IMG/VR virus record: IMGVR_UViG_3300041405_000166
Location: 26,792 to 90,791 of that record
Reading direction: 5' to 3' (one strand)
Source: a virus
Length of the DNA: 64,000 bases
The notes beneath the pieces are model-generated. The model saw only the letters and a list, made by a program, of their open reading frames with translations. It searched no databases and had not been told where the DNA came from. How positions within the stretch are numbered: the stretch's first letter is position 1; the number at the start of each line of letters is the position of its first letter. The translations under genes were made by a program, and so were the position numbers. This document shows positions 1 through 64,000 of the stretch, one piece after another.

Positions 1-1
1 C

Positions 2-136
2 GGGCGCCGGCTCCCGGAGTACTTCTGCTACCAGGATTTCCCCCAGGACCGCGCCCACCATTCCGGCGCACGTCTCCCGCGCAAAGTGGTGCTGCGTAAG
101 TTTGACCTGTTGGGGCGGGTAGAGAACGGGGCCTAG
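2..136 (+). CDS. Partial structural protein, C-terminal end only
   Basis: An open frame enters from the window edge and ends at TAG 134-136, giving 44 residues ending LLGRVENGA. The sequence reads like a real protein (EYFCYQDFP, then a basic stretch). It stops 4 nt inside the 3' end of the convergent minus gene. Position just upstream of tail genes suggests a head-completion or connector protein, but the visible part is too short to assign. Start and function lie outside the window. Confidence 0.6.
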   Translation, partial: GRRLPEYFCYQDFPQDRAHHSGARLPRKVVLRKFDLLGRVENGA

Positions 137-981
137 CCCCCGAAATCCAGTTTCACGGCTTCGCGGAACACTTCCTCTGCCAGTGGCGTCATGCGCTCGG
201 CGACTTGCTTGGCCAAGAACAGGCCAGGCTTCGCCGGGATGATCCAGCCGCTTGAGCCTTCCATCATCACCCTGAACGTCATGTACGAGCTGCGGCTTTC
301 GACGCCAGAACTCGACTCCATGCGCACCATGCCCGCGTACTTGTTCTGTACGTCCTTGCCATGTTTGGCCAGGTCGCCAGACTTGAGTGCGCCTGCCCAG
401 CGGTAATCGCGAGATGGCACGACGGAGCGGCCTTTGGTGTTCGGGTCCGAGGCAAACTGCGGTTGCTTGCGGGCGATCACCATGCCGGCCCCAGGGATCA
501 GGTGCACGGTCTGCCCGGCCAGGCGCTCGCCTTTGCCGACAATCAGGGATTTGGCTAGGTCGCGGGCCTGCTGGTAAACACCGAAGGGCATGGCGCTCTT
601 GCCATTGCCTGGTGTGTTGTGGCGAAACGGGATGATCAGAAAGCGTTTACCACTGGCGGTCCGGCGCACCTTGAGGCTCGTGTCGAGCATCTTCTTCAGG
701 TCACGCTCGGCGCGTCCGGTTTCGATCGCCTCGGCGTTCTTGTAGGTGGCGACCACTTCAGCCGAGAACGCGCCTTTGTAGTCCCAGGTGATCGACCTGG
801 CGTAGTCCTGGCGTTCCTTGGACCAGAGAGGGGCATTCATCACCGCTGACGTCCAGTCCCGGTGCGCCGCTGCGGCCACGGCGCCGACCGCTTCATGCAG
901 GCGCGGGAAAATCTCCTTGCTGAGGTTCGGCGCAAGGTTCATCAGTTCGGACAAATCGACGTTAATGCTGAAGTAGGCCAT
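133..981 (-). CDS. Inverted virion morphogenesis-like protein (tail completion/neck candidate)
   Basis: 282 codons with ATG at 981. The protein is soluble, with an alpha-helical N-terminus and a C-terminal segment (SGWIIPAKPGLFLAKQV) of the kind seen in phage minor tail or neck proteins; this is an inference, not a firm family match. It lies between a + strand head-side gene and the tail terminator, where a tail-completion gene is expected, but on the opposite strand. Its own TCGTGAC motif (minus strand 1002-996) ends 14 nt before the ATG, mirroring the motif of the divergent + gene. It overlaps the end of the upstream + gene by 4 nt. Confidence 0.6.
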   Translation of the reverse strand: MAYFSINVDLSELMNLAPNLSKEIFPRLHEAVGAVAAAAHRDWTSAVMNAPLWSKERQDYARSITWDYKGAFSAEVVATYKNAEAIETGRAERDLKKMLDTSLKVRRTASGKRFLIIPFRHNTPGNGKSAMPFGVYQQARDLAKSLIVGKGERLAGQTVHLIPGAGMVIARKQPQFASDPNTKGRSVVPSRDYRWAGALKSGDLAKHGKDVQNKYAGMVRMESSSGVESRSSYMTFRVMMEGSSGWIIPAKPGLFLAKQVAERMTPLAEEVFREAVKLDFGG

Positions 982-995
982 GGGTCTATGTTCAC

Positions 996-1014
996 GTCAC
1001 GATCAGGTCGTGAC
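996..1014. promoter_or_regulatory. Divergent TCGTGAC motif pair (palindrome)
   Basis: GTCACGA (996-1002) and TCGTGAC (1008-1014) form a perfect 7-bp inverted repeat with a 5-nt centre. Each arm, read 5' to 3', points to its own gene: 15 nt to ATG 1030 on + and 14 nt to ATG 981 on -. The same motif stands 14 nt before ATG 12620, where the downstream bases also resemble these (GCA, then CATCCTG). Interpreted as back-to-back phage promoter elements; an operator dyad is the alternative. Confidence 0.5.
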
Positions 1015-1029
1015 CGCATCATCCTGCCC

Positions 1030-1857
1030 ATGATCTCATTCGCGCAATCCCTCGCCATTGGCAATGCTGTTCGCATTGTCCTCTCGCCACCAGCTGGTGC
1101 TACGCGTTGGCGCCTGCTGCGCAAAGCGACTGACACTTTCACCGGGCAGGATGATCCGGCGGCGCTGGTGGTGCTGGACAGCAAGCAGACCATCAGTGCA
1201 GTGGATCGCCAGTCGCTGACCAATACCAGTACCTATTTCTATCGCCTCTACTCCCTGACCGGTTCGACCTGGGCGCCTTCGGCGACGGTGCCGGTCACGG
1301 TGACTGCCGATTACCAGGAAGTAACCGATGACGTCCTTACGATGGTGCTCGATCGCCTGAACCAGGGCCTGTTTGTCGAGCTCCAGCGCGGCAAGCTCAA
1401 ACACCCGAATAACCGTATTCCAGTGCTGTCCGCGTTCCCTTTCACGAAGGAAATTGCCTGGCCTGTCGTGACAGTACATTTGTCGTCGGATGGATCGGAT
1501 GGTCGTGGCATCGGTGAAACGCTGGCGCCAGATGAGTTTGATGGAGACGACTGGGAGGTCGGTGAAGGCTGGTTGTCCCGTGTACGCCTGGACATCATCG
1601 GCTGGTCGCAGAACGCGATCGAGCGTCAGTCACTGCGGCAAGCCATTCGCCGCGTGATCATCGCCAACCTTCCTGTCTTCGACAGCGCTGGGATGATCCA
1701 GATCGACCTGAGTCAGTCGGACACCGAAGAGCCGAACGGCGACAAGAACACCGTAATTTACAAAAGCGTGGGCAGTTTCTCCTGTGTTGCACCGGTGCAG
1801 ATCGTCAGCAAGCAGGATGAAATCATCGACGTTGAATTGACTGTAACCATGCCGTAG
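1030..1857 (+). CDS. Putative tail terminator protein
   Basis: 275 residues. The N-terminal ~95 residues resemble a fibronectin-III-like beta domain (YFYRLYSLTGSTWAPS). Residues ~100-275 look like a tail terminator fold, with a basic, tryptophan-containing core (RVRLDIIGWSQN) and two long helices. It sits immediately before the sheath operon, as expected for a tail terminator. ATG 1030 is chosen because the TCGTGAC element ends 15 nt upstream; the frame is also open to an ATG at 988. No clear Shine-Dalgarno sequence is visible, so translation may start on a very short leader. Assignment rests on position and general features. Confidence 0.5.
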   Translation: MISFAQSLAIGNAVRIVLSPPAGATRWRLLRKATDTFTGQDDPAALVVLDSKQTISAVDRQSLTNTSTYFYRLYSLTGSTWAPSATVPVTVTADYQEVTDDVLTMVLDRLNQGLFVELQRGKLKHPNNRIPVLSAFPFTKEIAWPVVTVHLSSDGSDGRGIGETLAPDEFDGDDWEVGEGWLSRVRLDIIGWSQNAIERQSLRQAIRRVIIANLPVFDSAGMIQIDLSQSDTEEPNGDKNTVIYKSVGSFSCVAPVQIVSKQDEIIDVELTVTMP

Positions 1858-1887
1858 AGCGGCAAAACCCACCTAAAGGTGATCGCT

Positions 1888-2157
1888 ATGAGCAAGACCG
1901 AAGGAAAAGCCGCTCCGGCCCAACCCGCTGAAACAGCGGGCACTGGTGAGAGCGTAACTGCTGTGGCTCCGACCCAACCCAATGATGGCGACTTTCCGTT
2001 GACCCTCACTGAGTTCTGCACGCAGCTGTCGAGCAAAGATAAACGCGTGGCCCTGATCGGTGGTTTTCATCACACCGAAACTGCGGCTGGCACCATCAAG
2101 GACACCGTAGCCGCGTTCACCACGCGCTATGAGGCCTTCATCAACCAACCTGCGTGA
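1888..2157 (+). CDS. Small tail-region protein, unknown function
   Basis: 89 residues from ATG 1888, preceded by AAAGGTGA at a suitable distance; the in-frame GTG at 1879 would overlap that site. The first 35 residues are rich in Ala, Pro, Thr and Gly (disordered). The rest has a compact helical region (LTEFCTQLSSKDKRVALIGG). It lies between the putative tail terminator and the sheath, 11 nt before the sheath start. Likely a minor virion or assembly protein; no family recognised. Confidence 0.6.
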   Translation: MSKTEGKAAPAQPAETAGTGESVTAVAPTQPNDGDFPLTLTEFCTQLSSKDKRVALIGGFHHTETAAGTIKDTVAAFTTRYEAFINQPA

Positions 2158-2168
2158 GGGCCTGACAA

Positions 2169-3887
2169 ATGCCTGTTTTCTTTAATGGCCGGTTGTGGAT
2201 CTCTCCGGCAACCATGAGTGTGGTGGATGATTCCGCCATGTTCAACCGCGGCCTATCGGTCGCCAACGTGCAAGCCATCATCGGTCGATCGGTGGCCGGT
2301 AAACCGAATACCGCTCTGCGGTTTGGCAGCCCATCCGAGGCCCGTGCCGCTCTTCAGGGTGGCGAAGGCTTGAAGGCCATCGAAAAGGCGTTTGATCCGT
2401 CGTCCCAGACTGGTGCGGCATCGACGATCATTTTTGTTCGGGTCAACCCGGCTGTCCAAGCGACCTTGGACCTCAGCGACCTGACGCCGGTGACCGTGGT
2501 CAATCTCAAGTCGACCGACTATGGCCTGGTGGCAAACCAGGTGAAGTTCAAGATCGAGACGGCCACCAACCGCGGCATGAAGGTGTCGACTCAGCGCGGC
2601 GACGATTACTACACTCAGGACGACGTTCACCGCGACGCCTTCCAAGTGCAGTACATCGGTGCGGCAGCTACTGGCGTCATGTCCATCACCGGAACCTCGG
2701 TGGTGTTGCAAGCGCCAACTGGCACTACCGTCGCGACCATCGACCTGAACACCTACAAATCGGTTCAGGAGCTTGTTGATCGCATCAATGCGGTTACCGG
2801 CTTCAGTGCTTCGGTGCTAGATGGCAACGCCAACAAGCCAGCGCTGAATGGTCTGGATTACATCAGTGTCCAGGACATCAAAACTGCGGCCTACACTGCC
2901 CGTGCCGACCTCCAGGCCTTCGTTGATTACATCAACGGCACCGCTGAAGGGTTTGTCGATGCGGTCCGGGTAGCTGGTGTGGGTAGTCCGCCCGCGAACA
3001 TCAACTGGACCTACCTGTCCGGTGGTTCCGACGGTACCGTCACCAACCAGAACTGGTCGGATGCCTATGACGAAGTGCTGCAGGCTGAAGACGTGCAGTG
3101 GGTAACTCCGCTGAGCAGTGACCCAGCCATCCATGCGATGAACGACTCGCACTGCGCCTACATGTCGAACATCGCACGCATGGAGCGTCGCGGTACAGTC
3201 GGCACCGCTTTGGCCACCACGGATGATCTGGCGATTGCAGCGGCTAAGGCCCTGAATAGCGATCGCACCTCGCTGGTCCACCTCGGGTTCTACGATTACG
3301 ACGACGCCGGCACGCTGACGCTGTTCGAACCGTACATCCTGGCAGCCCAGATTGCTGGTGCGTTCTGCGGCAGCAACCCTGGCACCGCCATGACCAACAA
3401 GGCGCTGAAGGTTCGCGGCCTGGAACGCAAGTTGCGCAACCCAACCGACACTGATCGCCTGATCACCGGCGGCGTGTTGTGCGTCGAGGATGTCCCGACC
3501 GGCTTCAAGGTTGTGCAGTCGATCAGCACCTGGTTGATCAACGACAACTACAACCGAGTCGAGCAATCGGTCGGTGTGGCGCTGGACTTCACCGCTCGCA
3601 ACGTGCGTCAGGCGCTGGACGTGTTGCGCGGTGAGAAAGCCAACCCGATCACCATGGCTCGCGCCCGGACGATCGTGGAAAGCACGCTGCGCCAACTGGC
3701 CATGTCGGAGCCTCAAGGTCCGGGTGTGCTGGCCGGTGACGCCGAAAACCCGGCTTACAAAAACATCAAGGTGTCCATCGAGGGCGACGTCCTGCGCGTT
3801 GAGTTCCAGTGCAGCCCAGTCATTCCGGTGAACTACATTCCTGTCACCATCTTCGCGGTGCCGTTCAGCGGCAGCGCATCCGCGTAA
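2169..3887 (+). CDS. Contractile tail sheath protein
   Basis: 572 residues, within the usual range for sheath proteins. The N-terminal region has the typical sheath pattern: a variable start, then RFGSPSEARAALQGGEGLKAI and a strand ending FVRVNPA. The middle carries an insertion domain (~res 130-280). The C-terminal third is the conserved polymerising part, ending in VEFQCSPVIPVNYIPVTI. It is followed after 12 nt by the tube gene, the standard sheath-tube order. In the virion it would form the contractile outer cylinder that drives the tube through the host envelope. Confidence 0.88.
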   Translation: MPVFFNGRLWISPATMSVVDDSAMFNRGLSVANVQAIIGRSVAGKPNTALRFGSPSEARAALQGGEGLKAIEKAFDPSSQTGAASTIIFVRVNPAVQATLDLSDLTPVTVVNLKSTDYGLVANQVKFKIETATNRGMKVSTQRGDDYYTQDDVHRDAFQVQYIGAAATGVMSITGTSVVLQAPTGTTVATIDLNTYKSVQELVDRINAVTGFSASVLDGNANKPALNGLDYISVQDIKTAAYTARADLQAFVDYINGTAEGFVDAVRVAGVGSPPANINWTYLSGGSDGTVTNQNWSDAYDEVLQAEDVQWVTPLSSDPAIHAMNDSHCAYMSNIARMERRGTVGTALATTDDLAIAAAKALNSDRTSLVHLGFYDYDDAGTLTLFEPYILAAQIAGAFCGSNPGTAMTNKALKVRGLERKLRNPTDTDRLITGGVLCVEDVPTGFKVVQSISTWLINDNYNRVEQSVGVALDFTARNVRQALDVLRGEKANPITMARARTIVESTLRQLAMSEPQGPGVLAGDAENPAYKNIKVSIEGDVLRVEFQCSPVIPVNYIPVTIFAVPFSGSASA

Positions 3888-3899
3888 GGGGCGTAGAAA

Positions 3900-4325
3900 A
3901 TGTCCAGAGAGAATCTACAAACGCGCACCGGTAACCGGATTGTCGTGCTGTTCGACGGCAAACAGGTTGGTCTGGTGCAGAGCGTGGGCATGAGTGATGA
4001 CTATGCCCCTGAGCCAGCCAGCGGTATCGGTGACATCCATGTCGCCGAATACGTACCGACCATGGCCCGTCACTCGCTTAACGTGTCGGCCATGGTGTTG
4101 AACCGTGGTTCGCTGCGTGATGCGGGTATCAATGCCGAGAACGGTGACGATATGCTGCGCGGCCTGGTGTTCGACATCGTGGCATTGTCCAAGGATGACG
4201 GCACTCAGCTGCGTAAATACATCAGCTGCTCCTACGCTTCCGGTTCGATGGAAGTGTCGAAGCATGCGATCGTGATGGCCAACGCGACGTTCAACGCACT
4301 TGATGTAACGGGTTCCGGCGGTTAA
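3900..4325 (+). CDS. Tail tube protein
   Basis: 141 residues. Small beta-rich protein starting SRENLQTRTGNRIVVLFDGK and ending in NATFNALDVTGSGG, consistent with myovirus tube proteins. It lies directly after the sheath gene and before the chaperone pair, and is followed by a strong terminator-like hairpin. This would allow sheath and tube, the most abundant tail proteins, to be made in excess. The assignment depends mainly on gene order and size. Confidence 0.78.
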   Translation: MSRENLQTRTGNRIVVLFDGKQVGLVQSVGMSDDYAPEPASGIGDIHVAEYVPTMARHSLNVSAMVLNRGSLRDAGINAENGDDMLRGLVFDIVALSKDDGTQLRKYISCSYASGSMEVSKHAIVMANATFNALDVTGSGG

Positions 4326-4348
4326 TCGCTGGCCCGACTGATCTGACG

Positions 4349-4369
4349 CGGCCCTACGGGGCCGTTTTT
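4349..4369 (+). terminator. Rho-independent terminator after tail tube
   Basis: CGGCCC (4349-4354), loop TACG, GGGCCG (4359-4364), then TTTTT. Placed 24 nt after the tube stop. Probably partial, because the chaperone and tape measure genes follow without another obvious promoter. Confidence 0.8.
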
Positions 4370-4395
4370 CCATGAGTGATAAAAAGGATTACTCC

Positions 4396-4794
4396 ATGCG
4401 TATCGAAAGCAGCAACGATTTCCCAGTAGCCGTCGAAGGTATCGGCACGTTCATGTTTGGCTATCGCAAGCTGGCCGATGAATTGCGGATCCAGGTCGAG
4501 TACGCCCGTATTACCGAAGGAGTTCAGGCCACTGTTTGGCTGTTCAATCTGGCCACCTACCTGTCCGCGCTGCGGGTACTGATGGTCAAGGCGCCTAATG
4601 GCTGGGACCTTGAAGAGCTGGATCCGCTGGATGAAGACACCTTCATTCAAATCGAGCGAGTATTTACGGAGCTCCGCGCCAAGGAGGACTCTTTTCGTCC
4701 GAAACGCCGAAAAGCAGGCGAAGCGCCTGGCAAAGCAGATGTACCAGACGATGGGCTTTTGGTTCCGGAGAAAGTACAACCTGCCGCCGAATGA
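4396..4794 (+). CDS. Tail assembly chaperone, short (G-like) form
   Basis: 132 residues from ATG 4396, chosen over ATG 4372 because AAAAAGGA lies 7 nt upstream, while 4372 follows a T-tract without any ribosome site. The acidic, helical protein (EELDPLDEDTFIQIERVF) sits between tube and tape measure, the classical place of the tail assembly chaperone. A second frame overlaps its 3' half and continues 202 nt beyond its stop, so this is the unshifted product of a frameshifted pair. It should bind the tape measure during tail polymerisation and be absent from the virion. Confidence 0.8.
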   Translation: MRIESSNDFPVAVEGIGTFMFGYRKLADELRIQVEYARITEGVQATVWLFNLATYLSALRVLMVKAPNGWDLEELDPLDEDTFIQIERVFTELRAKEDSFRPKRRKAGEAPGKADVPDDGLLVPEKVQPAAE

Positions 4795-4996
4795 TCCTCG
4801 TTACCTTGAGCTGACGGCCGATCAAATCATGGCCGAATATTGGGCGCATCAGTACGCGGAGAAAGGCATTCAGGACGAAGTCGAGGATGAAGATTTCGAC
4901 ATGGCTGCTGAAGTGGCGCGCATCAACGCTGAAGCTGAGGCTGAAGTGGCAAACATTCCGCCTGACCAATGGGAGCTTATAGACCTTGAGCAATGA
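4396..4996 (+). CDS. Tail assembly chaperone, frameshifted (G-T) form
   Basis: The first frame (codon starts 1 mod 3) and the downstream frame (2 mod 3) can be joined only by a +1 or -2 shift. The downstream frame encodes a typical T extension: KQMYQTMGFWFRRKYNLP, NDPRYLELTADQIM and a long acidic coiled tail ending DQWELIDLEQ. Joining at TCT TTT C (4690-4696) gives ...RAKEDSF-VRNAEKQAKR..., with no stop in either frame around it. The product is about 199 residues. Its end overlaps the tape measure start by 11 nt. Confidence 0.72.
4681..4696 (+). promoter_or_regulatory. Candidate programmed frameshift site with internal Shine-Dalgarno
   Basis: AAGGAGG (4681-4687) is followed by AC, then TCT TTT CGT in the zero frame. 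A Phe-tRNA on TTT (4693-4695) can re-pair with TTC one base forward. A Shine-Dalgarno-like element a few bases upstream is the arrangement that stimulates +1 shifting in prfB of bacteria. A -2 slip in the same T run would reach the same frame. The site is inferred from sequence only. Confidence 0.5.
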
Positions 4997-7736
4997 CATT
5001 CGCATTGGCGTAAACGCCGACACCAGCAACACCACGTCTGGACTCTCGAGCGTCGAAACCGGTGCGAAAAAAGTCGTCGACAGGGTCAAGCAAATCGAGG
5101 AGGCGTCGACCAAGGCCGGCGTCAGCCTCAAACGGCTTGAGGCGATCGCGGCAACCTTGTCCAAGGAAATGGGCCGGGCGATCAATCCCAAGCAGGCCGA
5201 AGAGTTCCTGCGTAACTTCGAAAAGATCCGCACGAATAGGAACATCAGTGGTGGGTCGAAGATCCGACAGTTCGGCAGCTTTGAGGACTGGCATGCGCAG
5301 AATCACACGCTGTTCCTGAATCGTCGCGATGCAGAAAACTACAAGCGGCGAGTGTTCAACTTTGCCGGTGGTGGTTTGCCCCTGGGCGCTGGTGCTGCAC
5401 CGCCCCATTCCGCGAATCCGCATGTGGCGGCTAATACGCCTGGTTATGGTCGATCGCCTGCGTTTGGTGCTGCTGCCTCCTCAGGCATGAGCGGGTTGAA
5501 GATGGCTGCGGGTGCTGGCCTGGCCCTGGCCGGTATCACCAGCGTGATGGCGATGGCGGGGCGCGCGGTGGATCTGGCTCGCCAGGAGTCCACCAGCACG
5601 GACCAGTTGCTGCGCAGTGTCGGCGACTTGGATAAGACTTTCGATGATCTGCGCTCGCGGGTGCGCTCCTCGGGTGAGGGCCTTGGCGTCCTCTATACCG
5701 AGTCGGCGGCGCTGGCCAAGCAATACGCGAAAATCAACAATGGCGACGGCGGCGATATCGGCGGCAACGTCCGCACCGGCCTTGGGCTTGCGCGTGGTTA
5801 TGGTCTTGAGCTCGGCGAGGGTGTTGGGTTCATGGCCCAGGCGCGGCACTTCGGCCAGGTGGGATCGGATGACAAGGACGGTCGCAAGTTCGCCTTGATG
5901 ATCGCTGAGAGTATCGAGAAAGGCGGCAACACGGCCAAGGCCGGTGAAGTTCTGACGGCTGTCACCAACTTCAGCTCCCAGGTCGCCCGGTTAGCGCTGA
6001 CGGCTCCGAACGCGTCCGGGTTTGCCGGTGCGCTGGCTGGGCTTACATCGACGCATACGCCTGGCCTGGATCCGAACAACGCCGCTTCGATGCTGATGCA
6101 GGTGGATGGTGCGATTCGCCAGGGTGGCGGTATGGGTGAAGCCGGCTTGAACTTCACCTACGGCGCACTCTCCCGGGCAATGCCTGGGATTGATCCGATT
6201 ATGGCCAAGGCGGTCATGGAGCAAGGTGCTTTCGGCTCCGGGATCTCGCCTCAGGTCGCCGAGTACGCCAAGCGCAACGGCATCAAAACACCGAACTTCA
6301 GCGGTCAGGATAACCTGTCGTTGGTGATGGGTGAGATGGACAAGCAATACGGCAACAGCATGGCCAAGCTGGACGCGACCAAAAACTATTTTGGTTTGAA
6401 CAGCCTGTCGCAAGCCGCGGCAATTTCCAACATGGACCGCAAAAAACTCGGCGGCCTGCAGGGTCTGATCGGCAACGACATCAGCAAGCTGAGCGCGTCG
6501 GGCATCCAGAACGTGGCGCGGATCGGTTCGGCTGACGATGGCGAACTAAAATCGATTGCCGCGAAGTTGCTGAAGGACGATCGCCTGACCGACACCGAGA
6601 AAGGTTCGATCTCCAAGAACCTCGAAAGCGGCAACATGGACGACCTGCGCTCGACTATGGCCAAGGCTGTCGCCGTGCGCGAACAGGAAAAGAACATAGG
6701 CACCGAGACGCGTGACGCTGTCGCCGAGCTCAACAACACGCTGACCAAGATTGGCGGCCAGATTCTACCGGTCATCAGCGGGATTCAGGAAGGTGTGGTG
6801 GCGATGGCGATGGCGCTGTCGCCGACTTCTGATTACGCCAAAAAGATGAAATTGGAACAAGGCCTCGGCGTGTACCAGGCGCAGAAAGTCGACTTGGTGG
6901 CGGGGCATGGCCGGCAGATGGACCGGCTCGAGCAGAGTTTATCGGAGCGTGGGATTACTGGTCCGCGCCGTGAGCAGGCCATGAAAAACCTGAAGGACCT
7001 GCAGGCTGAAGAGCTCTACAAGTTCACGCGGGAAAACGGCGACTACGAAAAACTGATGCAGCAACAGTCAGCGTCTCCGGCCTCAGGTGGTGCAGCCTCT
7101 GACGCCAATGGCGCGATCGATCTTGGTCCTCTGGATGAAAGTGCTTCGGCGGATGGTGGGGCGCAAGTCGGCAAGGTGAAGTTCACTGCTGACGAACTGA
7201 AGACCTTGGAAAAGGCCGCTGGTGGTGATCCGCGCAAACTGAGCATGATGAAGCGTCTACTGGCCATCGAAAACCGCGGCTTCGGCAAGCTGAACTATTC
7301 AGCGAACAGTCCTAAAGGGGCGGCCGGTCCGTTCCAGATCATGCCGGATACTGGCGCGGCCTACGGGGTGAAGGATCCGAACAACCTGGAGGACGCGGCG
7401 GGTGGTATGTCGAAGTTTATCGACGATCTCGGCAAGCAGTACAACTGGAACGAACAAGCCATGATGGCCCACTACAACGGCGGCACCAAAGCCGGTAAAG
7501 CAGTGGCGGACGGTGGTCCAGCGCCTTACGCGGAAACACGGGATTACCTGGCCACCGCCGATGGCTTGACCGGGAATGTTCCCGCGGGTGGTTCTGCTGG
7601 TGGTGCCGAACCAGTGCGCGTTGAGCTGAGCTTAAATGGTACGCTGCACGGCAATGGTGGTCAGGACAAGGTCGGTGATATCGAACCTCAACAGACCACC
7701 TTCTCCTTACCGATGGCTGCCGGGGCGCGAAGATGA
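4986..7736 (+). CDS. Tape measure protein with C-terminal lytic transglycosylase-like domain
   Basis: 916 residues from TTG 4986, preceded by GGGAG; it overlaps the chaperone stop by 11 nt. The N-terminus is coiled (VVDRVKQIEEAS), followed by a hydrophobic segment near residues 165-190 and a long helical body, as in tape measures. Residues ~740-860 form a goose-type/SLT-like muralytic domain: LLAIENRGF with candidate catalytic Glu762, then GPFQIMPDTGAAYG and AMMAHYNGG. The protein sets tail length, and the domain probably opens peptidoglycan during DNA entry. The length predicts a tail of roughly 135-140 nm by the usual residue-per-length rule. Confidence 0.88.
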   Translation: MSNDIRIGVNADTSNTTSGLSSVETGAKKVVDRVKQIEEASTKAGVSLKRLEAIAATLSKEMGRAINPKQAEEFLRNFEKIRTNRNISGGSKIRQFGSFEDWHAQNHTLFLNRRDAENYKRRVFNFAGGGLPLGAGAAPPHSANPHVAANTPGYGRSPAFGAAASSGMSGLKMAAGAGLALAGITSVMAMAGRAVDLARQESTSTDQLLRSVGDLDKTFDDLRSRVRSSGEGLGVLYTESAALAKQYAKINNGDGGDIGGNVRTGLGLARGYGLELGEGVGFMAQARHFGQVGSDDKDGRKFALMIAESIEKGGNTAKAGEVLTAVTNFSSQVARLALTAPNASGFAGALAGLTSTHTPGLDPNNAASMLMQVDGAIRQGGGMGEAGLNFTYGALSRAMPGIDPIMAKAVMEQGAFGSGISPQVAEYAKRNGIKTPNFSGQDNLSLVMGEMDKQYGNSMAKLDATKNYFGLNSLSQAAAISNMDRKKLGGLQGLIGNDISKLSASGIQNVARIGSADDGELKSIAAKLLKDDRLTDTEKGSISKNLESGNMDDLRSTMAKAVAVREQEKNIGTETRDAVAELNNTLTKIGGQILPVISGIQEGVVAMAMALSPTSDYAKKMKLEQGLGVYQAQKVDLVAGHGRQMDRLEQSLSERGITGPRREQAMKNLKDLQAEELYKFTRENGDYEKLMQQQSASPASGGAASDANGAIDLGPLDESASADGGAQVGKVKFTADELKTLEKAAGGDPRKLSMMKRLLAIENRGFGKLNYSANSPKGAAGPFQIMPDTGAAYGVKDPNNLEDAAGGMSKFIDDLGKQYNWNEQAMMAHYNGGTKAGKAVADGGPAPYAETRDYLATADGLTGNVPAGGSAGGAEPVRVELSLNGTLHGNGGQDKVGDIEPQQTTFSLPMAAGARR

Positions 7737-9337
7737 AAAATACCAGGACACCAATTCCGGTTCACGAACCACAAATCAGCGTGCTGCTGCTGAAGAACGT
7801 GGCGCGTGATTATGTCGCCGGTGGTGACGGGCTTGGCACTGAGGCGCCGGCTTCTGGTCGTTTCCAGGGCGTACAGAACCGAATCGATCTGACGCCATAC
7901 CTGGGCGAAGGTGGTGGTGTCCGGACGGCCAAGGGTGTCCGTGAGCCGGCGGGAAGCTTCACGGTGACGCTGGCGGACAAGATGTTCAATGGCGACAGCG
8001 CGCAGATGGAATCGTTGTACGGGCTCATTGAACCGATGGATGTCATTGAGATCCGTATGGCCCATGCGCCGACGAGCCCTGGAGTGGTCGTTGAATACCA
8101 GGGTCTGGCGGAACAGTTGCCAATCATCATGCGCGGCTTCGTCACGTCACCGCGCCGGGTCGAAAGCATAGATCCTAGTGGACGGCCTCAGCGCTCGATC
8201 ACTATCACGGGGATGGATTACGGCAAGCTGTGGCAGATTATTCAGATTCGCTACCTGGCCAACTACGTGTTGGGTCAGGAGCTGCTGACCACGCTGAAGT
8301 TTGCGCAGAACTACGGGGTCAACTCGAACGTCGATTTCACGCCCAATCAGTTCATTTATGAGGTGGTGCAGAGCGTGTTGAATTCGTTCACCACGAACAT
8401 GCGCACCAACTCGGGCATGGGCTTCGACGAGATGGGCGACAGCAATAGCCCGGTGCGTGACATCGAGGTTTTCGACCTGACGGTGCCGGATGCGCGCGTG
8501 TCGGCCTTCGGGGCGAACAGCTTCTCTGGCGGCACGCTGTACCAGATGCTCTGCCACTATGGCGACGTGGGTCCGTGGAACGAGTTGTACATGGAAGACC
8601 GTGAGGATGGCGTGGCGATCGTCTACCGCCCCAACCCGTTTTTCACGCCAGGCAATGACCTGGTGAATCCGCCGGCGGATCCCTACGAGCCGCCGGATGG
8701 CGAAGGCTTCGTGCAGGGCCTGGGCATCGTCACCATCGAGATCACCGATATCGACGTGATCAGTCTGAACACCGGGCGATCGGACGCGAATCTGGCCAAC
8801 TACTACTGGGTGGATAACCCGTCGTTCTCGCTGATCCAGGGCGAGACGCTGCGCCTGCAAGCAGCTGGGCTCAACCCTGAAACCTATTTCATCGAAAACT
8901 ACCGCAACAGTGCCCCCTGGCTGTATGGCTTGCGCATGATGCAGGTGCAGACCAATCAGGGTGGCCGCTTCGACTCGCAGAAAGAGCAGGAGCTGCTGGC
9001 CGGAAAAGGCGCATTGCAGTCCTGGTTAGATGAGCGCCGGGCGATCCTGGTGGCCAACAACCGGGACAACGTCGTGTTCGAGAACGGCCAGATGGTGCTC
9101 AAGGGTAACGAGCAGATCAAGGCCGGCATGTACCTGCGCCTGTGGCGGGGCAACATGTACGCTGATTACTACCTGACCCGGGTCGAGCATTCGTTTATGC
9201 CGTTCCGATCATTCATCACCACGGTGACGTTCGAGCGCGGTACCGGGTTCATCGAGCGGGCCAAACGTGGCAATGGGTTGCAGTCGCCGTATCTGGCGGA
9301 ACTGAATGGTGACGGTGTCTACAGGAGCGTCGAATGA
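7733..9337 (+). CDS. Baseplate hub protein (gp27/gpD-like candidate)
   Basis: 534 residues, starting in an ATGA overlap with the tape measure stop. Beta-rich segments such as GSFTVTLADKMFNGDSAQME and ITITGMDYGKLWQIIQ are typical of hub proteins that bind the tube end and the spike. A conserved-looking C-terminal region (MYADYYLTRVEHSFMPFRSF) matches the cell-puncturing hub pattern. It lies between tape measure and spike, the usual hub position, and overlaps the spike gene by 4 nt. Family assignment is by pattern and order. Confidence 0.68.
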   Translation: MKNTRTPIPVHEPQISVLLLKNVARDYVAGGDGLGTEAPASGRFQGVQNRIDLTPYLGEGGGVRTAKGVREPAGSFTVTLADKMFNGDSAQMESLYGLIEPMDVIEIRMAHAPTSPGVVVEYQGLAEQLPIIMRGFVTSPRRVESIDPSGRPQRSITITGMDYGKLWQIIQIRYLANYVLGQELLTTLKFAQNYGVNSNVDFTPNQFIYEVVQSVLNSFTTNMRTNSGMGFDEMGDSNSPVRDIEVFDLTVPDARVSAFGANSFSGGTLYQMLCHYGDVGPWNELYMEDREDGVAIVYRPNPFFTPGNDLVNPPADPYEPPDGEGFVQGLGIVTIEITDIDVISLNTGRSDANLANYYWVDNPSFSLIQGETLRLQAAGLNPETYFIENYRNSAPWLYGLRMMQVQTNQGGRFDSQKEQELLAGKGALQSWLDERRAILVANNRDNVVFENGQMVLKGNEQIKAGMYLRLWRGNMYADYYLTRVEHSFMPFRSFITTVTFERGTGFIERAKRGNGLQSPYLAELNGDGVYRSVE

Positions 9338-10113
9338 ACGGCAGCGGAATCAGTCTTGCGAAGGTCACTCGCGTGGTCCCTGGTGGCCATGCTGTCGACT
9401 TGCTGTTCATGGACACTGGCGATCGCGTACCAGCCGTGCAGGTGATGACCGGATATGCCAGTGGTGATACAGGTCTGGTTGACCTGGTGCAGCCAGACCA
9501 AGGCGAGGACCAGTGGGACCCGAGCCGTATTGGCGAGCGTGAGGTAATCGCCTGCGTCAGCTATTACAAAAACATCCCGGTGGTGATCGGCTTCCTGTTT
9601 CCTCAGGTCTGCCAAATGCTCTTCGATCGGCAGAACTTCAAGGTGGACCGGCACGCATCGGACGTTTACACGACGACCGATAATGACGGCAATCACGAGC
9701 TGTTCCATCCGTCCGGCACCTATCTGCGCATCGGCACGGCGCCAGCGCATGAGGACCTGACCGGGTTGGACTTCGACAAGAAGTGGGCGATCACTAAGAA
9801 CACCGACAAGGCCGTGCATGTGCATTTGTCGGTGCGCAATGCAGGCGCTGAGGTGGCCAGTCTGGATATCGATCCGGCGGGCAATGTCACCCTTGGGCAT
9901 TCCGGCAACTACACGCAGAACGTCGGTGGTGATTACGCGCTGATCGTGGCTGGAAACTCGTCCAAGAACGTGACCGGCTCGGAAACGCTCACGGCCGATA
10001 CAGTGCAGATCAACAGCACCACGCTCAAGCACAACACCAAAAACATCGGCGATACGCACACCCATGGTAGCGGTGCAGTGATCACGGGTATCACGCCGGT
10101 TCCAAACGCTTAG
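9334..10113 (+). CDS. Baseplate central spike (gpV/gp45-like)
   Basis: 259 residues. The N-terminal ~90 residues look like the OB fold of spike proteins (VDLVQPDQGED...). Then comes a repetitive beta region, residues ~170-235 (GNVTLGHSGNYTQNVGGDY, NSSKNVTGSETLTADTVQI), typical of a trimeric beta-helix. The C-terminus GDTHTHGSGAVITGI carries the HxH motif that binds iron at the apex of P2 and Mu spikes. The protein would form the membrane-piercing needle. Its 3' end overlaps the convergent accessory gene by 4 nt. Confidence 0.85.
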   Translation: MNGSGISLAKVTRVVPGGHAVDLLFMDTGDRVPAVQVMTGYASGDTGLVDLVQPDQGEDQWDPSRIGEREVIACVSYYKNIPVVIGFLFPQVCQMLFDRQNFKVDRHASDVYTTTDNDGNHELFHPSGTYLRIGTAPAHEDLTGLDFDKKWAITKNTDKAVHVHLSVRNAGAEVASLDIDPAGNVTLGHSGNYTQNVGGDYALIVAGNSSKNVTGSETLTADTVQINSTTLKHNTKNIGDTHTHGSGAVITGITPVPNA

Positions 10114-10790
10114 CGTATCTGCGCCTGCGGGATAAACCCCGGAACCACCTGGCCGCCCACCGGAGCCTCGACGGCATAAACCCTGTCGTTCGGCTCCCCC
10201 GTCACGGTGATCATGTCGCCGGCGAATACCGGAGCACAGCCATTCTCCTGGATCAACATCTTGGCCCCCAGCGAATCACCGGCATCAAGGCGCGACTGAT
10301 ACAGCTCGGCGGCGATCGCCTGGCGGCACATGAACACCGTTTTCGTCAGCACCGTGGCCGCCTGAGCAGGCATCAGGTCAGGTGCTGGGGTCAACATCGG
10401 GGTCATGAAGTAGCCATCAATAACCTGGTCGTTGACGTTGCGCATCAGGCCGCGGGTGGTGTCGCCTTGGACGTCGGTCACCACCACCACAAACCCTTTG
10501 GGTGCCTTGCCGCAATTGCCAGCTCGAACCGTGGATAGATAGCCAGGGTAATCCTCGGCCATGATGCGCGCCTTGGCGGCCATGGTGATCTGCGCATCAG
10601 GGCAGTAGAAGGTATCGCGGGCAACACGATACGCCTCGACATCATCTGCGGCCTGGGCCGGGGTGATCATGCTCACCAGGGCGAAGGCGAACAGCAACGC
10701 GCCAGCGATGGCGAAGGGCGTTGTGAGAATCGTCCAGGCCCGCTGACGGCGAGCTTCGAGGACAGTGTTGCGAGTGGCCTGGGATTTCAT
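10110..10790 (-). CDS. Exported or membrane-anchored accessory protein, unknown function
   Basis: 226 residues. A basic N-terminus (RRQRAW) is followed by a hydrophobic helix, residues ~20-42 (ILTTPFAIAGALLFAFALV), then TPAQAADDV, which resembles a signal peptidase I site. The body contains four cysteines (FYCPDAQ, GNCGKA, FMCRQA, NGCAPV), possibly paired in the periplasm. Last gene of the minus-strand cassette that also contains PhaZ. AGAGGTA stands 12 nt before the ATG. No family recognised. Confidence 0.72.
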   Translation of the reverse strand: MKSQATRNTVLEARRQRAWTILTTPFAIAGALLFAFALVSMITPAQAADDVEAYRVARDTFYCPDAQITMAAKARIMAEDYPGYLSTVRAGNCGKAPKGFVVVVTDVQGDTTRGLMRNVNDQVIDGYFMTPMLTPAPDLMPAQAATVLTKTVFMCRQAIAAELYQSRLDAGDSLGAKMLIQENGCAPVFAGDMITVTGEPNDRVYAVEAPVGGQVVPGFIPQAQIR

Positions 10791-10850
10791 GATGCGTTAC
10801 CTCTTCAGGTGTGTGGTCTTCGTGGTGGACGGGTTAGATTTTCAAGCAGC

Positions 10851-11696
10851 CTATGCTGGTACTGCCGAGTCTGCAGATTCCTCGTCATCAGTCGTGCCAG
10901 ACAGAAACCCCATGATGATCGGGGCGACCGTGGTGGCCTTGGTCACCAGGAACAAATGCCCGTCGTCGATGACGTGCAAGGTGGCGTCAGGGATCAGTGC
11001 GGCGATCAGGCGCATATTGACCAGTGGGATGATCGGATCATCATTGCCAGCCAGCACCAGTGTTGGCTGCTTGATCCGGCGCAGCCAATGCAGACTGGTC
11101 CAGAACCAAACGGCCATTCCTTGGTAGGCATAACCGCGGCCACCAGTGGATTGCATCTTGGCGGCGTGGCTAGCGGCCAGCGCCTTGTCGTGGCGGAAAA
11201 CTCCACCGTAGATTTCCGGTGCGATTTTGGCGCCGTACTCGGGGTCGGTATAACGTCGCGGGCTGGACATCAGCGCCAAGACTTTCGGGGACGGCATGAC
11301 GCTCAGGATTCCAGTCGAAGTCGCCGCGAGAATCAGTTTTGTGCAGCGCTGCGGGTAATCATTGGCGAATTGCTGAGCCAGGAAACCGCCCCACGAAACA
11401 CCAATGACATTGACTTGGTCGTATGCCAGGCAATCCAGCATCTTGGCCACGGTCTTGGCCAGGCCGCTGAACGTGTAAGGCAGGCGTGGCGTGGATGAGC
11501 CACCTACGCCTGGCACGTCGAAGGCAATCACTTCCTGATCATGATCCAGGGCCTGCACGAACGGGATCACCAGCTCAAGGCTGGCACCGATGCCGTTGAG
11601 CACCAGCAGCGGGGTGAGGTTTGGATTGCCTGGGCGCACCGCTGTTCTGATGGACTGGCCATCGACCATGACAGTGCGGAAAACAAATTCTTTCAT
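10851..11696 (-). CDS. phaZ: PhaZ-like polyhydroxyalkanoate depolymerase (alpha/beta hydrolase)
   Basis: 281 residues, about the length of cytoplasmic medium-chain-length PHA depolymerase PhaZ of Pseudomonas, which hydrolyses intracellular storage polyester granules to 3-hydroxy fatty acids. From memory of that family, long stretches coincide: FRTVMVDGQSIRTAVRPG, VIAFDVPGVGGSSTP, VNVIGVSWGG, TSLHWLRRIKQPTLVLAG and VIDDGHLFL. The catalytic triad is intact: Ser101 in G-V-S-W-G, Asp220 (after GND) and His247 in DDGH, each one residue below the published PhaZ numbering 102/221/248. No signal peptide, so it should act in the cytoplasm. Good ribosome site (GGAG, 11 nt). A general alpha/beta hydrolase with another ester substrate cannot be excluded. 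Confidence 0.85.
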   Translation of the reverse strand: MKEFVFRTVMVDGQSIRTAVRPGNPNLTPLLVLNGIGASLELVIPFVQALDHDQEVIAFDVPGVGGSSTPRLPYTFSGLAKTVAKMLDCLAYDQVNVIGVSWGGFLAQQFANDYPQRCTKLILAATSTGILSVMPSPKVLALMSSPRRYTDPEYGAKIAPEIYGGVFRHDKALAASHAAKMQSTGGRGYAYQGMAVWFWTSLHWLRRIKQPTLVLAGNDDPIIPLVNMRLIAALIPDATLHVIDDGHLFLVTKATTVAPIIMGFLSGTTDDEESADSAVPA

Positions 11697-11776
11697 CTCT
11701 GTTGCTCCATGCTGCTCGGCGTGCCGGGCGTTTCGGGTTTTTGTGCTGGCGAAGCCCGCACTGGGCGGGCTTGCTG

Positions 11777-11932
11777 TTATTGATCGCTGCGGCGGCGACC
11801 TTTGTTTTGGCGTTTCAGTTGAGCGCCATCAAGGTCATCGGCGCTGGAATACCAGACCAATAGTCCAGTCCCGACAATAGCGAGGATGATGACGAGCGCC
11901 AAAATAAGCAGCGGGATTATTTGGTCAAGCAT
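11777..11932 (-). CDS. Small single-pass membrane protein
   Basis: 51 residues, ATG at 11932, TAA at 11777. A transmembrane helix fills residues ~5-28 (IIPLLILALVIILAIVGTG); the C-terminal half is charged and strongly basic (KRQNKGRRRSDQ), so the tail probably faces the cytoplasm. A strong AAGGAG ribosome site lies 5 nt upstream. Part of the minus-strand accessory cassette, between PhaZ and two small soluble proteins. Function unknown. Confidence 0.7.
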   Translation of the reverse strand: MLDQIIPLLILALVIILAIVGTGLLVWYSSADDLDGAQLKRQNKGRRRSDQ

Positions 11933-12005
11933 GGCGACTCCTTGGGTTGGGCTTCCTTGGTACTGGCGAAGCCCCGATTAAGGGGCTTAAGGTGGTCGGG
12001 GTTGG

Positions 12006-12260
12006 TTATGCCGGGAAAAAGGCGGTGCCGCGTGTGATCGTGTAATGAACCTCGAAGGTGCCGTCTGAGTGCAGCGCTACAAGGCGATGCGGCGCACCGT
12101 TCTTATAAAGGTTCGCTTGCTCTTCCAAAGCGGCCAAGCCTTGCACACGGTTACGCGGTTTGATGTCGTCTTTTTGCAGCCATTCGGCGTGCTTGCTGGC
12201 CTCTTCAATGTTGGACCAGTTGCCGCCAAAAACTTGTTGAATCTGGATGCGGTATTTCAT
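12006..12260 (-). CDS. Small accessory protein, unknown
   Basis: 84 residues, soluble, with aromatic and charged residues through its length (VFGGNWSNIEEASKHAEWLQ). It follows the next gene upstream by 14 nt in the minus-strand cassette, with GGAG in the spacer (ACGGAGCAAGACGCG). No family recognised; possibly a host-modifying moron product. Confidence 0.6.
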   Translation of the reverse strand: MKYRIQIQQVFGGNWSNIEEASKHAEWLQKDDIKPRNRVQGLAALEEQANLYKNGAPHRLVALHSDGTFEVHYTITRGTAFFPA

Positions 12261-12274
12261 CGCGTCTTGCTCCG

Positions 12275-12502
12275 TTACTTTGTGCGTTTGTTGAACAGTG
12301 CGGTCGCCGCTTCGAGCGTCATTTGCTGCTCGACGTAGCGCCAGGTTTTCACGTCACGGCCTGCGACGTAGTTGACGCAGAGCTTCCACACGCCATAACC
12401 AGCATCCTCGCCCCAATGGTTGGTCGACTTCATCAGTGCGAAAGTCGATTTGCCAGACTTGTTGGCCTTGACGGAGATCTTGGTGTGGGCGGCTTTGGTC
12501 AT
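12275..12502 (-). CDS. Small basic accessory protein, first gene of moron cassette
   Basis: 75 residues from ATG 12502, which has GGAG 9 nt upstream. The frame is open to an ATG at 12613, but that would overlap the promoter and give an implausible cysteine-rich N-terminus. The protein is basic (KISVKANKSGKS, FNKRTK) with several Trp/Tyr. A strong sigma70-like promoter lies 40-70 nt upstream, so this gene probably starts the transcript that also carries PhaZ. Confidence 0.62.
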   Translation of the reverse strand: MTKAAHTKISVKANKSGKSTFALMKSTNHWGEDAGYGVWKLCVNYVAGRDVKTWRYVEQQMTLEAATALFNKRTK

Positions 12503-12540
12503 GGCGGTGGCTCCGTGTTGTTCGTCTTGGCTACAACTTA

Positions 12541-12569
12541 AATATATCCATAGCTGCACATCTTTGCAA
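12541..12569 (-). promoter_or_regulatory. Host-type sigma70 promoter of moron cassette
   Basis: On the minus strand TTGCAA (12569-12564), 17-nt spacer, TATATT (12546-12541). The predicted start is about 30 nt before ATG 12502. It uses the same TTGCAA box as the recombination operon promoter at 25887-25892. Confidence 0.65.
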
Positions 12570-12598
12570 CTACAGATACAAAGTAATTTCACCGCTTG

Positions 12599-12605
12599 TC
12601 GTGAC
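12599..12605 (+). promoter_or_regulatory. TCGTGAC motif before baseplate gene
   Basis: TCGTGAC ends 14 nt before ATG 12620. The downstream bases GCACCATCCTG match those at 1016-1026 (GCATCATCCTG). It would restart late transcription of baseplate genes after the inverted cassette. Confidence 0.5.
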
Positions 12606-12619
12606 AGCACCATCCTGTC

Positions 12620-13783
12620 ATGAGCACACCATCGTCCCAGAAATCAGACGTCCGCCCGATCAGCTTCCTGCTCCAGGACCTGAGCAACGGCAACGACCTG
12701 ACCAGCGTCCCACTGAACATCCGCCCAGCTGATCTGACGCGGGTCGAGCCGTCGCGCGCCTCGGTGCAGCAGACCCTCGGCGGGGCCTGGCTGGATAACT
12801 GGGGGCCCGGCATTCGCCAGGTGAACATCAACGGGCATACCGGCTGGCGTGGCAGCAACTATGAGGACGGCATGGAGCTGTTCCGGACGCTGAACAACAC
12901 CGTATTCAAGAGCTGGCACGAGAAACGGCGCCTGGCGATCAGTGCCGGCCGGGATCCTGAGTTGATTCAGCTGATCTTCGCCGACCTGCTCGATGACTTC
13001 GTGTACGTGGTTGCCCCGATGAACTTCACGCTGCGCCGGAGCAAGCAGAGCCCGCTGCTGATGCAATACCAGATCAGCATGCTGGTGCTGTCTGAGGACT
13101 TGGTCGACCTGAAGAACAAGCTACGTCCGCCAGCGATCTTGCCGGGTGACATCGCGGTACCTGAGGCGCTGAAAACCCTGAGGGAGATCCTTGGACGAAT
13201 CCGCAACTTTGCCACCAGCGTGGGTAACTTCATCAACGGCACCATTGGTGCAGCCGTCCGATCGTTCATGAACCTGACGGCCGATGTCCTGGCGGTGACG
13301 GTCGAGACGATCAGTTCGCTCAAAGGTTCGTTTGATGAGGTTGCCGGTCCGCTGCTGTCGGTAGCCACCGACCTGGCCCAGGCCGGGCGCAACATCATGT
13401 GCACCGTCGCCACCGTGCAATCGCTGGGGACCTTCGTCAAATCCAGGATCATGGAAATCAGCGGGGCCTTCACCTACGCCTTGTGCCTGCTGAAAAACGC
13501 TTTTGGTGGCGGCAAGAAATACCCGGACTATTCCGACTGGTACGGCGCGAGCAACTGTTCGTCCATCTCAGGTGGTCGTCCGCTGTCGCCGCTGCGCTTC
13601 GAAAACCCGTTCTACAAACTGACGCCGAGTCCGAGCACGCCGATCACCCAGACACCAGAAGCGCGCAATTCCATGAAGCTGCTGGTAGGCATGGATGTGT
13701 TATCGACCACGCCGACCATGGACATGGAGTCGAATATCCGCTCGGTGAATGACGGCACGGCTGTCGTTGAGGCTATCGCATGA
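12620..13783 (+). CDS. Baseplate protein with N-terminal tail-linkage domain
   Basis: 387 residues. The first ~165 residues carry a pattern known from baseplate or tail-linkage proteins: PLNIRPADLTRVEPSR, TLGGAWLDNWGPGI and INGHTGWRG. The middle (res ~190-300) is a long helical, partly hydrophobic region. The C-terminus is Ser/Pro/Thr-rich. It starts 14 nt after a TCGTGAC element and its stop overlaps the next gene (ATGA). Probably links the hub to the wedge; the exact homologue is not identified. Confidence 0.65.
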   Translation: MSTPSSQKSDVRPISFLLQDLSNGNDLTSVPLNIRPADLTRVEPSRASVQQTLGGAWLDNWGPGIRQVNINGHTGWRGSNYEDGMELFRTLNNTVFKSWHEKRRLAISAGRDPELIQLIFADLLDDFVYVVAPMNFTLRRSKQSPLLMQYQISMLVLSEDLVDLKNKLRPPAILPGDIAVPEALKTLREILGRIRNFATSVGNFINGTIGAAVRSFMNLTADVLAVTVETISSLKGSFDEVAGPLLSVATDLAQAGRNIMCTVATVQSLGTFVKSRIMEISGAFTYALCLLKNAFGGGKKYPDYSDWYGASNCSSISGGRPLSPLRFENPFYKLTPSPSTPITQTPEARNSMKLLVGMDVLSTTPTMDMESNIRSVNDGTAVVEAIA

Positions 13784-14403
13784 GTGAGTTTGACCGCCCC
13801 CTGATCGGTTACCGCCTGGTTGACACCTTGTACGGCGACACCTTGCAGAAGGTGGCTGCGCGTGAGCTGGGCAACGCGGACCGTTGGCCTGACCTGGCCA
13901 ACATTAATAACCTGATGCCGCCGTACATCACTGATGACGCCTCGATCGCGTCTGATCGGGTGCTGCTGTCTGGCAGCACGCTGATCGTCCCCGCGCAAAG
14001 CAAGCTGTCGGAGGCGTCCGACTCGACGGATCCGGACAAGATCTATCAGATGGACATGGGCCTAATCGATGGCGATATGTCCGCTGATGAAAATGGCGAC
14101 TTTCTGGTGTTCAACGGTCGCGACAACCTCAAGCAGGCTTTGGAGCACCGTGTCGATGTCGAGCGCGGGGAGCTGATGTGGCATCCGGAATACGGCTCGC
14201 TGCACCGGGCGTTGATCGGCACGGTGAATGGGCCGACGGCGAGCACGCTGGCGGCCAAGTATGTAGACGCGACGCTGAAGGCCGATCCTCGCGTCCAATC
14301 GGTCAATAGCGTGGTCGCCACCGTCGTCGGCGATCAAATCAATGTGGTGGCGGACGTAATGCCCATCGTTGGCCGATCCATGAAAATCGAGGTAGGTATC
14401 TAA
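13780..14403 (+). CDS. Baseplate wedge protein, LysM-like plus gp25-like
   Basis: 207 residues. Residues ~5-75 resemble a LysM-type module (GDTLQKVAARELGNADRWPDL then LIVP). Residues ~105-205 match the gp25/gpW family of baseplate wedges (NLKQALEHRVDVERGEL, HPEYGSLHRALIG), which nucleate the sheath at the baseplate. A LysM-like domain ahead of gp25 is a recognised fusion. It overlaps both neighbours by 1-4 nt. Confidence 0.82.
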   Translation: MSEFDRPLIGYRLVDTLYGDTLQKVAARELGNADRWPDLANINNLMPPYITDDASIASDRVLLSGSTLIVPAQSKLSEASDSTDPDKIYQMDMGLIDGDMSADENGDFLVFNGRDNLKQALEHRVDVERGELMWHPEYGSLHRALIGTVNGPTASTLAAKYVDATLKADPRVQSVNSVVATVVGDQINVVADVMPIVGRSMKIEVGI

Positions 14404-15530
14404 TGTTTCAAATCAAGGACTTCGTCTCGATTACGGCATCGATGATCAACCTCATGCGTGCCAGCACGAAGAAGATCACCGACTTCAACGTCGGCTCGGT
14501 AGCGCGGACGCTGATCGAAGCGCCGGCATCCGAGCTTGATCAGCTGTACCAGGAAATGTTCCACGGCCTGAAGGAAGCGATTCCGGTCGCCACCTACAAC
14601 ACGTTTGAATTTCCACTGCTCCCGGCGTCGGCCGCGACTGGTGTGCTGACGTTCTACGCCACGGGTGGTCATTCTGAAGACATCCTGATCGCCACTGGGA
14701 CACTGGTGAAGAACCCGACCACGAACAAGGTCTACCGGACCATCCGTGACGTCTTCCTTGAGGTTGGCGATCCTCAGGTGTCCGTGGCGGGCGTGGCCGA
14801 TACGGTTGGCGCTGATACCAACTGCGACGCCAACACCATTCTGGTGTTGATCGGTTCCATCACGGGTATCGCCGGGGTTTCCAACCTGACCGCTTTTTCC
14901 GGTGGGCGCGACATCGAAACGGATGACGAGCGCAAACTGCGATTCCAGGGCTTCATCAGTACGCTGCAGCGCGGCACCTTGGCGGCGATTCGCTACGGGG
15001 CCAGCACTGCGGTGGTGACCGACGTCAACGGAATCATCATTGAGCGAGTGGTGTTTATCGGGATCGTCGAGCCCTACGAAGTCGATCCGATCGCCAATGA
15101 CCCGGGGTACGTCGAGGTCTACGTGCACAACGGCGTGGGCGGTACCTCGCCGACGCTGGTGGACAACGTCCAGCTGATCATCGACGGCTATTACGATGAG
15201 GATGGTGTTCCAGTTCCTGGCTGGAAAGCCGCCGGAGTGGTGGTGGACTGTTTCGCTGCGACCGAAGTGCTCCAGGCCGTGACCGGATCTGTATATTTTT
15301 TACCTGGGTATCAGAGCGCTACCGTGTTGGCTGAATGCACGACGGTGGTCCGTGCGTATCTTCTCTCGCTGAAGGTCGGCGAGAAGTCGGTGAAGAACGA
15401 AATCGTCGAACGGATCATGGCCGTGCCTGGCGTGTACAACCTGGTGCTGGCCGCACCGACGGCGGACCTGGCGCCGATCGCCTCCGAGAAAATCATGCCG
15501 GGCGTCGTCACGCTGACAGCTGGGGTGTAA
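14403..15530 (+). CDS. Baseplate J-like wedge protein
   Basis: 375 residues. The N-terminus FNVGSVARTLIEAPASELDQ is the hallmark of the baseplate J (gp6/gpJ) family, as is the central FSGGRDIETDDERKLRFQGF. The C-terminal third continues the J fold and ends with a short beta segment. J proteins form the baseplate periphery ring that triggers sheath contraction. Start overlaps the previous stop (TAATG). Confidence 0.88.
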   Translation: MFQIKDFVSITASMINLMRASTKKITDFNVGSVARTLIEAPASELDQLYQEMFHGLKEAIPVATYNTFEFPLLPASAATGVLTFYATGGHSEDILIATGTLVKNPTTNKVYRTIRDVFLEVGDPQVSVAGVADTVGADTNCDANTILVLIGSITGIAGVSNLTAFSGGRDIETDDERKLRFQGFISTLQRGTLAAIRYGASTAVVTDVNGIIIERVVFIGIVEPYEVDPIANDPGYVEVYVHNGVGGTSPTLVDNVQLIIDGYYDEDGVPVPGWKAAGVVVDCFAATEVLQAVTGSVYFLPGYQSATVLAECTTVVRAYLLSLKVGEKSVKNEIVERIMAVPGVYNLVLAAPTADLAPIASEKIMPGVVTLTAGV

Positions 15531-15534
15531 CCGT

Positions 15535-16650
15535 ATGAAGCTCACGCAAAAGCTCCTTGGCTACCTCAATCGGGCCTTCAGTCGCGATCCTGTCCAATTC
15601 ATGGCGCTGCGTATCAGCTATGACGGCGCCATGGTCTGGACGATCGAGGACGCGGTGCTGACTACCACCGTCACTGGCGGCACGGGCACGAGCCATGTGG
15701 TGCAGCTCAGCGACTACAACCTGGCGCAGCTGGCAAACTACTTCGCTGCACTGCCAGGGTACTCGGTGCCATTCCAGATCTCCGGAACGGCATCAACGCT
15801 GAGCGCTCGCGTACTGATGGATGGCACTGGCGACCAGGTGTTATCGAACGGCGATCACCTGTACGCCTATACCTCGCTGACCTGGGCTTTCCTTGAGGCG
15901 AGCGCCTACGAGCTCAAGCACGCTCGCGAACAGATTTACCAGATGCTGCGGCAAATGGTGGTGCCAACAGCAGAAGACGAGTGGCTGGATGAGATCGGTG
16001 GCTATTACAACGTCAGGCGCCAGGATGGCGAGATCGATTCGACCTATGGTCCTCGAATCATTTATGAGGTGATTCGCCCGCGGAACAACAACAAGGCGAT
16101 TGAACTGGCAATCAGTCAGGCCACTGGCGGCCTACCATCGAAGGTCACGGACGTGACAATCCCGGGTGATATCTCTCCGCTTTACAATGGGGATATCGAC
16201 CATGATGGGTCTAGGCTGTATAACGCGACAGGTAAATATCGGCGAAACCTCTTCGATGTCGAGTATGCGTTTGACCTCGAAGGCGCTGAAGATATTGCCC
16301 CATTCCAAGCGCGTGTGCTTGGCATCATTGACCAATTCCGCTCGGCCGGCACGCACCTTCGGCAGATTTTGCTTCAGTCTGGTCAGCTGGTTGATACCGC
16401 CACTTACAACTTCACAGACAGTCTGGATTTCGTCGGCACCGTGACGATGGAAGATTCGGTGGATGCCCAGACCGATGACATGGAACTCTCCGGAATTCTT
16501 GGTTTGACTGATACGGCTGTCATGCCTGCCGACGGTGATCTGGTCATTGAGTCGCTGAGCGTTCACACCTACAACGGCGTCCATTTCTATGGCGGTTCTG
16601 GCCGTGTGGTGAATTACGACAGCGGCGAAACCGTGATCGAGACGCTGTAG
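15535..16650 (+). CDS. Baseplate/fibre-connecting protein (gpI-like position)
   Basis: 371 residues. The helical middle (EQIYQMLRQMVVPTAEDEWLD, QARVLGIIDQFRSAGTHLRQ) resembles the tail of P2 gpI-type proteins, which follow J and attach fibres. The N-terminal ~115 residues are beta-rich and may be an added domain. The C-terminal ~90 residues have repetitive acidic beta strands (TVTMEDSVDAQTDDMELSG). Followed by a TCGTGAC motif and a hairpin before the fibre genes. Confidence 0.65.
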   Translation: MKLTQKLLGYLNRAFSRDPVQFMALRISYDGAMVWTIEDAVLTTTVTGGTGTSHVVQLSDYNLAQLANYFAALPGYSVPFQISGTASTLSARVLMDGTGDQVLSNGDHLYAYTSLTWAFLEASAYELKHAREQIYQMLRQMVVPTAEDEWLDEIGGYYNVRRQDGEIDSTYGPRIIYEVIRPRNNNKAIELAISQATGGLPSKVTDVTIPGDISPLYNGDIDHDGSRLYNATGKYRRNLFDVEYAFDLEGAEDIAPFQARVLGIIDQFRSAGTHLRQILLQSGQLVDTATYNFTDSLDFVGTVTMEDSVDAQTDDMELSGILGLTDTAVMPADGDLVIESLSVHTYNGVHFYGGSGRVVNYDSGETVIETL

Positions 16651-16654
16651 TCGG

Positions 16655-16661
16655 TCGTGAC
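16655..16661 (+). promoter_or_regulatory. TCGTGAC motif before fibre genes
   Basis: TCGTGAC begins 5 nt after the preceding stop. Unlike the sites before 1030 and 12620, a 35-nt leader with a hairpin and a strong ribosome site follows before ATG 16697. Confidence 0.42.
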
Positions 16662-16665
16662 ATTA

Positions 16666-16687
16666 CCCTCCTCTCATTAAAGGAGGG
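16666..16687 (+). promoter_or_regulatory. Hairpin covering the ribosome site of the first fibre gene
   Basis: CCCTCCT (16666-16672), 8-nt loop, AGGAGGG (16681-16687). The right arm is a near-perfect Shine-Dalgarno sequence, 9 nt before ATG 16697, and the left arm is its exact complement. In the leader of a transcript starting near the TCGTGAC motif, this fold would hide the ribosome site. Confidence 0.6.
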
Positions 16688-16696
16688 CATCCCCCC

Positions 16697-17161
16697 ATGA
16701 TCCAACTCATTGACGACGTGAATTACGGTGACCCCGAGTATCGGCCTACCGGTATTTTTACGCTGAATATTTACCGTAAAGGCGTGTTGGTCGAAGTCTA
16801 TGAAGACGCCAATCTGGTGGTTGATCTATCGAAGCAACAGCTCGCTCGATTGATCGGTGGCGACGTCACCAACCGATCGTTGACCAAGATTGGTTTCGGT
16901 ACGTCCGGCACTGCGCCGGCCGCTGGGAACACGTCATTGACTGGTGCCTATGTGAATGCCCTTGGCGCTGTTACCTATCCCGCCACGAACTCCGTTCAAT
17001 ACGCCTTCACCCTCGGCACCTCTGAGGCCAACGGCCTGTCGATCATGGAATTCGGTCTGTTCACTGCCGGCGATGTTCTCTTCGCTCGAAAAACGCGCGC
17101 CGGCGTCATTGTGAAAGACTCCGACCTTTCGCTCGCTGGCACCTGGCGCATCAACTTTTAA
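16697..17161 (+). CDS. Tail fibre-associated structural protein
   Basis: 154 residues, beta-rich with many Gly, Ala and Thr (IGFGTSGTAPAAGNTSLTGA). The pattern KIGFGTSGT...SIMEFGLF is common in small phage proteins that cap or link fibres. Possible sequestration of its ribosome site by the 16666-16687 hairpin may limit its expression. It lies between the baseplate and the fibre gene. Family not firmly assigned. Confidence 0.58.
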   Translation: MIQLIDDVNYGDPEYRPTGIFTLNIYRKGVLVEVYEDANLVVDLSKQQLARLIGGDVTNRSLTKIGFGTSGTAPAAGNTSLTGAYVNALGAVTYPATNSVQYAFTLGTSEANGLSIMEFGLFTAGDVLFARKTRAGVIVKDSDLSLAGTWRINF

Positions 17162-17172
17162 GGGGCTGGTAA

Positions 17173-18126
17173 ATGTCTAACGTTCCAGAATCCGCCGTTT
17201 ATGATGCCGGTATTTACCAGATCGAAATCGTCGATGCTGTAATCGGCGGCGTCAACGGTATTTCCAACCTGCAGGCCAAAGGGTTGGCAAACCGGACCAC
17301 TTGGCTTAAGCAGCAGGTCGATGCGCTCAATTTGCTGAAAGGTACTGGTGTCGCCATCTTCAGTGCGGCGAACAGCTACACGGGTGGTCAGCAGGTGATC
17401 TACCAGAAGAACATCTGGCAGGCCAACACCGCGATTAGCCCTGGCGCCTTCAACCCAGCTAACTGGACTCGACAGCTCGGCGTGGCCGCTGAAAGTGCGC
17501 TGGCCGACGCTGTTCCTCAGCAGGACGGAGTGGCCGCCGTCGGCACCTCGACTGATGTGGCTCGCGAAGATCACGTTCATCCAGTCGACACGAGTCGGGT
17601 CGCTGTAAGTGACCTTGCTTCTCAAGCAGAAGGTGAGGCGGGCACAAACAACACAAAATGGATGAGCTCGCTTAGGGTGGCTCAATTTGTCGCCGCAAAA
17701 ATAGTACAGGCTACCGAGAGTCTCTTTGGTTGGGCGAAGGTGGCAACTCAAACACAGACTAATGCGGGCACTGACGATACAACAATCGTAACCCCTAAGA
17801 AGTTGAGAGCAGGGTTTTCAATTTCTCTGTCGGTAAACGGATGGATTGCGTTTCCAACATGGATGAGTGGCCTGATTATTCAGTGGGGGAAAACAGGTCC
17901 AGGCGTTGTCCCAGCCGGCGGTCAGAGCGTAAATCCTTCGTGGCCAATGGCGTTCCCTACCGCGGTCATTTATGCAGGCGCATCCTGCGATGCGACTGGT
18001 TCTACTGCCAACGTTTTGGGGACAACCGTTTATAACGTTGGACTGACAACCGTCGGGGTGACCGTGACGAACACCGGTGCTGGTCAGAACACCAACGGAA
18101 CCTACTACTTGGGTATCGGTTACTAA
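17173..18126 (+). CDS. Tail fibre protein
   Basis: 317 residues, short for a fibre. The N-terminal part (VNGISNLQAKGLANRTTWL) is the P2/Mu-type attachment region. The middle has QQDGVAAVGTSTDVAREDHV ending HP, a common fibre motif. The C-terminal ~95 residues, starting WIAFPTWMSGLIIQWG, match the receptor-binding tip of many fibres of enteric and Pseudomonas phages. It is followed by a matching assembly chaperone. Binds the host surface and sets host range. Confidence 0.85.
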   Translation: MSNVPESAVYDAGIYQIEIVDAVIGGVNGISNLQAKGLANRTTWLKQQVDALNLLKGTGVAIFSAANSYTGGQQVIYQKNIWQANTAISPGAFNPANWTRQLGVAAESALADAVPQQDGVAAVGTSTDVAREDHVHPVDTSRVAVSDLASQAEGEAGTNNTKWMSSLRVAQFVAAKIVQATESLFGWAKVATQTQTNAGTDDTTIVTPKKLRAGFSISLSVNGWIAFPTWMSGLIIQWGKTGPGVVPAGGQSVNPSWPMAFPTAVIYAGASCDATGSTANVLGTTVYNVGLTTVGVTVTNTGAGQNTNGTYYLGIGY

Positions 18127-18137
18127 GGAGAAAATCC

Positions 18138-18665
18138 ATGTTCGCGTCCAGGTCTACTCGTGGTTTCTACTATCCGGGGGTCAATGTTTCCATGCCGGCC
18201 GATGTGGTAACTCTCCCAGAAGGCCTGTATGCCGAAATAATGGCCGGTCAATCTGAAGGCAAGATTATCGAATGGGCCGAGAATGGGTTTCCATTTTTGA
18301 GTGACGCCCCGCCGCCGACGACCGACCAGATGTGGAATAAAATAAAGTTCGAGCGTGACCGTCGTAAAGATCTCGGTGTGCTGGCTGCCGGGCATTGGTT
18401 TCACTCCGATTCGGCGAGCCGGATCCAGCAATTGGCTCTCGTAATCATGGGTGCCAACATGCCCGCCGGCATCCAGTGGAAAACCATGGGTGATGAATAT
18501 GTCCTGATGACACCGACGCTGGCCGGGCAGATCTTTAATGCGACGGCAACGCTCGATCAGGTCCTGTTCAGTAATGCCACCGCCCACCGTACCGCCATGC
18601 TGGCCGCTGCCGTTCCCAGCGAATACGACTTCTCTACCGGCTGGCCTGATTTCTACCAGGAGTAA
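18138..18665 (+). CDS. Tail fibre assembly protein (DUF4376-like)
   Basis: 175 residues. The C-terminal ~115 residues match the DUF4376 type of fibre assembly proteins: RRKDLGVLAAGHWFHSD, SRIQQLALVIMGANMP, then GIQWKTMGD. These chaperones act on the fibre encoded just upstream. GGAG lies 11 nt before the ATG, in the 11-nt spacer after the fibre stop. Usually not part of the virion. Confidence 0.82.
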   Translation: MFASRSTRGFYYPGVNVSMPADVVTLPEGLYAEIMAGQSEGKIIEWAENGFPFLSDAPPPTTDQMWNKIKFERDRRKDLGVLAAGHWFHSDSASRIQQLALVIMGANMPAGIQWKTMGDEYVLMTPTLAGQIFNATATLDQVLFSNATAHRTAMLAAAVPSEYDFSTGWPDFYQE

Positions 18666-18671
18666 CCTGTC

Positions 18672-19109
18672 ATGCAGCTCGCTTTCTATCGAGGTAAGAC
18701 CAGGCTGTTCAACATCCTCACCGCCTGGTGGACCCGTGGGCCTTTCTCACACTGCGAGCTGATCGTTGGGTATGACGACAAAGGCTTTGCCGAGTGCTGG
18801 TCGGCGTCGTTTATGGATGGCGGCGTGCGCCGTAAAATGATCGAGCTGGATCCAGCGCACTGGGTCATCGTGCCGACCACGTTATCACCGGAAGATGAGG
18901 CCGCTGCGGTGGCCTGGTTCGCCGAGCACAACGGTAAAAAATACGACACGCTGGGTCTGGTGGGATTCTTGTGGCGCCCGTTCTCCGGCAGTGGATCGAA
19001 GTGGTTTTGCTCTGAGGCTCTGGCCGCGGCCCTGGGCTTCCAGGACTCGTGGCGGTTCTGCCCGAACACCCTGCACGCCTCGGTAACGCGCAAGGCGACT
19101 TTCGAATGA
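18672..19109 (+). CDS. Permuted papain-like (NlpC/P60 superfamily) hydrolase
   Basis: 145 residues. FSHCELIVG near residue 26 and SKWFCSEALAAALGF near residue 112 are the His- and Cys-containing motifs of permuted papain folds (YiiX/YaeF type), enzymes that cut peptide or acyl bonds. The Cys is preceded by a WFCSE pattern typical of these families. No signal peptide. The gene opens the lysis cluster after the fibre chaperone, so a role in cell wall attack or virion processing is possible but unproven. It overlaps the next gene by ATGA. Confidence 0.68.
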   Translation: MQLAFYRGKTRLFNILTAWWTRGPFSHCELIVGYDDKGFAECWSASFMDGGVRRKMIELDPAHWVIVPTTLSPEDEAAAVAWFAEHNGKKYDTLGLVGFLWRPFSGSGSKWFCSEALAAALGFQDSWRFCPNTLHASVTRKATFE

Positions 19110-19597
19110 TCACCTTCGAGCGCATGCGCACCGCCATGGTGTTGTGCCTGATGCTGGCCTTGGCCGTGCTGTGCAACCTGGCGCCAGATGAATCAAAGCC
19201 TTGGCATATCGCTCAGCTGCTCATGGTCGGCGGCGTGTACATCGCTCGCGACTACCTGCAAACGCTGATCGGTGATTACCTGGTGCTGATCCCCATGGGG
19301 TTGCTGGTGCTGATCATCTGGTCGGCCTCGGAAAACCCTTATGCCTCCTCGAGCGGCTTCCTTATCGGGTTGACGTTTGGCTGGGCCATATTCTCGCAGT
19401 CGCATCAAACGTCTGTGCTTAAACGGATGCTTTCATCCGTGCTGGTGGCTTGTGCGGTCGATAGCGGGATCTACCTATCCGCAATCGGGCGAATGGATGG
19501 ATTCGTTTCTGATACGGCCATGAAGGTCGTGCCATTAGCATTGTTGTATACCGTAGTGAGGACACGACAGTGCCTGAAGACCAACAAGAGACTGTAG
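19106..19597 (+). CDS. Multi-pass membrane protein of the lysis region
   Basis: 163 residues from ATG 19106 (ATGA overlap). Five hydrophobic segments are visible: ~10-24, 40-48, 58-77, 84-97 and ~110-125. This is unusual for a classical holin (1-3 helices) but possible for a large holin-like protein or a membrane accessory factor. It lies two genes before a small holin candidate. Function uncertain. Confidence 0.6.
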   Translation: MITFERMRTAMVLCLMLALAVLCNLAPDESKPWHIAQLLMVGGVYIARDYLQTLIGDYLVLIPMGLLVLIIWSASENPYASSSGFLIGLTFGWAIFSQSHQTSVLKRMLSSVLVACAVDSGIYLSAIGRMDGFVSDTAMKVVPLALLYTVVRTRQCLKTNKRL

Positions 19598-19944
19598 GAC
19601 ATCCCGAGAGCGACATTGAGTCGTTACGTCGTGAAGTCGTCAACAACTCAAACCTGATCAAGGAAGTGGTACATCTTCATCGCCGTTTGACGGACAACTT
19701 TCAGGAAATGGTGAGGCTGGATACCAAGGTATCCGACGTTACTGAGTCGATCGTCGAGATGCAGCAGTTGCTGAGTCGTCAGCAGACGATGCTCGACATC
19801 CTGATGACCTGGCACAACAACCAGAAAGCCGTGCGCAGCGCGCTGGGCTGGCTGATCGACAAAGCCCCAACGCTGGCCGCGGTCGCGGTCTTTATGTTCT
19901 GGGTGCTTGACCAATGGCAGAACAAAAAGGGCGGTGGCAGCTGA
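19570..19944 (+). CDS. Coiled-coil protein with C-terminal membrane anchor
   Basis: 124 residues from GTG 19570, with GAGGA upstream; overlaps the previous gene by 28 nt. Residues ~14-80 form a heptad-rich coil (VSDVTESIVEMQQLLSRQQT), and residues ~96-112 are hydrophobic (APTLAAVAVFMFWVL). The topology is like antiholins or tail-anchored lysis regulators. Family not recognised. Confidence 0.6.
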   Translation: MPEDQQETVGHPESDIESLRREVVNNSNLIKEVVHLHRRLTDNFQEMVRLDTKVSDVTESIVEMQQLLSRQQTMLDILMTWHNNQKAVRSALGWLIDKAPTLAAVAVFMFWVLDQWQNKKGGGS

Positions 19945-20180
19945 TGAAAATTATCCCCGAGTGGCGTGAAGCCTGGCGCTTTACCAGTGTGCAGGCGCTG
20001 TTGTTGTTGCAGTTTTTGCCGGAGCTGATCAGCACCTTTATCGACTATGCGCCGGAGACCATGGACCTGACGATTTACCGTGTGGCCCTGGCCATTGCGT
20101 TGATCGCCAGGTTCATCTATCAGCCAAAAGCCCGCGAAGCCACTGCGAGTGATGATGATGCCGCCAATCAAGAAGGGTAA
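19944..20180 (+). CDS. Holin candidate
   Basis: 78 residues from ATG 19944, overlapping the previous stop (TGATG). MKIIPEWREAWRFTSVQALL and a second hydrophobic stretch, then RFIYQP and a charged tail, match a small holin-type family common in Pseudomonas phages, remembered but not checked. Two membrane helices (res ~15-33 and ~47-65). It directly precedes the SAR endolysin. It should form membrane lesions or dissipate the potential that activates the SAR enzyme. Confidence 0.7.
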   Translation: MKIIPEWREAWRFTSVQALLLLQFLPELISTFIDYAPETMDLTIYRVALAIALIARFIYQPKAREATASDDDAANQEG

Positions 20181-20697
20181 CCGTAAGTCGTGGCTCAGCG
20201 GTGCGGTGCTAGCGCTGGTGGCCGCGGGTGCCAGTGCTCCGGCGATCCTCGATCAGCTGACCATGGAGCGTGAAAGCGGTGGCCGGTATGAGCTCAAGGC
20301 GTATCAGGATGGCGCCAGGGTCTGGACCGTATGCGACGGCAAAACCGCTGGCGTCACGGCCACCACCACCATGACCAAAGAACAGTGCGACGCCTGGCGC
20401 GAATCTGAGATCGGACGGCGTCTGACGTTCGCGCACAACACCATCAGAGTACCGATGAGTGAGCCGGCCTGGGCCGCGTTTGGGCGGTTCTGCTACAACA
20501 TCGGTAACACCGGCTGCGCTGGTTCGAACACCGCCAAGCTAATCAACCAGGGCCGTCATGCTGAGGGCTGCAAGGCCATGCTCAACTGGCGCTACATCAC
20601 GCGCGATGGCAAGAAGGTTGATTGCTCGACTGAGCAGCCATGGTGCAAAGGCTTGTGGGAAGACCGCCAGGCCACCGCCGAGCTGTGCTTGCTGTGA
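20152..20697 (+). CDS. SAR endolysin, glycoside hydrolase family 24 lysozyme
   Basis: 181 residues. The start lies in a GTG-ATG-ATG-ATG run (20149-20160), and any of these could be used. Residues ~14-33 (WLSGAVLALVAAGASAPAIL) form a weakly hydrophobic Ala/Gly-rich signal-anchor-release helix. The catalytic part is E39/E41, then AYQDGARVWTVCDG with D53 and T59, matching the E-D-T triad of T4-type lysozymes. Six cysteines may pair in the periplasm. Cuts peptidoglycan after membrane depolarisation. Overlaps the spanin gene by GTGA. Confidence 0.85.
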   Translation: MMMPPIKKGNRKSWLSGAVLALVAAGASAPAILDQLTMERESGGRYELKAYQDGARVWTVCDGKTAGVTATTTMTKEQCDAWRESEIGRRLTFAHNTIRVPMSEPAWAAFGRFCYNIGNTGCAGSNTAKLINQGRHAEGCKAMLNWRYITRDGKKVDCSTEQPWCKGLWEDRQATAELCLL

Positions 20698-21203
20698 GCG
20701 CCTTGTTCAAGCTGGTGCCAATCTGGGTGTGGGTTGCCGTCGCCGCTGCGGTTGGCTTGTTCGTGCAGCACTCGATGCTAAGTGCTGTCCAGGCTGAACG
20801 TGATCGGTTTGAGGACCAGGCGAGCCAGGCACAGGCTCGAGTGACCTCGTTGCAGTCCACGGCCAAGTTGCAACGCCAGCTCACTGCCGATACGGAAAAG
20901 CGGGCCAACGATTACGATGGGGAATTGAAGAATGCCAATGCCGAACGCGACACACTGGTTGCTGGCCTCGATGCTGCTACTCACAGCCTGCAAGTCAGGG
21001 CCCATTGGGTGCCTGCCGCCAGAAAGTCAGGCGCCAATGTCAGCGCCACCGACGAACCTGATGGCGGATCCTGCCGACTTGATGCCTCTGCTGAACAAGC
21101 TTATCCAAGTCTCGAAGCCGGAATCAAAACCCAGCGGGCCCAAATAATCGGCCTGCAGGGTTACGTGCGCGATCTGCTCAAAGCCTGCAAAATCGGTCCG
21201 TGA
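20694..21203 (+). CDS. Rz: Inner-membrane spanin (Rz-like)
   Basis: 169 residues from GTG 20694 (GTGA overlap with the endolysin). A single N-terminal helix (LVPIWVWVAVAAAVGLFVQH) is followed by a long periplasmic coiled coil (AERDRFEDQASQAQARVTSL). This is the standard i-spanin design. An outer-membrane lipoprotein partner is encoded inside it in another frame. Together they fuse inner and outer membranes in the last step of lysis. Confidence 0.85.
   Translation: MSALFKLVPIWVWVAVAAAVGLFVQHSMLSAVQAERDRFEDQASQAQARVTSLQSTAKLQRQLTADTEKRANDYDGELKNANAERDTLVAGLDAATHSLQVRAHWVPAARKSGANVSATDEPDGGSCRLDASAEQAYPSLEAGIKTQRAQIIGLQGYVRDLLKACKIGP
20932..21147 (+). CDS. Rz1: Outer-membrane spanin lipoprotein (Rz1-like), nested in Rz
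   Basis: 71 residues, embedded in the +1 frame of the i-spanin gene. The signal peptide ends in a lipobox (LLLTAC), so the mature protein starts at lipid-modified Cys20. Pro-rich segments (CLPPESQAPMSAPPT) are typical of o-spanins. GGGGA precedes the ATG. Complete nesting in Rz is the lambda-type arrangement. Confidence 0.85.
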   Translation: MPMPNATHWLLASMLLLTACKSGPIGCLPPESQAPMSAPPTNLMADPADLMPLLNKLIQVSKPESKPSGPK

Positions 21204-21272
21204 TGCTATAGTCCAGGTTCCTTGTGAGTGATCCGCAACGAACCCTGAGGGCATCATCATGTGAACCACAAC

Positions 21273-21297
21273 AAAAAAGGCCCCGCGGGGCCTTTTT
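21273..21297. terminator. Bidirectional terminator between lysis and recombination operons
   Basis: AAAAAA, GGCCCC, centre GC, GGGGCC, TTTTT: the A and T tracts make it work in both directions. It separates the convergent lysis (+) and HU/recombination (-) operons. Confidence 0.9.
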
Positions 21298-21313
21298 CAA
21301 TATGTGAGTGGTA

Positions 21314-21592
21314 TCAATTCAAGGCGCTGCGGATCTGCTTGGCCGGGATGAACTTCACGGCGACGGTTTCCGGGATCTCGCCCATAGTCCCCTGCTGAAT
21401 GTCATACCCCTTGCGGGCTTTTCGGTTGTATTTCTTCAAGGTGCCGACGCCGGGCAATACGGCCTTGCCGTCGGCGAGCAGGGTGTGGGCCAGGTCATTC
21501 ATCATCTCGGTGAAAATGCTGTTGGCGGCCTTTTGCGTGTAACCGCGCGAGGTCAGGCTGTAAATGCACCGGTCTCTCAAATCATTCGACAT
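21314..21592 (-). CDS. HU/IHF-family DNA-binding protein
   Basis: 92 residues from ATG 21592 (AAAGGA 8 nt upstream; longer in-frame starts give a low-complexity His/Arg N-terminus and are rejected). The order matches the HU fold: helical N-terminus (GYTQKAANSIFTEMMNDL), VLPGVGTLKKYNRKARKGYD beta arm, then TVAVKFIPAKQIRSALN. HU proteins bend DNA and help replication, recombination or packaging. It is the last gene of the recombination operon. Confidence 0.85.
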   Translation of the reverse strand: MSNDLRDRCIYSLTSRGYTQKAANSIFTEMMNDLAHTLLADGKAVLPGVGTLKKYNRKARKGYDIQQGTMGEIPETVAVKFIPAKQIRSALN

Positions 21593-21620
21593 CTGCTGCA
21601 TCCTTTGTGCGGGTGGGTGG

Positions 21621-21962
21621 CTAGAACGGCACGTCATCATCTTTGTTCGGTGGTCGCTGTTGTGGTGGCTGTTGCGGGCGCGGTTGTTGTGGTGTTGGTC
21701 GCTGGGCTGGTGCTCGTTGTGCTTGCGGGGCTGTTGCTGGTGCCCGCATATCCTTCGGATCGAACATCGACACCAGCAACGAAGCTCGGCCATCAGGGTT
21801 AGGCACGCCGGCCGGATTGAAATAGCGATCCAGCATCAGGTATTGACCGCCCTTCCCATCATCCATCAGCGCCCCGACGTTGTGCCACCTGCTCTTTTTT
21901 TCACCCTGTGATTCATATTCTCCGACCTTGACGGCCAGGTCCTTTAATTTTGTGTGAGCCAC
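21621..21962 (-). CDS. Putative single-stranded DNA-binding or SSB-tail protein
   Basis: 113 residues. A compact N-terminal domain of ~70 residues (WHNVGALMDDGKGGQYLML, NPDGRASLLVSMFDP) is followed by a Gln/Pro/Arg linker and the C-terminal tip KDDDVPF. That tip is nearly identical to the DDDIPF end of bacterial SSB, which recruits recombination and replication enzymes. The linker plus acidic tip architecture is SSB-like; the N-domain is not a clear OB fold by eye. Placed with HU, Rad50-like and annealing genes. Confidence 0.65.
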   Translation of the reverse strand: MAHTKLKDLAVKVGEYESQGEKKSRWHNVGALMDDGKGGQYLMLDRYFNPAGVPNPDGRASLLVSMFDPKDMRAPATAPQAQRAPAQRPTPQQPRPQQPPQQRPPNKDDDVPF

Positions 21963-22069
21963 GGATTTCCCCTTGCTCTATCGAGATACCCAATTCTGCT
22001 GGCACGACTACCTGGGTACTCTTTCCATTGGCATAACGGGCGCCGACGTCCTGGCGCCCGACAACAATG

Positions 22070-23773
22070 CTACGCAGCTACCGCGGTGGAACGCTCGACG
22101 ACCTCGCCGTCCTCGATCCAGTAAGAGTTGCCCTTGCCCGTTTTGCCAAGGTCTGGGAGATCCGCGACGGATGCCAGCGACATGAACAGCAGGGTATCAA
22201 TGCCGGACTTCATCAGCATCTTGACCAGGCTGTTGCGGCCGGTGCGCATCAGGATGTCGGCCGCATCGATCACCATCACCGTGTCGCCGAGCTTCATCGC
22301 CATGGCTGTCTGGAGTACCACGCGGACAATGTATTTTTCCGCCTCTGACAGCATCAGGTAGACGCGATCGCCCAAGGTCAGTGACAGCTCGCGGTCGATC
22401 GCCACGGACGGGAAGCCTGAAGCCTTGATCAATGGCTTGACCCACTCATCGCAGAACTGGCGCACGGCGGCGTACAGGACGGTGAGGCGCAGACCATTCG
22501 GGGCCAGGATATCGACCGCCAGCTGGTTTTTCTCGATCGCGGCGTGGATCCGGTCGGCATCGTGTTTCTTCTTGAATGAGGTAAAGCGCGCCTCGGCTCC
22601 GGCCAGGTTGGCGCGAGCGCCTTCGACGTCTACCTCGTTTTTGTCTTCACCTTGAGCTTCGGCAGCGTCGTCGATATCGGAGACTTGTTTTTGCGCGGCT
22701 TTAGCCTCGTTGAGTTTCGACTGCGCGACGCTGTGCTCGCCGCCGATGGTTTGCGACAACTCGCGGGCGGTGGCGGCAGCGTTGCGGGCGTCCATGTGGG
22801 CCGTCTGCATCTCGGCGAATTTCTCCGGCGACAAGGTGTCCTCGACCTTGTGCAACTGGCCACCGCGAACGATGACCGGTTTCGCGCAGTGCGGGCAGTC
22901 CACGGTGGTCGGACGGGCCGACGGCATCGGGTTGTCGGTCACCGCCTGGTTGGCGAGGTCTTCGGCTTCGCGGGCGGCCTTCAAGCGACCGGCGATTTCA
23001 TCCAGTGCATCATGCAGCGTCGTTTCGGTGGCGGCCAGCTCTTGCAGGCGGGTGTACTCCGCAAAGTCGACGGCACTGGCGGCGATCGCCGACTCCAGCT
23101 CGGCCTTGTAGTTGTCGACGTCAGCTTGCAGCTGTTCGAGGCTGGTGCCGTCCTTGTCGAGCTCGTAATCCCAGTCGGCCGGAACATAGCTTTCGCCTTT
23201 TTTGCTGCCCCAGTTTTCACCGGTGATGTTCTTCCACTGGAATTTGTAATCCTTGCCTTTATCGCGGGCCTTGCGCTCGGATTCCTCCCAGCCAAACTCG
23301 GTGATCATGGCCCACAACTGTTCGGTGGCCTTCTCGGAAATTTCCGCCTTCTTCAGTTCGACGGCCAGGTCAGCTTTGCTCGGTACCGCTTGCAGGAAAT
23401 CGGTCAGTGCGACGCTGCGCTCGGTTGGCTCCATGTGCGCCAGGCTGATCAGGCCGGCCGCCCACTCAGTAGCGGTCGGTGGTCGCGGGCCTTCAGTGGA
23501 CACTTCGGCTTTCGGCCAGTTGATCCGCACCATGCTTTCGTTGTCGTCGGTGGCGATTTCAACAAACGCCTTGGTAGCGCCACTGCGCACCAGCAAGCCG
23601 GCCATGGCCTTGGTCATGCCTTTGAGTGGTAGCGGTCGCCCGGTCAATGCTGCGCCCACGGCCTGGGCCAGTGACGATTTACCGGCGTAGTTGTCAGCGC
23701 CGATCAGCGTCAAGCCTTTGATCTGGAAGTCGCCCCGGCGAATCCCACGGAAATTTTCGATTCTGGCTAGCAT
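22070..23773 (-). CDS. Rad50/SbcC-like SMC-type ATPase
   Basis: 567 residues. Walker A GADNYAGKSS at residues 25-34 is followed by a long coiled coil with a central CPHC (about residue 292), like the zinc hook of Rad50. The returning coil leads to a C-terminal head with signature-like LMLSEAEKYIVR and Walker B VMVIDAADIL (~res 500). Such ATPases tether DNA ends and control a nuclease partner. No SbcD/Mre11 phosphodiesterase is visible nearby; the RecB-like nuclease upstream in the operon may be the partner. About half the length of host SbcC. Confidence 0.8.
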   Translation of the reverse strand: MLARIENFRGIRRGDFQIKGLTLIGADNYAGKSSLAQAVGAALTGRPLPLKGMTKAMAGLLVRSGATKAFVEIATDDNESMVRINWPKAEVSTEGPRPPTATEWAAGLISLAHMEPTERSVALTDFLQAVPSKADLAVELKKAEISEKATEQLWAMITEFGWEESERKARDKGKDYKFQWKNITGENWGSKKGESYVPADWDYELDKDGTSLEQLQADVDNYKAELESAIAASAVDFAEYTRLQELAATETTLHDALDEIAGRLKAAREAEDLANQAVTDNPMPSARPTTVDCPHCAKPVIVRGGQLHKVEDTLSPEKFAEMQTAHMDARNAAATARELSQTIGGEHSVAQSKLNEAKAAQKQVSDIDDAAEAQGEDKNEVDVEGARANLAGAEARFTSFKKKHDADRIHAAIEKNQLAVDILAPNGLRLTVLYAAVRQFCDEWVKPLIKASGFPSVAIDRELSLTLGDRVYLMLSEAEKYIVRVVLQTAMAMKLGDTVMVIDAADILMRTGRNSLVKMLMKSGIDTLLFMSLASVADLPDLGKTGKGNSYWIEDGEVVERSTAVAA

Positions 23774-23835
23774 TCAGGTGTTCCCCCGCGCCAGCCGGGC
23801 GTCATGCCCGGCGGTGCTGATGATGGATGGTGGTG

Positions 23836-24975
23836 TTAGAACGGTGAATCGTCGTCGCCTTCCGGTGCGTCTGGATCAGTGTTGGGTGTGTCGTCACCGC
23901 CGAACATCTCACCGAGTTCGTCCACTGGATCTTTCGGCGCTTGATCGCCGGTATCATCCTGCTGTTGTTCAAGGACTGGCTCAATGACCAAGGCCTCGTT
24001 TTTCTCCAGCTCTGGTTCCGGGTCCGCTGGCTTGTCGGCGGGTTTGGTTTGACGCGGTCTCCGGCCGCTGGGCGGTGCCGGATCCTTGATCGCGCCGCCA
24101 GTCGTTGCCCCAGCACTGTCAGTGCTGGTGGTTTCAGGTTTCGACTGTGTCGGTTCCTTAACCAGTGGCTGTTCGGTTTTCGCTTCGAACGCCTCGGAGG
24201 CTGAGACGTTACCGTCCTTGACCGAGTTGTAGATGCCGATCAGCAGGACGATATCGTCCGGCATGATGTCGACCAGCTTTTTGCCCAGGCGCGTTTCGAT
24301 GTGCTTTTGGGTGACGCCATACGGGGCGAACTTGGTCAGCATGCCTTTAACGCGTTCGCTGAGCGGGATACCGGCGCCGCCCTGCAGGGTCAGACGGCAA
24401 CGCTCTTCGGCAGCCTTGACGATATCGGCCGGCAGCACCGCCAAGATACGGGCACGCATACGCCGCGCGCCCATGTTGGCCCCCAGCTCGTAGATGTCAC
24501 GCTGATCAGTCAGGGCATAACCGCCAGCCTTGGTATCACGCTTGTGGTGCACGGTGAATCGCTGGGTGGTCAGGGTGTTGGTTTCCAGATCCCAGGCATA
24601 CGCCTCGAGTTCGGTCACGCCGTCCTTGTTCGACAGCTCACGCATGCCGTAGTCGATGTTGCCCCAGGCGCTGGCCAAGGCTTCCGCCAGGCGGATCGAC
24701 GGGCCGGTGACTTCTTGCCCGCCACGCTTGTAGGAGTAGAACGCCGCTTCGGCCATCCCCGGCAAGGAACACGCCTTCATGACTTTTTCCCAGGCAGCAA
24801 CCGGATCACGCGGCATGGATTTGGCGATCATCAGCTTGGCCTGGACTTCGGCGATCGCACGTTGCACCTCGATCGTCACGGTACCGGCGTTCACGCCATC
24901 AGGCAGACGGTTACCACCCGCTTGAACAGCGTAGGGGTTGACCATCTGGTTAGTTGTTGCCACGTCTTTGCTCAT
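23836..24975 (-). CDS. Putative single-strand annealing/recombination protein
   Basis: 379 residues. The N-terminal ~240 residues carry a pattern conserved in phage and prophage recombination loci: VEVQ-like start (IEVQRAIAEVQAKLMIAK), FYSYKRGGQEVTGPSIRLAE, AWGNIDYGMREL and GANMGARRMRARILAVLP. I remember this as an annealing-protein-like family, and it is adjacent to an exonuclease. The C-terminal ~110 residues are an acidic, Pro-rich linker ending GDDDSPF, an SSB-type tip. It overlaps the exonuclease gene by ATGA. Assignment to a specific SSAP family was not tested. Confidence 0.65.
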   Translation of the reverse strand: MSKDVATTNQMVNPYAVQAGGNRLPDGVNAGTVTIEVQRAIAEVQAKLMIAKSMPRDPVAAWEKVMKACSLPGMAEAAFYSYKRGGQEVTGPSIRLAEALASAWGNIDYGMRELSNKDGVTELEAYAWDLETNTLTTQRFTVHHKRDTKAGGYALTDQRDIYELGANMGARRMRARILAVLPADIVKAAEERCRLTLQGGAGIPLSERVKGMLTKFAPYGVTQKHIETRLGKKLVDIMPDDIVLLIGIYNSVKDGNVSASEAFEAKTEQPLVKEPTQSKPETTSTDSAGATTGGAIKDPAPPSGRRPRQTKPADKPADPEPELEKNEALVIEPVLEQQQDDTGDQAPKDPVDELGEMFGGDDTPNTDPDAPEGDDDSPF

Positions 24976-25832
24976 ACAGGGAAATCCTCATCTTTAGGTT
25001 TGGCGGCCTGATATTTCCAGGCGTTACAGAACTCGGTGCCGTGCGCCGGGCAATACTTGTCCGAACACAGCATGCTCATCGGGTTAGCCGGGAAGGACTG
25101 ATACAAGCGGTCGGGGTCCTGGCGAAACAGCCCAACGTCCATTTTAATGCGCTGAATCACCTGATAGGCGTCTGTCTGCGCTTGTTGCAGGGGATAGGTG
25201 GTGGTGGTTACTGGTGGTTGGTGCTTCGTTTTGCCGACTCGCGGGATCCAGTCGACATTAAGGCTGTTCACTTCGTGGCCGGCCGAGACTGCCAGTAAGG
25301 CGTATCCGCCCAGTTGCAGCCAGAACTGGCCTTCCCGTGCGCCGTACTTCTCGTCACGGATCGCGCCGTTGTGTTCCAGGATGTCGATGTGGCCGGCCAG
25401 TGTAAACCCATCGCCGATATCGGCGGATAGGGAAATCTCCACGGCCTTAGGGTCCAGCATCGCGGCCATCGGCATATAAGCCTGTACCTGGCGGCGCAGC
25501 TGAATGATGGCGGCGTTCAGGCTTGGGGTGGTGTCGTCCCAGATCACACCGTCGGTGATTTCCTCGCTGAATTTATCAACGGCGGCGTTGCAGGCGTCTT
25601 CAACGCTGCCCAGCTGACCGTTATAGATTTTGTTGGTCAGCACGACCTCAATGCCGTAGTGCGCTGACGTGCCCAAGGCCGAACCGACCGAGGCGGCGAG
25701 CTGACGCAGTTCATAGCCCGCGGCTTCGACTTCGGACTGAAACAGCTTGGCCGCTGCCCGGCGGTTGCAGTCCATATAAGCAGGTAACCCGCTGCACCTG
25801 ATGATCGTTTCTTCTCTGGCCACGTTTTGCAC
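24972..25832 (-). CDS. PD-(D/E)XK exonuclease, RecB/Cas4-like
   Basis: 286 residues. Nuclease core: GHIDIL with Asp150, IRDEKYG with Asp160/Glu161/Lys162, and FWLQLGGYALL (Gln/Tyr motif). Cysteines at 13 and 22, plus a C-terminal cluster (MLCSDKYCPAHGTEFC), could bind an Fe-S cluster as in Cas4/AddB-type nucleases. First gene of the minus recombination operon, coupled by ATGA to the annealing protein, the lambda Exo-Bet logic. The C-terminus DEDFPV is also acidic with an FP element. Confidence 0.82.
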   Translation of the reverse strand: MQNVAREETIIRCSGLPAYMDCNRRAAAKLFQSEVEAAGYELRQLAASVGSALGTSAHYGIEVVLTNKIYNGQLGSVEDACNAAVDKFSEEITDGVIWDDTTPSLNAAIIQLRRQVQAYMPMAAMLDPKAVEISLSADIGDGFTLAGHIDILEHNGAIRDEKYGAREGQFWLQLGGYALLAVSAGHEVNSLNVDWIPRVGKTKHQPPVTTTTYPLQQAQTDAYQVIQRIKMDVGLFRQDPDRLYQSFPANPMSMLCSDKYCPAHGTEFCNAWKYQAAKPKDEDFPV

Positions 25833-25863
25833 CCATAATTCAAATTAGTCCCGACTGGCGCAG

Positions 25864-25892
25864 ATTATGGCGAACAGCTTTACACCTTGCAA
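25864..25892 (-). promoter_or_regulatory. Sigma70-like promoter of the recombination operon
   Basis: On the minus strand TTGCAA (25892-25887), 17-nt spacer, CATAAT (25869-25864). The predicted transcript starts about 25 nt before ATG 25832. Confidence 0.72.
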
Positions 25893-25914
25893 GCTAGTTT
25901 TTTGATGTTAGCGT

Positions 25915-25944
25915 TTGCAAATTGTAAATCTGTTGGCCCATAAT
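25915..25944 (+). promoter_or_regulatory. Sigma70-like promoter of the replication operon
   Basis: TTGCAA (25915-25920), 18-nt spacer, CATAAT (25939-25944), about 60 nt before ATG 26004. The boxes are identical to those of the divergent promoter. The imperfect dyad TTTGCAA-ATTGTAAA (25914-25928) overlaps the -35 box and could be an operator. Confidence 0.66.
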
Positions 25945-26003
25945 CGTTAAACCATGGTGCCACCGGCATCAGGGTAAATACTGGAAAAGACAAGGTGAAA
26001 ATC

Positions 26004-26309
26004 ATGAACTTGGCATCTGATCTACTGCAAAAGGTGGACAGCGCAGGATTCCCTGTAAAGGAAGTTTGTGTGCTGGCCGGTGTATCTCCGTCGACGATCG
26101 CTGTATTGCGTCGGCAAAAAACTGGGTGCAGTCAACGCACCTATGACCTGATGATCGGCGCGCTGATCAAAATGGTGCAACAACGTAACCAGAACATGAT
26201 CGAAGCGCATCTGGTGCAGTTGGACCTGATCAACTCCGCTGATACGGAGGAATCGCTTGCTCGCAATAAAGAGCGTGATGCTGAGGGGGAACAGGGGCAC
26301 CACGCATGA
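26004..26309 (+). CDS. Small helix-turn-helix regulator
   Basis: 101 residues from ATG 26004 (AAGGTG, 6 nt spacing). Residues ~18-50 form an HTH: VKEVCVLAGVSPSTIAVLRR, followed by TGCSQRTYDLMI. Located first after the divergent control region, it may regulate either operon. The C-terminal ~35 residues are charged. It overlaps the helicase gene by ATGA. A Cro-like or operon autoregulator is plausible. Confidence 0.72.
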   Translation: MNLASDLLQKVDSAGFPVKEVCVLAGVSPSTIAVLRRQKTGCSQRTYDLMIGALIKMVQQRNQNMIEAHLVQLDLINSADTEESLARNKERDAEGEQGHHA

Positions 26310-27778
26310 GTTCGATTCAGCTCAGGCCGTACCAGGCTGCCGGGGTTGAAGCGATCCGCGCTTCGTTCAAGGCAAAAAATCGGGCAGTGCTGTATGTGTT
26401 GCCCACCGGCGGCGGGAAAACTTTCACGTTCAGTTACGTGGCAGATGGAGCGACCAAGAAGCAAAACAAGGTTCTGATCCTGGTCCACCGTAAAGAGCTG
26501 TTGATGCAGGCATCGATGTCGTTGGCGAAGATGGGGCTCAAACATTGCCTGATCGCCCAGACCGAGCATATCCGCGAGATCCAGCACCAGCAGCTCAGTG
26601 AGCTGGGTCGGTTGTACTTGAGCGAGACGGCGAAAATCGCGATCGCCAGCGTAGGGACTTTGGTCAATCGGCTGTCGACCACCTGGTCGCCTGATCTGAT
26701 CATCCCGGACGAAGCGCACCACTGTCAGAAGGATAACACCTGGGGCAAGATCCTCGGCTTCTATGATCAGGCGCGCATCCTTGGCGTGACCGCGACACCA
26801 ATCCGCTCTGATGGTAAGGGTATGGGCGTCGACTTCGGTGGCCTGTTCAATGACCTGGTGGTTGGGCCGTCCATGAGCGAGTTGATCGCGCTGGGCTATC
26901 TGTTGCCGTCGACCGTGTACGCACCGCCGACCGCCTTGGATCTGACCGGAGTGCGTTACGGCAGCGGCGGCAAGGACTTCATTCAAAAGGAGTTGGTAGA
27001 AGCGGTGGACAAGCCCGTGATCACCGGCTCTGCGGTCAAGCACTATGGCAAGTTGTGCCCGGGCCTTCAGGCGCTGGCGTTCTGCGTCTCGGTCTCGCAC
27101 GCCGAGCACGTCGCGGCCGACTTCCGTGCCGCCGGCTGGAAATTCCAGTCGATCGACGGGACCATGCACAGTGCCCAGCGCCGCTCGTTGATTCACGGTC
27201 TGACCACTGGGCGCCTGGATGGCTTGAGCAGCTGCGACATCGTTTCCGAAGGTACGGACATTCCGGTAGTGGGTTGCGGGATTCTGCTGCGGCCAACACA
27301 GAGTACTGGTCTGCATATGCAGCAAGTTGGGCGGATCCTTCGACCGTTTGAAGGTCAGGACCGGGCGATCGTGCTGGACCACGTTGGCAACTGCGCCAAG
27401 CATGGCTTGCCCGAAGAGGACCGCGAGTGGTCCTTGAGCGGTGAAGTGAAACGCGGCGGCAAGAAAAACGAAGTGAATATCCGTGTGCTGCAATGCGATA
27501 CCTGCTGGGTTACCTTTGCCCCCGCACCGCAATGCCCGAACTGCGGAACGGCGGTAGAATTCAAGGGTCGTGTGGTCGATGAGGTTGACGGTGAGCTGCA
27601 GCGGGTCGAGGCCGAGCAGGCGATGCAGATGAAGCGCAATCGGGCCTTTGAGCAGAGTCAGGCCAAAACACTCGAGGAGCTGGTCGAGCTGGCCAAGTCG
27701 AAACGCTACAAGAATCCGCACGCGTGGGCCCGGCACATTCTTCACGGGCGCAAAGCAAAACAGGGTGCTAGGGCATGA
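26306..27778 (+). CDS. Superfamily 2 DEAD/DEAH-box helicase
   Basis: 490 residues. Q-like LRPYQ at the start, motif I PTGGGKT (33-39), motif II DEAH (135-138), motif III GVTATP, and motif VI LHMQQVGRILRP (~res 335-347). A C-terminal zinc ribbon CDTCW...CPNC (res ~397-413) precedes a coiled tail. This is the UvsW/RadD-like architecture used in branch migration or replication restart. It overlaps both neighbours (ATGA), as part of the replication operon. Confidence 0.9.
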   Translation: MSSIQLRPYQAAGVEAIRASFKAKNRAVLYVLPTGGGKTFTFSYVADGATKKQNKVLILVHRKELLMQASMSLAKMGLKHCLIAQTEHIREIQHQQLSELGRLYLSETAKIAIASVGTLVNRLSTTWSPDLIIPDEAHHCQKDNTWGKILGFYDQARILGVTATPIRSDGKGMGVDFGGLFNDLVVGPSMSELIALGYLLPSTVYAPPTALDLTGVRYGSGGKDFIQKELVEAVDKPVITGSAVKHYGKLCPGLQALAFCVSVSHAEHVAADFRAAGWKFQSIDGTMHSAQRRSLIHGLTTGRLDGLSSCDIVSEGTDIPVVGCGILLRPTQSTGLHMQQVGRILRPFEGQDRAIVLDHVGNCAKHGLPEEDREWSLSGEVKRGGKKNEVNIRVLQCDTCWVTFAPAPQCPNCGTAVEFKGRVVDEVDGELQRVEAEQAMQMKRNRAFEQSQAKTLEELVELAKSKRYKNPHAWARHILHGRKAKQGARA

Positions 27779-28215
27779 GTGAAATTAACGTCGTAAAAGC
27801 CATCATGCTGCACTGCTCGCAGGGGGCGTCGAGGCTGTTCAAGTTGACCACCGGCCAGGGCTGGGTCGGCAATTTCAAACGGGTGAAAGGCATGTTGGTG
27901 GCGACGGACTTCCGTCCGCTGCGTGCGGGCCTGGTGAAGTCGGACAACGAGCTGGTGGATGGCGCCAGCGACCTGAATGGCTGGACCACCATCACCATGA
28001 CGCCGGAGTGGGCCGAACGGCTGATGGGCAAGAAGATCGCCATTTACACGGTGATCGAAGTGAAGGACCTGAAGGGCTCTGCGCAGAAGAACCAGAAGTC
28101 ATTCGTGGCCCGGTTGCGCTTGTTCGGTGCCATTGCCGGTTTCGCCAAAACTCCCGAGCAGGCTCAGGCCGTCATTGACGCCTGGCCATACGACGACCAA
28201 CAACAAGGGAAGTAG
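27775..28215 (+). CDS. VRR-NUC domain nuclease
   Basis: 146 residues. The pattern LVDGASDLNGW...VIEVKDLKGSAQKNQKSFV contains the D...(E/D)xK catalytic elements and the trailing Gln of VRR-NUC proteins. A C-terminal helix follows (KTPEQAQAVIDAW). Family members resolve branched DNA or act with helicases; here it is coupled by ATGA to an SF2 helicase and precedes the primase. Confidence 0.8.
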   Translation: MSEINVVKAIMLHCSQGASRLFKLTTGQGWVGNFKRVKGMLVATDFRPLRAGLVKSDNELVDGASDLNGWTTITMTPEWAERLMGKKIAIYTVIEVKDLKGSAQKNQKSFVARLRLFGAIAGFAKTPEQAQAVIDAWPYDDQQQGK

Positions 28216-28219
28216 CGTC

Positions 28220-31009
28220 ATGGCACGAAAAGAGCTACCCCGCATTGACCGGGACAAAATCCTGGCCGCGGTCGATATCGTTGAAGTGATCACCGGCTAC
28301 GGCGTGGGTCTGAAGAAGTCCGGCAAAGAGTGGGAGGCCTGCTGCCCGTTCCACAAAGAGCGCACGCCGAGCTTCAAGGTCGTTCCGGACAAACAAATTT
28401 ATTACTGCCACGGCTGCGGCGCGGGCGGTGACGCGATTCGGTTTGTCACTGACTTCGAGCAGATGAGTTTCGTCGACGCCTGCAAGGTGCTGTCGGGCGG
28501 CGATCTGCGCCAGGTGAACAATCTGACGCCAGTGCAGCGCGACTCGGTAAAGGTGAATGCCCAGCCGGAATGGGAGCCGATTATTCCTGTGCCTGAAGGC
28601 GTGCCGGATGCGACCTTCATTTACCGCCGGATGATCGATGGCGAGTGGCAGGAATTCCCGATCCAAACGATTTACCCATACCGCGACATGGGCAGTCAGC
28701 TGATCGGCTATGTCGTGCGCTTCCTGCATCCAGTCACTGGAAAAAAGGAACTGATGCCGCTGGTGTGGGCCCGCAACACCGAGGACAACCGCGAGGCCTG
28801 GCGTTGGCTGTCGTTCCCGAAACCACGCCCGCTGTACGGCCTTGATCGGCTGGTGCAGTTCGACAGCAAGGTTCCCGTGCTGCTGGTCGAGGGCGAGAAG
28901 TGCGTCGACGTAGGCGCCAGTGTCGTCCATCAGATCCCAATCGTGTCCTGGCCGGGCGGCGGTAAAGCGATTCGTTATGTCGATTTCAGTCCGCTGGCGG
29001 GGCGCAAGGTCATTCTGTGGCGGGATGCCGACATCCCGGGCTACCAGACCACCTACGGCTGGTTTAGCGAAGACGGCGAGCTGAACAAAGGCCTGGTGCA
29101 GCTGCTGCAAGAAGCCGGCGTGGCCGGGATCATGTGTGTCGAACCGCCTGATGGTTCGCCAGATGGCTGGGATATCGCCGACGCGATCGAGGTCGACGGC
29201 TGGGACAATGCGCACACGCTGGCCTATATCAAGGCGCATGCGGGAAAACCACTCGAGCCGCTGCCGCACTATGACGGTAACGATGAAGAAATCCCGGACC
29301 TGTACGAAGGTGAGGCCGAAGGCGCCAGCGTCGATGAAGAGGAAGAATTCAAGGACCCGGTCAGCGACGAATACATTGAAGTGTTCGACGACGAAGATGA
29401 TCCGTACCGCCCATTGGGTTATGACCATGGTTCGTTCTTCTACTTGGCCAAGGGTTCGCGCCAGGTGCATGAACTGACCGCGTCGGGCCACTCGAAACAG
29501 GCGCTACTGGCCATGGCTCCGTTGTCACACTGGGAAGCGCGCTACCCAGGCGCTACCAGCCGCGTATCCTGGGACATGGCGATCAATGCCCTGATGCGAA
29601 TGTGTGAGGCCGAGGGCATCTATGACCCTGACCGCATTCGCGGGCGTGGCGCCTGGTGGGACAGTGGGCGCTCGGTGTTGCACCTCGGTTCGCACCTGAT
29701 CGTGGACGGCACCGTTTGCCAGCTGCGCGACGTGGACGGCTGGCACATTTACGAGCATTCGCGCGCCATGCTGGTGGACATCGACCATCCATTGAGCGCC
29801 CGCGAAGCGTACAAGGTGATCGAGATCTGCAAGATGATGCAGTGGGAAAAACCGATCGATGCTTACCTGTTCGCCGGCTTCATCATGCTGGCGGCGATTT
29901 GCGGCTCGCTGGACTGGCGCCCGCATATCTGGCTCACGGGCGGTGGCGGTACCGGTAAATCCTGGGCGATCACTAACATCCTGTCGCGGTGCCTGGATGG
30001 GTTCGCGCTGAATGCGCTGTCATCGACCACCGAAGCGGGTATCCGTCAGGCCCTGGGACACGACGCGCGCCCGGTGATCTTCGACGAAGCCGAAGGCGAG
30101 GACGCTGGAGCTCAGCAGCGGATCCAGAACATCATGCAGCTGATGCGTCAGGCTTCCAGTGAATCCGGCGGCGAGATCCTGAAAGGCAGCGCCGGGGGTA
30201 AACACCAGTCGTTCCGCATCCGTTCGATGTTCGCGTTCTCCTCGATCGGCGTCGCGGTGCACCAGTACTCCGACAAAACCCGGGTATCGGTCCTGCAGCT
30301 GCGCGTAGATCAATCCCAAAGCCAGGAAGCCCGTGCGGAGCAGTTCTCCAAACTGGAAGAGCTGACCTTTGGCACGCTGACCGATGAGTTCGTGCAAAGC
30401 CTGCATGCTCGTTCGATTCGCATGATCGGGATCATTCGCGAAAACGCGAAGACCTTCGCCAAGGCCGGTGCCCGTGTTTTGGGTCAGCAACGGCTGGGCG
30501 ACCAGATTGGGGCCTTGCTCGCCGGTGCCTATGCGTTGCACTCGAACAACGTGGTCACCATTGAAGAAGCGCAGAAGTGGATTGAAGGCCAGGAGTGGGA
30601 AGAAGAAAACAGCCTGAACGAGCAGCGCGACGAGTTCTCGCTGATGGCCAGGCTGATGAGCCAGCAAGTGAAAGTGCTCGGCGCGCAAGGCAGCAACCTG
30701 GATCGAACCTTGGGCGAGTTGGTCGGCCTGGCGTCTGGGATGGAAACCGATCCTGAGGTCTATGTGCAGACGGCGAAAGAGTCGTTGATGCGCTACGGCG
30801 TCAAGCTGTCGGACGACCGCTCCGGCGTGATCATCTCCAACCAGCATGATGCGATCGGCAAGATTCTGCGCGACAGTCCATGGCCTAACAACTGGGGCAA
30901 GATCATCAAGCGGATACCGGGCGCAGTTCCTACGACCAAGACCGAATATTTCGGCGTTGGCGCTGTCTCACGAGCGGTAATGGTGCCAATTACGGCGCTG
31001 ATGGGATGA
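28220..31009 (+). CDS. Primase-helicase: CHC2 zinc finger, Toprim-like and AAA/DUF927-type ATPase
   Basis: 929 residues from ATG 28220, with AAGGGA upstream. The N-terminus is a DnaG-type CHC2 finger: C42PFH45 and C63HGC66. Residues ~200-290 look Toprim-like (VPVLLVEGEKCVDVG, then KVILWRDAD). An acidic linker (~355-390) leads to a C-terminal ATPase: LTGGGGTGKS (572-581), then VIFDEAEGED as Walker B and sensor-like residues. Combines primer synthesis with unwinding at the phage fork. This is one of the largest genes in the window and the core of the replication operon. Confidence 0.85.
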   Translation: MARKELPRIDRDKILAAVDIVEVITGYGVGLKKSGKEWEACCPFHKERTPSFKVVPDKQIYYCHGCGAGGDAIRFVTDFEQMSFVDACKVLSGGDLRQVNNLTPVQRDSVKVNAQPEWEPIIPVPEGVPDATFIYRRMIDGEWQEFPIQTIYPYRDMGSQLIGYVVRFLHPVTGKKELMPLVWARNTEDNREAWRWLSFPKPRPLYGLDRLVQFDSKVPVLLVEGEKCVDVGASVVHQIPIVSWPGGGKAIRYVDFSPLAGRKVILWRDADIPGYQTTYGWFSEDGELNKGLVQLLQEAGVAGIMCVEPPDGSPDGWDIADAIEVDGWDNAHTLAYIKAHAGKPLEPLPHYDGNDEEIPDLYEGEAEGASVDEEEEFKDPVSDEYIEVFDDEDDPYRPLGYDHGSFFYLAKGSRQVHELTASGHSKQALLAMAPLSHWEARYPGATSRVSWDMAINALMRMCEAEGIYDPDRIRGRGAWWDSGRSVLHLGSHLIVDGTVCQLRDVDGWHIYEHSRAMLVDIDHPLSAREAYKVIEICKMMQWEKPIDAYLFAGFIMLAAICGSLDWRPHIWLTGGGGTGKSWAITNILSRCLDGFALNALSSTTEAGIRQALGHDARPVIFDEAEGEDAGAQQRIQNIMQLMRQASSESGGEILKGSAGGKHQSFRIRSMFAFSSIGVAVHQYSDKTRVSVLQLRVDQSQSQEARAEQFSKLEELTFGTLTDEFVQSLHARSIRMIGIIRENAKTFAKAGARVLGQQRLGDQIGALLAGAYALHSNNVVTIEEAQKWIEGQEWEEENSLNEQRDEFSLMARLMSQQVKVLGAQGSNLDRTLGELVGLASGMETDPEVYVQTAKESLMRYGVKLSDDRSGVIISNQHDAIGKILRDSPWPNNWGKIIKRIPGAVPTTKTEYFGVGAVSRAVMVPITALMG

Positions 31010-31017
31010 TTTACCTG

Positions 31018-31048
31018 TTGCATATCTTTGCACTTGCGATAGCATAAT
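31018..31048 (+). promoter_or_regulatory. Candidate sigma70-like promoter
   Basis: TTGCAT (31018-31023), then either TAGCAT (16-nt spacer) or CATAAT (19-nt spacer, 31043-31048). TGCATATCTTTGCA here matches TGCACATCTTTGCA at 12555-12568 except for one base. Lies directly before ATG 31065. Confidence 0.48.
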
Positions 31049-31064
31049 GAAAACGGAGCGCGTT

Positions 31065-31682
31065 ATGTCAGAGGTTACGATGCGGATCTATTCGGGCGAC
31101 AATGAGGACCGCGCGTTCCTGAAGGGGGACATCATCCAGCACACGCACGGTCATGTGCTAATGGTGAATGTCGTCCGCTGTGGCTCGCACCTGCTTAAAT
31201 GCTCAAAGCTGAATATCGAGGAACGCTGTGCTATCTCGCGCAGCACAACGGACGATCCTTGGCTGCCGGCCGATCAGTGCTGGTTGCTGATGCGCCCGAG
31301 CGATTTGTCGATTGGTTCGGCTGAGTTCATTGCTGCGCACGGTGAGTTTTTCCCGGATAACAGCGGAAAACCGACGCGCTACAAAAGCTGGCTCGAAGTC
31401 TATCGCGATGAAGAAACGGGCGAAGTCTGTGCCGATCTGATGGGCCGACACTTCGATAAGCTGCTCGATGCGGTCGTATTCCTTGAGCAAATGTCGGATG
31501 AGGCCAGGGCCGCGTTGGCGCTGATCGCCAACAATTCCGACAAGCCAGGTACCACCAAGTTTTGTGGCGAGTGCGGCTGTTTGCAGCTGGTGATGCTCAG
31601 TTCTCAAAACGAAAAGCACTGTTCATCCTGCGGGCACGTCATGACGTGGGAATTAGCAGCTGGCCAGAAACCGGCCATTTAA
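31065..31682 (+). CDS. Zinc-ribbon protein, unknown
   Basis: 205 residues from ATG 31065 (CGGAGC upstream) rather than ATG 31047, which overlaps the promoter -10. The C-terminus holds a CGEC...CSSCG zinc ribbon. The N-terminal part is mixed alpha/beta with no recognised motif. It follows the primase after a possible promoter, so it may start a separate early transcript. Confidence 0.62.
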   Translation: MSEVTMRIYSGDNEDRAFLKGDIIQHTHGHVLMVNVVRCGSHLLKCSKLNIEERCAISRSTTDDPWLPADQCWLLMRPSDLSIGSAEFIAAHGEFFPDNSGKPTRYKSWLEVYRDEETGEVCADLMGRHFDKLLDAVVFLEQMSDEARAALALIANNSDKPGTTKFCGECGCLQLVMLSSQNEKHCSSCGHVMTWELAAGQKPAI

Positions 31683-31715
31683 CGGGCAAAGCCCATATAA
31701 AACGGAGCACTACCT

Positions 31716-32150
31716 ATGTCGAAGTACTGGAAGTTCACGAACCGGATTTTATTCACCCTGGCGCTGGTCGCGCTGCCGGCGATTAACTTCTTTACCGGTT
31801 CCGAGCTGGCGGGGAATCTGGCCAATTTCGTGTTGGCCCTGTTGATTGTGCTGCTGTGTATGGGCATTGGCACAACCTTGGATGAAAGCACCAAGGCGGC
31901 CAGTGGTTCGCTGAGCGAAGAGAAATTGGTCAAGTTTGTGGAGACCTTCAGGCCGCTCGATGACATTGAACAAACCCTGTTCAAGTTGTCCAGAGCGGCC
32001 TGGGTTGTTGGTCTGCTCGTGATGGCTGCCTGCGGTTACGAGTGGTTCGCCGGTTTCATCCTGGTGACATGGCTGTTCTGGGTGACATCGATGTCGATTG
32101 CTCGTGACCGTGCCGACGCTCTTCGTTCTAACGTTTCGAAGGCGGCCTGA
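31716..32150 (+). CDS. Four-helix membrane protein
   Basis: 144 residues. Hydrophobic helices near residues 10-27, 33-52, 93-110 and 112-128, with a charged loop (SGSLSEEKLVKFVETFRP) between pairs. Preceded by AACGGAGCACT, the same leader type as the gene before it. Possibly an early membrane-acting host modifier or superinfection factor; function unknown. Confidence 0.62.
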   Translation: MSKYWKFTNRILFTLALVALPAINFFTGSELAGNLANFVLALLIVLLCMGIGTTLDESTKAASGSLSEEKLVKFVETFRPLDDIEQTLFKLSRAAWVVGLLVMAACGYEWFAGFILVTWLFWVTSMSIARDRADALRSNVSKAA

Positions 32151-32152
32151 TC

Positions 32153-33085
32153 ATGAACTTCACTCATCTGAAAAACGCGATCGTCTTCAAAGCGGAACTG
32201 CCGAACGCCAAGGACCTGGAAACGCACCTGCTCGAGCGCCCGTTCGATGAGCTGCCGGAAAACATGCTGTCGCGCTCGGGCTTCGTGCCGAACAGCTTTA
32301 CCGGTGAGTTGGTGACCACGTTCGAGGGCGGTTACGCCTTCACCCTGCGCGAAGACAGCAAGGTCTTGCCGATGAACCTGGTCAAGGCCGAGGCCACCAG
32401 GATCGTCAAGGAAGCCGAAAAGAGCAGTGGCGTCCGGCTGAAGAAGGTTGAGCGCGACGCGATCGCCGAGCAGACCCTGGCCTTGATGTGCAAAAAGGCC
32501 CTGGTCGAATCCCAGTACACGACGTGCTTCTATCACATTGGCGAAAAGCTGCTGATCGTACCCACGGCCGGCAAGGCGATGGCCCGCATGATCGTCGGTG
32601 TGCTGGTACATGTGGTGGGGTCGGTGAAGACCACCACCATCCATATCAGCGACATCAAAAACGGCCTGACCACGCGCCTGAAAAACCACCTGGAAGGCCA
32701 GCCGCAAGCGTTCGGCGAACTGCTGCTGGGTAACCTGGTTGAGCTGAAGAAGAAGGGCCAAAAAAGCCAGAAGGTCAGCTACCAGCTCGACGACCTGGCG
32801 GCGGGTAAAACCGGCCTGATCGAGGCGCTGGAAAACAAACTTGAGGTCCATTCGATCCGCTTCGAGCACGGCGAGATCGAGTTCAAGTTGAATGATGAGT
32901 TCCAGTTCAGCAGCATCAATTTCGCCAGCGATCCGGAGTACGACAGCAGCGAGCTGGAAGACACCGCGCACGTCTGGAGACATGAGGCATCGATTCAGCT
33001 GCTGGAGCTGGTCGGCGCGATCACTCACATCTGCGACCTGCTGGGCTACAAACCGCCAGTGGACGAAGAGGACGAAGCGGCATGA
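32153..33085 (+). CDS. rdgC: RdgC-like recombination-associated protein
   Basis: 310 residues, close to the ~300 of RdgC. The N-terminus MNFTHLKNAIVFKAELP, FVPNSFTGELVTTFEGGYAF, VERDAIAEQTLALMCKKALV and the C-terminal KLEVHSIRFEHG follow the RdgC ring protein pattern. RdgC binds double-stranded DNA and inhibits RecA loading. In a phage with its own annealing-exonuclease system, it may direct recombination away from host RecA. Confidence 0.82.
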   Translation: MNFTHLKNAIVFKAELPNAKDLETHLLERPFDELPENMLSRSGFVPNSFTGELVTTFEGGYAFTLREDSKVLPMNLVKAEATRIVKEAEKSSGVRLKKVERDAIAEQTLALMCKKALVESQYTTCFYHIGEKLLIVPTAGKAMARMIVGVLVHVVGSVKTTTIHISDIKNGLTTRLKNHLEGQPQAFGELLLGNLVELKKKGQKSQKVSYQLDDLAAGKTGLIEALENKLEVHSIRFEHGEIEFKLNDEFQFSSINFASDPEYDSSELEDTAHVWRHEASIQLLELVGAITHICDLLGYKPPVDEEDEAA

Positions 33086-33399
33086 GGATCGATCATAAGA
33101 ACAGGTTTGCTGGGATCCTGTTGAGTAATGGCCGGGTGATGAAGCCAGAAGATATTCATGCTCGACTCGACGACGAACTGCATAAGCTGATCATCCGTGA
33201 CGGTGTTGGCCCTGTCGCGACCGCCATCATTGATCTGCTGTGCGATCACAACCGCATGCAAAAAACCCTCAGCGATTTATCATCCGCTGCGGCTACAATG
33301 GCTGCCGCATCCGAACTGGTTCACGACGTTATCGAGAGCCGAACCCACCGCGCCCACCTTCCGGCTGGCGTGACCGAAGACAAGGAAATTTTATCTTGA
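33082..33399 (+). CDS. Small protein downstream of RdgC, unknown
   Basis: 105 residues, ATGA overlap with the RdgC gene. The N-terminus is alpha/beta (FAGILLSNGRVMKPEDIHAR); the rest is helical (SDLSSAAATMAAASELVHD). Translationally coupled on both sides. No family recognised. Confidence 0.58.
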   Translation: MRIDHKNRFAGILLSNGRVMKPEDIHARLDDELHKLIIRDGVGPVATAIIDLLCDHNRMQKTLSDLSSAAATMAAASELVHDVIESRTHRAHLPAGVTEDKEILS

Positions 33400-33860
33400 G
33401 CGAACATCTCTACTACATCCCGTACACCGCGATTCGCCCAGGCACTGCCGCGGTAGCAGCCGTTGAAGCCACCGATGAGCAGGAAGGTTCACCGGCTATC
33501 CCGGCCATGGCCACCCATCGCATCTTCAGCGCGATCAATATTGCGTTGGACGAAGCTATCAGCGACGGCATGCAACTGGTGCAGATCGCCGCCATGATCA
33601 ACGAGCAGGACGGCGTTCTCGATGCCACGCCGCAAGGCTTCTTCCTGTTGCGCGGTGCTGAGCAGGCCTTGGCCCTGGAAGCGCTGGCCGGTGATGTTCG
33701 CCAGCTGATCATCGACGGTTACATGGGCGGCCTGGCCGCGGCCAAGTCGGAGTTCGCCGGTCCTAAGACGGCTGAGGTCTGGGCCGACAAGGCACTGTCT
33801 GGCTTCAGCAAGCAAGCACCGGCTGAAGAAGTCCAGGAAGTTGAACATCAGCCGGTATAA
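33396..33860 (+). CDS. Small protein, unknown, TTG start
   Basis: 154 residues from TTG 33396, which overlaps the previous stop as TTGA; AAGGA lies 10 nt upstream. Upstream in-frame ATGs give an Arg-rich extension lying entirely inside the previous gene. Residues ~40-140 are alpha-helical (FSAINIALDEAISDGMQLVQ). The end is acidic, after which a strong terminator follows. No family recognised. Confidence 0.58.
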   Translation: MSEHLYYIPYTAIRPGTAAVAAVEATDEQEGSPAIPAMATHRIFSAINIALDEAISDGMQLVQIAAMINEQDGVLDATPQGFFLLRGAEQALALEALAGDVRQLIIDGYMGGLAAAKSEFAGPKTAEVWADKALSGFSKQAPAEEVQEVEHQPV

Positions 33861-33876
33861 ATACCGACAGCAGGAC

Positions 33877-33906
33877 AAAAAACCCGGTTAATCGCCGGGT
33901 TTTTTC
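33877..33906. terminator. Terminator closing the replication operon
   Basis: AAAAAA, CCCGG, 7-nt loop, CCGGG, TTTTTT; the flanking A/T runs extend the stem. Lies 16 nt after the 33860 stop. Confidence 0.88.
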
Positions 33907-33976
33907 ATGTCTGTGTGTTTGCTTTTTGATGTTATGGCTGTAAGCTTCCACAACGGCACAATGAAAAGGCGTCAGC

Positions 33977-34129
33977 ATGTCCCGCATGATCATCGACAGA
34001 AGAGGCCGCAAGGCCGTGTCAGCGTTGCAGCGCATGCGGGTGACGTACTGCCCTGTTTGCCAGACGAACTATGCGCAGCTGCACCACGCAAGCTGCCCAA
34101 CCTGTAAGGAGAAAGCCAAAGATGAATGA
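33977..34129 (+). CDS. 50-residue zinc-binding micro-protein
   Basis: ATG 33977, TGA 34127-34129. The sequence contains YCPVCQTNYAQ and SCPTCKEKAK, two CxxC pairs 15 residues apart, a minimal zinc ribbon; the N-terminus is basic (DRRGRKAVSALQRMR). AAGG precedes the ATG. It overlaps the next gene's start by 8 nt. Likely nucleic-acid or protein binding. Confidence 0.62.
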   Translation: MSRMIIDRRGRKAVSALQRMRVTYCPVCQTNYAQLHHASCPTCKEKAKDE

Positions 34130-34790
34130 GAAACCGATTTTGTTCAGTGGGGCGATGGTGCGGGCCATTATGGAAGGCCGGAAGACAGTGACGCGCCGTC
34201 CTCATGGGCTTGATGAGTTGAACCTGAATATGCCTGACATCTACAGGCTTGAAGGGGTTGGCAAAAAATCTGGTACCGCTGAGTTTTCTCACGGTGAAGA
34301 ATTTGAGCATCGCTTTGATGTTCGTTGCCCGTTTGGTGAGGTGGGCGATCGCCTGTGGGTCCGCGAGTCGTATCAGGTCAGCAAAAAATACGATGACGTG
34401 CCGCCTCGCGATATCCCTTGGGATCGCGGTGTCAGCACCTACTTTGCCGCCGGTGGTTCCCGTGCACATGACGATACCGGGGCCTATGTGAATGAGGACA
34501 CCATCTGTTTTCCGGACTGGGTAGGCAAGATGCGGCCTTCTATTCATATGCCGCGCTTGGCGTGCCGGACCGTGCTCGAAGTGGTGAGTGTCAAGGTCGA
34601 GCGCCTGCAGGACATCAGCAACGAACAGGCCGAGGCCGAAGGTGTCGACTTTCTGCGTGCCGCGCCTGACTGCGATGAAACGCTGACGGCCGCTCAGCTG
34701 TTCGATTGTCTCTGGTCATCCATCAACGGCGATGAAAGTTGGGCCGCTAATCCATGGGTGTGGGTCGTCGAATTCAAGGTGGTCGCATGA
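34122..34790 (+). CDS. ASCH-domain-like protein
   Basis: 222 residues from ATG 34122, with AAGGAG upstream. The pattern KPILFSGAMVRAIMEGRKT, VGDRLWVRESY, MRPSIHMPRLACR and WSSINGDESWAANPWVWV is a widespread phage/prophage protein with an ASCH (PUA-like) fold, thought to bind RNA or modified nucleotides. Function in phages is unclear. Overlaps the following gene by ATGA. Confidence 0.78.
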   Translation: MNEKPILFSGAMVRAIMEGRKTVTRRPHGLDELNLNMPDIYRLEGVGKKSGTAEFSHGEEFEHRFDVRCPFGEVGDRLWVRESYQVSKKYDDVPPRDIPWDRGVSTYFAAGGSRAHDDTGAYVNEDTICFPDWVGKMRPSIHMPRLACRTVLEVVSVKVERLQDISNEQAEAEGVDFLRAAPDCDETLTAAQLFDCLWSSINGDESWAANPWVWVVEFKVVA

Positions 34791-35593
34791 GCGAGCTATT
34801 TCCTTGGAAGGCGGACGACGTCTGCGCAGCCTTGCGCCTGCGGTACCCGACCACCGAATATGCGATCGCCTTCGAGGTTCCTCACGAAGTCGGCGGCGGT
34901 AATCGTCGGGCCGATTGCGTGGTGATGAACCTGTGGCGTTCCCGCGGGTTGGAAATCATCGGCTTCGAGGTCAAGGTCAGTCGCAGCGATTGGCTGAGCG
35001 AACTGAAGAAGCCGGAAAAGGCCGATTCCCTGGCGCGCTACTGCGATCGCTGGTACCTGGTGATCAGCGACATGAAGATTATCAAGGACGGCGAGCTGCC
35101 ACCGGCCTGGGGATTGTTGTGCCGCAAGGGCGATCGCCTGGTGGAAGTGGTGAAGGCGCCGAAACAGAAACCGGTATCGCTTGATCGCCCGTTTCTCGCG
35201 TCCATGCTGCGGGCCAACGGTGGTGCTTCAGCCGAAGAGATAAAGGCCCTGGTCAATGCGCAGCTGAAGGAAGCGGTTGACCGCCAGACCGGCTACCAGG
35301 AAGGCATGACCAAGCGCGTGCAGCAGGAACTGGACGAGTTGCGCAACGTCGTCAAAGAGTTCGAGCAGCACAGTGGGCTCACCATTCACGGCAAATACCG
35401 ATGGAACAATTCCGCCGAGAAGACCGGCGCAGCGGTGAAGTTTCTGGTCGAGGGCGGCATGGACAGGGTGCCCGCCAGCCTGGCCCAGGTCGAAAGCACC
35501 GTTCAATCCTTGTTGGCCAGCATTCAATCGGCACGCGCAGCGGTCGAGATCACCACCGAACAAACAGGAGCACCATCCGATGGCACAAATTGA
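34787..35593 (+). CDS. MmcB-like PD-(D/E)XK nuclease with coiled C-terminus
   Basis: 268 residues from ATG 34787. FEVKVSRSDWLSELKKPEKA and YCDRWYLVISD follow the MmcB DNA repair family, a PD-(D/E)XK fold; Glu and Lys of EVK are likely catalytic. Residues ~155-215 form helices (VQQELDELRNVVKEFEQH). Second of several nuclease-like genes on this side of the replication operon. Overlaps the next gene by 14 nt. Confidence 0.7.
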   Translation: MSELFPWKADDVCAALRLRYPTTEYAIAFEVPHEVGGGNRRADCVVMNLWRSRGLEIIGFEVKVSRSDWLSELKKPEKADSLARYCDRWYLVISDMKIIKDGELPPAWGLLCRKGDRLVEVVKAPKQKPVSLDRPFLASMLRANGGASAEEIKALVNAQLKEAVDRQTGYQEGMTKRVQQELDELRNVVKEFEQHSGLTIHGKYRWNNSAEKTGAAVKFLVEGGMDRVPASLAQVESTVQSLLASIQSARAAVEITTEQTGAPSDGTN

Positions 35594-36512
35594 GCGCAGC
35601 GGGAAGATCACCAAAAGCGAAGCCAGCCTGCATATCCTCGAGGAAGGTCGTCCTAGTGATTTCAGGGAAGGCGAGGCCTGGGAGCACATATATAAAAATC
35701 AGGTATTCAAGCGCGTCGTGTGGATGTTGAATCAGCTTGGCTGGACATTGACCATGCCGGAGGTAGAGCCGTATGCGAAGAAGGCCTATGGTAAGTACGC
35801 GATCGAATCCGCTAGGCGCAAGCGTTTCTGCCAGAAAGGCGACCTGAAAGCCGATCTTGAAATGTCGCACCAATCGATCGAGCTGAAGTTCTTTCAAAGC
35901 CTAAACACGCCGGACCGGGCTGACCATGAAGGCCGGTACCAGAATGACAAAGAGCTGCACATGACCTACATGATGCGCCTGGAGATGGAGCGCACGCGCA
36001 ATCGGATCACCACCTACCTGTGCAATGTGTTCACTGGTTACCAGGTTGAACAGGAGTACCGGCCGAAGGTCGGGCCGAAGGGAATCACCGCGCTCGAATG
36101 GAAAGACATGGAAATCCGGCGCAGTGGGCACTTTGTCGAGGCGCTCGGCCACGCGCGCATCCACTGCAAGCGCAGCGAGACCGGTCGAGACGGCGGTACC
36201 ATTGTTCACGGGGCGACCGTCTGGTTCAGGGACTGGCGGACCAAGCGGGTTTTCCGTGGGACCGCGTTCTATAGCCTGAATGATTCGTGGAAGATCATTT
36301 ACGGGAAATACGCGTACACCGTGTGCCAGATCCAGGACATCTATACCAAGCCGCCGGAGACCTTACGGATTCGCTGCGAGCGTGCGCGGGCTTCTCGGCT
36401 CAAGAGTGAAATCAGCACTGCGGTCAAGGCCATGAATTATGAGCGGGCGGCGAAGCTGCGCGACATCCTGTATCCGGATGGCGTGCCAGTCAAAGAAGGA
36501 GACGCGGCATGA
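35580..36512 (+). CDS. Unknown protein with C-terminal UVR-like motif
   Basis: 310 residues. The C-terminal segment RLKSEISTAVKAMNYERAAK leading to LRDILYP closely resembles the UVR motif by which UvrB and UvrC interact. The rest is basic and rich in Arg/Lys/Tyr, with no motif recognised. It may be a DNA-binding or repair adaptor that contacts host excision repair. Overlaps both neighbours. Confidence 0.62.
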   Translation: MAQIERSGKITKSEASLHILEEGRPSDFREGEAWEHIYKNQVFKRVVWMLNQLGWTLTMPEVEPYAKKAYGKYAIESARRKRFCQKGDLKADLEMSHQSIELKFFQSLNTPDRADHEGRYQNDKELHMTYMMRLEMERTRNRITTYLCNVFTGYQVEQEYRPKVGPKGITALEWKDMEIRRSGHFVEALGHARIHCKRSETGRDGGTIVHGATVWFRDWRTKRVFRGTAFYSLNDSWKIIYGKYAYTVCQIQDIYTKPPETLRIRCERARASRLKSEISTAVKAMNYERAAKLRDILYPDGVPVKEGDAA

Positions 36513-37042
36513 TGACCATCGAGGAGCGTAAAGCGTTCGCCAAACTGATCAGGCCGGCAGTAAAGGGCCAGTCGGACAAATTCAGTTGGCGGCTATTTCA
36601 GCGCGAGTCGATCCGCGGTAAAGAGCGGGTGTATATCATGGCCTACCACCTGGTCACTGGGATGCCGCGCACTCCTGACCTGGAGGCCTTGAAGGTCGGC
36701 GACGGTTCGCAGATGAGCCTGCTGATGGTTGGCGAAAAAATCGAAGAGTCCGGTTGGTTCCATGGCTCGCAGCTGCAGCATGTTGTTCGAAAGGGAATGC
36801 AGAAGGTCGACCAGTCGTGGGCCTATGGCCCGATGTTCAACACGAAGAACTGGCTCGATATCACCGATTGGTTTTGGACGCAGTACATGCTGCGCGGACG
36901 GTGCATCTTTATGCACGACGTCCATGCTCACTCGTGGATCAAAATCAATAAGAATGCCCGCAAGTGCGAATGGTGCAGTCAGCACCAGCGCCGCACCGTG
37001 GTCACCGAAAAAACAATCACTCGAAAGGAACGTTGGTCATGA
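36509..37042 (+). CDS. Unknown protein with C-terminal Cys-His pairs
   Basis: 177 residues, ATGA overlap with the previous gene. Near the C-terminus, HDVHAHSWIKINKNARKCEW then CSQHQ could bind a metal. Aromatic residues are frequent. No family recognised. Stop overlaps the next start. Confidence 0.55.
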   Translation: MMTIEERKAFAKLIRPAVKGQSDKFSWRLFQRESIRGKERVYIMAYHLVTGMPRTPDLEALKVGDGSQMSLLMVGEKIEESGWFHGSQLQHVVRKGMQKVDQSWAYGPMFNTKNWLDITDWFWTQYMLRGRCIFMHDVHAHSWIKINKNARKCEWCSQHQRRTVVTEKTITRKERWS

Positions 37043-37527
37043 GCGAGAAAGCAGTAGTAATTGATCTGGATGCGATCGAGAAGGCGGCGAAGGCGGCACT
37101 GCAAGAGCCGGTGTCTACGGCGTTCCTGGTGAAGACGAACGATGAACTGAATGCCTGGATGGGTTCGTTCTACGCGGACGATGCCGAGACTGATGCTTAC
37201 CGGCTCCATTCCTTGTGGGCCTGGCAGGAACAGGAGCGGCGCCGTGCGCCCGTGGTGCTTGAGCTGATCCGCCGGCTGCGCGCTGCCGAAGCACTCGCCG
37301 CATCACGGATCGAGCAGATTCCGGTCGATACTCGCGTACTGGCCATCTTCGCCGACATAAAACCGGAGCACATCGCCTACGCTGAGGAATTCACCCGGCT
37401 GATCCAGCGGCGCACCAGTAGCTGGACTCTGGTTGCCTATTTCAATACTGACGCCCATATCGAAGCGCTGGATATCGAAACCATGCGTACCCGTGGGTGG
37501 ATCCGTGCACCGAGGACTGATGAATGA
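37039..37527 (+). CDS. Small helical protein, unknown
   Basis: 162 residues from ATG 37039 (AAAGGA 9 nt upstream). Mostly alpha-helical and acidic, with a central Arg-rich helix (EQERRRAPVVLELIRRLRAA). No motif recognised. Coupled to neighbours by 4-nt overlaps. Confidence 0.55.
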   Translation: MSEKAVVIDLDAIEKAAKAALQEPVSTAFLVKTNDELNAWMGSFYADDAETDAYRLHSLWAWQEQERRRAPVVLELIRRLRAAEALAASRIEQIPVDTRVLAIFADIKPEHIAYAEEFTRLIQRRTSSWTLVAYFNTDAHIEALDIETMRTRGWIRAPRTDE

Positions 37528-37955
37528 ACGACTTCCTGCCGATCGAACAATGGTTTTCGACCTGGCCCACCGCCCGGGCCGACATTGAGCCACTGGTGCC
37601 TGATCGCCCCGTGTTCATCCGGTCGTCCAGCGTTCGCAATATGATCGAACTGGATCAGACCTGGGCACTTCAGATGCTGGCCTTGGCTCCTGATGAGGAG
37701 TCGTTCGGTATTCTGCAGGCGCGGATCCTCTGGCTGGGCACTGTTAATGCCGCCGTGTTGCATGCCTGTCGTCTGGATCAATACCATGGGCAGCCGCTCA
37801 ATGACTGCACGCTGGCCATGATCAATGACAGCGTCCAGCGCCAGGACGCATTCCGTCAATCGGCGCGGATGCCAACCTTTAAAGAACTGGCGCTCGAAGC
37901 ACTCGGTTTGTGCCCGTCCGTCAAAACCTTCGATTTTGTCTACACGGTGCAATAG
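37524..37955 (+). CDS. Small protein, unknown
   Basis: 143 residues, ATGA overlap. Aromatic N-terminus (NDFLPIEQWFSTWPTARAD) and a helical centre. No recognised family. Member of the same coupled cluster of accessory genes. Confidence 0.52.
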   Translation: MNDFLPIEQWFSTWPTARADIEPLVPDRPVFIRSSSVRNMIELDQTWALQMLALAPDEESFGILQARILWLGTVNAAVLHACRLDQYHGQPLNDCTLAMINDSVQRQDAFRQSARMPTFKELALEALGLCPSVKTFDFVYTVQ

Positions 37956-37957
37956 CG

Positions 37958-38365
37958 ATGACCCTCTCTAATGATGCAATCAAACGGATCGCCCTCTGGG
38001 CACTGAGCGGTACCACTGGCGTGTCGGCATCGACGATCGCCTGTGTGGCAATGGGGGTTAAGGAAAACAATCGTGTTTCCTTCGACTGCCCGCATGACGC
38101 GGATGACTTCGGCCGCTGCCACCGCCTGTTGGGTCTGGTGCCGGAGCTGTTGGAGTATCTCCCTGCGGTGATCGAGGCCTGTCCTCAGTGGGCGCCGCTG
38201 GTGCCGATCTGGCATGAGCTGACCGCTCTCTATATAGAGGATCCTGCGCGATGTAATTACCGCATGCGTGACGTGCGTGACAACTGCCGCAAGGCCGGTG
38301 GCTGGCATAAAATAGGGTCCGGTGTTTGGGTACGCACTCGTCCACTCCCGCCAGGTGCAGAATGA
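37958..38365 (+). CDS. Small protein, unknown
   Basis: 135 residues from ATG 37958; an upstream in-frame ATG at 37910 would lie inside the previous gene. The N-terminal half holds an Ala/Gly/Cys-rich segment (ALSGTTGVSASTIACVAMGV). The pattern MTLSNDAIKRIALWALSG is familiar from Pseudomonas phages. Function unknown. Confidence 0.55.
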   Translation: MTLSNDAIKRIALWALSGTTGVSASTIACVAMGVKENNRVSFDCPHDADDFGRCHRLLGLVPELLEYLPAVIEACPQWAPLVPIWHELTALYIEDPARCNYRMRDVRDNCRKAGGWHKIGSGVWVRTRPLPPGAE

Positions 38366-38607
38366 GCATTATCACCAACCTGAACCATATTCGCCGCGAC
38401 CTGAAAGCCCGCGGCATCACCGAACAGCACGTCTATGCCATTCCACTGGCCGAGGTCGACGCTGCGGCACTGGAGATCTACAAATGCCTGTCAACCAATC
38501 CAAAGCAGGTCAGGTTTTCTCAATCCCAGATTCGCCAGGGAATCATGAATGGAAGCCTAACCCTTTTGGGCTCCCGGATTACCGTTGCCCAGATCATGCA
38601 CGACTGA
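38362..38607 (+). CDS. Small protein, unknown
   Basis: 81 residues from ATG 38362, overlapping the previous stop by 4 nt. Helical, basic N-terminus (NLNHIRRDLKARGITEQHVY). Its 3' half overlaps the next predicted gene by 124 nt in another frame, more than usual here, so one of the two starts may be wrong. Confidence 0.5.
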   Translation: MSIITNLNHIRRDLKARGITEQHVYAIPLAEVDAAALEIYKCLSTNPKQVRFSQSQIRQGIMNGSLTLLGSRITVAQIMHD

Positions 38608-38813
38608 CCACCTACTTCGTGCAGCGCGATCGCTACCAGAATTATTGGGTGTGCGGCCTGTATCGCAAAGGTGATGAGCGCCGCGCCGAGTCCTACGTGG
38701 TATCGCTACAAGAAATCGCCACTGCGAACTATCCGCGCCATCTGGTGGAGCATGCCATCAAGGCAGTGGACGACGCCCTGGCGCGCTGGATCAATCAGCC
38801 GCTGTACCTCTGA
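38484..38813 (+). CDS. Small protein, unknown, start uncertain
   Basis: 109 residues if ATG 38484 is used. The sequence EWKPNPFGLPDYRCPDHARL and FVQRDRYQNYWVCGLYRKG reads as a folded, metal-binding-like domain. Because the first 40 residues overlap the preceding gene, a GTG near 38619 is a possible later start. Followed immediately by a terminator. Confidence 0.5.
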   Translation: MPVNQSKAGQVFSIPDSPGNHEWKPNPFGLPDYRCPDHARLTTYFVQRDRYQNYWVCGLYRKGDERRAESYVVSLQEIATANYPRHLVEHAIKAVDDALARWINQPLYL

Positions 38814-38820
38814 TACGAAA

Positions 38821-38845
38821 GCCCGGGTGACACCGGGCGATTTTT
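38821..38845 (+). terminator. Terminator-like hairpin
   Basis: GCCCGG, 6-nt loop, CCGGGC, GA, then TTTTT. Lies 8 nt after the 38813 stop and 13 nt before ATG 38858. Confidence 0.72.
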
Positions 38846-38857
38846 GAGAATGGACCC

Positions 38858-39580
38858 ATGGAATCAGTGAAGAAAAAACGCGACATGGATTATTGCTCGT
38901 ATGACCTGGGCGGGTTTGTTGGGACCCTTCCTGAGCACGCGGCGCGTCAGGGCTTGTCCGCTTCGACCGTGCGTTCGCGCAAAAAACGCGGGTGGAAACT
39001 GTCGGAAGCACTCGGCTATGTGAAACGCACCGGGCCGGACAATCCATCGATTCTGGTCGCGCCACGTCGCCTGGCCATCGAGATGAAATACGAAAAGCTG
39101 TTCGACGAAGTCCTGGCGGACCTGCAGGCCGAAGGCTTGTCGATCTGCGCAGCGGCGAAACGGCTCGACTATGATGAGCGCGCCCTGTATCGCTACCTGG
39201 CCAAGCGGCCAACCGATAACCCATGGTCGGAGACCACCTATTCGCCGGTGGCGGTGCGCTTCAAGAAAGCCAGCGGCATGACCATTGCTCAGTGGCTGGA
39301 GCTGCACGCGGCGAAGTACTCGCTGACGCAGGCGGCTTCCTTCCTTGGGTATTCGTCGATCACCACAATGCGCTCCTACCTGGTGGCCAATGGGTTGAAA
39401 CCGACGTTCCGCAAGCAGGGCAAGCACGCCGAGCACCGCGGCGCTATGCGCAACCTGACCGACCATGCAGCAGCAGCGGGCATCCCGATCGGGACCATCA
39501 GCGCCAGGATGCACCGCGGCATGACGTTGCACCAAGCATTGACCACTCCCGTTGCCAGGCCCAGGAGGAAAGCCCAATGA
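38858..39580 (+). CDS. Protein with repeated helix-turn-helix-like modules
   Basis: 240 residues. Four HTH-like segments: LPEHAARQGLSASTVRSR (~24), SICAAAKRLDYDERALYRYL (~95), LTQAASFLGYSSITTMRSYL (~150) and LTDHAAAAGIPIGTISAR (~200). The first and last modules are clearly similar, and each is followed by a GW/GM plus ALG/ALT tail, so they are an internal duplication. Likely binds DNA as a regulator or endonuclease accessory factor. Overlaps the next gene by ATGA. Confidence 0.62.
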   Translation: MESVKKKRDMDYCSYDLGGFVGTLPEHAARQGLSASTVRSRKKRGWKLSEALGYVKRTGPDNPSILVAPRRLAIEMKYEKLFDEVLADLQAEGLSICAAAKRLDYDERALYRYLAKRPTDNPWSETTYSPVAVRFKKASGMTIAQWLELHAAKYSLTQAASFLGYSSITTMRSYLVANGLKPTFRKQGKHAEHRGAMRNLTDHAAAAGIPIGTISARMHRGMTLHQALTTPVARPRRKAQ

Positions 39581-39957
39581 CCGTATCTGAAGACATCGCA
39601 GCGGCGCGAGCCCAGTACGAAGTCGCCCGCGCAGCCAAGACCGGTGAAGCCACCAACTGTCCGACCTGCAAGGTGCTGCTGATCAAGTCCAACTATCAGC
39701 AGGTGTTCTGTTCGAACTCGGGGGCGGGTAACTGCAAGGATCATTACTGGAACCTGTTGGCGCAGCGCAACCCACTGGTGCCGAAGGCGAAGCGGACCGC
39801 CCACGAGCATATGACGCGACAGCTGATCAAGCTGCGGCCTTTGGTGGTGGCGGCGATGACTGAGGATTCAACCAACGATGAGCAGGTCGATGGCCGTTGG
39901 GCGCAACTGCAAAAGCTGCTCGAGCGCGTCGAGGAGGTGATCAATGATCCTCGCTGA
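39577..39957 (+). CDS. Small protein with Cys motif, unknown
   Basis: 126 residues from ATG 39577. CPTCKVL and FCSNSGAGNC near residues 28-53 may bind zinc. The C-terminal half is helical and acidic. Coupled to both neighbours by overlaps. Confidence 0.56.
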   Translation: MTVSEDIAAARAQYEVARAAKTGEATNCPTCKVLLIKSNYQQVFCSNSGAGNCKDHYWNLLAQRNPLVPKAKRTAHEHMTRQLIKLRPLVVAAMTEDSTNDEQVDGRWAQLQKLLERVEEVINDPR

Positions 39958-40291
39958 TCCGATGAAGGTCGCCGATGAGTGCTGGGCCGGGCGGTTGCCG
40001 GTCCGTGACTTCCCGCCGGAGTGCAAGCGTGCGGCCTGGCGCCTGGTCGCCGACAAGGTTTGGCGGGCCGCGCGGGACATCCTGAAGAATGAGAAGGTGT
40101 TCCGGTTGCGGGCGCTGCGGGAGGGATACCACGAAGAGTTTCACGAGCTGATCAAAGCGGAGATGAAAATGCTGCACAGTTCGGGGTGGCAGTGGGAGAG
40201 GGATGAAAACAATCGCAAGCACTGGATACAGAAGGGTTTGGACCTGGCCTGCTCCCCCCCGCCCCCCGGGCCGGCTCCCGATCCATCGTGA
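39944..40291 (+). CDS. Small helical protein, unknown
   Basis: 115 residues from ATG 39944, overlapping the previous gene by 14 nt. Basic, Trp-rich helices (PECKRAAWRLVADKVWRAAR), then a Pro-rich end. A TCGTGAC motif overlaps its stop codon. No family recognised. Confidence 0.55.
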   Translation: MILADPMKVADECWAGRLPVRDFPPECKRAAWRLVADKVWRAARDILKNEKVFRLRALREGYHEEFHELIKAEMKMLHSSGWQWERDENNRKHWIQKGLDLACSPPPPGPAPDPS

Positions 40292-40292
40292 C
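40286..40292 (+). promoter_or_regulatory. TCGTGAC motif facing a terminator
   Basis: TCGTGAC overlaps the preceding stop. Its downstream bases GCTA match those of the portal site at 56982-56985. No credible gene follows in this direction before the terminator at 40341-40368. Confidence 0.4.
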
Positions 40293-40340
40293 GCTATGCT
40301 GTCACCACGTTGGCTGGAACGCCTCGACCCGCAACACCTT

Positions 40341-40368
40341 AACCGCCTTCCCCAGGGCGGTTTTTTTT
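40341..40368 (+). terminator. Strong rho-independent terminator
   Basis: AACCGCC, loop, GGCGG, then eight T (40361-40368). It closes the plus accessory operon, 4 nt before the stop of the convergent minus gene. Confidence 0.85.
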
Positions 40369-40371
40369 GGC

Positions 40372-41187
40372 CTATGAAACGCGGGTGACCGTCGCGTCGT
40401 TGCCGGCGGCGACAACCTTGAACTTCTTCCCGTTGCGGATCCCGTAGCTGTAAATGATGCTGCGCAACAGGGACATAGAGGTAAAATCGGCTTTCGGGAT
40501 CAGCACGGACTGGTCGACGTCGATCAGGTGATAAGCCTTCGGAGCCAGCTTGCCAGGCTCATTATCCGCGCTGTTCTTCTTTTTGGTGATGGTCTGTTTT
40601 GCCAGTAACTTGGACAGCTCGCCGGCTTCACGGGGGTTGAGCTGGGTTGGCTTGAGCGCGCGCAGCGTGAGTTTCAACCCCTCATAAGTGGCAGTCACCC
40701 GTGCGATGGTGGCCCGCTCCTTCTGCCACTCTTTGGCGAAGTGGAACACGTTCTGGATGGCGTCGACGTCGCGCAGCTTGAAGAAGTACACCTTGCCCGA
40801 TTCCATGGCGTCGAGCTGCTCATAGGTCCAGGCTTTCATATGGTCGTAATAGGTGCCGAGCGGGACCTTGTACATCATCTGGAACGTGCCGTGGTGGTCC
40901 CTTTCGGTACGGGCCACCACTTCACCGCCGAAGGCTACCGGGTCCTTCCAGCAGGATTTTCTGAGCATGTCGGCCACCTGGAAGTCACCCATCACCCTGA
41001 CTTTTGTCCATGGTTTGATCGATCGTGGATCGGTCGTGCCACCCATTTCGACAGATGGTTGATCCTCGAACGGGCCCTGGTCGAAAACTGAATGGGGACA
41101 TTCGAAGACCTTTTCGGGCTTTTCGGCGTTTGGATTTTGCGGTCTGAACATGAGTGCGGCCTTTTTTGGCGAAGTCGACGTATACAT
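40372..41187 (-). CDS. Unknown protein next to the AT-rich region
   Basis: 271 residues from ATG 41187, chosen because GGAG lies 8 nt upstream; the frame also opens at ATG 41301 without a ribosome site. Contains VRVMGDFQVADMLRKSCW, aromatic/basic stretches and LKPTQLNPREAGELSKLL. No family recognised. It is a single minus gene between two plus operons, with its 5' end toward the candidate origin, so a role in replication control is possible. Confidence 0.62.
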   Translation of the reverse strand: MYTSTSPKKAALMFRPQNPNAEKPEKVFECPHSVFDQGPFEDQPSVEMGGTTDPRSIKPWTKVRVMGDFQVADMLRKSCWKDPVAFGGEVVARTERDHHGTFQMMYKVPLGTYYDHMKAWTYEQLDAMESGKVYFFKLRDVDAIQNVFHFAKEWQKERATIARVTATYEGLKLTLRALKPTQLNPREAGELSKLLAKQTITKKKNSADNEPGKLAPKAYHLIDVDQSVLIPKADFTSMSLLRSIIYSYGIRNGKKFKVVAAGNDATVTRVS

Positions 41188-41319
41188 TTTCGTGCTCCAA
41201 AATTGTAGATGAGGATGCTGGGCCTGTATATGCTCCTTGGCCTTTTTCGCCCCGCGGACCCCGAAAATCGATGGAAAACCCGGTAGATTTTGGTCTGTCA
41301 TTTTCGGATGGCGCGTAAG

Positions 41320-41545
41320 TGATTGATTTTACTGCATAACAAAATGACGCAACAACGCTCCAAAGAGAGAGGCACCCCTAGAGAGATATAGGGTTAGCTA
41401 CTGTATACCCTATATAGACATATACGGTTATAGAGAGAACCATAGGGGTATATAATAATAAATAAATGTTTAAATAGTTATATTATATATATAAGACCCT
41501 GATTTCATTGGACTTTTCCCTATAACATTTCAACAAACAATCGAC
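41320..41545. other. AT-rich, hairpin-rich non-coding block, candidate replication origin
   Basis: About 225 nt with no credible gene and strikingly low GC. It holds several short inverted repeats: CCCTA...TAGGG (from 41377), TATAGGGT...ACCCTATA (12-nt centre, about 41388-41415), GGTT...AACC (about 41428-41443). A pure A/T tract follows (about 41453-41491, ATAATAATAAATAAAT, then TTATATTATATATATAA). The short element AGAGAGA recurs three to four times. It is flanked by diverging transcription. Confidence 0.5.
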
Positions 41546-41662
41546 TGTCAGACCTATTTCACGTTACAGGGCCATTTTTCGCTACCAATCAGGTTCAACC
41601 CACTGGTTTTTGTGTACGGATCCTTTACACTTCGTCTGGCGGATCCAATCACGACGAGTGCC
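41546..41662. other. Non-coding leader, no recognised signal
   Basis: Together with the AT-rich block it makes a ~475-nt gap between ATG 41187 (minus) and ATG 41663 (plus). Base composition returns to normal. I see no clear promoter box or hairpin here. Confidence 0.4.
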
Positions 41663-42223
41663 ATGAACCAGACCATCGAGCTGATCGAGTACACCGAATT
41701 CCCCGGAGCACCGGGTAAGTACTTCGTCTGCCCTCGAATGCCAGGCAACGCCACGCTGTCCACAACCGCCTGTGCCAGCCAGTTCACCGTCGCCCGATAC
41801 GCCAGGCAGGATGAGGAACGGGATACCCGCCACTACTGCCGCAACTGCCCCACCGGTGCCAAACACGCCGGGATCGATGACTTCGTGCCCAGGACCCAAT
41901 TCCAGGAGTCCACCGAATGCGTCCGATGCGGCAACACCGGCAGACGACTCATTCGAGGCTGTGTCTGCGTCAGCTGCTACAACCGTGAACTCGAAGTACT
42001 CAAGGGTTCCAACGCCAAAGGCACCAAGCCCATTCGATGCGCCATCGTCTACCCCATGCAAGCCATGGTTCGAGACGGCAAACGCAAAGCCAAAATCCAA
42101 CTCTTCGTCGCCACCGGCATGCTTGAAGTAATTCTAGCCGCTGCCAAGCGATCCAAGGATCGAGCCGTCGTCGGATTTCGAGGCAAAGTCCGCCCCTACG
42201 CCATCCAGCTGAGTCTGTTCTGA
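41663..42223 (+). CDS. Zinc-binding protein, unknown
   Basis: 186 residues from ATG 41663. Cysteines are spaced for two metal sites: FVCPRMP...TTACAS...HYCRNCPTG, and ECVRCG...GCVCVSCYN. The C-terminal half is basic (RDGKRKAKIQ). The start ELIEYTEFPGAPGKYFVC recalls a conserved Pseudomonas prophage family of unknown role. First gene after the candidate origin. Stop overlaps the next ATG. Confidence 0.66.
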   Translation: MNQTIELIEYTEFPGAPGKYFVCPRMPGNATLSTTACASQFTVARYARQDEERDTRHYCRNCPTGAKHAGIDDFVPRTQFQESTECVRCGNTGRRLIRGCVCVSCYNRELEVLKGSNAKGTKPIRCAIVYPMQAMVRDGKRKAKIQLFVATGMLEVILAAAKRSKDRAVVGFRGKVRPYAIQLSLF

Positions 42224-42462
42224 TGACCGAACCGAAGTACGCGCTGACCAACCACTGCTGCAAACTCTGCTTAGGTCGAATCCTCTTCGACGGCACGCTA
42301 CACCGCTGCTCAAACTGCGGTGTGGAGTCGTCAGTGGGTCATGAGGGGATCTGCGCCTGTGGGGCAACGATGAAGTCAGGAAGGAACGCCAGGCTTCGTT
42401 GTGCGCTGAACAACAAGCGTGATACCAGCTTCCCTGGCGAAGTCGTGGTGGAACAAGTATGA
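42223..42462 (+). CDS. Small zinc-ribbon protein
   Basis: 79 residues. NHCCKLCLGR, HRCSNCG and ICACGATMK give three Cys pairs, enough for one or two zinc ribbons. A small putative nucleic-acid binding protein, coupled by overlap to both neighbours. Confidence 0.62.
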   Translation: MTEPKYALTNHCCKLCLGRILFDGTLHRCSNCGVESSVGHEGICACGATMKSGRNARLRCALNNKRDTSFPGEVVVEQV

Positions 42463-42989
42463 GTGGAATCGGCATGTACAAGCGTCCCGAGGCTGGCGAT
42501 GACCAACCGTTGGCCATCTTCAAACGGCTCATCGTCGAGTGCGAAGAGCTGCATTTCCTCCAGACATGGGAAGTCGACGTTGAGTTCCTGCTACGGACGG
42601 ATGCGTTGGTGATGGGCGGACGAACGGTGGAAGGGCAATGTCATATGCCGAAGGTCCAAGGCATGCTGAAGAACTTCTTCCTGTGGATGCTCGAGGAAAT
42701 GTTCGGTCGGGTTCCTGACTTCCTGGTCACGCTGGATGCAGAGCTGTGGGAAGCGTACACGCCGAAGGAGAGAGAGATTCTCATCTACCACGAAACCTGT
42801 CACATGCAGCTGAAAACCAACGCTGAAGACGAACCGATGATCGATGACGAAACGGGAAAAGCGCGCTGGTCCCTCCGTGGACACGACGTCGAAGAATTTA
42901 TCGCGACGGTGCATAGGTACGGTGCCTATCGGTCAGATATCCAGGCTTTTGTCGACGCAGCCTCTGGACATAACAACGAAAAAGCCTGA
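42459..42989 (+). CDS. Phage metallopeptidase-like protein (HEXXH)
   Basis: 176 residues. HETCH at residues 111-115 is an HEXXH zinc motif; PKVQGMLK, FLVTLDAELWEA before it and GHDVEEFIATVHRYGAY after it match a putative phage metallopeptidase family. The substrate is unknown; the downstream Glu-rich DVEEF could give the third ligand. Cytoplasmic (no signal). Confidence 0.7.
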   Translation: MSGIGMYKRPEAGDDQPLAIFKRLIVECEELHFLQTWEVDVEFLLRTDALVMGGRTVEGQCHMPKVQGMLKNFFLWMLEEMFGRVPDFLVTLDAELWEAYTPKEREILIYHETCHMQLKTNAEDEPMIDDETGKARWSLRGHDVEEFIATVHRYGAYRSDIQAFVDAASGHNNEKA

Positions 42990-43033
42990 TAGTTGCAGCT
43001 GAGAATGTATATTTAAATGACCGGGATGCGATA

Positions 43034-43633
43034 ATGGCTGTTATGAACAGGGCTCAAGTCCGACAGCAGGCTTTCGTGGAAATCTCCAAGCTTCTGGCGG
43101 CTGGAGATGAGGATGGTCTCAAAAAACTGAGAGAGAATTATCACGGAGTCCCAATTGCTTCGTGGTATCGCTGGATCCACTCGGTCAAAGAGTTGATCGG
43201 CCACGTCGATCAGAAGACCCAGCGGCTTACTGAGTCCGCTGCCATCGCACTGGAAGTCGGCGAGCACCTGCCGGCCGCCCCATCGCCCGATTACGTGGGC
43301 AAGCCTGGCGCCGCGGGCAACATGGATTTCATGCAGCGCCTCGAATCTCTGTACCAGGACGCCGAGACGCTGCGCAAGTTCTCGATGGACGACAAAACCG
43401 GCCGCATCAAACTCCCGAAATACCTCACGCAGTCCGTATCGCTGCGCCAGAAGCTGCTGGAAACCGCGCTGAAGGCCATGCAGGAAGTCTGGGACCTGCG
43501 CCGCATGCAAGCGTTCTACGACAGCGTACTCGAGGAAATCGCCAAGGAATCCCCCGAGGTCGCCATGCGCATCATGGAGCGGCTGAAGAAACTGAATTCT
43601 GAAATCGGCATGACGTTCGAAGCGAGGATGTGA
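43034..43633 (+). CDS. Putative small terminase subunit
   Basis: 199 residues. An N-terminal HTH-like region (VPIASWYRWIHSVKELIGHV) and C-terminal coiled segments (VLEEIAKESPEVAMRIMERL) fit a TerS: DNA recognition followed by oligomerisation. The next large packaging gene is TerL at 48396, with many small genes between. Assignment is by architecture and location. Confidence 0.55.
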   Translation: MAVMNRAQVRQQAFVEISKLLAAGDEDGLKKLRENYHGVPIASWYRWIHSVKELIGHVDQKTQRLTESAAIALEVGEHLPAAPSPDYVGKPGAAGNMDFMQRLESLYQDAETLRKFSMDDKTGRIKLPKYLTQSVSLRQKLLETALKAMQEVWDLRRMQAFYDSVLEEIAKESPEVAMRIMERLKKLNSEIGMTFEARM

Positions 43634-43854
43634 TGGGAAAAATCGTGGATTTCTTTGGTGCGCTCTGCGCTCGACGCCAGGCGGATGAAAAACAAACACT
43701 GAGCCACGAGCGCATCGAGTACGTGCGCCAGCTGGTCGGCTGCGAGTTGTACAACCGTGCCGAGGGGATGCCGGTTAGCGACGTGTTGGCCGCTCTGGAT
43801 CTGATCCGCGCCGATGTACAACGCCATGCAATCACCGGTGGCCGTATCGTATGA
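43633..43854 (+). CDS. Small protein, unknown
   Basis: 73 residues from ATG 43633, overlapping the previous stop (TGATG). Helical (HERIEYVRQLVGCELYNRAE) with the last part starting ALDLIRADVQRH. No family recognised. Confidence 0.52.
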   Translation: MGKIVDFFGALCARRQADEKQTLSHERIEYVRQLVGCELYNRAEGMPVSDVLAALDLIRADVQRHAITGGRIV

Positions 43855-44048
43855 GCCGCGCCAGCGAGTCACGCCGTCAGGCCATCCGTCTGGTCAACGC
43901 ACTCAAGAACGAAGGCCACGAGTGCAGCTTAGAAATCAACGAGCAGGGTATGCCGCAAATCAACATCATCGAGCACGTAGAGCGGCCCGTTGAGTTCATC
44001 ACGTTCGAAATTAGGCTCGGCGACGTCGCCGGCCGCCTGGGGGAATAA
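43851..44048 (+). CDS. Small protein, unknown
   Basis: 65 residues, ATGA overlap. Basic helical N-terminus, beta-like middle (CSLEINEQGMPQINIIEHV), acidic C-terminus. No family recognised. Confidence 0.5.
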   Translation: MSRASESRRQAIRLVNALKNEGHECSLEINEQGMPQINIIEHVERPVEFITFEIRLGDVAGRLGE

Positions 44049-44052
44049 ATCT

Positions 44053-44616
44053 GTGAACAACTACCCGAAGTACAAGTGCCACAAGGTCGTCTCAGCGTTC
44101 AAGATCCTGCGCGTTGGCGATGGCCAGCTGTCGTTCAGCGAGGGCAATCACCCAATCTGGAACCTTTGGCCGGTTGATCATGACCTTGATCCGGTCGAAG
44201 TGTCAGCCGCCTGGATGGAGAAAAACAAAGTGGATGCTGGCGGCTACTACGTGCTGTACGAAGACGGCTATGCGAGCTTCTCGCCGGCAAAGGCTTTCGA
44301 GGACGGTTACACGAAGGTCAAACAGGACTCGAAGTTCGACAAAATAATGCGCCGCGTCGCCCTGGGCCTAATCTACGCCGCGATCGCCGCCGGTGTCGGC
44401 CTGCTGTTCGGAAACGTCTACGATCGATTCAAGGAGCCAGGCAGCTATTCGTTCGTTAACGAAGTCACCGGCGCAACCTGCATCGTCCTGGTCGACAAAG
44501 GTCAGCGCGTCATGAGCTGCATGCCGGCTTCGCCGAAACCAGCCGTCCCCGAAACCACCCACACCACCATCACCATCAAGGGCGACGACCTGCTGTTTCC
44601 GGAGAGCCGGACATGA
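44053..44616 (+). CDS. Single-pass membrane protein
   Basis: 187 residues from GTG 44053. The N-terminal ~100 residues are soluble and aromatic-rich (NHPIWNLWPVDHDLDPVE); a hydrophobic helix follows (RRVALGLIYAAIAAGVGLLF), then an ~60-residue C-terminal part with two cysteines that probably faces the periplasm. Function unknown; GTG start sits 4 nt after the previous stop. Confidence 0.58.
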   Translation: MNNYPKYKCHKVVSAFKILRVGDGQLSFSEGNHPIWNLWPVDHDLDPVEVSAAWMEKNKVDAGGYYVLYEDGYASFSPAKAFEDGYTKVKQDSKFDKIMRRVALGLIYAAIAAGVGLLFGNVYDRFKEPGSYSFVNEVTGATCIVLVDKGQRVMSCMPASPKPAVPETTHTTITIKGDDLLFPESRT

Positions 44617-45014
44617 ACACCTGGAACTCTCCCGAGGAGATGCTTCGAATGCTGCCGCTGGTGATTTTTGCCATGGCGATGATGTGGGATAACTGGCGCC
44701 TGCGGAAAAGGAACAACACTCAAAGCGAATCAATCTGCCGGCTGCTGAGCCAGGTTAAAACCCTGCAGGCCCATCCAGACAGCTGGCAATCGGGATATGA
44801 CGCCGGGCGCAAGATGGGGAGTAAGACCGAAGTCGCCAAGGCCTACCAACTCGATCGCGTGTACAAGGGCGCCGAGGAGGATCGCGCCAGACTCGACAGC
44901 GGCATGATCATCATCACCGGGCGCGACGAGTTCGGCGAGACAACCAGAACCCACGCCCGCGGCCTGAACCTGCGCCAGCTGATCGATGAAGCGATCGAGG
45001 AGCACAAGTTGTGA
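44613..45014 (+). CDS. Membrane-anchored coiled protein
   Basis: 133 residues. A short hydrophobic N-terminal helix (MLPLVIFAMAMMW) and a basic stop (RLRKRN) indicate one membrane pass; the rest is a charged helical domain. It overlaps the preceding membrane protein gene by ATGA, suggesting the two act together. Confidence 0.56.
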   Translation: MNTWNSPEEMLRMLPLVIFAMAMMWDNWRLRKRNNTQSESICRLLSQVKTLQAHPDSWQSGYDAGRKMGSKTEVAKAYQLDRVYKGAEEDRARLDSGMIIITGRDEFGETTRTHARGLNLRQLIDEAIEEHKL

Positions 45015-45232
45015 CTGGATCAATCCATATCCACGCGCCAGGCGGTGTGTACATCGCCCAGGTGCGCCGTTTGTTCGAACGCAAATGGACCCAGGTCGGC
45101 GGTAACTTCGCAGAAAAGGGCCGAGCTCAAAGCACTGCCGCGGGCAACATGATCGGAGACTTCAAGCGCGCTCGCGTGCTGTTCTGCGCCGAGTGGTATG
45201 ACCCGATCGTCGTCATGGAGGCTTCGCTATGA
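45011..45232 (+). CDS. Small protein, unknown
   Basis: 73 residues from GTG 45011 (GTGA overlap). Short beta-like start (GSIHIHAPGGVYIAQVRR). No family recognised. Confidence 0.5.
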   Translation: MTGSIHIHAPGGVYIAQVRRLFERKWTQVGGNFAEKGRAQSTAAGNMIGDFKRARVLFCAEWYDPIVVMEASL

Positions 45233-45417
45233 ACCGTGCTAACCCAAAAGACCTGCGCGTGGCGATCGAAGTCGCGCAGACCTACCTGAAGGCCGGCATT
45301 CTGTTCGTGGCCGTGCCTGTGCTGCACGCTGCCGACCATAAAGCGCTGATAATGCAATCTGCTGAGCGCCTGGAAAAGATTGCAACAGCTGTTGAAGCTC
45401 AGGAGCAACGCCCATGA
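45229..45417 (+). CDS. Small helical protein, unknown
   Basis: 62 residues, ATGA overlap on both sides. The sequence EVAQTYLKAGILFVAVPVLH resembles the short family of small helical phage proteins with a hydrophobic centre; membrane insertion is doubtful. Confidence 0.5.
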   Translation: MNRANPKDLRVAIEVAQTYLKAGILFVAVPVLHAADHKALIMQSAERLEKIATAVEAQEQRP

Positions 45418-45617
45418 GTATTGCCCCATTCAGCCAGGTACGTCACAACCTGATGACACGCCCGGGTTATACGCCGTACTGCGGTGGTGAGCGCTGCTCG
45501 ACCATGCCACGCACCAGCTGGACTGGCACGCAGTTCCGCTGTGGCCGCTGCGGTTGGGTGTCCGCCTTCCCGGCCGACTTCATCGCCGAGTACAAAACCC
45601 ATTGGGGGAAGCCATGA
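45414..45617 (+). CDS. Small zinc-ribbon-like protein
   Basis: 67 residues. YCGGERCSTMP and FRCGRCGWVSAFP give four cysteines in a zinc ribbon arrangement. Coupled to both neighbours. Confidence 0.55.
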   Translation: MSIAPFSQVRHNLMTRPGYTPYCGGERCSTMPRTSWTGTQFRCGRCGWVSAFPADFIAEYKTHWGKP

Positions 45618-45910
45618 ACAACGACGCCACGAAGCAAGTCATGGCCGAGATATCCGCACGGGTCTTTGAGGCTATCGGGCCGAACATGGTCGATACGCCT
45701 GAAGCACGCGAGGCGATTATCAAAGCCGTCAACAAGATGATTGACGCCTACGAACACACGCCGTTCGACTACAAGGTCGAGTGCAGCGCGGATCTCGACA
45801 GCCACACGCTGCATCTGTCCTTTCGCATGCCGCCGGGCTTCTACACGAAAGAGCAGATCGACGAGCTCCGTGATGCTGGCGCAATCATTGAGGAGGTGGT
45901 TGGTGAATAA
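45614..45910 (+). CDS. Small protein, unknown
   Basis: 98 residues from ATG 45614 (GGGGAAGCC upstream). Helical N-terminus, beta-like middle (FDYKVECSADLDSHTLHLSF), acidic C-terminus. Overlaps the next gene by 8 nt. No family recognised. Confidence 0.52.
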   Translation: MNNDATKQVMAEISARVFEAIGPNMVDTPEAREAIIKAVNKMIDAYEHTPFDYKVECSADLDSHTLHLSFRMPPGFYTKEQIDELRDAGAIIEEVVGE

Positions 45911-46289
45911 CCTGACGGAACTGAAAACATCCGAGCTAGACGGCGCCGCCCTGGACTGGGCTGTCGGCCGGGCCGCTGGTGTCGACTTCGGGCCCGACTC
46001 GCTGCAGTCGCCGCGTGGAGTGATCACCGGCGGTTACCAAGGTCGGCCGCGCATGCACTGGTCGCCAAGGCAGTATTGGGCGCAGCTTGGGCCGCTGTTG
46101 AAGGCGCACTGCATCAGCTTGTTGGATGCTGGTGCAGTGGGGATCGGCCAGAACTACGCAGCCAGGGCAAGCGATTCGATGGGCGTGTACCAGCACCCGA
46201 CCGATCCGATGTTGGCAGCCTGCCGCGCCATCGCCGGCCGCCACTTCGGCGACACCGTCGGAATCCCCACCTACCTGCTCGAGGCCTGA
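45903..46289 (+). CDS. DUF2591-like phage protein
   Basis: 128 residues from GTG 45903 (GAGGTGG upstream). The opening LKTSELDGAALDWAVGRAAG and closing MLAACRAIAGRHFGDTV match the DUF2591 family of small phage proteins without known function. A diverged copy follows in the next gene. Confidence 0.66.
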   Translation: MNNLTELKTSELDGAALDWAVGRAAGVDFGPDSLQSPRGVITGGYQGRPRMHWSPRQYWAQLGPLLKAHCISLLDAGAVGIGQNYAARASDSMGVYQHPTDPMLAACRAIAGRHFGDTVGIPTYLLEA

Positions 46290-46292
46290 CCG

Positions 46293-46697
46293 ATGTCCGC
46301 TGAAATGGTCGCTGTGAAAATCTCAAGGCTGGAAGGCAAGGCGCTGGACTATGCGACGGCCCAAGCTGCCGGTGAAGAATACTCGCGGATCTGTAGCGAT
46401 TATGGCGACGTGAACTCTGTTTACACTGAGCTCTTTGAGCCATCTACCGATTGGGCAGTGTGCGGCCCACTGATCATCGAACTGCGCATGACCTTCGCCA
46501 CCTTCGGCACCGGGCCGATCATCAACGGCAAGGAGCACATCTACCCGATCATCGCCATCCCTGGGATCCGCGGAAAATACCACGCCTCCGAAGGCTCCAC
46601 CCACCTGATAGCCGCCTGCCGCTGTTACGTCCTGGCGAAAATGTCGATGGACGCCGACGGCGAAGTCATGGTCCCCGTTTCACTCGTGACTCAATGA
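46293..46697 (+). CDS. Second DUF2591-like protein, tandem paralogue
   Basis: 134 residues. ISRLEGKALDYATAQAAGEE aligns with SELDGAALDWAVGRAAGVD of the preceding gene, and HLIAACRCYVLAKM with its C-terminus. Tandem duplication with divergence is the simplest reading. Role unknown. Confidence 0.62.
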   Translation: MSAEMVAVKISRLEGKALDYATAQAAGEEYSRICSDYGDVNSVYTELFEPSTDWAVCGPLIIELRMTFATFGTGPIINGKEHIYPIIAIPGIRGKYHASEGSTHLIAACRCYVLAKMSMDADGEVMVPVSLVTQ

Positions 46698-46736
46698 TCA
46701 GACCTCACTGGCGCAACACCCTTCGAGGTCGTCAAT

Positions 46737-46793
46737 ATGCTGCTCGCATTTGCTTGGTTCGGTTACACCTACGTCTACCGCTTCGGTCGCTGA
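46737..46793 (+). CDS. Candidate 18-residue micro-protein
   Basis: ATG 46737 to TGA 46793 encodes 18 residues: a hydrophobic, aromatic core (LLAFAWFGYTYVY) and a basic end (RFGR). The upstream TTCGAGGTCGTCAAT has the same TTCGAGG element that precedes ATG 47567 and ATG 48184 (TTCGAG). It lies in a 107-nt gap without another gene. Unverified. Confidence 0.35.
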   Translation: MLLAFAWFGYTYVYRFGR

Positions 46794-46804
46794 GGGATCA
46801 CACC

Positions 46805-47164
46805 ATGACCGCTTTGAATAACGCGCTCGCCAATGTTCCATCGTCTGGCTACGTCTATCCTGAGCAGCGCCCGCTGCAAACCATGAAGCATTGGCCTGGG
46901 CTCGAAGGGCTGAGCGTCGCCGGTGATTCGATCCTGGCCGCGGCCGTGCTGGAAGGTGGCACCATTTTCTGGTGTGCCAAACCGTGTCGACACCATCACG
47001 TCATCGCCGCCAAGTGGCGCACCGATGAAGCCGGTTTCGGTGCCAATGCCGTGCAAGGCTTCCTGACCAAAAATGGCCGCTTCCTGGATCGATCAGAAGC
47101 GTACAAACTCGCCAGCGGTAGCGAATCAGCTGCAGGCGAGCTGACCACCGAGCAACTCTGGTAA
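46805..47164 (+). CDS. Small protein, unknown
   Basis: 119 residues from ATG 46805. The same frame is open back to ATG 46694, but that extension is Arg-rich and unlikely. WPGLEGLSVAGDSILAAAVL and KPCRHHHVIAAKW are visible; the latter could bind a metal. No family recognised. Confidence 0.54.
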   Translation: MTALNNALANVPSSGYVYPEQRPLQTMKHWPGLEGLSVAGDSILAAAVLEGGTIFWCAKPCRHHHVIAAKWRTDEAGFGANAVQGFLTKNGRFLDRSEAYKLASGSESAAGELTTEQLW

Positions 47165-47213
47165 CCAACACGCTGCACCGCGCAATCACGCGCACATAAC
47201 AGGGGAAACACCG

Positions 47214-47522
47214 ATGAATCTTTCGCTCAAACCAGGCGACAGCATGCACAGCGGCACCGACGTCGTTGAAAAGCCGTACTCCGAGATCCGTGATTACGTC
47301 GCGCAGCTGGAGCGGCAGACCGATCGCATGAACGCCATCATGCAGAATCTGTACTCGCTCTTGGAGCCAGTGCTAATGCCGAGTCCGCCAACCGACGGAT
47401 CCAAAGCAGGTCTTTCTGTGGCCCCGTCGACCAAGCTCGGTAAAGAGCTGGCCAATATCCTGCACGCCAATGACGCCACCGCGGCGCAATTGAGCGAACT
47501 GCTCGACCGCATCCACTGCTGA
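47214..47522 (+). CDS. Small coiled protein, unknown
   Basis: 102 residues; AGGGGAAA lies upstream of the ATG. Residues ~20-52 are coiled (IRDYVAQLERQTDRMNAIMQ), then a Pro/Ser linker and a C-terminal helix. No family recognised. Confidence 0.55.
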   Translation: MNLSLKPGDSMHSGTDVVEKPYSEIRDYVAQLERQTDRMNAIMQNLYSLLEPVLMPSPPTDGSKAGLSVAPSTKLGKELANILHANDATAAQLSELLDRIHC

Positions 47523-47566
47523 CCACTCCGCGCCAGGGACGGCGCCACCTATTCGAGGCAATACCG
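47523..47566 (+). repeat. Repeated leader element, copy 1
   Basis: CCACTC, GCCAGGGACGGCG, then ACCTATTCGAGG before ATG 47567. It matches 48147-48183 with two small gaps; both lie directly before a start codon. TTCGAG probably supplies the ribosome site. Confidence 0.6.
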
Positions 47567-48145
47567 ATGTCGATCAATGAAACCAATGTGAATCAAGCCA
47601 ATTCGTTAGCGCATGCAGCCGCTAGCCTGTCGCAGACTTTCGGCTTACTGAGCAGCTCGGCGAGCACGAAGCTTGCTGTCGAGGTGCTGATCAGCCGGCT
47701 GTCCGCTGTCGCCACTGGCCTGCTGGCTGAGCCAGTCAAGGAAACGGTGGCCGGTCCGTTCCACACCTTGGACGAAGACTTTGACCACTTCGTGGCCTAC
47801 AGCGGATTCCACAACGAGTCGGCCGATGTCCTGGCCAAGATCAAAATCGCCTACGCGGAAAACTGGAAGCCGCACAGCAAACTGCCGGTGAGCACGGCGC
47901 CGGCCGGCGATGAGGTGATCGTCAACATCGAAACAACGCCAGGTCTGACGGTGGACAAACTCGAAGACCTGTCGACGCTCGAAGCCTACTTCGTCCGCGC
48001 GGCCGCACAGAACATCATCGACTTCACGCTCCGCTGCACCCACCACCAAGAAGGTGAAGGTGCACATTTTTACATCCATCCTGCCAATATCAGCGGCGAG
48101 ACGTTACAATTCGTCGTGCGCGAAAACCTGCTGCGCAACGTCTGA
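47567..48145 (+). CDS. Unknown soluble protein
   Basis: 192 residues. The N-terminus is Ala/Ser/Asn-rich and helical; the middle is acidic (HTLDEDFDHFVAYSGFHNES). The end FTLRCTHHQEGEGAHFYIHP could bind a metal. No family recognised. Confidence 0.54.
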   Translation: MSINETNVNQANSLAHAAASLSQTFGLLSSSASTKLAVEVLISRLSAVATGLLAEPVKETVAGPFHTLDEDFDHFVAYSGFHNESADVLAKIKIAYAENWKPHSKLPVSTAPAGDEVIVNIETTPGLTVDKLEDLSTLEAYFVRAAAQNIIDFTLRCTHHQEGEGAHFYIHPANISGETLQFVVRENLLRNV

Positions 48146-48146
48146 C

Positions 48147-48183
48147 CCACTCGCCAAGGACGGCGACCTATTCGAGAACGGCC
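48147..48183 (+). repeat. Repeated leader element, copy 2
   Basis: CCACTC, GCCAAGGACGGCG, then ACCTATTCGAG before ATG 48184. See copy 1 at 47523-47566. Confidence 0.6.
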
Positions 48184-48396
48184 ATGGCCCTATATTCACT
48201 GCTGGACATGGCCGGTTGCGGTGAGGTGGCGTTGTATTACGCCGCCGTCGCTGTCGCGGGTCAACCTCTTGACCTGTCGAAGACCTACGACATTCACGGC
48301 AACTATGCCGGGCACTCGCATTGCACATCGTGCGGCCGAGCGCTTTCCCCGCCTGACCTTCGCGTCGATTGGTTTTTCCCTGAGGTCGTCCACTGA
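48184..48396 (+). CDS. Small protein before large terminase
   Basis: 70 residues. Contains GHSHCTSCGRALSP, a possible half zinc site. Its stop overlaps the large terminase start (TGATG), so the two are probably coupled. Confidence 0.52.
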   Translation: MALYSLLDMAGCGEVALYYAAVAVAGQPLDLSKTYDIHGNYAGHSHCTSCGRALSPPDLRVDWFFPEVVH

Positions 48397-50453
48397 TGGG
48401 GATGCCGGTTGACTACCGCCGTGGCCTGGATGCCATGATCGCCAAGCTGGAGCAGAAGACGGGCTTCAAGCTGGAAAACAAGATCATCGCCGACGGGCAG
48501 ACGTTCCGCGAATGGTGTGAAGAGCTGGGGCGCAATGGGCTGAAGGTGGACGGGCATCCGTTCACCCTGCACGACCGGCCGGCGATGGCCTGGATCTACG
48601 ACCAGATCCCCAGCACCCAGGACGAAGCGTTCCGGACCATCCTGGTGATCATGAAGTGCGCCCAGGTTGGGTTCACGGTGATGGAGATGCTCGCCACCAT
48701 CTACCTCGGTCTCAAGTTCGGTCCGTGCACCGTCGGCATGTTCCTCCCGGATATGAACCTGGCCGGGTTGAAGTCCTCCGAGCGCTTCATGCCGATCGTG
48801 CGCACCGTGCCGGAAGTGCATAAGCTGATGGTGATGGACGCGGGCGACGGCAGCGGGCATAAGGTCGGTGAAGGCAACGTGCGAACGCGACGCATCGGCG
48901 ACGCCATGTTCGTGTTCAGCTGGACGTCCGGTCGCGCCACCACCGAATCCATCCCCATGGATATCCTGTCCTTCGACGAAGTGCAGGAAATGACCCTCGA
49001 GCAGATCGAAAAGACTTACGAGCGTCTGTCGGCCAGTCCGATCAAGTTCATGCAGATGGGCAGCACGGCCAACTGGCCGGACGCCGATATCCATCACTGG
49101 TACAAGCTCGGCACGCAGCACCGCTTCCATACCCGGTGCCCTGAGTGCGGCTCGATGAAGCCCCTGGACGACTATTTCCCCCAGTGCATCCAATACGACA
49201 AAGAGCGCGATATTTACCGCTACGTCTGTCCGAACGGGCATTACCTGAGCGAAACCCAGGACGGCGAATGGATCCCCGACAACCCGGACGCTGACCGCGG
49301 GGTTGAATACGGCGTGCCCTGGAAGGAACGCCGCAAGCGCATCAGGTCGCTGCACTTTCCTCAGTTCCTGTCGCCGACGATATCGGCCGATGAAATCATC
49401 AGCGCCTACAACGGCGCGACGGACATGAAGAACTTCTACAACCGGAAGCTGGGCAAGCCGTATCTCGATCCGAGTCAGATCCCGGTCACCCTCGAGCACA
49501 TGGCCAACTGCGTCGCCGCCGGTACCGCTGCGGGCATCATGTGGAAAACCCGCGCCAGCGGCTGTTACATGGGCATCGACCAGATGGGCCAGTTCAACGT
49601 GGTGGTGATCAAGGAGCGATTGCCCGATGGTCGCCAGGCCTACGTGCACATCGAGGAGATCTACGACGAAGACCCGTTCGCCCGCTGCGACGAGCTGATG
49701 CGCAACTATGGCGTGGCCGTCTGCGTGGTGGAAATCAACCCGAACTACAACGACGCCAAACGCTTTGCCGGCCGCTTCCCGGGTCGCGTGTTCATCTGCA
49801 ACAGCTTCGGCTCGGTGCAAGAAGGCATGATTCAGTGGGGCGACGCGCCCAAGCTGGACACGTCCGATCGTCGCACCGACGAAGAGGAACGCGACCGCTT
49901 CACCCTGCGCATGGACCAGTACAAGTGCATGCAGGTGTCGATGGCCAGGTTCACCGCGGACGAGCCGCATTGCCTGGTACCAGATCCGCAAGCGCTGGTG
50001 CAGGAAGTGCTGGAAAAGGGCAAACGCCACCTGGTGCCCGTCGCGCCGCGGATGTTCCACCACTTCACCAAAACCGCCCTGGTCGCCGAGCGCGACGACG
50101 AAACCAACGCCTACAAGCGCTCGGTGAAGAAGGTAGGCATTGACCCACACTTCAGCTACGCCAACATGCTGTGCGACGTGGCCTGGGCTCGCTCCCATGG
50201 CACCACCAGCTTCATCCTGCCGCAAGAGAAGAAGGCCACGCCAGGCCAGGAGTCGGTTATGGAAGCAATGCCAGGTTTGCCGGAGCACATTGTCGCGATG
50301 GTCGATCCGTTGCCACAAGGCGTGTGCGGTCGGTGCTCGGCATTCGATCCGGACGCGGGGCGCTGCACCATGCGCAACTTCCTGGTCCAGAAGAAGGATC
50401 CCGGTTGCGATATGTTCATGGTCAGGGAATACGACGAAGATCTGTCGGAGTGA
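48396..50453 (+). CDS. terL: Large terminase subunit (GpA-like)
   Basis: 685 residues, the size of GpA-type terminases. Walker A-like IMKCAQVGFT follows the FRTILV strand near residue 90; Walker B ILSFDEVQEM at about 190; zinc-binding CPECGSMK near 250. The C-terminal part from ~385 (GCYMGIDQMGQFN, then CVVEINPNYNDAKRFAG) carries the RNase H-like nuclease. A Cys-rich tail (CGRCSAFDPDAGRC) ends the protein. Cuts and translocates DNA into proheads. Confidence 0.9.
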   Translation: MGMPVDYRRGLDAMIAKLEQKTGFKLENKIIADGQTFREWCEELGRNGLKVDGHPFTLHDRPAMAWIYDQIPSTQDEAFRTILVIMKCAQVGFTVMEMLATIYLGLKFGPCTVGMFLPDMNLAGLKSSERFMPIVRTVPEVHKLMVMDAGDGSGHKVGEGNVRTRRIGDAMFVFSWTSGRATTESIPMDILSFDEVQEMTLEQIEKTYERLSASPIKFMQMGSTANWPDADIHHWYKLGTQHRFHTRCPECGSMKPLDDYFPQCIQYDKERDIYRYVCPNGHYLSETQDGEWIPDNPDADRGVEYGVPWKERRKRIRSLHFPQFLSPTISADEIISAYNGATDMKNFYNRKLGKPYLDPSQIPVTLEHMANCVAAGTAAGIMWKTRASGCYMGIDQMGQFNVVVIKERLPDGRQAYVHIEEIYDEDPFARCDELMRNYGVAVCVVEINPNYNDAKRFAGRFPGRVFICNSFGSVQEGMIQWGDAPKLDTSDRRTDEEERDRFTLRMDQYKCMQVSMARFTADEPHCLVPDPQALVQEVLEKGKRHLVPVAPRMFHHFTKTALVAERDDETNAYKRSVKKVGIDPHFSYANMLCDVAWARSHGTTSFILPQEKKATPGQESVMEAMPGLPEHIVAMVDPLPQGVCGRCSAFDPDAGRCTMRNFLVQKKDPGCDMFMVREYDEDLSE

Positions 50454-50456
50454 GAC

Positions 50457-50477
50457 GGGCGCCGTTGGCCGACGCCC
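50457..50477. terminator. Hairpin between convergent operons
   Basis: GGGCG...CGCCC stem closing around CCGTTGGCCGA, in the 37-nt gap between the large terminase stop and the minus operon stop. There is no T-tract, so termination is uncertain. Confidence 0.4.
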
Positions 50478-50490
50478 AGTGACGCGGGGT

Positions 50491-50856
50491 TTACAGTTCG
50501 GGGAACTCGACGGTGACGGGCTCGACCTTGACCGACGTGAACTTCCCGCGGACTTCGGCAGCAATGACCTTTCCAGCACTGTCGGCCCGCTGGATGTTGC
50601 GCCAGATTTCCACCGGTACATCGCTGTAAAGGTAGACGCCGCCATTGGCGAACTCGACCTGCAGCTTCTTGTCCGGGAAGTTGTAGGTCACACAGAACAC
50701 GTTGGTGCTGTCGGGGAATTTCTTCGACTGCTTGCCGTCGACGGGAATGCCCATCTCCGGCACTTCAATCGGGTCCATCAGGTTGCCAATCACGCTCGAC
50801 AGGTCGCCGACTTCGGATGGTTTGATGCTCTGCGGGTCTTTAGGATCGTAGTTCAT
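50491..50856 (-). CDS. KTSC-domain-like protein
   Basis: 121 residues from ATG 50856, AAGGAG 6 nt upstream. The pattern KLQVEFANGGVYLYSDVPVE, then SAGKVIAAEV, resembles KTSC-domain proteins, although the final KTSC residues are not conserved. Last gene of the minus operon. Role unknown. Confidence 0.6.
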   Translation of the reverse strand: MNYDPKDPQSIKPSEVGDLSSVIGNLMDPIEVPEMGIPVDGKQSKKFPDSTNVFCVTYNFPDKKLQVEFANGGVYLYSDVPVEIWRNIQRADSAGKVIAAEVRGKFTSVKVEPVTVEFPEL

Positions 50857-51317
50857 TGGATCTCCTTTGCCAGGCTGGGCCCGGCGGGTTGGGTGATGTC
50901 GGTGACAGGGATGCGCGGGTATTCCGTGCACAGCGGGTGATATTCAGGGACCACGTTACGCTCGGCGAAGATCTTCGCCAAGTCGTCATACTTGGACCCG
51001 TACAACGGGAAATCGCTGCACACGCGCGGCCGGCTGTCATAGACCGAACAGCCGGCGTCGGTGACCTTAGTGCACTGCCAGTATTGGGAACGCCACTTCT
51101 GGCCTGTCTTGCTCCGGTCGTAGTTGAGCACCTGGTGCGGGTTCTTCTTCTTGGCAATGCGCCGTTTCATCGGCTTCCAGTTCGCCAGGACAAAACCCAT
51201 ATCGCCACCGACAATGCGGCTACCAGATTTGGCTGCCAGGTTGCGGCGCGAATACCGCAAGGTGATCGCCCTGCAGCACGCCGTGCACTGCTTTCCATCG
51301 ATCTGGCAGGCGCTCAA
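50853..51317 (-). CDS. YkgJ-like cysteine cluster protein
   Basis: 154 residues from TTG 51317, overlapping the preceding stop as TTGA. CTACCRAI near the start and YWQCTKVTDAGCSVYDSRP followed by VCSDFP match the YkgJ-type metal/Fe-S cysteine cluster. The longer in-frame ATG extension lies over the previous gene and is rejected. Function unknown, probably metal-binding. Confidence 0.64.
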   Translation of the reverse strand: MSACQIDGKQCTACCRAITLRYSRRNLAAKSGSRIVGGDMGFVLANWKPMKRRIAKKKNPHQVLNYDRSKTGQKWRSQYWQCTKVTDAGCSVYDSRPRVCSDFPLYGSKYDDLAKIFAERNVVPEYHPLCTEYPRIPVTDITQPAGPSLAKEIQ

Positions 51318-51634
51318 AATGGCTTGTCCGCGTAGGTGCCCGCGACAATCTTGGCGATCGCCTCGCGCTCTGCCGTGATTCGATTGAGGTAGATGTCCAG
51401 CTTGCCCACGGCAACATCCAGCGCGGTGATCGGCCCAGTGCTGTAGGCGCTGAACGTCGGACCTACCTGGATGAATGCCTGGTAGTCGCTGGAGTTTTCG
51501 TTGAAGGTCACAGTGACCGGACCATTCTTCACCTGGCACCGCCAACCGTGCGTATCCTTCAGGTCCATCACCCAACCAGCGCCAAGCGTGCGGATCATCG
51601 CGCTGGCCTGGTTTTCGGCTTCTTCGAATTTCAT
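51314..51634 (-). CDS. Small protein, unknown
   Basis: 106 residues from ATG 51634 (GGAG 8 nt upstream). Mixed alpha/beta with VTVTFNENSSDYQAFIQVG. No family recognised. Overlaps both neighbours by 4 nt. Confidence 0.54.
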   Translation of the reverse strand: MKFEEAENQASAMIRTLGAGWVMDLKDTHGWRCQVKNGPVTVTFNENSSDYQAFIQVGPTFSAYSTGPITALDVAVGKLDIYLNRITAEREAIAKIVAGTYADKPF

Positions 51635-51906
51635 GCCTTCACTCCAATAAACAGCGGCTCGGTGTGCCACTCGGTGATGCTCCGGCGCACGCGCAGGGAC
51701 GGCAGCGCGCCAGAGCGGAAATCCTTGGCCTCGCCCGGGCGGACGAAGCCGAAGATGCTGACGTCCGCCGGGGCTGCGGCCAACGCACGAGCCAGGCGGT
51801 CAAGCAGCGATTGCAACTCAGGGATCCGGACCATGGTCGCCTTCAACCCCTCTTTCTGCGCCATCGCTAGTTCCGCCTGCAGGTAGGTGATGTCCGCGGG
51901 CGTCAT
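51631..51906 (-). CDS. Small protein, paralogue of 61202..61801
   Basis: 91 residues. ITYLQAELAMAQKEGLKATM, then IPELQSLLDRLARAL and SIFGFVRPGEAKDFRSG align along their length with the N-terminal ~85 residues of the gene at 61202-61801 (LTYLRAELSKAYQENQKTVL, RAELQSVIDRLHRFQ, KLFGFIISADLRNMRQG). Function unknown. Its role may be shared with that longer protein. Confidence 0.58.
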   Translation of the reverse strand: MTPADITYLQAELAMAQKEGLKATMVRIPELQSLLDRLARALAAAPADVSIFGFVRPGEAKDFRSGALPSLRVRRSITEWHTEPLFIGVKA

Positions 51907-52265
51907 GTTTTCACCTGTCTGGCTTTGATGGCTTCAGCGCGACTGATGATATCTGCCAGGGCTTTGGGAAACTGCATGCCGGTGCTGATGCAGGTGAATT
52001 TGGTTACACGATCGCCGAGGGCGGCCAGGGCTTCAGCCGGGTTTGCCAAGTTGAACGAATCGCCGCGGCGCCAAATAACACGACTCCAGCTTTCTGTCGC
52101 TTTGTCGTACTGACGCGCTTCAAGATACCAATCAGGGCCAAAACGATATTGGAACTCATAGACGGTGTGTTCAAGGTCGCATTCGATTTTGTCGCGCTCG
52201 AACCAGTCGAGCACGTAGCGGTGGCGTTCGACGATGGCAATTTTTTGTTCTGTCTTCGCGCTCAC
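51903..52265 (-). CDS. Small protein, unknown
   Basis: 120 residues, ATGA overlaps on both sides. Aromatic beta-like centre (VYEFQYRFGPDWYLEARQYD) and helical C-terminus. No family recognised. Confidence 0.53.
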   Translation of the reverse strand: MSAKTEQKIAIVERHRYVLDWFERDKIECDLEHTVYEFQYRFGPDWYLEARQYDKATESWSRVIWRRGDSFNLANPAEALAALGDRVTKFTCISTGMQFPKALADIISRAEAIKARQVKT

Positions 52266-52549
52266 ACGTCACCTACCTTGATCGCCGTCTCGGCGATATG
52301 GCGCAAGGTGGATTTCAGGCGATCGCGCTCGGCCGTCATCGCCGCAAACTCATCCAGGAAGTCTTTCAGGATGGCCGCTGCGCGCTGGTTGGCAATGCCG
52401 CCGATTTCTGCCCAGCGCTGTTGAGGTAAGAACGTATTATGGGGCTCGTTCTGATGTTCTTGGCGAATCTCGATGCGATCCTGATACAGCGCCTGAGCCA
52501 GGTGGCGCACGTCTTCGATCACGCTGGGTGCTACGGGCTTCTGGTTCAT
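52262..52549 (-). CDS. Small helical protein, unknown
   Basis: 95 residues from ATG 52549. Strongly helical throughout (RAAAILKDFLDEFAAMTAER). The upstream in-frame ATG at 52591 gives an atypical basic extension. No family recognised. Confidence 0.53.
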   Translation of the reverse strand: MNQKPVAPSVIEDVRHLAQALYQDRIEIRQEHQNEPHNTFLPQQRWAEIGGIANQRAAAILKDFLDEFAAMTAERDRLKSTLRHIAETAIKVGDV

Positions 52550-52571
52550 GGCATTTTTCTCCGTGCGGCGC

Positions 52572-52766
52572 TCATGATGCCACCGCCACAACGAACGGGA
52601 AGTTTGCGCAGGTGGCCCAAACTAGCAGGCCCGCGATGACGGCGAAGAACAAAGATTCAACGCCGGCCTTGCCGCTCCAGCCAATGCTGCCGAAGAACAC
52701 TACGCCCGTTGCGACGCACGCAGCGATGGTAATGATCAGGAGAACAAACCAGCCGAAGATGATCAT
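52572..52766 (-). CDS. Small two-helix membrane protein
   Basis: 64 residues from ATG 52766. Helix 1 about residues 2-24 (FGWFVLLIITIAACVATGVV), helix 2 about 36-55 (SLFFAVIAGLLVWATCANF). Very short charged parts. Start overlaps the upstream gene. Possible early membrane effector. Confidence 0.56.
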   Translation of the reverse strand: MIIFGWFVLLIITIAACVATGVVFFGSIGWSGKAGVESLFFAVIAGLLVWATCANFPFVVAVAS

Positions 52767-53062
52767 GACTTCACCGTCCCGCCGACTGCCTCGATGGCGG
52801 CCTTGCAAGCCTCTACACCGATGTCGAAGTAATAACCATCGCCGCTCATGTCGCCTTCCTTCGGCAACTCCACCACCATCCGCTCACGCGACAAGCCCCA
52901 CGCCCACCAGGCGATCGCCACCTGAGGGTCATCGTAGCTGTCGCCGCACCGCGTCAGGCACTCGACGCGGATCTCGACCTCGAGGAAGCCCGACTCCTTG
53001 AAGCGCTCGATGATCGCCGCTTCGAAGCCTGGGCGCAGTTGTTCGCGCTGTTCTGGTGTCAT
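52763..53062 (-). CDS. Small acidic protein, unknown
   Basis: 99 residues. Mixed alpha/beta with FLEVEIRVECLTRCGDSYDD and an end GYYFDIGVEACKAAIEA. No family recognised. ATGA overlaps with neighbours. Confidence 0.52.
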   Translation of the reverse strand: MTPEQREQLRPGFEAAIIERFKESGFLEVEIRVECLTRCGDSYDDPQVAIAWWAWGLSRERMVVELPKEGDMSGDGYYFDIGVEACKAAIEAVGGTVKS

Positions 53063-53331
53063 GATGGATCTCCCAGGCCGGCAGGAATGGTTTTCAGGAT
53101 TTCGCGAACGATGCTCTCTGCCTGGTTGTGGTCGATTAGCGCGAACGCCTTCTCAGCTTTGTCCCACTCGGTGCCGTCGGCGTTCTTATTGAACGTGAAG
53201 GCAGTCGAACAAACGCCAAGGCCTTCAGGCTTGAAGTACAGGCGGACTTCAGGACCATCGTCCTCATCGTCCAGCTTGACCAGCACCTGACCAAGGTCGT
53301 CGAAGGTGAATAGCTTGGCAAAATCGCTCAT
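53059..53331 (-). CDS. Small acidic protein, unknown
   Basis: 90 residues from ATG 53331; the upstream ATG at 53442 adds a low-complexity Arg/His stretch and is rejected. LGQVLVKLDDEDDGPEVRLY suggests a beta sheet with acidic loop. No family recognised. Confidence 0.53.
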   Translation of the reverse strand: MSDFAKLFTFDDLGQVLVKLDDEDDGPEVRLYFKPEGLGVCSTAFTFNKNADGTEWDKAEKAFALIDHNQAESIVREILKTIPAGLGDPS

Positions 53332-53693
53332 GACCGTTTCCCCATGCGAATATCGCCAGACATCGACTTCACGTTGCCGGCCACGTCGCCACACGTCACA
53401 TCGCCCGACATCGTGGTCACGCCACCGGTGACGGCGCCGCAATCGACGTCGCCGCTCATGGTCTTGACGTCGCCGACGGTGCCATTCACCTCGACCTTGC
53501 CGACGGTGCAGTCCAGGCGATCGACGTCGCCCGTGATGCTGATGCTGATCGGCCCGACCAGCTTGCCGTCCTGCAGGACACCATCGACGAATACCTGGTC
53601 GCCGTTGATGGTGACCGACGTCCCGGAGAACGATCGGCCGTCGATGGTGATCGACGAGCCGGCCTTGAGTAGAGCGCGGAATATGTCTTTCAA
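53328..53693 (-). CDS. Beta-solenoid repeat protein (TMSGDV repeats)
   Basis: 121 residues from TTG 53693 (TTGA overlap, GGGGAG 5 nt upstream). The C-terminal half repeats VKTMSGDVDCGAV, VTTMSGDVTCGDV and VKSMSGDI, a right-handed beta-solenoid pattern common in phage accessory proteins and similar to DUF4097-like adhesin repeats. Cytoplasmic. Role unknown. Confidence 0.66.
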   Translation of the reverse strand: MKDIFRALLKAGSSITIDGRSFSGTSVTINGDQVFVDGVLQDGKLVGPISISITGDVDRLDCTVGKVEVNGTVGDVKTMSGDVDCGAVTGGVTTMSGDVTCGDVAGNVKSMSGDIRMGKRS

Positions 53694-54781
53694 AAGTAAC
53701 TCCCCTTCGGTTCCCACTTATCAGCCTTCTTGATCAGAGCGCGGAACGAATCGCGACCAGATCGACTCAGGTGCTTGCGGTTGGTCTTGTACCAGTCCTC
53801 AAGAATGTCGGCCGGCGTCTGCGCCTTGACTGGTGCGTTGCGCGCCCGGTAGCTGCTCGAACTGGACAATGCCCCGTGATAACCGGAACTCATGTAGACC
53901 CCACGGTGTGCGTGGCCTTGAGTCTTGAGTGTATCAGCTTCTGTCTGTGACTTTACAGCTATACCATCAGGATATTTGGCGGTGAAACGTGAAAATAACA
54001 GTTCGGCCAGGGGTTCTGGCGTGTCGTAGTTGGCGTATTCCAGATCCGGTGCGCCGTCCTCGATCAGCTTGGCGACGAGATCCTGGTCCTCGATGGTGAA
54101 CCAGGCGTCTTTCACGCGGAACTTGAGGGTCACGTCACTGACGGTCTGGCGATCGCGCTCGAGCTGCATGTGCTCGGGTAGGAAGTCGTAGCCGTAGTTC
54201 ATGTTGGTTTTGCACACGAACAACCCGCCGACATACAGCTTGCCCGGGCGACTCGGCAGAATGCTGCACGTCTCAGTGCCGATCACGTCCTTCATGGGCG
54301 GCTGCATGCGCAGGCAGGAATCACGGATAGCCTCTTGCTCATCCTCGGCCAGGTTGTTGACCATGAAACAGATGCCGGTGTCGGGAAACGGATTCTCCGA
54401 TTCGACGATGGTCAGCAGCTCGGTGTCGAACTGCTCGCTGTGCTCGAACACTGGCGTCCACAACTTATCGCCGTTGTAGATGCTTGGCTGTTTGCCTTCG
54501 CGCTCAAGCACCAGCAGCGCCAGTTTGTAGCCTTCGCCGAAGCAACCAATCTTGCTGGCCTGGTCGGCTTTGCTGGATGAGCCGAGGATCAGCGTGCGCG
54601 CGTCGAGGGTGTCGTAGCGGCTGGTGATGCTAAACTGATCACCCTCGAACGAGTACTCGAACGGCGAATCGCTGTCCAAGGCGTTCTGGATGAATTCGCG
54701 CACCGCTTCGAGCACGCCCCAGTTGCTGACGTAGTTGCGGGACATCGACAGCTGATAGCGGGTATCTGGCATCAGGTCCAT
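53690..54781 (-). CDS. GHKL (Hsp90/MutL-like) ATPase
   Basis: 363 residues from ATG 54781. The N-box AVREFIQNALD gives Glu29 and Asn33; ILGSSSKADQASKIGCFGEG then YKLALLVL forms the lid and second G-box, as in MutL/MORC-type ATPases. The classical DxGxG motif between them is not obvious, so ATP hydrolysis may be altered. The C-terminal half is unassigned. It directly follows an Arc/P-loop gene, its start overlapping that stop (TAATG). Paired regulator or host-defence function is possible. Confidence 0.68.
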   Translation of the reverse strand: MDLMPDTRYQLSMSRNYVSNWGVLEAVREFIQNALDSDSPFEYSFEGDQFSITSRYDTLDARTLILGSSSKADQASKIGCFGEGYKLALLVLEREGKQPSIYNGDKLWTPVFEHSEQFDTELLTIVESENPFPDTGICFMVNNLAEDEQEAIRDSCLRMQPPMKDVIGTETCSILPSRPGKLYVGGLFVCKTNMNYGYDFLPEHMQLERDRQTVSDVTLKFRVKDAWFTIEDQDLVAKLIEDGAPDLEYANYDTPEPLAELLFSRFTAKYPDGIAVKSQTEADTLKTQGHAHRGVYMSSGYHGALSSSSSYRARNAPVKAQTPADILEDWYKTNRKHLSRSGRDSFRALIKKADKWEPKGSYF

Positions 54782-55293
54782 TACCGTGACTCCTGTTCGT
54801 CGCGGATGAACACAACGCGCTCGTGGCGATCGGCAACGACCTGAAGCGCTGAAAAGGTGGTTCCGGATTGAATCAGGTAAACGCACGGGATGCTGGCGAG
54901 ATCGGATCTGGGCGCAGAATTAAGAAGCGATTGCAGGCCGGGCATGATGGCCTTGATGAACGTTGTTTTCCCGGCTCCTGTTCCTCCGCGGACTACGACC
55001 TCGAGCGCGTTACGCGGCAGGCCACGGCCAGTCATGAAGTCTTTAACTGCCCATTTGTAATCCTGGTCGCGGCGCTCCTGGGTGCGCTCGCCGAGTTCCA
55101 GTTCCACCAGGGTGATCAAGGCAGTGGCCGAGTCACAGAGGGATGCGCCACCATTCAGCTGGTTGCGCATCATCATGACCATTTCAGCGTTCATGCTGCG
55201 GCCATTAGTCTTGGCGCGGGCAGCGATTTCATCGCGCATCCCATCGGGCATGCGAAGGACGAATTTGTCAGCGGTGCGGGAATCGTAGGACAT
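54781..55293 (-). CDS. Arc-type DNA-binding domain fused to small P-loop NTPase
   Basis: 170 residues. Residues 4-46 follow the Arc/Mnt ribbon-helix-helix pattern (FVLRMPDGMRDEIAARA, then NGRSMNAEMVMMM). Residues 96-165 carry a P-loop: VVVRGGTGAGKTTFIKAI (103-110) and a terminal strand RVVFIRDEQE that could be Walker B. The NTPase part is only ~75 residues, shorter than any full AAA module. An unusual fusion: a DNA-binding NTP switch or truncated motor. Confidence 0.66.
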   Translation of the reverse strand: MSYDSRTADKFVLRMPDGMRDEIAARAKTNGRSMNAEMVMMMRNQLNGGASLCDSATALITLVELELGERTQERRDQDYKWAVKDFMTGRGLPRNALEVVVRGGTGAGKTTFIKAIMPGLQSLLNSAPRSDLASIPCVYLIQSGTTFSALQVVADRHERVVFIRDEQESR

Positions 55294-55308
55294 GGGTGAT
55301 TACTCGGG

Positions 55309-55818
55309 TTAGGCGTTTTTGACAGAGCCGCAATGCGGGCAGTAGGGCAGATCGATAGAGCGGGCCAGGAGACAGTTGTCGCACTGAACGATTCCGGCTT
55401 TCTTCCGATCACGGTCCGCCTTGGCGGTGTCCTTCAGCATCTTTGCCTGGGCCTTGGCATGCACCTTGTCGATCCGGCGGCGCGCGACTTCAATCTGGTT
55501 GGCGGCGTGGCGCGGCTCGTCAATCTCCCACGGCGGACGGCGGTCGATCGGCAGCTTCTCGCCGGTTTCCACCAGGCGGCGAATCTCGGCGACCAGTTCC
55601 TCGCTGTCGGCTAGGCGTTCGAACTTGCGGCCAAGCGCCGGCGTAGCCTGGGCGGTCAGGTCCTCGGCATGCTCGAACAACGTCCAGCCGATAGAATCGC
55701 GGCCAATGCAGAAGAAGTGACGACCTTCTACCGTGATGGCCCGCTCTCTGCTGCTGAGTCGGGTGAAGACCATTCCGGCCATCTTGACCGGTCGGTATTT
55801 GGATTCGGTGTCGGTCAT
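55309..55818 (-). CDS. Zinc-ribbon-tailed protein, unknown
   Basis: 169 residues from ATG 55818. A helical body (ANQIEVARRRIDKVHAKAQA) ends in a CDNCLLARSIDLPYCPHCG zinc ribbon. N-terminal region is beta-like (ITVEGRHFFCIGRDSIGW). No family recognised. Confidence 0.58.
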   Translation of the reverse strand: MTDTESKYRPVKMAGMVFTRLSSRERAITVEGRHFFCIGRDSIGWTLFEHAEDLTAQATPALGRKFERLADSEELVAEIRRLVETGEKLPIDRRPPWEIDEPRHAANQIEVARRRIDKVHAKAQAKMLKDTAKADRDRKKAGIVQCDNCLLARSIDLPYCPHCGSVKNA

Positions 55819-56021
55819 TGACCTGGCTCCTGCAGGGTGGTTGGTATAGCGGCACGGAAGCGCGACGGGCTCCAGTCGCACACTTCATCTTCTGGGATGT
55901 GACCGAACATCATGGTGCAGCGACGGCAGTGCACGCAGTCGGCGCACGTATTTCCTTCGGGCAGGTTCATGCGGTCGGTGTCGTTAGGCGCGCGGCGCAT
56001 CGGTTCTCGTTGGCCGCTCAT
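55815..56021 (-). CDS. Small Cys-rich protein
   Basis: 68 residues. NTCADCVHCRRCTMMFG and EVCDW contain five cysteines spaced for a metal site, a pattern frequent in small phage proteins. ATGA overlaps with neighbours. Confidence 0.56.
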   Translation of the reverse strand: MSGQREPMRRAPNDTDRMNLPEGNTCADCVHCRRCTMMFGHIPEDEVCDWSPSRFRAAIPTTLQEPGQ

Positions 56022-56866
56022 TCAGCACCGCCCAGGATTTCCAGTTTCATTGCTTCGGCCATTTCCAGCACGGTCGCATTCGGCACGGTGACAGCGCGAA
56101 CCTCAAGATCATGCGGCGTTGTTGATTCGCCGTGCGCGATCGCCGTTGCGCAGCGGTATGGGTTGTGGATGCCCAGACAGATTTTCGGCTCCAGCTTGAT
56201 CGGCAAGGATGGCAAAAGGAAGGTGTCTACCAGCTTGACCAGCAGGCGCTGAGACAGGCCAAGCTTGGTTTTTCCGTACTTGTCCCAGACTTCGCCAAGG
56301 TCGATGTCATAACCATTGTCCTCGAGCAGATCGTCGAGCAGGTCGCCATCGTTGAATCCGAACTTGCTGAACAGGCAGTCGGCGGCCAGACGCACGTCCT
56401 GAGGAGGCGGCACGAGATACCCCTGTTTGATCAGGTCGGCCATGCTCGGGCCTTGGATCTTGGCGTCGAAGTCAGGACCGGCGCCGGTTGGCATGGTGCG
56501 CGTGATGCGACCTACTTGCTGTAAGTGCAGCGCCAGCGATGGTCCGCCAGGTGGCGGCAGGGTGTAAACGACGCCAGGATCGTCAATGCCTGCTGCGAAT
56601 ACATGGCGGCGGATCGTTTGTGGTTGTGGCCCGCGGGACTCGAGCGACCAATCGCGTTCGATCTGGCTGTGGATCCTGGTACCGTATGCAGCGGCATCAT
56701 CACCATGCTCAATGATGAGCGACGAACCATTTTCCAGTGCGATCCTTTTCATGATCACTGTTTTTCCGCCTTCGGTGTCTACGCCGAAGGTAAACGGTAG
56801 CGCGCCCTTCTTGTGGCCCTTGATCGCCTTCTTCAGCATCTTGCGTTGCATGTTCCGGAGTTTCAT
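56018..56866 (-). CDS. Helicase-motif mosaic protein, unknown
   Basis: 282 residues from ATG 56866 (AGGAC upstream). It has a Walker A-like GVDTEGGKT (res 28-36), then LHLQQVGRITR (113-123) resembling SF2 motif VI, then IQGPSMADLIKQGYLVP (137-153) that closely matches GPSMSELIALGYL of the SF2 helicase at 26306. In that helicase the order of the last two is reversed. No DEAH box is present. First gene of the minus operon. Confidence 0.55.
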   Translation of the reverse strand: MKLRNMQRKMLKKAIKGHKKGALPFTFGVDTEGGKTVIMKRIALENGSSLIIEHGDDAAAYGTRIHSQIERDWSLESRGPQPQTIRRHVFAAGIDDPGVVYTLPPPGGPSLALHLQQVGRITRTMPTGAGPDFDAKIQGPSMADLIKQGYLVPPPQDVRLAADCLFSKFGFNDGDLLDDLLEDNGYDIDLGEVWDKYGKTKLGLSQRLLVKLVDTFLLPSLPIKLEPKICLGIHNPYRCATAIAHGESTTPHDLEVRAVTVPNATVLEMAEAMKLEILGGAE

Positions 56867-56920
56867 GGCTGTGTCCTGTTTGGTGACTCGATAACTGAAC
56901 ATTACACGTCCTGATGCAAT

Positions 56921-56942
56921 GGCGCAAGCATGGCGTTGCGCC
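56921..56942. promoter_or_regulatory. Stem-loop in divergent region
   Basis: GGCGCAA (56921-56927), 8-nt loop, TTGCGCC (56936-56942), followed by TTT. In the spacer between the divergent operons, so an operator or leader structure is more likely than a terminator. Confidence 0.45.
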
Positions 56943-56974
56943 TTTCATTCGCCACCATCATAGGGCCCGACCTG

Positions 56975-57013
56975 TCGTGACGCTAACGTCGCGTCAAACT
57001 TCCCAGGTCACGA
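56975..57013. promoter_or_regulatory. TCGTGAC motif pair before the portal
   Basis: Forward TCGTGAC at 56975-56981 (downstream GCTAACG) and reverse-strand TCGTGAC at 57013-57007. The two face each other across 25 nt, unlike the back-to-back pair at 996-1014. ATG 57016 begins 3 nt after the second site, 34 nt after the first. Confidence 0.42.
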
Positions 57014-57015
57014 CT

Positions 57016-58800
57016 ATGTCCTCCAAACGCCGCGACACCGCATCTCAGATTGCTTTCGATCTTGGCGCCCCGCCAGATGAGCGGCGCGACGCGAACACGC
57101 AGATGCACAAGGCCCATGCGCCGACTTTGCGGTCTGAGTTGATCCCGGCCGAGGATTTGCAGCCGGTTTTCGATCACATCCTGCGGGACATCGAAGACCA
57201 GCAGATGCAGAAGGCCACGCGCACGCTGATCCCGTTCCCGGGCAAACATCGCCCAGGCCGCGGCATGACGTCGGTGGACATCGACGACTTCCAGGTGCAG
57301 ATCAATGGCGACTGGATGGACAAGCCTGGCGCGATCGACCACCAGATGCTGCGGGCCATGGTTGACCAGACGCCGATCCTGAACGCGGTGATCATGACCC
57401 GGTGCCGCCAGGTGCAGCGCTTCTGCCAGGTTCCGGAGGATGGCCGGGGCCCGGGCTTCGTCGTCCGCCACAAGGACAAGAACCACAAACCGAACAAGCA
57501 GGAACAGGACAGCATCAACCTGTTGCAGGACTTCTTCATCAACTGCGGCTGGGAGTTCGACCCGCGCAAGCGCAAGCAGTTGAAGCGCGACACCTTCCCC
57601 CAGTTCATGCACAAACTCGTGCGCGACAGCCTGACCCTGGACGCCGCTTCGATCGAGACGGAGATGAAGAAGGATCGCAAGCTGGGCATCGACGGCATGT
57701 ACGCGATCGACGGCGGCACGGTCAAGCTGTGCACTGAGAATGGGTATGAAGGCGACGACGAGATCTACGCGGTGCAGCTGGTCAACGGCGCAGTCCGGAC
57801 CCTGTACAGCTACGACGACCTGATCTACGAACCGCGCAACCCACGCTCCGACATCATGGCGGCCGGCTATGGCCTGGCGGAAACCGAGCTGCTGATCAAG
57901 GTGGTGACCGGCTACCTCAACGCCATGACCCACAACACCAAGTACTTCGACAGCAACGCGATCCCGCGGGGCTTGCTGCACCTGTCCGGTAACTACACGG
58001 CGCAGGACCTGGATTCGTTCAAGCGTATGTGGAACGCCATGGTCAAGGGTGTGAACAACACCTGGGCACTGCCGGTGATGGTCTCCAGGGATCAGGAATC
58101 GCAGGCGTCGTTCGAGAAGTTCAACGTCGACGTCGACGAGATGATGTTCTCCAAGTGGATGACATTCCTCACGTCGATCATCTGCGCGCTGTACGGCATG
58201 TCGCCGGATGAAATCAACTTCGAGTCATTCAGCGCCGGGACATCCAGCCTGTCTGGCAACGACACTGAGGAGAAAATTGAGCACTCCAAGGACAAAGGCC
58301 TACGTCCGCTGCTCAGCCACTTTCAGCAGCTGCTCAGCGATTACGTGGTGCGCGACTTCAGCGACAAGTACGTGTTTCGCTTCACCGGCCTTGACGAAGA
58401 GAGCGACGAACGCCGTTGGGAATCGATCAAGCTGTCGAGCACCTGGAACGAACTGCGCGCATCCAATGGACAGGATCCAGACAAAACCCCACTCGGCGAC
58501 GCGCCGGTCAACCCATCCCTGATCGGCCCATGGCTGCAACTGAACCAGCCAGCACCTGAGGCCCAACCAGGCGCCGAAGGTGGTGATGAGGAGGACTTCG
58601 GCCAGGTTCCCGCCGACGAACAAGAGCAGGCCGATAAGCAGGCTGAAAATCAGCCCCCCGCTGAAGACCAGGCAGAACAAGGCCCTGAAAAAGCCCAACC
58701 AGGTGCGAAACCCGATTTCGGCAATCCCCAGGCCGGCGACTTCGGCAAGGCCTTCGACCCGAACCAAACCGGCGCGATCGTCTTCGAGGTGGAAGCGTGA
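57016..58800 (+). CDS. Portal protein
   Basis: 594 residues from ATG 57016. Stem and wing-like pattern: YDDLIYEPRNPRSDIMAAGY, LIKVVTGYLNAMTHNTKYF, then SFSAGTSSLSGNDTEEKIEH and FRFTGLDEESDERRWESIKL. The C-terminal ~80 residues are Pro/Gln/Glu-rich and disordered. Forms the dodecameric DNA channel at the head vertex. It starts the head operon after the TCGTGAC pair and overlaps the next gene by GTGA. Confidence 0.85.
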   Translation: MSSKRRDTASQIAFDLGAPPDERRDANTQMHKAHAPTLRSELIPAEDLQPVFDHILRDIEDQQMQKATRTLIPFPGKHRPGRGMTSVDIDDFQVQINGDWMDKPGAIDHQMLRAMVDQTPILNAVIMTRCRQVQRFCQVPEDGRGPGFVVRHKDKNHKPNKQEQDSINLLQDFFINCGWEFDPRKRKQLKRDTFPQFMHKLVRDSLTLDAASIETEMKKDRKLGIDGMYAIDGGTVKLCTENGYEGDDEIYAVQLVNGAVRTLYSYDDLIYEPRNPRSDIMAAGYGLAETELLIKVVTGYLNAMTHNTKYFDSNAIPRGLLHLSGNYTAQDLDSFKRMWNAMVKGVNNTWALPVMVSRDQESQASFEKFNVDVDEMMFSKWMTFLTSIICALYGMSPDEINFESFSAGTSSLSGNDTEEKIEHSKDKGLRPLLSHFQQLLSDYVVRDFSDKYVFRFTGLDEESDERRWESIKLSSTWNELRASNGQDPDKTPLGDAPVNPSLIGPWLQLNQPAPEAQPGAEGGDEEDFGQVPADEQEQADKQAENQPPAEDQAEQGPEKAQPGAKPDFGNPQAGDFGKAFDPNQTGAIVFEVEA

Positions 58801-60494
58801 ACCAGAAACCACAAGCCAAAGCCAAACCGATTGAACCTACCGATGGCCCACGGGCGCATCCGGGTGACTCCGTTTACTTCAGCCATGCCGAGCACGGCGC
58901 CATGTCGGGCAAGGTGCTGGCCGCCGGTGCCCACGGCTGCACGGTGAAGTGCGACAAAGGTCAGCACCACAAAGTGCGCTGGGCAGAACTGCACGGCCAC
59001 AAACAACGTGTCGAGCGCAAGGCGTCGATCATCGACCAGGGCGAAGACGGTTCGATCTGCGAAACCGAGGACGGCAAGCGCTTCTACCTGCAGGGCAACG
59101 TCGAGCAGGACGACGACGCCACCACCAAGATGACCAAGGCGCTCGGGGCGATCGTGGCTGATCTGCGCGGCCTGGCCCCGGTCGAAGAGCTGCTGGCGAA
59201 AACCATCATCCTGGTCGGTGCCAGCTCGCGTGAGGAACTGTTGGCCAAGGCCATCAAGGGGCAACCCGGCGTCGCCTTGCAAACCACCACCGACAAAACC
59301 GGCCACGCCATCAAGCGCTGGAAGAAAACCGGTATTGAGCAGAAGGCGCCGGACAAGACAACTGATCCGGATCCGCACGACCAGCGCGGCAGCGCGAAGG
59401 GTTACGGTACTCACGACATCCAGCCAGGCCACAAGGTCAAGTTCAAGGCCGGTGAACACGCCGGTGAAGGCGAAGTGGCCGCCGTCGGCAAAGACGGCAT
59501 GACCGTGACGGATGCCAGCGGTCGCGAGCACCAGGTGCACCACCACGAAGTCACGCACTCCATGCCTGGTGATGACGCGCCGAAAACTGACGTGAAAAAC
59601 GAAGTGAAGGGCGATCAGGCCAAAGTCGAGCCGGACAAATTCAGCGCCGACGACTATGCCGCCGAGCATGATGATCCGGACGTGAGCGCCGATTCGATCC
59701 TCGAGCACTTCCCGGCCGACACCAAGGACCGCATCGCCGCGGCACAGGACCGGCTGAAATCGATCGAGCAGACCATCGACACGCAGAAGAAGGACGGCAA
59801 GTGGTCCGCCCAGCGCACGGTGCTGCACCACAAGATCATCGGCGAGATGTTGTCGCCTGAAGCGGTCAAGCGCGCCACGCCGGCCGAAGGGCAGAAACCC
59901 AAGTTCATCATCCTCGGCGGTCGCGGCGGCTCCGGTAAGTCGTCGTTCGACGGCACGGTCTACGACTCGAAACAGGCGATCGTCCTGGATGCCGACCATA
60001 TCAAAGGCATGATCCCTGAATACGAAGGCTGGAACGCGGCTCAGGTGCACGAAGAGTCTGGAGAGATCTTCGACAAGGTCACCGAGCTGGCGCGCGCTTT
60101 GGGCTTGAACGTAGTGCTGGATAAGACGATGAAAACCGCCAAATCGGCGATTGGAGACGTCAACGCCTTCAAGGAAGCCGGTTACCAGACCGAGGCCCAC
60201 TACATGCACCTACCGCGTCAGGAGGCCGCCAAGCGGGCCGTTGGCAGGTTCCTCAACGGTGGTGAGAAAGGCCGCTACGTGCCGGTCGATGTCGTGCTCT
60301 CCAATACCACCAACGAGAAAGCGTTTGACCAGGTCAAGCACCTGGTGGACGATTGGTCTTTCCGTGACAACAACGTGCCGAAGGGATCCCCGCCCATCCT
60401 GATTTCGCAGAAGGGCAAAGGTGGTGATGAGCCAGCGGCGCCGATGCAGAAATCAGATGGCCAGGCCCGTCAGCTGATTTGGAGCAAACCATGA
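58797..60494 (+). CDS. Zeta toxin-like kinase fused to KOW/SH3-like repeats
   Basis: 565 residues from GTG 58797 (GTGA overlap). Residues ~20-75 and ~205-260 are two similar SH3/KOW-like repeats (HPGDSVYFSHAEHG, QPGHKVKFKAGEHAG). Residues ~365-555 are a zeta-type kinase: ILGGRGGSGKSSF (about 372-384), VLDADHIKGMIPEYEGW, and the arginines of RQEAAKRAVGRFLNGG. Zeta kinases phosphorylate UDP-GlcNAc. Position after the portal suggests a virion-linked protein; such fusions are known beside portal genes of other phages. Toxicity was not tested. Confidence 0.74.
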   Translation: MNQKPQAKAKPIEPTDGPRAHPGDSVYFSHAEHGAMSGKVLAAGAHGCTVKCDKGQHHKVRWAELHGHKQRVERKASIIDQGEDGSICETEDGKRFYLQGNVEQDDDATTKMTKALGAIVADLRGLAPVEELLAKTIILVGASSREELLAKAIKGQPGVALQTTTDKTGHAIKRWKKTGIEQKAPDKTTDPDPHDQRGSAKGYGTHDIQPGHKVKFKAGEHAGEGEVAAVGKDGMTVTDASGREHQVHHHEVTHSMPGDDAPKTDVKNEVKGDQAKVEPDKFSADDYAAEHDDPDVSADSILEHFPADTKDRIAAAQDRLKSIEQTIDTQKKDGKWSAQRTVLHHKIIGEMLSPEAVKRATPAEGQKPKFIILGGRGGSGKSSFDGTVYDSKQAIVLDADHIKGMIPEYEGWNAAQVHEESGEIFDKVTELARALGLNVVLDKTMKTAKSAIGDVNAFKEAGYQTEAHYMHLPRQEAAKRAVGRFLNGGEKGRYVPVDVVLSNTTNEKAFDQVKHLVDDWSFRDNNVPKGSPPILISQKGKGGDEPAAPMQKSDGQARQLIWSKP

Positions 60495-60673
60495 GTATTC
60501 CCAGCGTGAAGGAACGGCCGGACCTGTACGACGAAGGTTATGACGGTCGGCCTGAAGGTAGCGAAACCTCGATCGAGACGCCGCCGGACATTCAGAAGCT
60601 GATCGACGAGCGCACCGGTGGTGGTAAGCCGGAGCCAGGGACTGAAATCCAAGACGAAGAAAACCCCGCCTAG
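60491..60673 (+). CDS. Small acidic disordered protein
   Basis: 60 residues from ATG 60491, GGAG 7 nt upstream, overlapping the previous stop. Rich in Glu, Asp, Pro and Gly (RPDLYDEGYDGRPEGSETS). Probably disordered. The terminator hairpin overlaps its last codons. Confidence 0.55.
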   Translation: MSIPSVKERPDLYDEGYDGRPEGSETSIETPPDIQKLIDERTGGGKPEPGTEIQDEENPA

Positions 60674-60684
60674 TGCGGGGTTTT
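60660..60684. terminator. Bidirectional terminator between convergent operons
   Basis: AAAACCCCGC, loop CTAGT, GCGGGGTTTT. It overlaps the 60673 stop and lies 14 nt before the convergent minus stop. Confidence 0.85.
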
Positions 60685-60697
60685 CATTTACAGCTGA

Positions 60698-61165
60698 TCA
60701 GGCCCGAAGGCTGATGCGCTCGAAGCGCTCGACGGTCAAGGTGATGGCGGCAACGGCCTTGCGGATCTTGCGCAGCTCGGCCAGGACGTCAACGACCGGC
60801 GTGGTTTGGCGCTCCTCGGGCGGTGCTGGCGGCGGCGTGGCAACCGCGTGGAACGGCACAATCTTCTTCACGGTCGGACGCACCGGCTCCGGCTCAGCCT
60901 GGTCCAACTCCACCGGATCGAACTGTTTCGCCCGCACCGAACCTTCCCGCGGCAGACCAAGCGACGGTGCCGAGATGACGTGTTTGTTCTTCGGGGTGGC
61001 GCCGCGGGTCTTCTTCTCGGGCTCGAGCTCGAGGATACGTTCCTGGCTCAAGTCGATATCGCGGTGCTCGCCGACGGCATTGCCAGCGTAATCCAGGACA
61101 GTGACTGCGTTCCCCTTGGCGAGGAATGCAGCCATCTGTGCGGTGAGGTCTATGGTTTCAGACAT
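60698..61165 (-). CDS. Unknown acidic protein
   Basis: 155 residues. Disordered Pro/Glu-rich centre (AVATPPPAPPEERQTTP) and a C-terminal helix (LAELRKIRKAVAAITLTVER). The TCGTGAC-like motif ACGTGAC (minus 61207-61201) precedes it by 35 nt, with ACGGAG as ribosome site. Its separate promoter candidate is unusual among the accessory genes. Confidence 0.58.
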   Translation of the reverse strand: MSETIDLTAQMAAFLAKGNAVTVLDYAGNAVGEHRDIDLSQERILELEPEKKTRGATPKNKHVISAPSLGLPREGSVRAKQFDPVELDQAEPEPVRPTVKKIVPFHAVATPPPAPPEERQTTPVVDVLAELRKIRKAVAAITLTVERFERISLRA

Positions 61166-61200
61166 GATGGTCAGCTCCGTGTTGGTCTGACCATCTTGGC

Positions 61201-61207
61201 GTCACGT
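61201..61207 (-). promoter_or_regulatory. TCGTGAC-like motif (ACGTGAC)
   Basis: On the minus strand ACGTGAC, followed by GCCAAGATGGTC, overlapping the stop of the upstream gene. Weaker match than the other sites. Confidence 0.3.
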
Positions 61208-61801
61208 CTTTTCGGGAGGGATAGATAATCCGAGGGATGCAGCACGGCGTCTGGCCTTACTGCCGTATCCAGGACTGAAGAAATCATCATCCTCCGTAGC
61301 CGTTAATCCAGAGTAGTGCGTCAGCGGTGGCGCACTCAGGTCCGGCATGCAGTCCTCAAGATCTTCCAGGCCATGGCGCTCCAAATCGGTCATGCGCCGC
61401 TGGGGAAAGTCATCCCGGCGCCGGCGCCAGGTCTGCCAGAAGGCACCGCCCATGCCTGAGCCGGTGAGCTCACTGTAAAAATTGCCATCCTCGGCGTTGT
61501 AGTAGACGTCTTCCGGCACCGGGTGATCGGCCTTCGGCATGTCCAGGTAGTAGATCGGGCAATCGAAGCGGCCAGAGTTTTTGCGCTTCACCTTGGCGAA
61601 CATGTGCGTGCCCTGGCGCATGTTGCGCAGGTCGGCGGAGATGATGAAGCCGAACAGCTTCGGCACCTGGTCGCCATGCTCCTGGAAACGGTGCAGACGG
61701 TCGATTACCGATTGCAGCTCGGCCCGATCGACCAGCACTGTTTTCTGGTTTTCCTGGTAGGCCTTGGACAGTTCGGCGCGCAGGTAAGTAAGGTCGATCA
61801 T
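61202..61801 (-). CDS. Unknown protein, paralogue of 51631..51906
   Basis: 199 residues. The N-terminal ~85 residues align with the gene at 51631-51906. The C-terminal part (YYNAEDGNFYSELTGSGMGG) is extra and acidic. Coupled by ATGA to the upstream gene. Function unknown. Confidence 0.6.
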   Translation of the reverse strand: MIDLTYLRAELSKAYQENQKTVLVDRAELQSVIDRLHRFQEHGDQVPKLFGFIISADLRNMRQGTHMFAKVKRKNSGRFDCPIYYLDMPKADHPVPEDVYYNAEDGNFYSELTGSGMGGAFWQTWRRRRDDFPQRRMTDLERHGLEDLEDCMPDLSAPPLTHYSGLTATEDDDFFSPGYGSKARRRAASLGLSIPPEKT

Positions 61802-62832
61802 TCTTCTTGTTTCCGGGTGGTGGCCATGACGATCGCTTGCACGACGGAAATGGCATTGTCTTCTGTTGGGTCGGCGCTGAAGTCCTGAAGCATGTCATGG
61901 ACGTGCGGCAGGTCTGAAATCTCCTGAGCGCCTTCCCAGTCCGGCTCGGCATGGCGGGCCGACTCTTCGATCAGCAAGCGCTCGAGTTCCTGGTCGATGC
62001 AGGTCAGGCAGACATAACCGCCCATTGGGTCAACGCGCAATGGCGTATGCTTGTGCTTGCCGCATCCGGCACAGTTGGTGGACTGGCTGGAAAAGTAAGT
62101 GAGTTGTTGCGGGGAACGTTCGAGGAAGCGGACCGCCTCGCCTACGTCTGAGTTCAAATGCTCGTGATACCAACGATCCAATGGCGTTTGGTCGATCTTC
62201 TTGAGCAGCATCAGAAGCCGTTTGCGCTCGGCCTGCAAGCCAGCCACGTAGGCGTCCAGTTCTACGCGTAGCGGAACAGGCTCGACTGGAACGGCCTGGC
62301 TCGCCGCACACGGACCGTCGTGGCCTTTTGCGCGTGAACAGGTCCAACCTGGCGGTGGAACGTCGCATTCGCCCGTGTTGGCCTCGCTCAATCCTCGCAG
62401 ATACCCGCGCTGTTCCGTCGCATCTAGGTCGACCGGCTGCAGGTAGATTTCAGCGCTACCGTCCTCGGCACACATGTCGTTGGCCTCAGGGCAGGCGAAC
62501 AGGACCAGGCCGGCCACTTCCAGCGCAGCAATGCCGCCCTCGAGCGTCCATTCGATGTAGATCCCGTCTTCGCCTTCGCGGGTAACTCCAACCGCTTCGA
62601 TGGTGATCGGCTCCTCGACTTCCGGCTCCGCACAGGCATCCTCGCGCCATTTGAGGATTTCAGCGTGGCTGAAATACATGCCTTCAATGAGGACAAAGTC
62701 TTTGCCATGTTTCGCATAACCCGCATCAAGCACAGCCTCGGCCAACGAATACAGCGAGCTGCACGGCACGGCCTGCATGATGTCATGCAGTGGTTTTACT
62801 GCTGCATGACGTCTTTCTGTTTTGTCGCTCAT
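61798..62832 (-). CDS. Unknown protein with zinc-binding cysteines
   Basis: 344 residues from ATG 62832. GWTCSRAKGHDGPC (a short Cys-His cluster) and NCAGCGKHKH...VCLTC give two possible metal sites. A helical middle (YVAGLQAERKRLLMLLKKID) lies between. The N-terminus DIMQAVPCSSLYSLAEAVLD is helical. No family recognised. Confidence 0.58.
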   Translation of the reverse strand: MSDKTERRHAAVKPLHDIMQAVPCSSLYSLAEAVLDAGYAKHGKDFVLIEGMYFSHAEILKWREDACAEPEVEEPITIEAVGVTREGEDGIYIEWTLEGGIAALEVAGLVLFACPEANDMCAEDGSAEIYLQPVDLDATEQRGYLRGLSEANTGECDVPPPGWTCSRAKGHDGPCAASQAVPVEPVPLRVELDAYVAGLQAERKRLLMLLKKIDQTPLDRWYHEHLNSDVGEAVRFLERSPQQLTYFSSQSTNCAGCGKHKHTPLRVDPMGGYVCLTCIDQELERLLIEESARHAEPDWEGAQEISDLPHVHDMLQDFSADPTEDNAISVVQAIVMATTRKQEE

Positions 62833-63623
62833 TGATTCAGCTCCTTGACCTTGTCGAGGCAGGCGTTCCACTGCTTATTGCTGTGTGATTCAAGGCCTGC
62901 TGGAATTGACACGCGATACGGTGGCAGAACCACCGATACCGGCGCGGGCTGCGAGGTGTAGAGCGCGTGCACTTCGGCCTCCATAGGGTGACCACTGAGA
63001 GCTGTACGCAAGTGAACCTCGGCGTTGTGCTTAGTTGGAAACAACCAGCTCCCGTAGCGCCCTTCTCGGAAGGTCCCGAATCCTACCGGCTCACCCTGCT
63101 CACCCTGCCCACCCTTCAGCCGCGAAACCGTATCGTTCAACTCGTTGTTCTTGTTGCGCATCGTTTCTACGTCAGCCGTCAGCCGTGCAATGGTGGCTTG
63201 CAGTTCCTCACTCTCGTCGTAGAGCTTTGTCAGGGCGTCTTCAACATCAGACACCGACTTGGCGTAAACCTCGTGGCCGTCACCGTCACCCGGCACAACG
63301 TCCAGCATGATGTTCGTGACGCTGAGGGCTTGCAGTTCGGCGAGTTCGGGCGGGGCGGTGTAGAGGGGTTCCTCCGGCACATCGTCCAGCAAGTCTTTCA
63401 AATAGCTGGCTACTCGCGAGCACTCTTCCCTGCTGCTGAAATCGACATAGCCGAAGCCATACCACATATGCCCGCGAGCATGCTCTGGTAGTTGATACGC
63501 CACCGGCTGGCGCTCGACGACAGGGGCGGCGATCCCGTTACATGCGGTGCAAGTATGACCAGTGCCGTCGTATTCGATGCCTGTGCCATTGCAGGTCTTG
63601 CACGCTTCAATTTTACTGCTCAT
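62829..63623 (-). CDS. Unknown protein with DnaJ-type zinc motif and coiled coil
   Basis: 264 residues from ATG 63623. CKTCNGTGIEYDG and CTACNGIA are two CxxCxG repeats, the signature of DnaJ-like zinc fingers. A coiled coil follows (TIARLTADVETMRNKNNELN) and a C-terminal region similar to other phage small proteins (WLFPTKHNAEVHLRTAL). Function unknown. Confidence 0.6.
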   Translation of the reverse strand: MSSKIEACKTCNGTGIEYDGTGHTCTACNGIAAPVVERQPVAYQLPEHARGHMWYGFGYVDFSSREECSRVASYLKDLLDDVPEEPLYTAPPELAELQALSVTNIMLDVVPGDGDGHEVYAKSVSDVEDALTKLYDESEELQATIARLTADVETMRNKNNELNDTVSRLKGGQGEQGEPVGFGTFREGRYGSWLFPTKHNAEVHLRTALSGHPMEAEVHALYTSQPAPVSVVLPPYRVSIPAGLESHSNKQWNACLDKVKELNQ

Positions 63624-63870
63624 TCGCTTGCTCCTTAAATCGTGCAACTCTCTTGGAAAGCAGCAGGTCGTTTTCATCGCAAACTTTAACGTCACCCCAC
63701 CGCAGGCCGTCCATGATCGCCAATGCTTCTGCCGATGCTAGACCGCCGCGCTCAGCAAGGCGTTTCAGGCTTTGTCCGTGGTTCCTCATGGCCTGCGCGT
63801 CATTGAGCATTGCCATCGGCATGCTGCTCAGATACTTACTTTTCATGATCGGCATTGACTCGCGGCTCAT
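63613..63870 (-). CDS. Small protein, unknown
   Basis: 85 residues. Two or more ATG choices (63870, 63846). Helical (AQAMRNHGQSLKRLAERGGL). Start overlaps the upstream stop. No family recognised. Confidence 0.52.
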   Translation of the reverse strand: MSRESMPIMKSKYLSSMPMAMLNDAQAMRNHGQSLKRLAERGGLASAEALAIMDGLRWGDVKVCDENDLLLSKRVARFKEQANEQ

Positions 63871-64000
63871 TCGCTTGCTCCCGATTCGGTGGGTTTGTTC
63901 TTCTCGATAGACTCTGCTAGCCAGCGCTGTAGCGATTCCTCGTAAATGGTTTCGCCCTCGCAGTGATCCAGCAGGTAGCCAACGAATTGATCGAACACCT
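63867..64000 (-). CDS. Partial gene running off the window end
   Basis: Minus-strand frame from the window edge to TGA 63869-63867, 43 residues visible: helical and acidic (QFVGYLLDHCEGETIYEESL), ending NKPTESGASE. Overlaps the next gene by ATGA. Start lies beyond the window. Confidence 0.5.
   Translation of the reverse strand, partial: VFDQFVGYLLDHCEGETIYEESLQRWLAESIEKNKPTESGASE

Follow-up and report, generated by a model that had tools for sequence, protein, structure and literature searches.

We find that a ~91-kb myophage carries an intact gene of the PhaZ family of PHA depolymerases among its tail genes, and we put at roughly six in ten the probability that this gene serves as an auxiliary metabolic gene for a phage-borne intracellular depolymerase of medium-chain-length PHA (mcl-PHA), which would hydrolyse the granules of a Pseudomonas-type host to feed replication. 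Among soil and plant-associated bacteria, PHA is one of the major carbon reserves. The sequence analysed, here called the window, is a stretch of 64,000 nucleotides that runs from base 26792 to base 90791 of a virus record 90,791 bp long (IMGVR_UViG_3300041405_000166). The properties computed from it and from related sequences are membership of the PhaZ family, a catalytic triad and lid fold, location in a phage genome, accessory insertion, a clade that spans different phages and purifying selection, and these are taken up in turn below.

We infer a course of events in which the phage, while infecting a Pseudomonas-type host, would make its own PhaZ from a moron cassette. The enzyme would bind host mcl-PHA granules via its lid, and its Ser-Asp-His triad would cleave the polyester to (R)-3-hydroxy acids, which host acyl-CoA synthetase and beta-oxidation could turn into acetyl-CoA and reducing power to fuel replication. 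In a starved or carbon-storing cell, an unregulated viral PhaZ could tip the host cycle of synthesis and degradation towards breakdown. Intracellular mcl-PHA degradation has been described as Pseudomonas-specific (PMC12504323), and the hosts of cultured relatives of the window phage include P. putida and P. syringae. A more far-reaching version, in which the viral proteins would constitute an old and distinct class of phage PHA depolymerase with a remodelled lid, dismantling granules fast and without regulation, moving as a stand-alone mobile module and forming part of a programme for starved, granule-filled cells, seems to us possible, if on the whole doubtful.

The phaZ-like gene is a 281-amino-acid open reading frame on the minus strand (window 10851-11696), a strand that the original prediction had left unspecified, with an ATG start and no internal stop. 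In a profile search, its product scored 424.4 bits (E 1.9e-127) against NCBIfam TIGR02240 'poly(3-hydroxyalkanoate) depolymerase', an equivalog model with a curated cut-off of 250.6 bits, and the match spans model positions 2-264 of 276 (residues 3-265 of the window protein). The second-best family reached 122 bits, well under that family's cut-off, and Pfam returned general alpha/beta-hydrolase families only. TIGR02240 is also passed by all ten of a diverse set of viral relatives, among them the most divergent member of the main viral clade (314-426 bits, 63-175 above the cut-off), and the nearest bacterial relatives of the window protein are Pseudomonas PhaZ enzymes, 66-71% identical over the full length. 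Assignment to a generic esterase, lactonase or PcaD family was dropped, since such models score far under their cut-offs. Thus, both the original prediction of a full-length, in-frame PhaZ homologue and the profile comparison with general hydrolases that it had proposed are borne out, and at the level of sequence the protein is confirmed as a member of the PhaZ family rather than a generic esterase, albeit one that may have an altered substrate range.

The genomic context of the viral genes differs from that of bacterial phaZ. In the phages, phaZ lies outside any phaC1ZC2DFI cluster, the usual context in Pseudomonas and not a requirement of the equivalog model. Furthermore, phaC was absent from all 28 viral phaZ records tested for it, and phasin was absent from 20 of 20, as was an AMP-binding (acyl-CoA synthetase) or 3-hydroxyacid-activating enzyme, with Pseudomonas controls positive in each case. 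The window phage itself has none of the three, so that the lack of phaC and phasin nearby that the original prediction had noted is upheld by these searches and can be extended to AMP-binding enzymes. Since the phages lack an AMP-binding enzyme, any benefit from PhaZ would depend on the host.

The catalytic residues are conserved throughout. Ser101, Asp220 and His247 are invariant in an alignment of 38 viral and 35 Pseudomonas PhaZ sequences and align with the Ser102/Asp221/His248 triad of PhaZ-KT2440 (PMC12504323), in agreement with the offset of one that had been read from the window sequence. Equally invariant in these sequences is Asn34, the equivalent of Asn35 of PhaZ-KT, which is essential in that enzyme in that its mutation abolishes activity (PMC12504323). 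The AlphaFold model is an alpha/beta hydrolase with a mean pLDDT of 89.2 and disorder only in the tail (271-281), and a multi-helix cap (137-197; blocks with pLDDT 71-96) is inserted between core strands in the same place as the KT2440 lid, an alpha-helical element over the active site with published limits of 133-192 (PMC12504323). Structure searches returned esterases and lipases in general and do not discriminate the substrate.

We then compared the lids. Twenty core positions are diagnostic, meaning that Pseudomonas PhaZ has a fixed residue there from which at least 90% of the viral proteins differ. Such positions make up 12 of 65 in the lid and hinge (133-197) versus 8 of 198 elsewhere (Fisher p 0.0005), or 9 of 60 versus 11 of 203 when the lid is delimited as published (Fisher p 0.023), an enrichment that, with positions picked by threshold on a limited sample, is a correlation and not proof. 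The diagnostic lid and entrance changes (KT numbering) include G136P, K137S, V182M, W192Y/L, L194, F195 and G197V. Within the FNGIG hinge segment the phages keep NGIG, the window protein reading LNGIG, and the YYWQLF hinge segment, the deletion of which kills PhaZ-KT (PMC12504323), is YAYQGM in the window protein, with only Y and Q conserved among phages. Just outside the lid, 48 of 57 viral proteins have Phe at position 105, which follows SWGG, whereas all 35 Pseudomonas sequences have Ala. The pattern of the first alignment scan (WGGFLAQ) could favour Phe105; a rescan with SWGG[FA]LAQ yielded nine viral members with SWGGA, of which six branch basally within the viral clade, and Phe105 is therefore derived within the clade rather than clade-defining.

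These lid changes bear on the possibility that the PhaZ scaffold has been re-tuned for another ester, such as a membrane lipid, an acyl lipid, a lactone signal or PHA with a different chain length. Position 184 is Ser in the window protein and in only 15 of the 38 viral proteins overall, and in PhaZ-KT the lid-hinge substitution S184F alone turns the depolymerase into an esterase, nearly abolishing the original activity (PMC12504323). Substrate choice in PhaZ-KT is governed by changes in the lid (PMC12504323), which makes a shifted or relaxed specificity of the viral enzymes possible, and the enrichment of diagnostic substitutions in the lid, the predominance of Phe105 and the non-discriminating fold matches all fit such a shift. 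Against it stand the margins by which all ten viral proteins exceed the TIGR02240 cut-off, the invariant triad and Asn34, and the position of the viral proteins next to Pseudomonas PhaZ in the tree. Lids evolve fast in general, so that their enrichment in substitutions does not by itself prove a new substrate, and we consider a different ester unlikely to be the target.

The phage itself is related to Dolphis and Touem01, two cultured phages of Pseudomonas. Its tail sheath shares 66% identity with the sheath of Bordetella phage PHB04 and 55-58% with the sheaths of Aeromonas phage ST4 and the Pseudomonas phages Jeremy, Dolphis and Touem01; all five are phages of ~91-95 kb with a contractile-tail sheath. 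Tail sheath, tube and baseplate genes with cultured homologues surround phaZ, and a minus-strand cassette (10114-12619) breaks the run of plus-strand tail and baseplate genes. The features of this region are as follows (window coordinates; G010 is a sibling phage described below).

9334-10113, plus strand: left border, baseplate spike/gpV-like gene, conserved in PHB04, Dolphis, Touem01 and ST4 (35-51% identity)
10110-10790, minus strand: moron gene 3' of phaZ, 226 aa, with a probable signal peptide or anchor and no family match
10851-11696, minus strand: phaZ-like gene, 281 aa, triad S101/D220/H247, GGAG-type RBS just 5' of the ATG, AlphaFold mean pLDDT 89.2
11777-11932, minus strand: one-TM ORF, 51 aa, directly 5' of phaZ, kept in G010
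12006-12260, minus strand: cassette ORF, 84 aa, no Pfam match
12275-12613, minus strand: cassette ORF, 112 aa, no Pfam match, first ~20 aa common to G010
12620-13783, plus strand: right border, baseplate (Mu gpN-like) gene, in synteny with four cultured relatives

The gap between the gpV-like and gpN-like genes measures about 24-113 bp in PHB04, Touem01, Dolphis and ST4, with one extra 273-nt same-strand gene between the two in Dolphis, and none of four cassette genes (226 aa, phaZ, 84 aa and 112 aa) occurs in the syntenic regions of these phages. As the site is empty or near-empty in all four cultured relatives, phaZ belongs to a moron cassette. The same locus recurs, with 100% protein identity, on another contig (L002); this recurrence and the syntenic cultured relatives rule out an assembly chimera. 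The gene sits in a bona fide phage genome and not in host flank. Terminase models phrog_2 and PF03237 (TerL) gave no match in the window phage, an absence of match that does not mean absence of a terminase. A promoter scan of the cassette found weak consensus matches only. Between the one-TM ORF and phaZ lies a GC-rich hairpin, AAGCCCGCACTGGGCGGGCTT (window 11752-11772), without a clear T-run on the minus strand.

Several further observations concern the rest of this genome. Minus-strand ORFs at window 62826-63897 share several stretches of 28-40 nt, at 90-100% identity, with phaZ phages that are otherwise unrelated (L008, L010, L012, L013, L033, L040 and L041). An N6_N4_Mtase DNA methylase gene (L006:4529-6349; about 19529-21349 of the window's parent record) contains an in-frame LAGLIDADG endonuclease domain close to the N-terminus, an intein-like or homing-endonuclease insertion. 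The group also has a second esterase, a GDSL-lipase/acylhydrolase, the gene for which is found at L005:3213-4610 in the window phage and, in Touem01, close to head genes (L172:1953-3338).

Alignment-based scans detected a PhaZ relative in 57 IMG/VR contigs of 5 to 307 kb from several metagenomes, with the phaZ ORF intact in nearly all of them. Among 50,697 annotated cultured-phage records there was no PhaZ at that similarity, the hydrolases found being only 24-33% identical. The carriers include sipho-like, myo-like and jumbo (>200 kb) phages. In a siphophage-like group, phaZ stands on the opposite strand beside the capsid gene phrog_771 and phrog_786; other carriers are an rIIB-bearing phage and jumbo phages with phrog_1062/phrog_16120 virion proteins, and further neighbourhoods feature DNA methyltransferases, an exonuclease or a reverse transcriptase. 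These differences between neighbouring genes indicate that the carriers are unrelated phages. One terminase model matched 15 of 43 phaZ records, and a second model matched 9 of 35.

Two arrangements directly 5' of phaZ are worth recording. A reverse-transcriptase gene (phrog_1423) takes up this position at L008:8780-9940. In the siphophage-like loci (L003, L019-L031), alignment by eye reveals a conserved same-strand frame ending in ...AEYERVLSFL-stop, which is likely to be a second cassette gene.

Gene neighbourhoods also bear on the timing and purpose of PhaZ action. Granules might be removed for non-nutritional reasons, such as freeing cytoplasmic space, providing 3-hydroxy acids as membrane-active lysis helpers, or weakening PHA-dependent stress tolerance, and the opposite-strand placement of phaZ within late structural regions, in the window phage and in the siphophages that carry it in their capsid module, would fit such late action. 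However, the sibling phage and several others carry phaZ in non-structural, early-looking neighbourhoods, which a metabolic role fits better, and no link of phaZ to lysis genes was seen. We therefore regard removal for these other ends as distinctly improbable, while noting that its enzymology would be the same as in the nutrient model and that the two are inseparable in silico.

The sibling, G010 (IMGVR_UViG_3300046794_000505), is ~75-82% identical to the window phage at the nucleotide level over more than 20 kb, with 89% identity in the sheath, 90% in gpN and 83-92% in most tail proteins. Its tail slot keeps the 226-aa gene (77% identical) and the one-TM ORF, with no phaZ between them. Instead, its phaZ is found in a non-structural region (L016:9917-10828), with a start that overlaps the stop of a 240-aa gene equivalent to window 38858-39580, and encodes a protein 72% identical to the window PhaZ. 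The corresponding site in the window phage has no phaZ.

39581-39943, no strand assigned: early-region site matching the phaZ position of G010 (L016), without phaZ in the window phage

An AU test does not reject sisterhood of the two phaZ genes (p 0.25). They reflect either two acquisitions or one gene that moved, and in either case phaZ has been kept at two places. In addition, the GC content of phaZ tracks that of its locus and phage, from 0.41 to 0.62. A near-identical leader of ~45 nt precedes phaZ directly in L007, L008, L009 and L012, where the next upstream genes differ, and phaZ may thus travel with its own leader.

Estimates of dN/dS point to strong purifying selection on viral phaZ, with a median of 0.063 in the siphophage-like group (91 pairs, dS 0.49) and values of 0.13-0.15 among L007-L009; for pairs that involve the window gene the range was 0.13-0.20, at near-saturated dS.

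In a first phylogenetic tree, 34 viral PhaZ sequences and one gene from a P. silesiensis megaplasmid formed one clade (100/98), as did 43 viral sequences and the same megaplasmid gene in an enlarged tree (100/95), in which this main viral clade is sister to the chromosomal Pseudomonas PhaZ clade (98/91). This is not the placement among unrelated esterases that the original prediction had named as telling against it, in trees that held Pseudomonas and more distant bacterial PhaZ, non-PhaZ hydrolases being compared by profile score only. Three viral proteins (L206, L259 and L260) fall outside the main clade on long branches and look like separate acquisitions. One of these, from a 279,845-bp jumbo contig (L206; IMGVR_UViG_2974641675_000001), is an SWGGA PhaZ that is 50% identical to Pseudomonas PhaZ and groups with a Caballeronia gene. 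The megaplasmid gene (L129:2977-3870) encodes a phage-type PhaZ on a 1.17-Mb replicon of a Pseudomonas silesiensis isolate from a plastics landfill, and lies inside the viral clade with the siphophage-like group (96/93).

Of 399 Pseudomonas-genus genomes, 363 have a chromosomal phaZ. No viral-type copy was among the matches listed for them, identity to the window gene being 67-70%; conversely, a scan of the viral contigs with a bacterial profile found no host-like copy, the best match reaching 73% identity to the profile's lead sequence. Recent pick-up from a current host is ruled out, since viral copies are at most 73% identical to that lead sequence and none of the matches listed for the 363 genomes is more than 70% identical to the window gene. 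Tree and identities together indicate that viral PhaZ is a distinct phage-borne lineage moving among unrelated phages, rather than a set of fresh host captures. The description of phaZ as a single acquired gene accordingly stands as far as the lack of phaC, phasin and AMP-binding genes goes, and fails where it implies recent pick-up, since the gene belongs to a diverse phage-borne clade.

That phaZ is a functionless passenger, a host gene carried by chance, would suit a variable moron slot and cultured relatives that lack the gene, but we find this very hard to reconcile with one diverse clade under strong purifying selection in at least 57 contigs, with GC matched to each phage, with two different sites in sibling phages and with the lack of any host-like viral copy in the bacterial-profile scan. 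A role in lysogenic conversion, in which phaZ would serve the lysogen rather than lytic growth, seems just as remote: tyrosine integrases occur in 4 of 27 phaZ-bearing records, but a search confined to tyrosine integrases found none in the window phage and none in 22 further records, some longer than 80 kb (contigs that are possibly incomplete), and most Pseudomonas genomes already have a chromosomal phaZ.

Feeding of replication from host granules may be connected with a second gene. Outside the window, the same phage encodes a MESH1-like HD_4 protein, a putative (p)ppGpp hydrolase (bases 1302-1934 of the parent record, G000; L005), which is also present in the sibling (G010:C1:10602-10964), and it is possible that phaZ and this gene jointly reverse the starvation state. 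As HD_4 exceeds its Pfam cut-off in only 5 of 27 phaZ phages, we treat the pairing as a lead and not as a rule.

Viral PhaZ resembles PhaZ of Pseudomonas putida KT2440/KT2442 in its triad, its Asn35 equivalent, its lid-bearing alpha/beta-hydrolase fold and its match to TIGR02240; unlike that enzyme, the phage copies lie outside a pha cluster, form a separate clade, have a C-terminal tail of their own and bear lid and entrance substitutions, with A106F (KT numbering) in most members. A 2025 study of PHA-producing mixed cultures described phage genes for PHA synthesis (phaC, phbB, fadD and others) and proposed that they help this synthesis; it makes no mention of a depolymerase or phaZ (PMC12013262). 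The genes described here likewise represent phage-carried PHA metabolism from metagenomes, whereas phage phaZ would act in PHA breakdown and makes up a separate clade that runs across phages. As an opposite-strand accessory cassette among late structural genes, missing from relatives, the locus is like other phage morons, yet it carries a storage-polymer hydrolase in place of a toxin, exclusion or defence gene. Among PHROGs families, the window PhaZ best matches the phage esterase/lipase phrog_789 (125 bits), although only about 260 residues of that 637-position profile match, and none of the families matched is named PHA depolymerase. A search confined to open-access papers found no phage-encoded PHA or PHB depolymerase. 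The enzyme family is known, and the phage-borne PhaZ clade with its lid changes appears to be new. The presence of phaZ relatives in at least 50 other, very different viruses suggests that raiding host PHA stores is a widespread viral trick, undescribed so far.

If phages do bring a granule-degrading enzyme into the cell, host carbon storage would join photosynthesis and nucleotide pools as a viral target, and starved cells rich in PHA may be better phage factories than thought. The activity would be the degradation counterpart to the PHA-synthesis genes known from phages. Finally, the viral PhaZ proteins offer a natural set of variants with altered lids for studies of granule recognition and for the enzymatic recycling of mcl-PHA.

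Follow-up and report, generated by a model that had tools for sequence, protein, structure and literature searches.

An AT-rich block beside the packaging start as a putative lytic replication origin in a family of ~90-kb phages

The window analyzed here is a stretch of 64 kb, the last part of a 90,791-bp viral record. A non-coding gap of 475 bp with about 42% GC (41188..41662) separates a 271-aa gene on the minus strand (40372..41187) from a plus-strand gene encoding a 186-aa, 8-cysteine zinc-type protein (41663..42223). These limits were set because the left gene, with a GGAG ribosome site at 41195-41198, probably starts at 41187, and the ATG of the zinc-type gene, fixed by alignment with relatives, lies at 41663. 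The original prediction placed the region between diverging genes; the orientation holds, and the left boundary has to be moved, with the gene start probably at 41187 and not at 41301. The left gene is common only to contig L002 and, having no relatives beyond it, is not a general partner of the block. The zinc-type protein shares 87% identity with that in L002 and 32-38% identity with those in nine phage records. No Pfam or PHROG family fits this protein, and its predicted structure (pLDDT 85) has no PDB match and a single weak viral match. Four small, non-mobilizable enterobacterial plasmids of 10-13 kb (L038, L039, L042 and L043) encode a longer protein with the zinc-type domain as its N-terminal part, and these genes adjoin ProQ/FinO-family and VapE or DUF927 proteins; such plasmids may be satellites packaged by phages of this kind. 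Further right in the window, 42459-42989 is labeled PHROG 513 'transposase', yet has a good Pfam match to PhageMetallopep (putative metallopeptidase), and the Rhodovastum plasmid RHOApe carries a putative metallopeptidase at the matching position.

Within the gap lies an AT-rich core of 225 nt (41316..41540), with a GC content of 0.320, compared with 0.586 for the window as a whole. The lowest 225-mer elsewhere in the window has a GC of 0.422, and a 120-mer in the core (41411-41530) falls to 0.242. According to GC scans the core is the AT minimum of the entire 90.8-kb record, as expected of an unwinding element, and it is considered a putative one. Pure A/T runs of at least 14 nt occur twice in the 64 kb, both times inside the block, as TATATAATAATAAATAAAT (41449..41467, plus strand, 19 nt) and TTATATTATATATATAA (41478..41494, plus strand, 17 nt). 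TTA/TAA-type repeats comparable to the former recur in the AT cores of most relatives. Three AGAGAGA copies (41364, 41380 and 41432; plus strand, 41364..41438) were counted in the block and four more elsewhere in the window, and purine or pyrimidine tracts are also present in the AT cores of several relatives. The low-GC block of about 225 nt, unique in both window and record, the repeated AGAGAGA and the long pure A/T tract were all correctly predicted. Directly to the right of the AT core lies CCCTGATTTCATTGG (41497..41511, plus strand), of which 14/15 bases are kept in L002. It is followed by a conserved leader of the zinc-type gene (TTTACACT ... GGATCCAATCACGAC; 41624..41655, plus strand), with identical blocks in L002, which is promoter-like and is inferred to be the promoter of this gene. 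An Rfam search of the block gave no family match at E<=1.

Four imperfect inverted-repeat pairs are also present in the block. A three-stem element (41374..41449) can be drawn with an outer stem at 41374-41380/41443-41449 and inner stems at 41386-41394/41407-41415 and 41426-41429/41438-41441. With these hand-chosen boundaries its folding reaches z scores of -2.2 (plus strand) and -2.7 (minus strand) relative to shuffles, and 310 nt at the block fold with a z of -0.81. At the same place, L002 has hairpins of different sequence with z scores of -4.5/-4.8. The prediction of at least three inverted repeats therefore stands as to their presence, while their strength is moderately better than that of shuffles. 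An RNA-fold scan of the window's genome did not single them out as a genome-wide outlier. The hairpins were accordingly dropped as the key feature and carry less weight than the AT content.

Searching the phage collection at the DNA level returned no match. Relatives were found via the zinc-type protein, and two collection scans added 111 loci. The only known relative retrieved with a 15-base pattern was L021 (the L002 contig); of the other matches, the first one was checked. In L002 an AT block of largely different sequence occupies the same place, and the right flank is conserved (CCCTGATT.CATTGG plus the leader described above). About 40 zinc-gene relatives share an AT core, mostly 200-700 bp upstream of the gene. 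A recent insertion, or a coding or IS remnant, had been offered as an explanation on composition alone. It is rejected as extremely improbable, as the same block with conserved flanks is found in L002, the element recurs in dozens of distant relatives, and no ORF of at least 90 aa was found inside the AT block.

Among 89 distinct upstream regions, a dense array is present in 29 and an AT core without an array in 14; the other 46 have neither. Most AT cores of relatives are flanked by 8-38 (~10-40) copies of a short near-palindrome, such as GGTWACC (Touem01 and Jeremy), GGATACC (PHB04), GGTAGC (ST4), CTGGAACAG (Yersinia) and CTGTSACAG (Enterobacter). All isolates read have the AT core upstream of the zinc-type gene, and each has an array except Mecenats66, whose core has 18% GC. 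In an unbiased scan, clusters of all possible 6-mers were scored in all 800-bp windows along 14 complete genomes, with Markov-simulated genomes reaching a maximum score of ~14. The top cluster is located at the block in eight of the 14 genomes (PHB04, Touem01, ST4, Jeremy, Yen8, phiT5282, G005 and G013; scores 21-58). The block cluster is the second strongest in G021, and in Mecenats66 and G012 it is indistinguishable from background. Iteron-like arrays are thus strong in most relatives, and the window has a borderline cluster of CGAAAA/TTTTCG (41082..41581), with copies at 41082, 41111 and 41120, inside the left gene, and at 41187, 41244, 41262, 41301 and 41576. This weak candidate array is the top 6-mer cluster of the window's genome, at 13.9 versus 12.3 elsewhere, barely above background. 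The block cluster also ranks first in the L002 genome, with a borderline score of 14.5. Since 13.9 lies within the range of the simulated genomes, the window has the core of the element without a convincing array.

The zinc-type gene adjoins the packaging cut across this phage family. The packaging start of Mecenats66 has been verified by sequencing and digestion, and its record was rotated to pac (PMC9503643), a paper whose text does not contain 'origin of replication' or 'AT-rich'. The homologous zinc-type gene spans the cut (base 1 of OL614104.1) and ends 14 nt beyond it. The record of Touem01 (PP179325.1) ends 12 nt past the end of the homologous gene. This case is weaker because Touem01, although PhageTerm-processed and listed as headful (pac), is also described in the text as 'headful without a pac site' (PMC11256456). 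As the ends of both relatives are at most 15 nt away from where the zinc-type gene stops, pac, the headful packaging start, is expected at 42209..42235 (plus strand) in the window. The zinc-type gene itself may encode or contain a pac recognition function (small terminase-like), judging from this position; no description of such a role was found.

The terminase large subunit (48396..50453, plus strand in the window) and the zinc-type gene were both identified in 21/21 near-complete genomes. Fourteen of these carry the block, and all 14 also encode a primase-helicase with a CHC2 zinc ribbon (phrog_35358 DNA primase; 28127..31009 in the window, plus strand), a DEAD/ResIII DNA helicase (26306..27778, plus strand), a VRR-type nuclease (27775..28215, plus strand) and a phrog_3657 protein (23836..24975, minus strand). 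In the seven block-lacking genomes, matches to the primase, helicase and nuclease number 0/7, and phrog_3657 has a weak match in G020 only. After 12 records were added, an ST4-type primase and helicase were present in 25/25 near-full records with the block and in 0/8 without it; the unweighted chance of this split is 7e-8, which overstates the case because the genomes are related. In the zinc-gene tree, the window and L002 form a pair apart from the array clade, with deep nodes weakly supported, and inside the array clade G010 (the L051/L052 pair) lacks both block and module. The association of the two is therefore probably not one event, and appears to have arisen or broken more than once. 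The early region of the window also contains an RdgC-like gene (32153-33085), whose counterparts are annotated as 'recombinase' in ST4 and as RdgC in Mecenats66.

These distributions bear on whether the block is instead a recognition zone of the packaging machinery, with the terminase or a partner binding the repeats and cutting ~0.7 kb to the right. Such a zone is favored by the positions of the verified Mecenats66 cut and of the Touem01 end from PhageTerm, next to the adjoining gene's 3' end, and pac of phage P1 is made of hexamer repeats. However, the cut is precise and one gene distant, with the pac equivalent ~0.7 kb right of the AT core, at the far end of the next gene and not at the block. 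In addition, eight near-full relatives keep the zinc-type gene (and the terminase in 7/7 tested) without the block, which goes with the primase and helicase instead. We consider this explanation unlikely. The packaging-site alternative of the original prediction was thus right about proximity and probably not about identity.

Because the block tracks the primase and helicase and not the packaging module, it is best interpreted as the lytic replication origin of this phage, with a probability of about 0.68. What points to an origin at the sequence level is the AT core, its conserved position, the arrays of relatives and the perfect co-occurrence with primase and helicase. Against it stand the lack of a clear array in the window's genome and the GC skew: no consistent skew switch was found at the block in 11 genomes, so that the strand bias proposed earlier as a check did not appear. 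The candidate origin of the original prediction remains the best-supported reading through the primase-helicase association and the iteron-like arrays of most relatives, and fails on the skew test. A candidate phage protein would bind the repeats around the AT core, the core would melt, and the DEAD helicase and primase-helicase, whose genes lie 13-15 kb further left, would load there and begin synthesis. In the lineage of the window, the dense array would have been lost or have diverged, with binding perhaps via the weak CGAAAA-type repeats or the hairpins.

Arrays between diverging genes could also be phage-repressor operators between early promoters, which would themselves explain the AT-richness. 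The block lies between diverging gene sets in the window and in most relatives, including six isolates (PHB04, Touem01, ST4, Dolphis, Jeremy and Mecenats66). In the window a small HTH protein (25995..26309, plus strand) is encoded directly upstream of the helicase. Such a protein lies beside the helicase in all array carriers, and those of the window and Mecenats66, homologous by position, have a different recognition helix. However, in Enterobacter phiT5282EW and in Yersinia fHe-Yen8-01 the genes on either side are co-directional, which makes the block more than a two-way promoter. Some 10-40 copies spread across 0.5-0.9 kb, with an AT core of 100-200 bp in their midst, also exceed usual operator needs, and control of early genes by itself does not predict joint loss with primase and helicase. 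A control region is accordingly an improbable explanation of the block.

Plasmid-type initiators were searched as well. No TrfA, RepA_C or Rep_3 gene was found in the window's genome, and none was found in six block-lacking genomes (G010, G016, G020, G023, G025 and G027; 0/6). Two other block-lacking members have iteron origins with an AT core, at 36427-37263 beside a TrfA gene in the L025 genome (G001) and at 54020-54460 beside a RepA gene in RHOApe. With their plasmid initiators and iteron origins, both are likely phage-plasmids. They illustrate the appearance of an origin in this family and show that a different replicon can carry the packaging module. G013 and G021 carry, besides the block, a plasmid initiator of the Rep_3 type that has a separate repeat cluster. 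Plasmid origins are therefore no simple replacement for the block, and the idea that a plasmid Rep takes its place was rejected as not clean. Phage P1 has separate plasmid and lytic origins, and by analogy G013 and G021 are assumed to be two-replicon phages like P1. In G020 (the L098 genome), a repeat cluster of AGGGTA/ATACCC was observed beside a GC minimum, 30.6-30.2 kb left of the zinc-type gene; this genome has neither block nor primase module, and the cluster is possibly an origin of another type. The repeat array, the plasmid Rep genes of some relatives and a ParA-like protein reported for Touem01 would also suit a plasmid-like prophage that uses the block for partition or as a centromere. 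This is very unlikely, since a centromere needs no AT core and block carriers probably include some without par genes.

The repeats appear to turn over between relatives. In L104 and L110 the left gene, the palindrome in the AT core and the leader are nearly the same, and their zinc-type proteins and helicases are 96% and 95% identical, whereas their arrays are completely different (CAAAACCG-type versus GGTAAC). A single well-supported clade contains the repeats GGTWACC, GCTACC, GGAACA and GTSACA. Mosaicism and poor ORF calls spoiled an attempt to compare the swapped pair (G022/G005) gene by gene. We tentatively suggest that the recognition code of the origin might be swapped wholesale, with the AT core, flanks and replication genes kept and all repeats rewritten, a scenario that we hold to be somewhat doubtful. 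If true, origin specificity would differ from lineage to lineage, much as among plasmid incompatibility groups, next to a packaging start that stays fixed. The small HTH protein is the best lead for the repeat-binding protein, and it is the most diverged of nine proteins compared in L104/L110 (72% versus 89-97%). Its presence and absence at first matched the arrays perfectly. Because of the homologs in the window and Mecenats66, and because its recognition helix hardly varies when the repeats do, it was rejected as an established array binder and kept as a lead only.

To our knowledge, few large tailed phages have had their replication origin mapped. The block offers a testable origin location for a ~90-kb phage family with Pseudomonas, Bordetella, Aeromonas, Yersinia, Enterobacter and Morganella hosts. 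The putative origin is associated with a particular group of replication genes and lies beside an experimentally mapped packaging start, which makes the coupling of replication and packaging approachable. The naturally swapped arrays could serve in a search for the binding protein and in work on the reasons for which origin codes drift apart.

Several known systems resemble this element. In the ori and crr regions of phage P4, short repeats of either orientation surround AT-rich DNA, and the initiator is the gp-alpha primase-helicase, encoded some kb away. The element described here likewise has, in most relatives, repeats flanking AT-rich DNA, and a phage-encoded primase-helicase some kb off. 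However, P4 is a satellite with one fixed iteron, whereas the repeat here varies between relatives and the module adds a DEAD helicase and a nuclease. Iteron plasmid origins (RK2 oriV/TrfA, RepA/Rep_3) also have repeat arms around an AT core, and two relatives carry such origins elsewhere. In contrast to them, the block has no adjoining Rep gene; its repeats are 6-9 bp long, mostly near-palindromic and up to ~38 per block, and the array of the window is weak. Phage P1 is a ~90-kb temperate phage with oriR plus oriL and with pac in pacA. It is similar in its size, in a pac within a gene and, for G013 and G021, in the two repeat clusters, but the sequences are unrelated, and pac and putative origin are neighbors in the present phages. 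A further comparison is with the mapped pac of Mecenats66 (PMC9503643), a phage that belongs to the same phage family, has the same gene at the cut and has an AT core upstream too. The element is expected in kind, and the turnover of its repeats and the adjacency of putative origin and pac are new.
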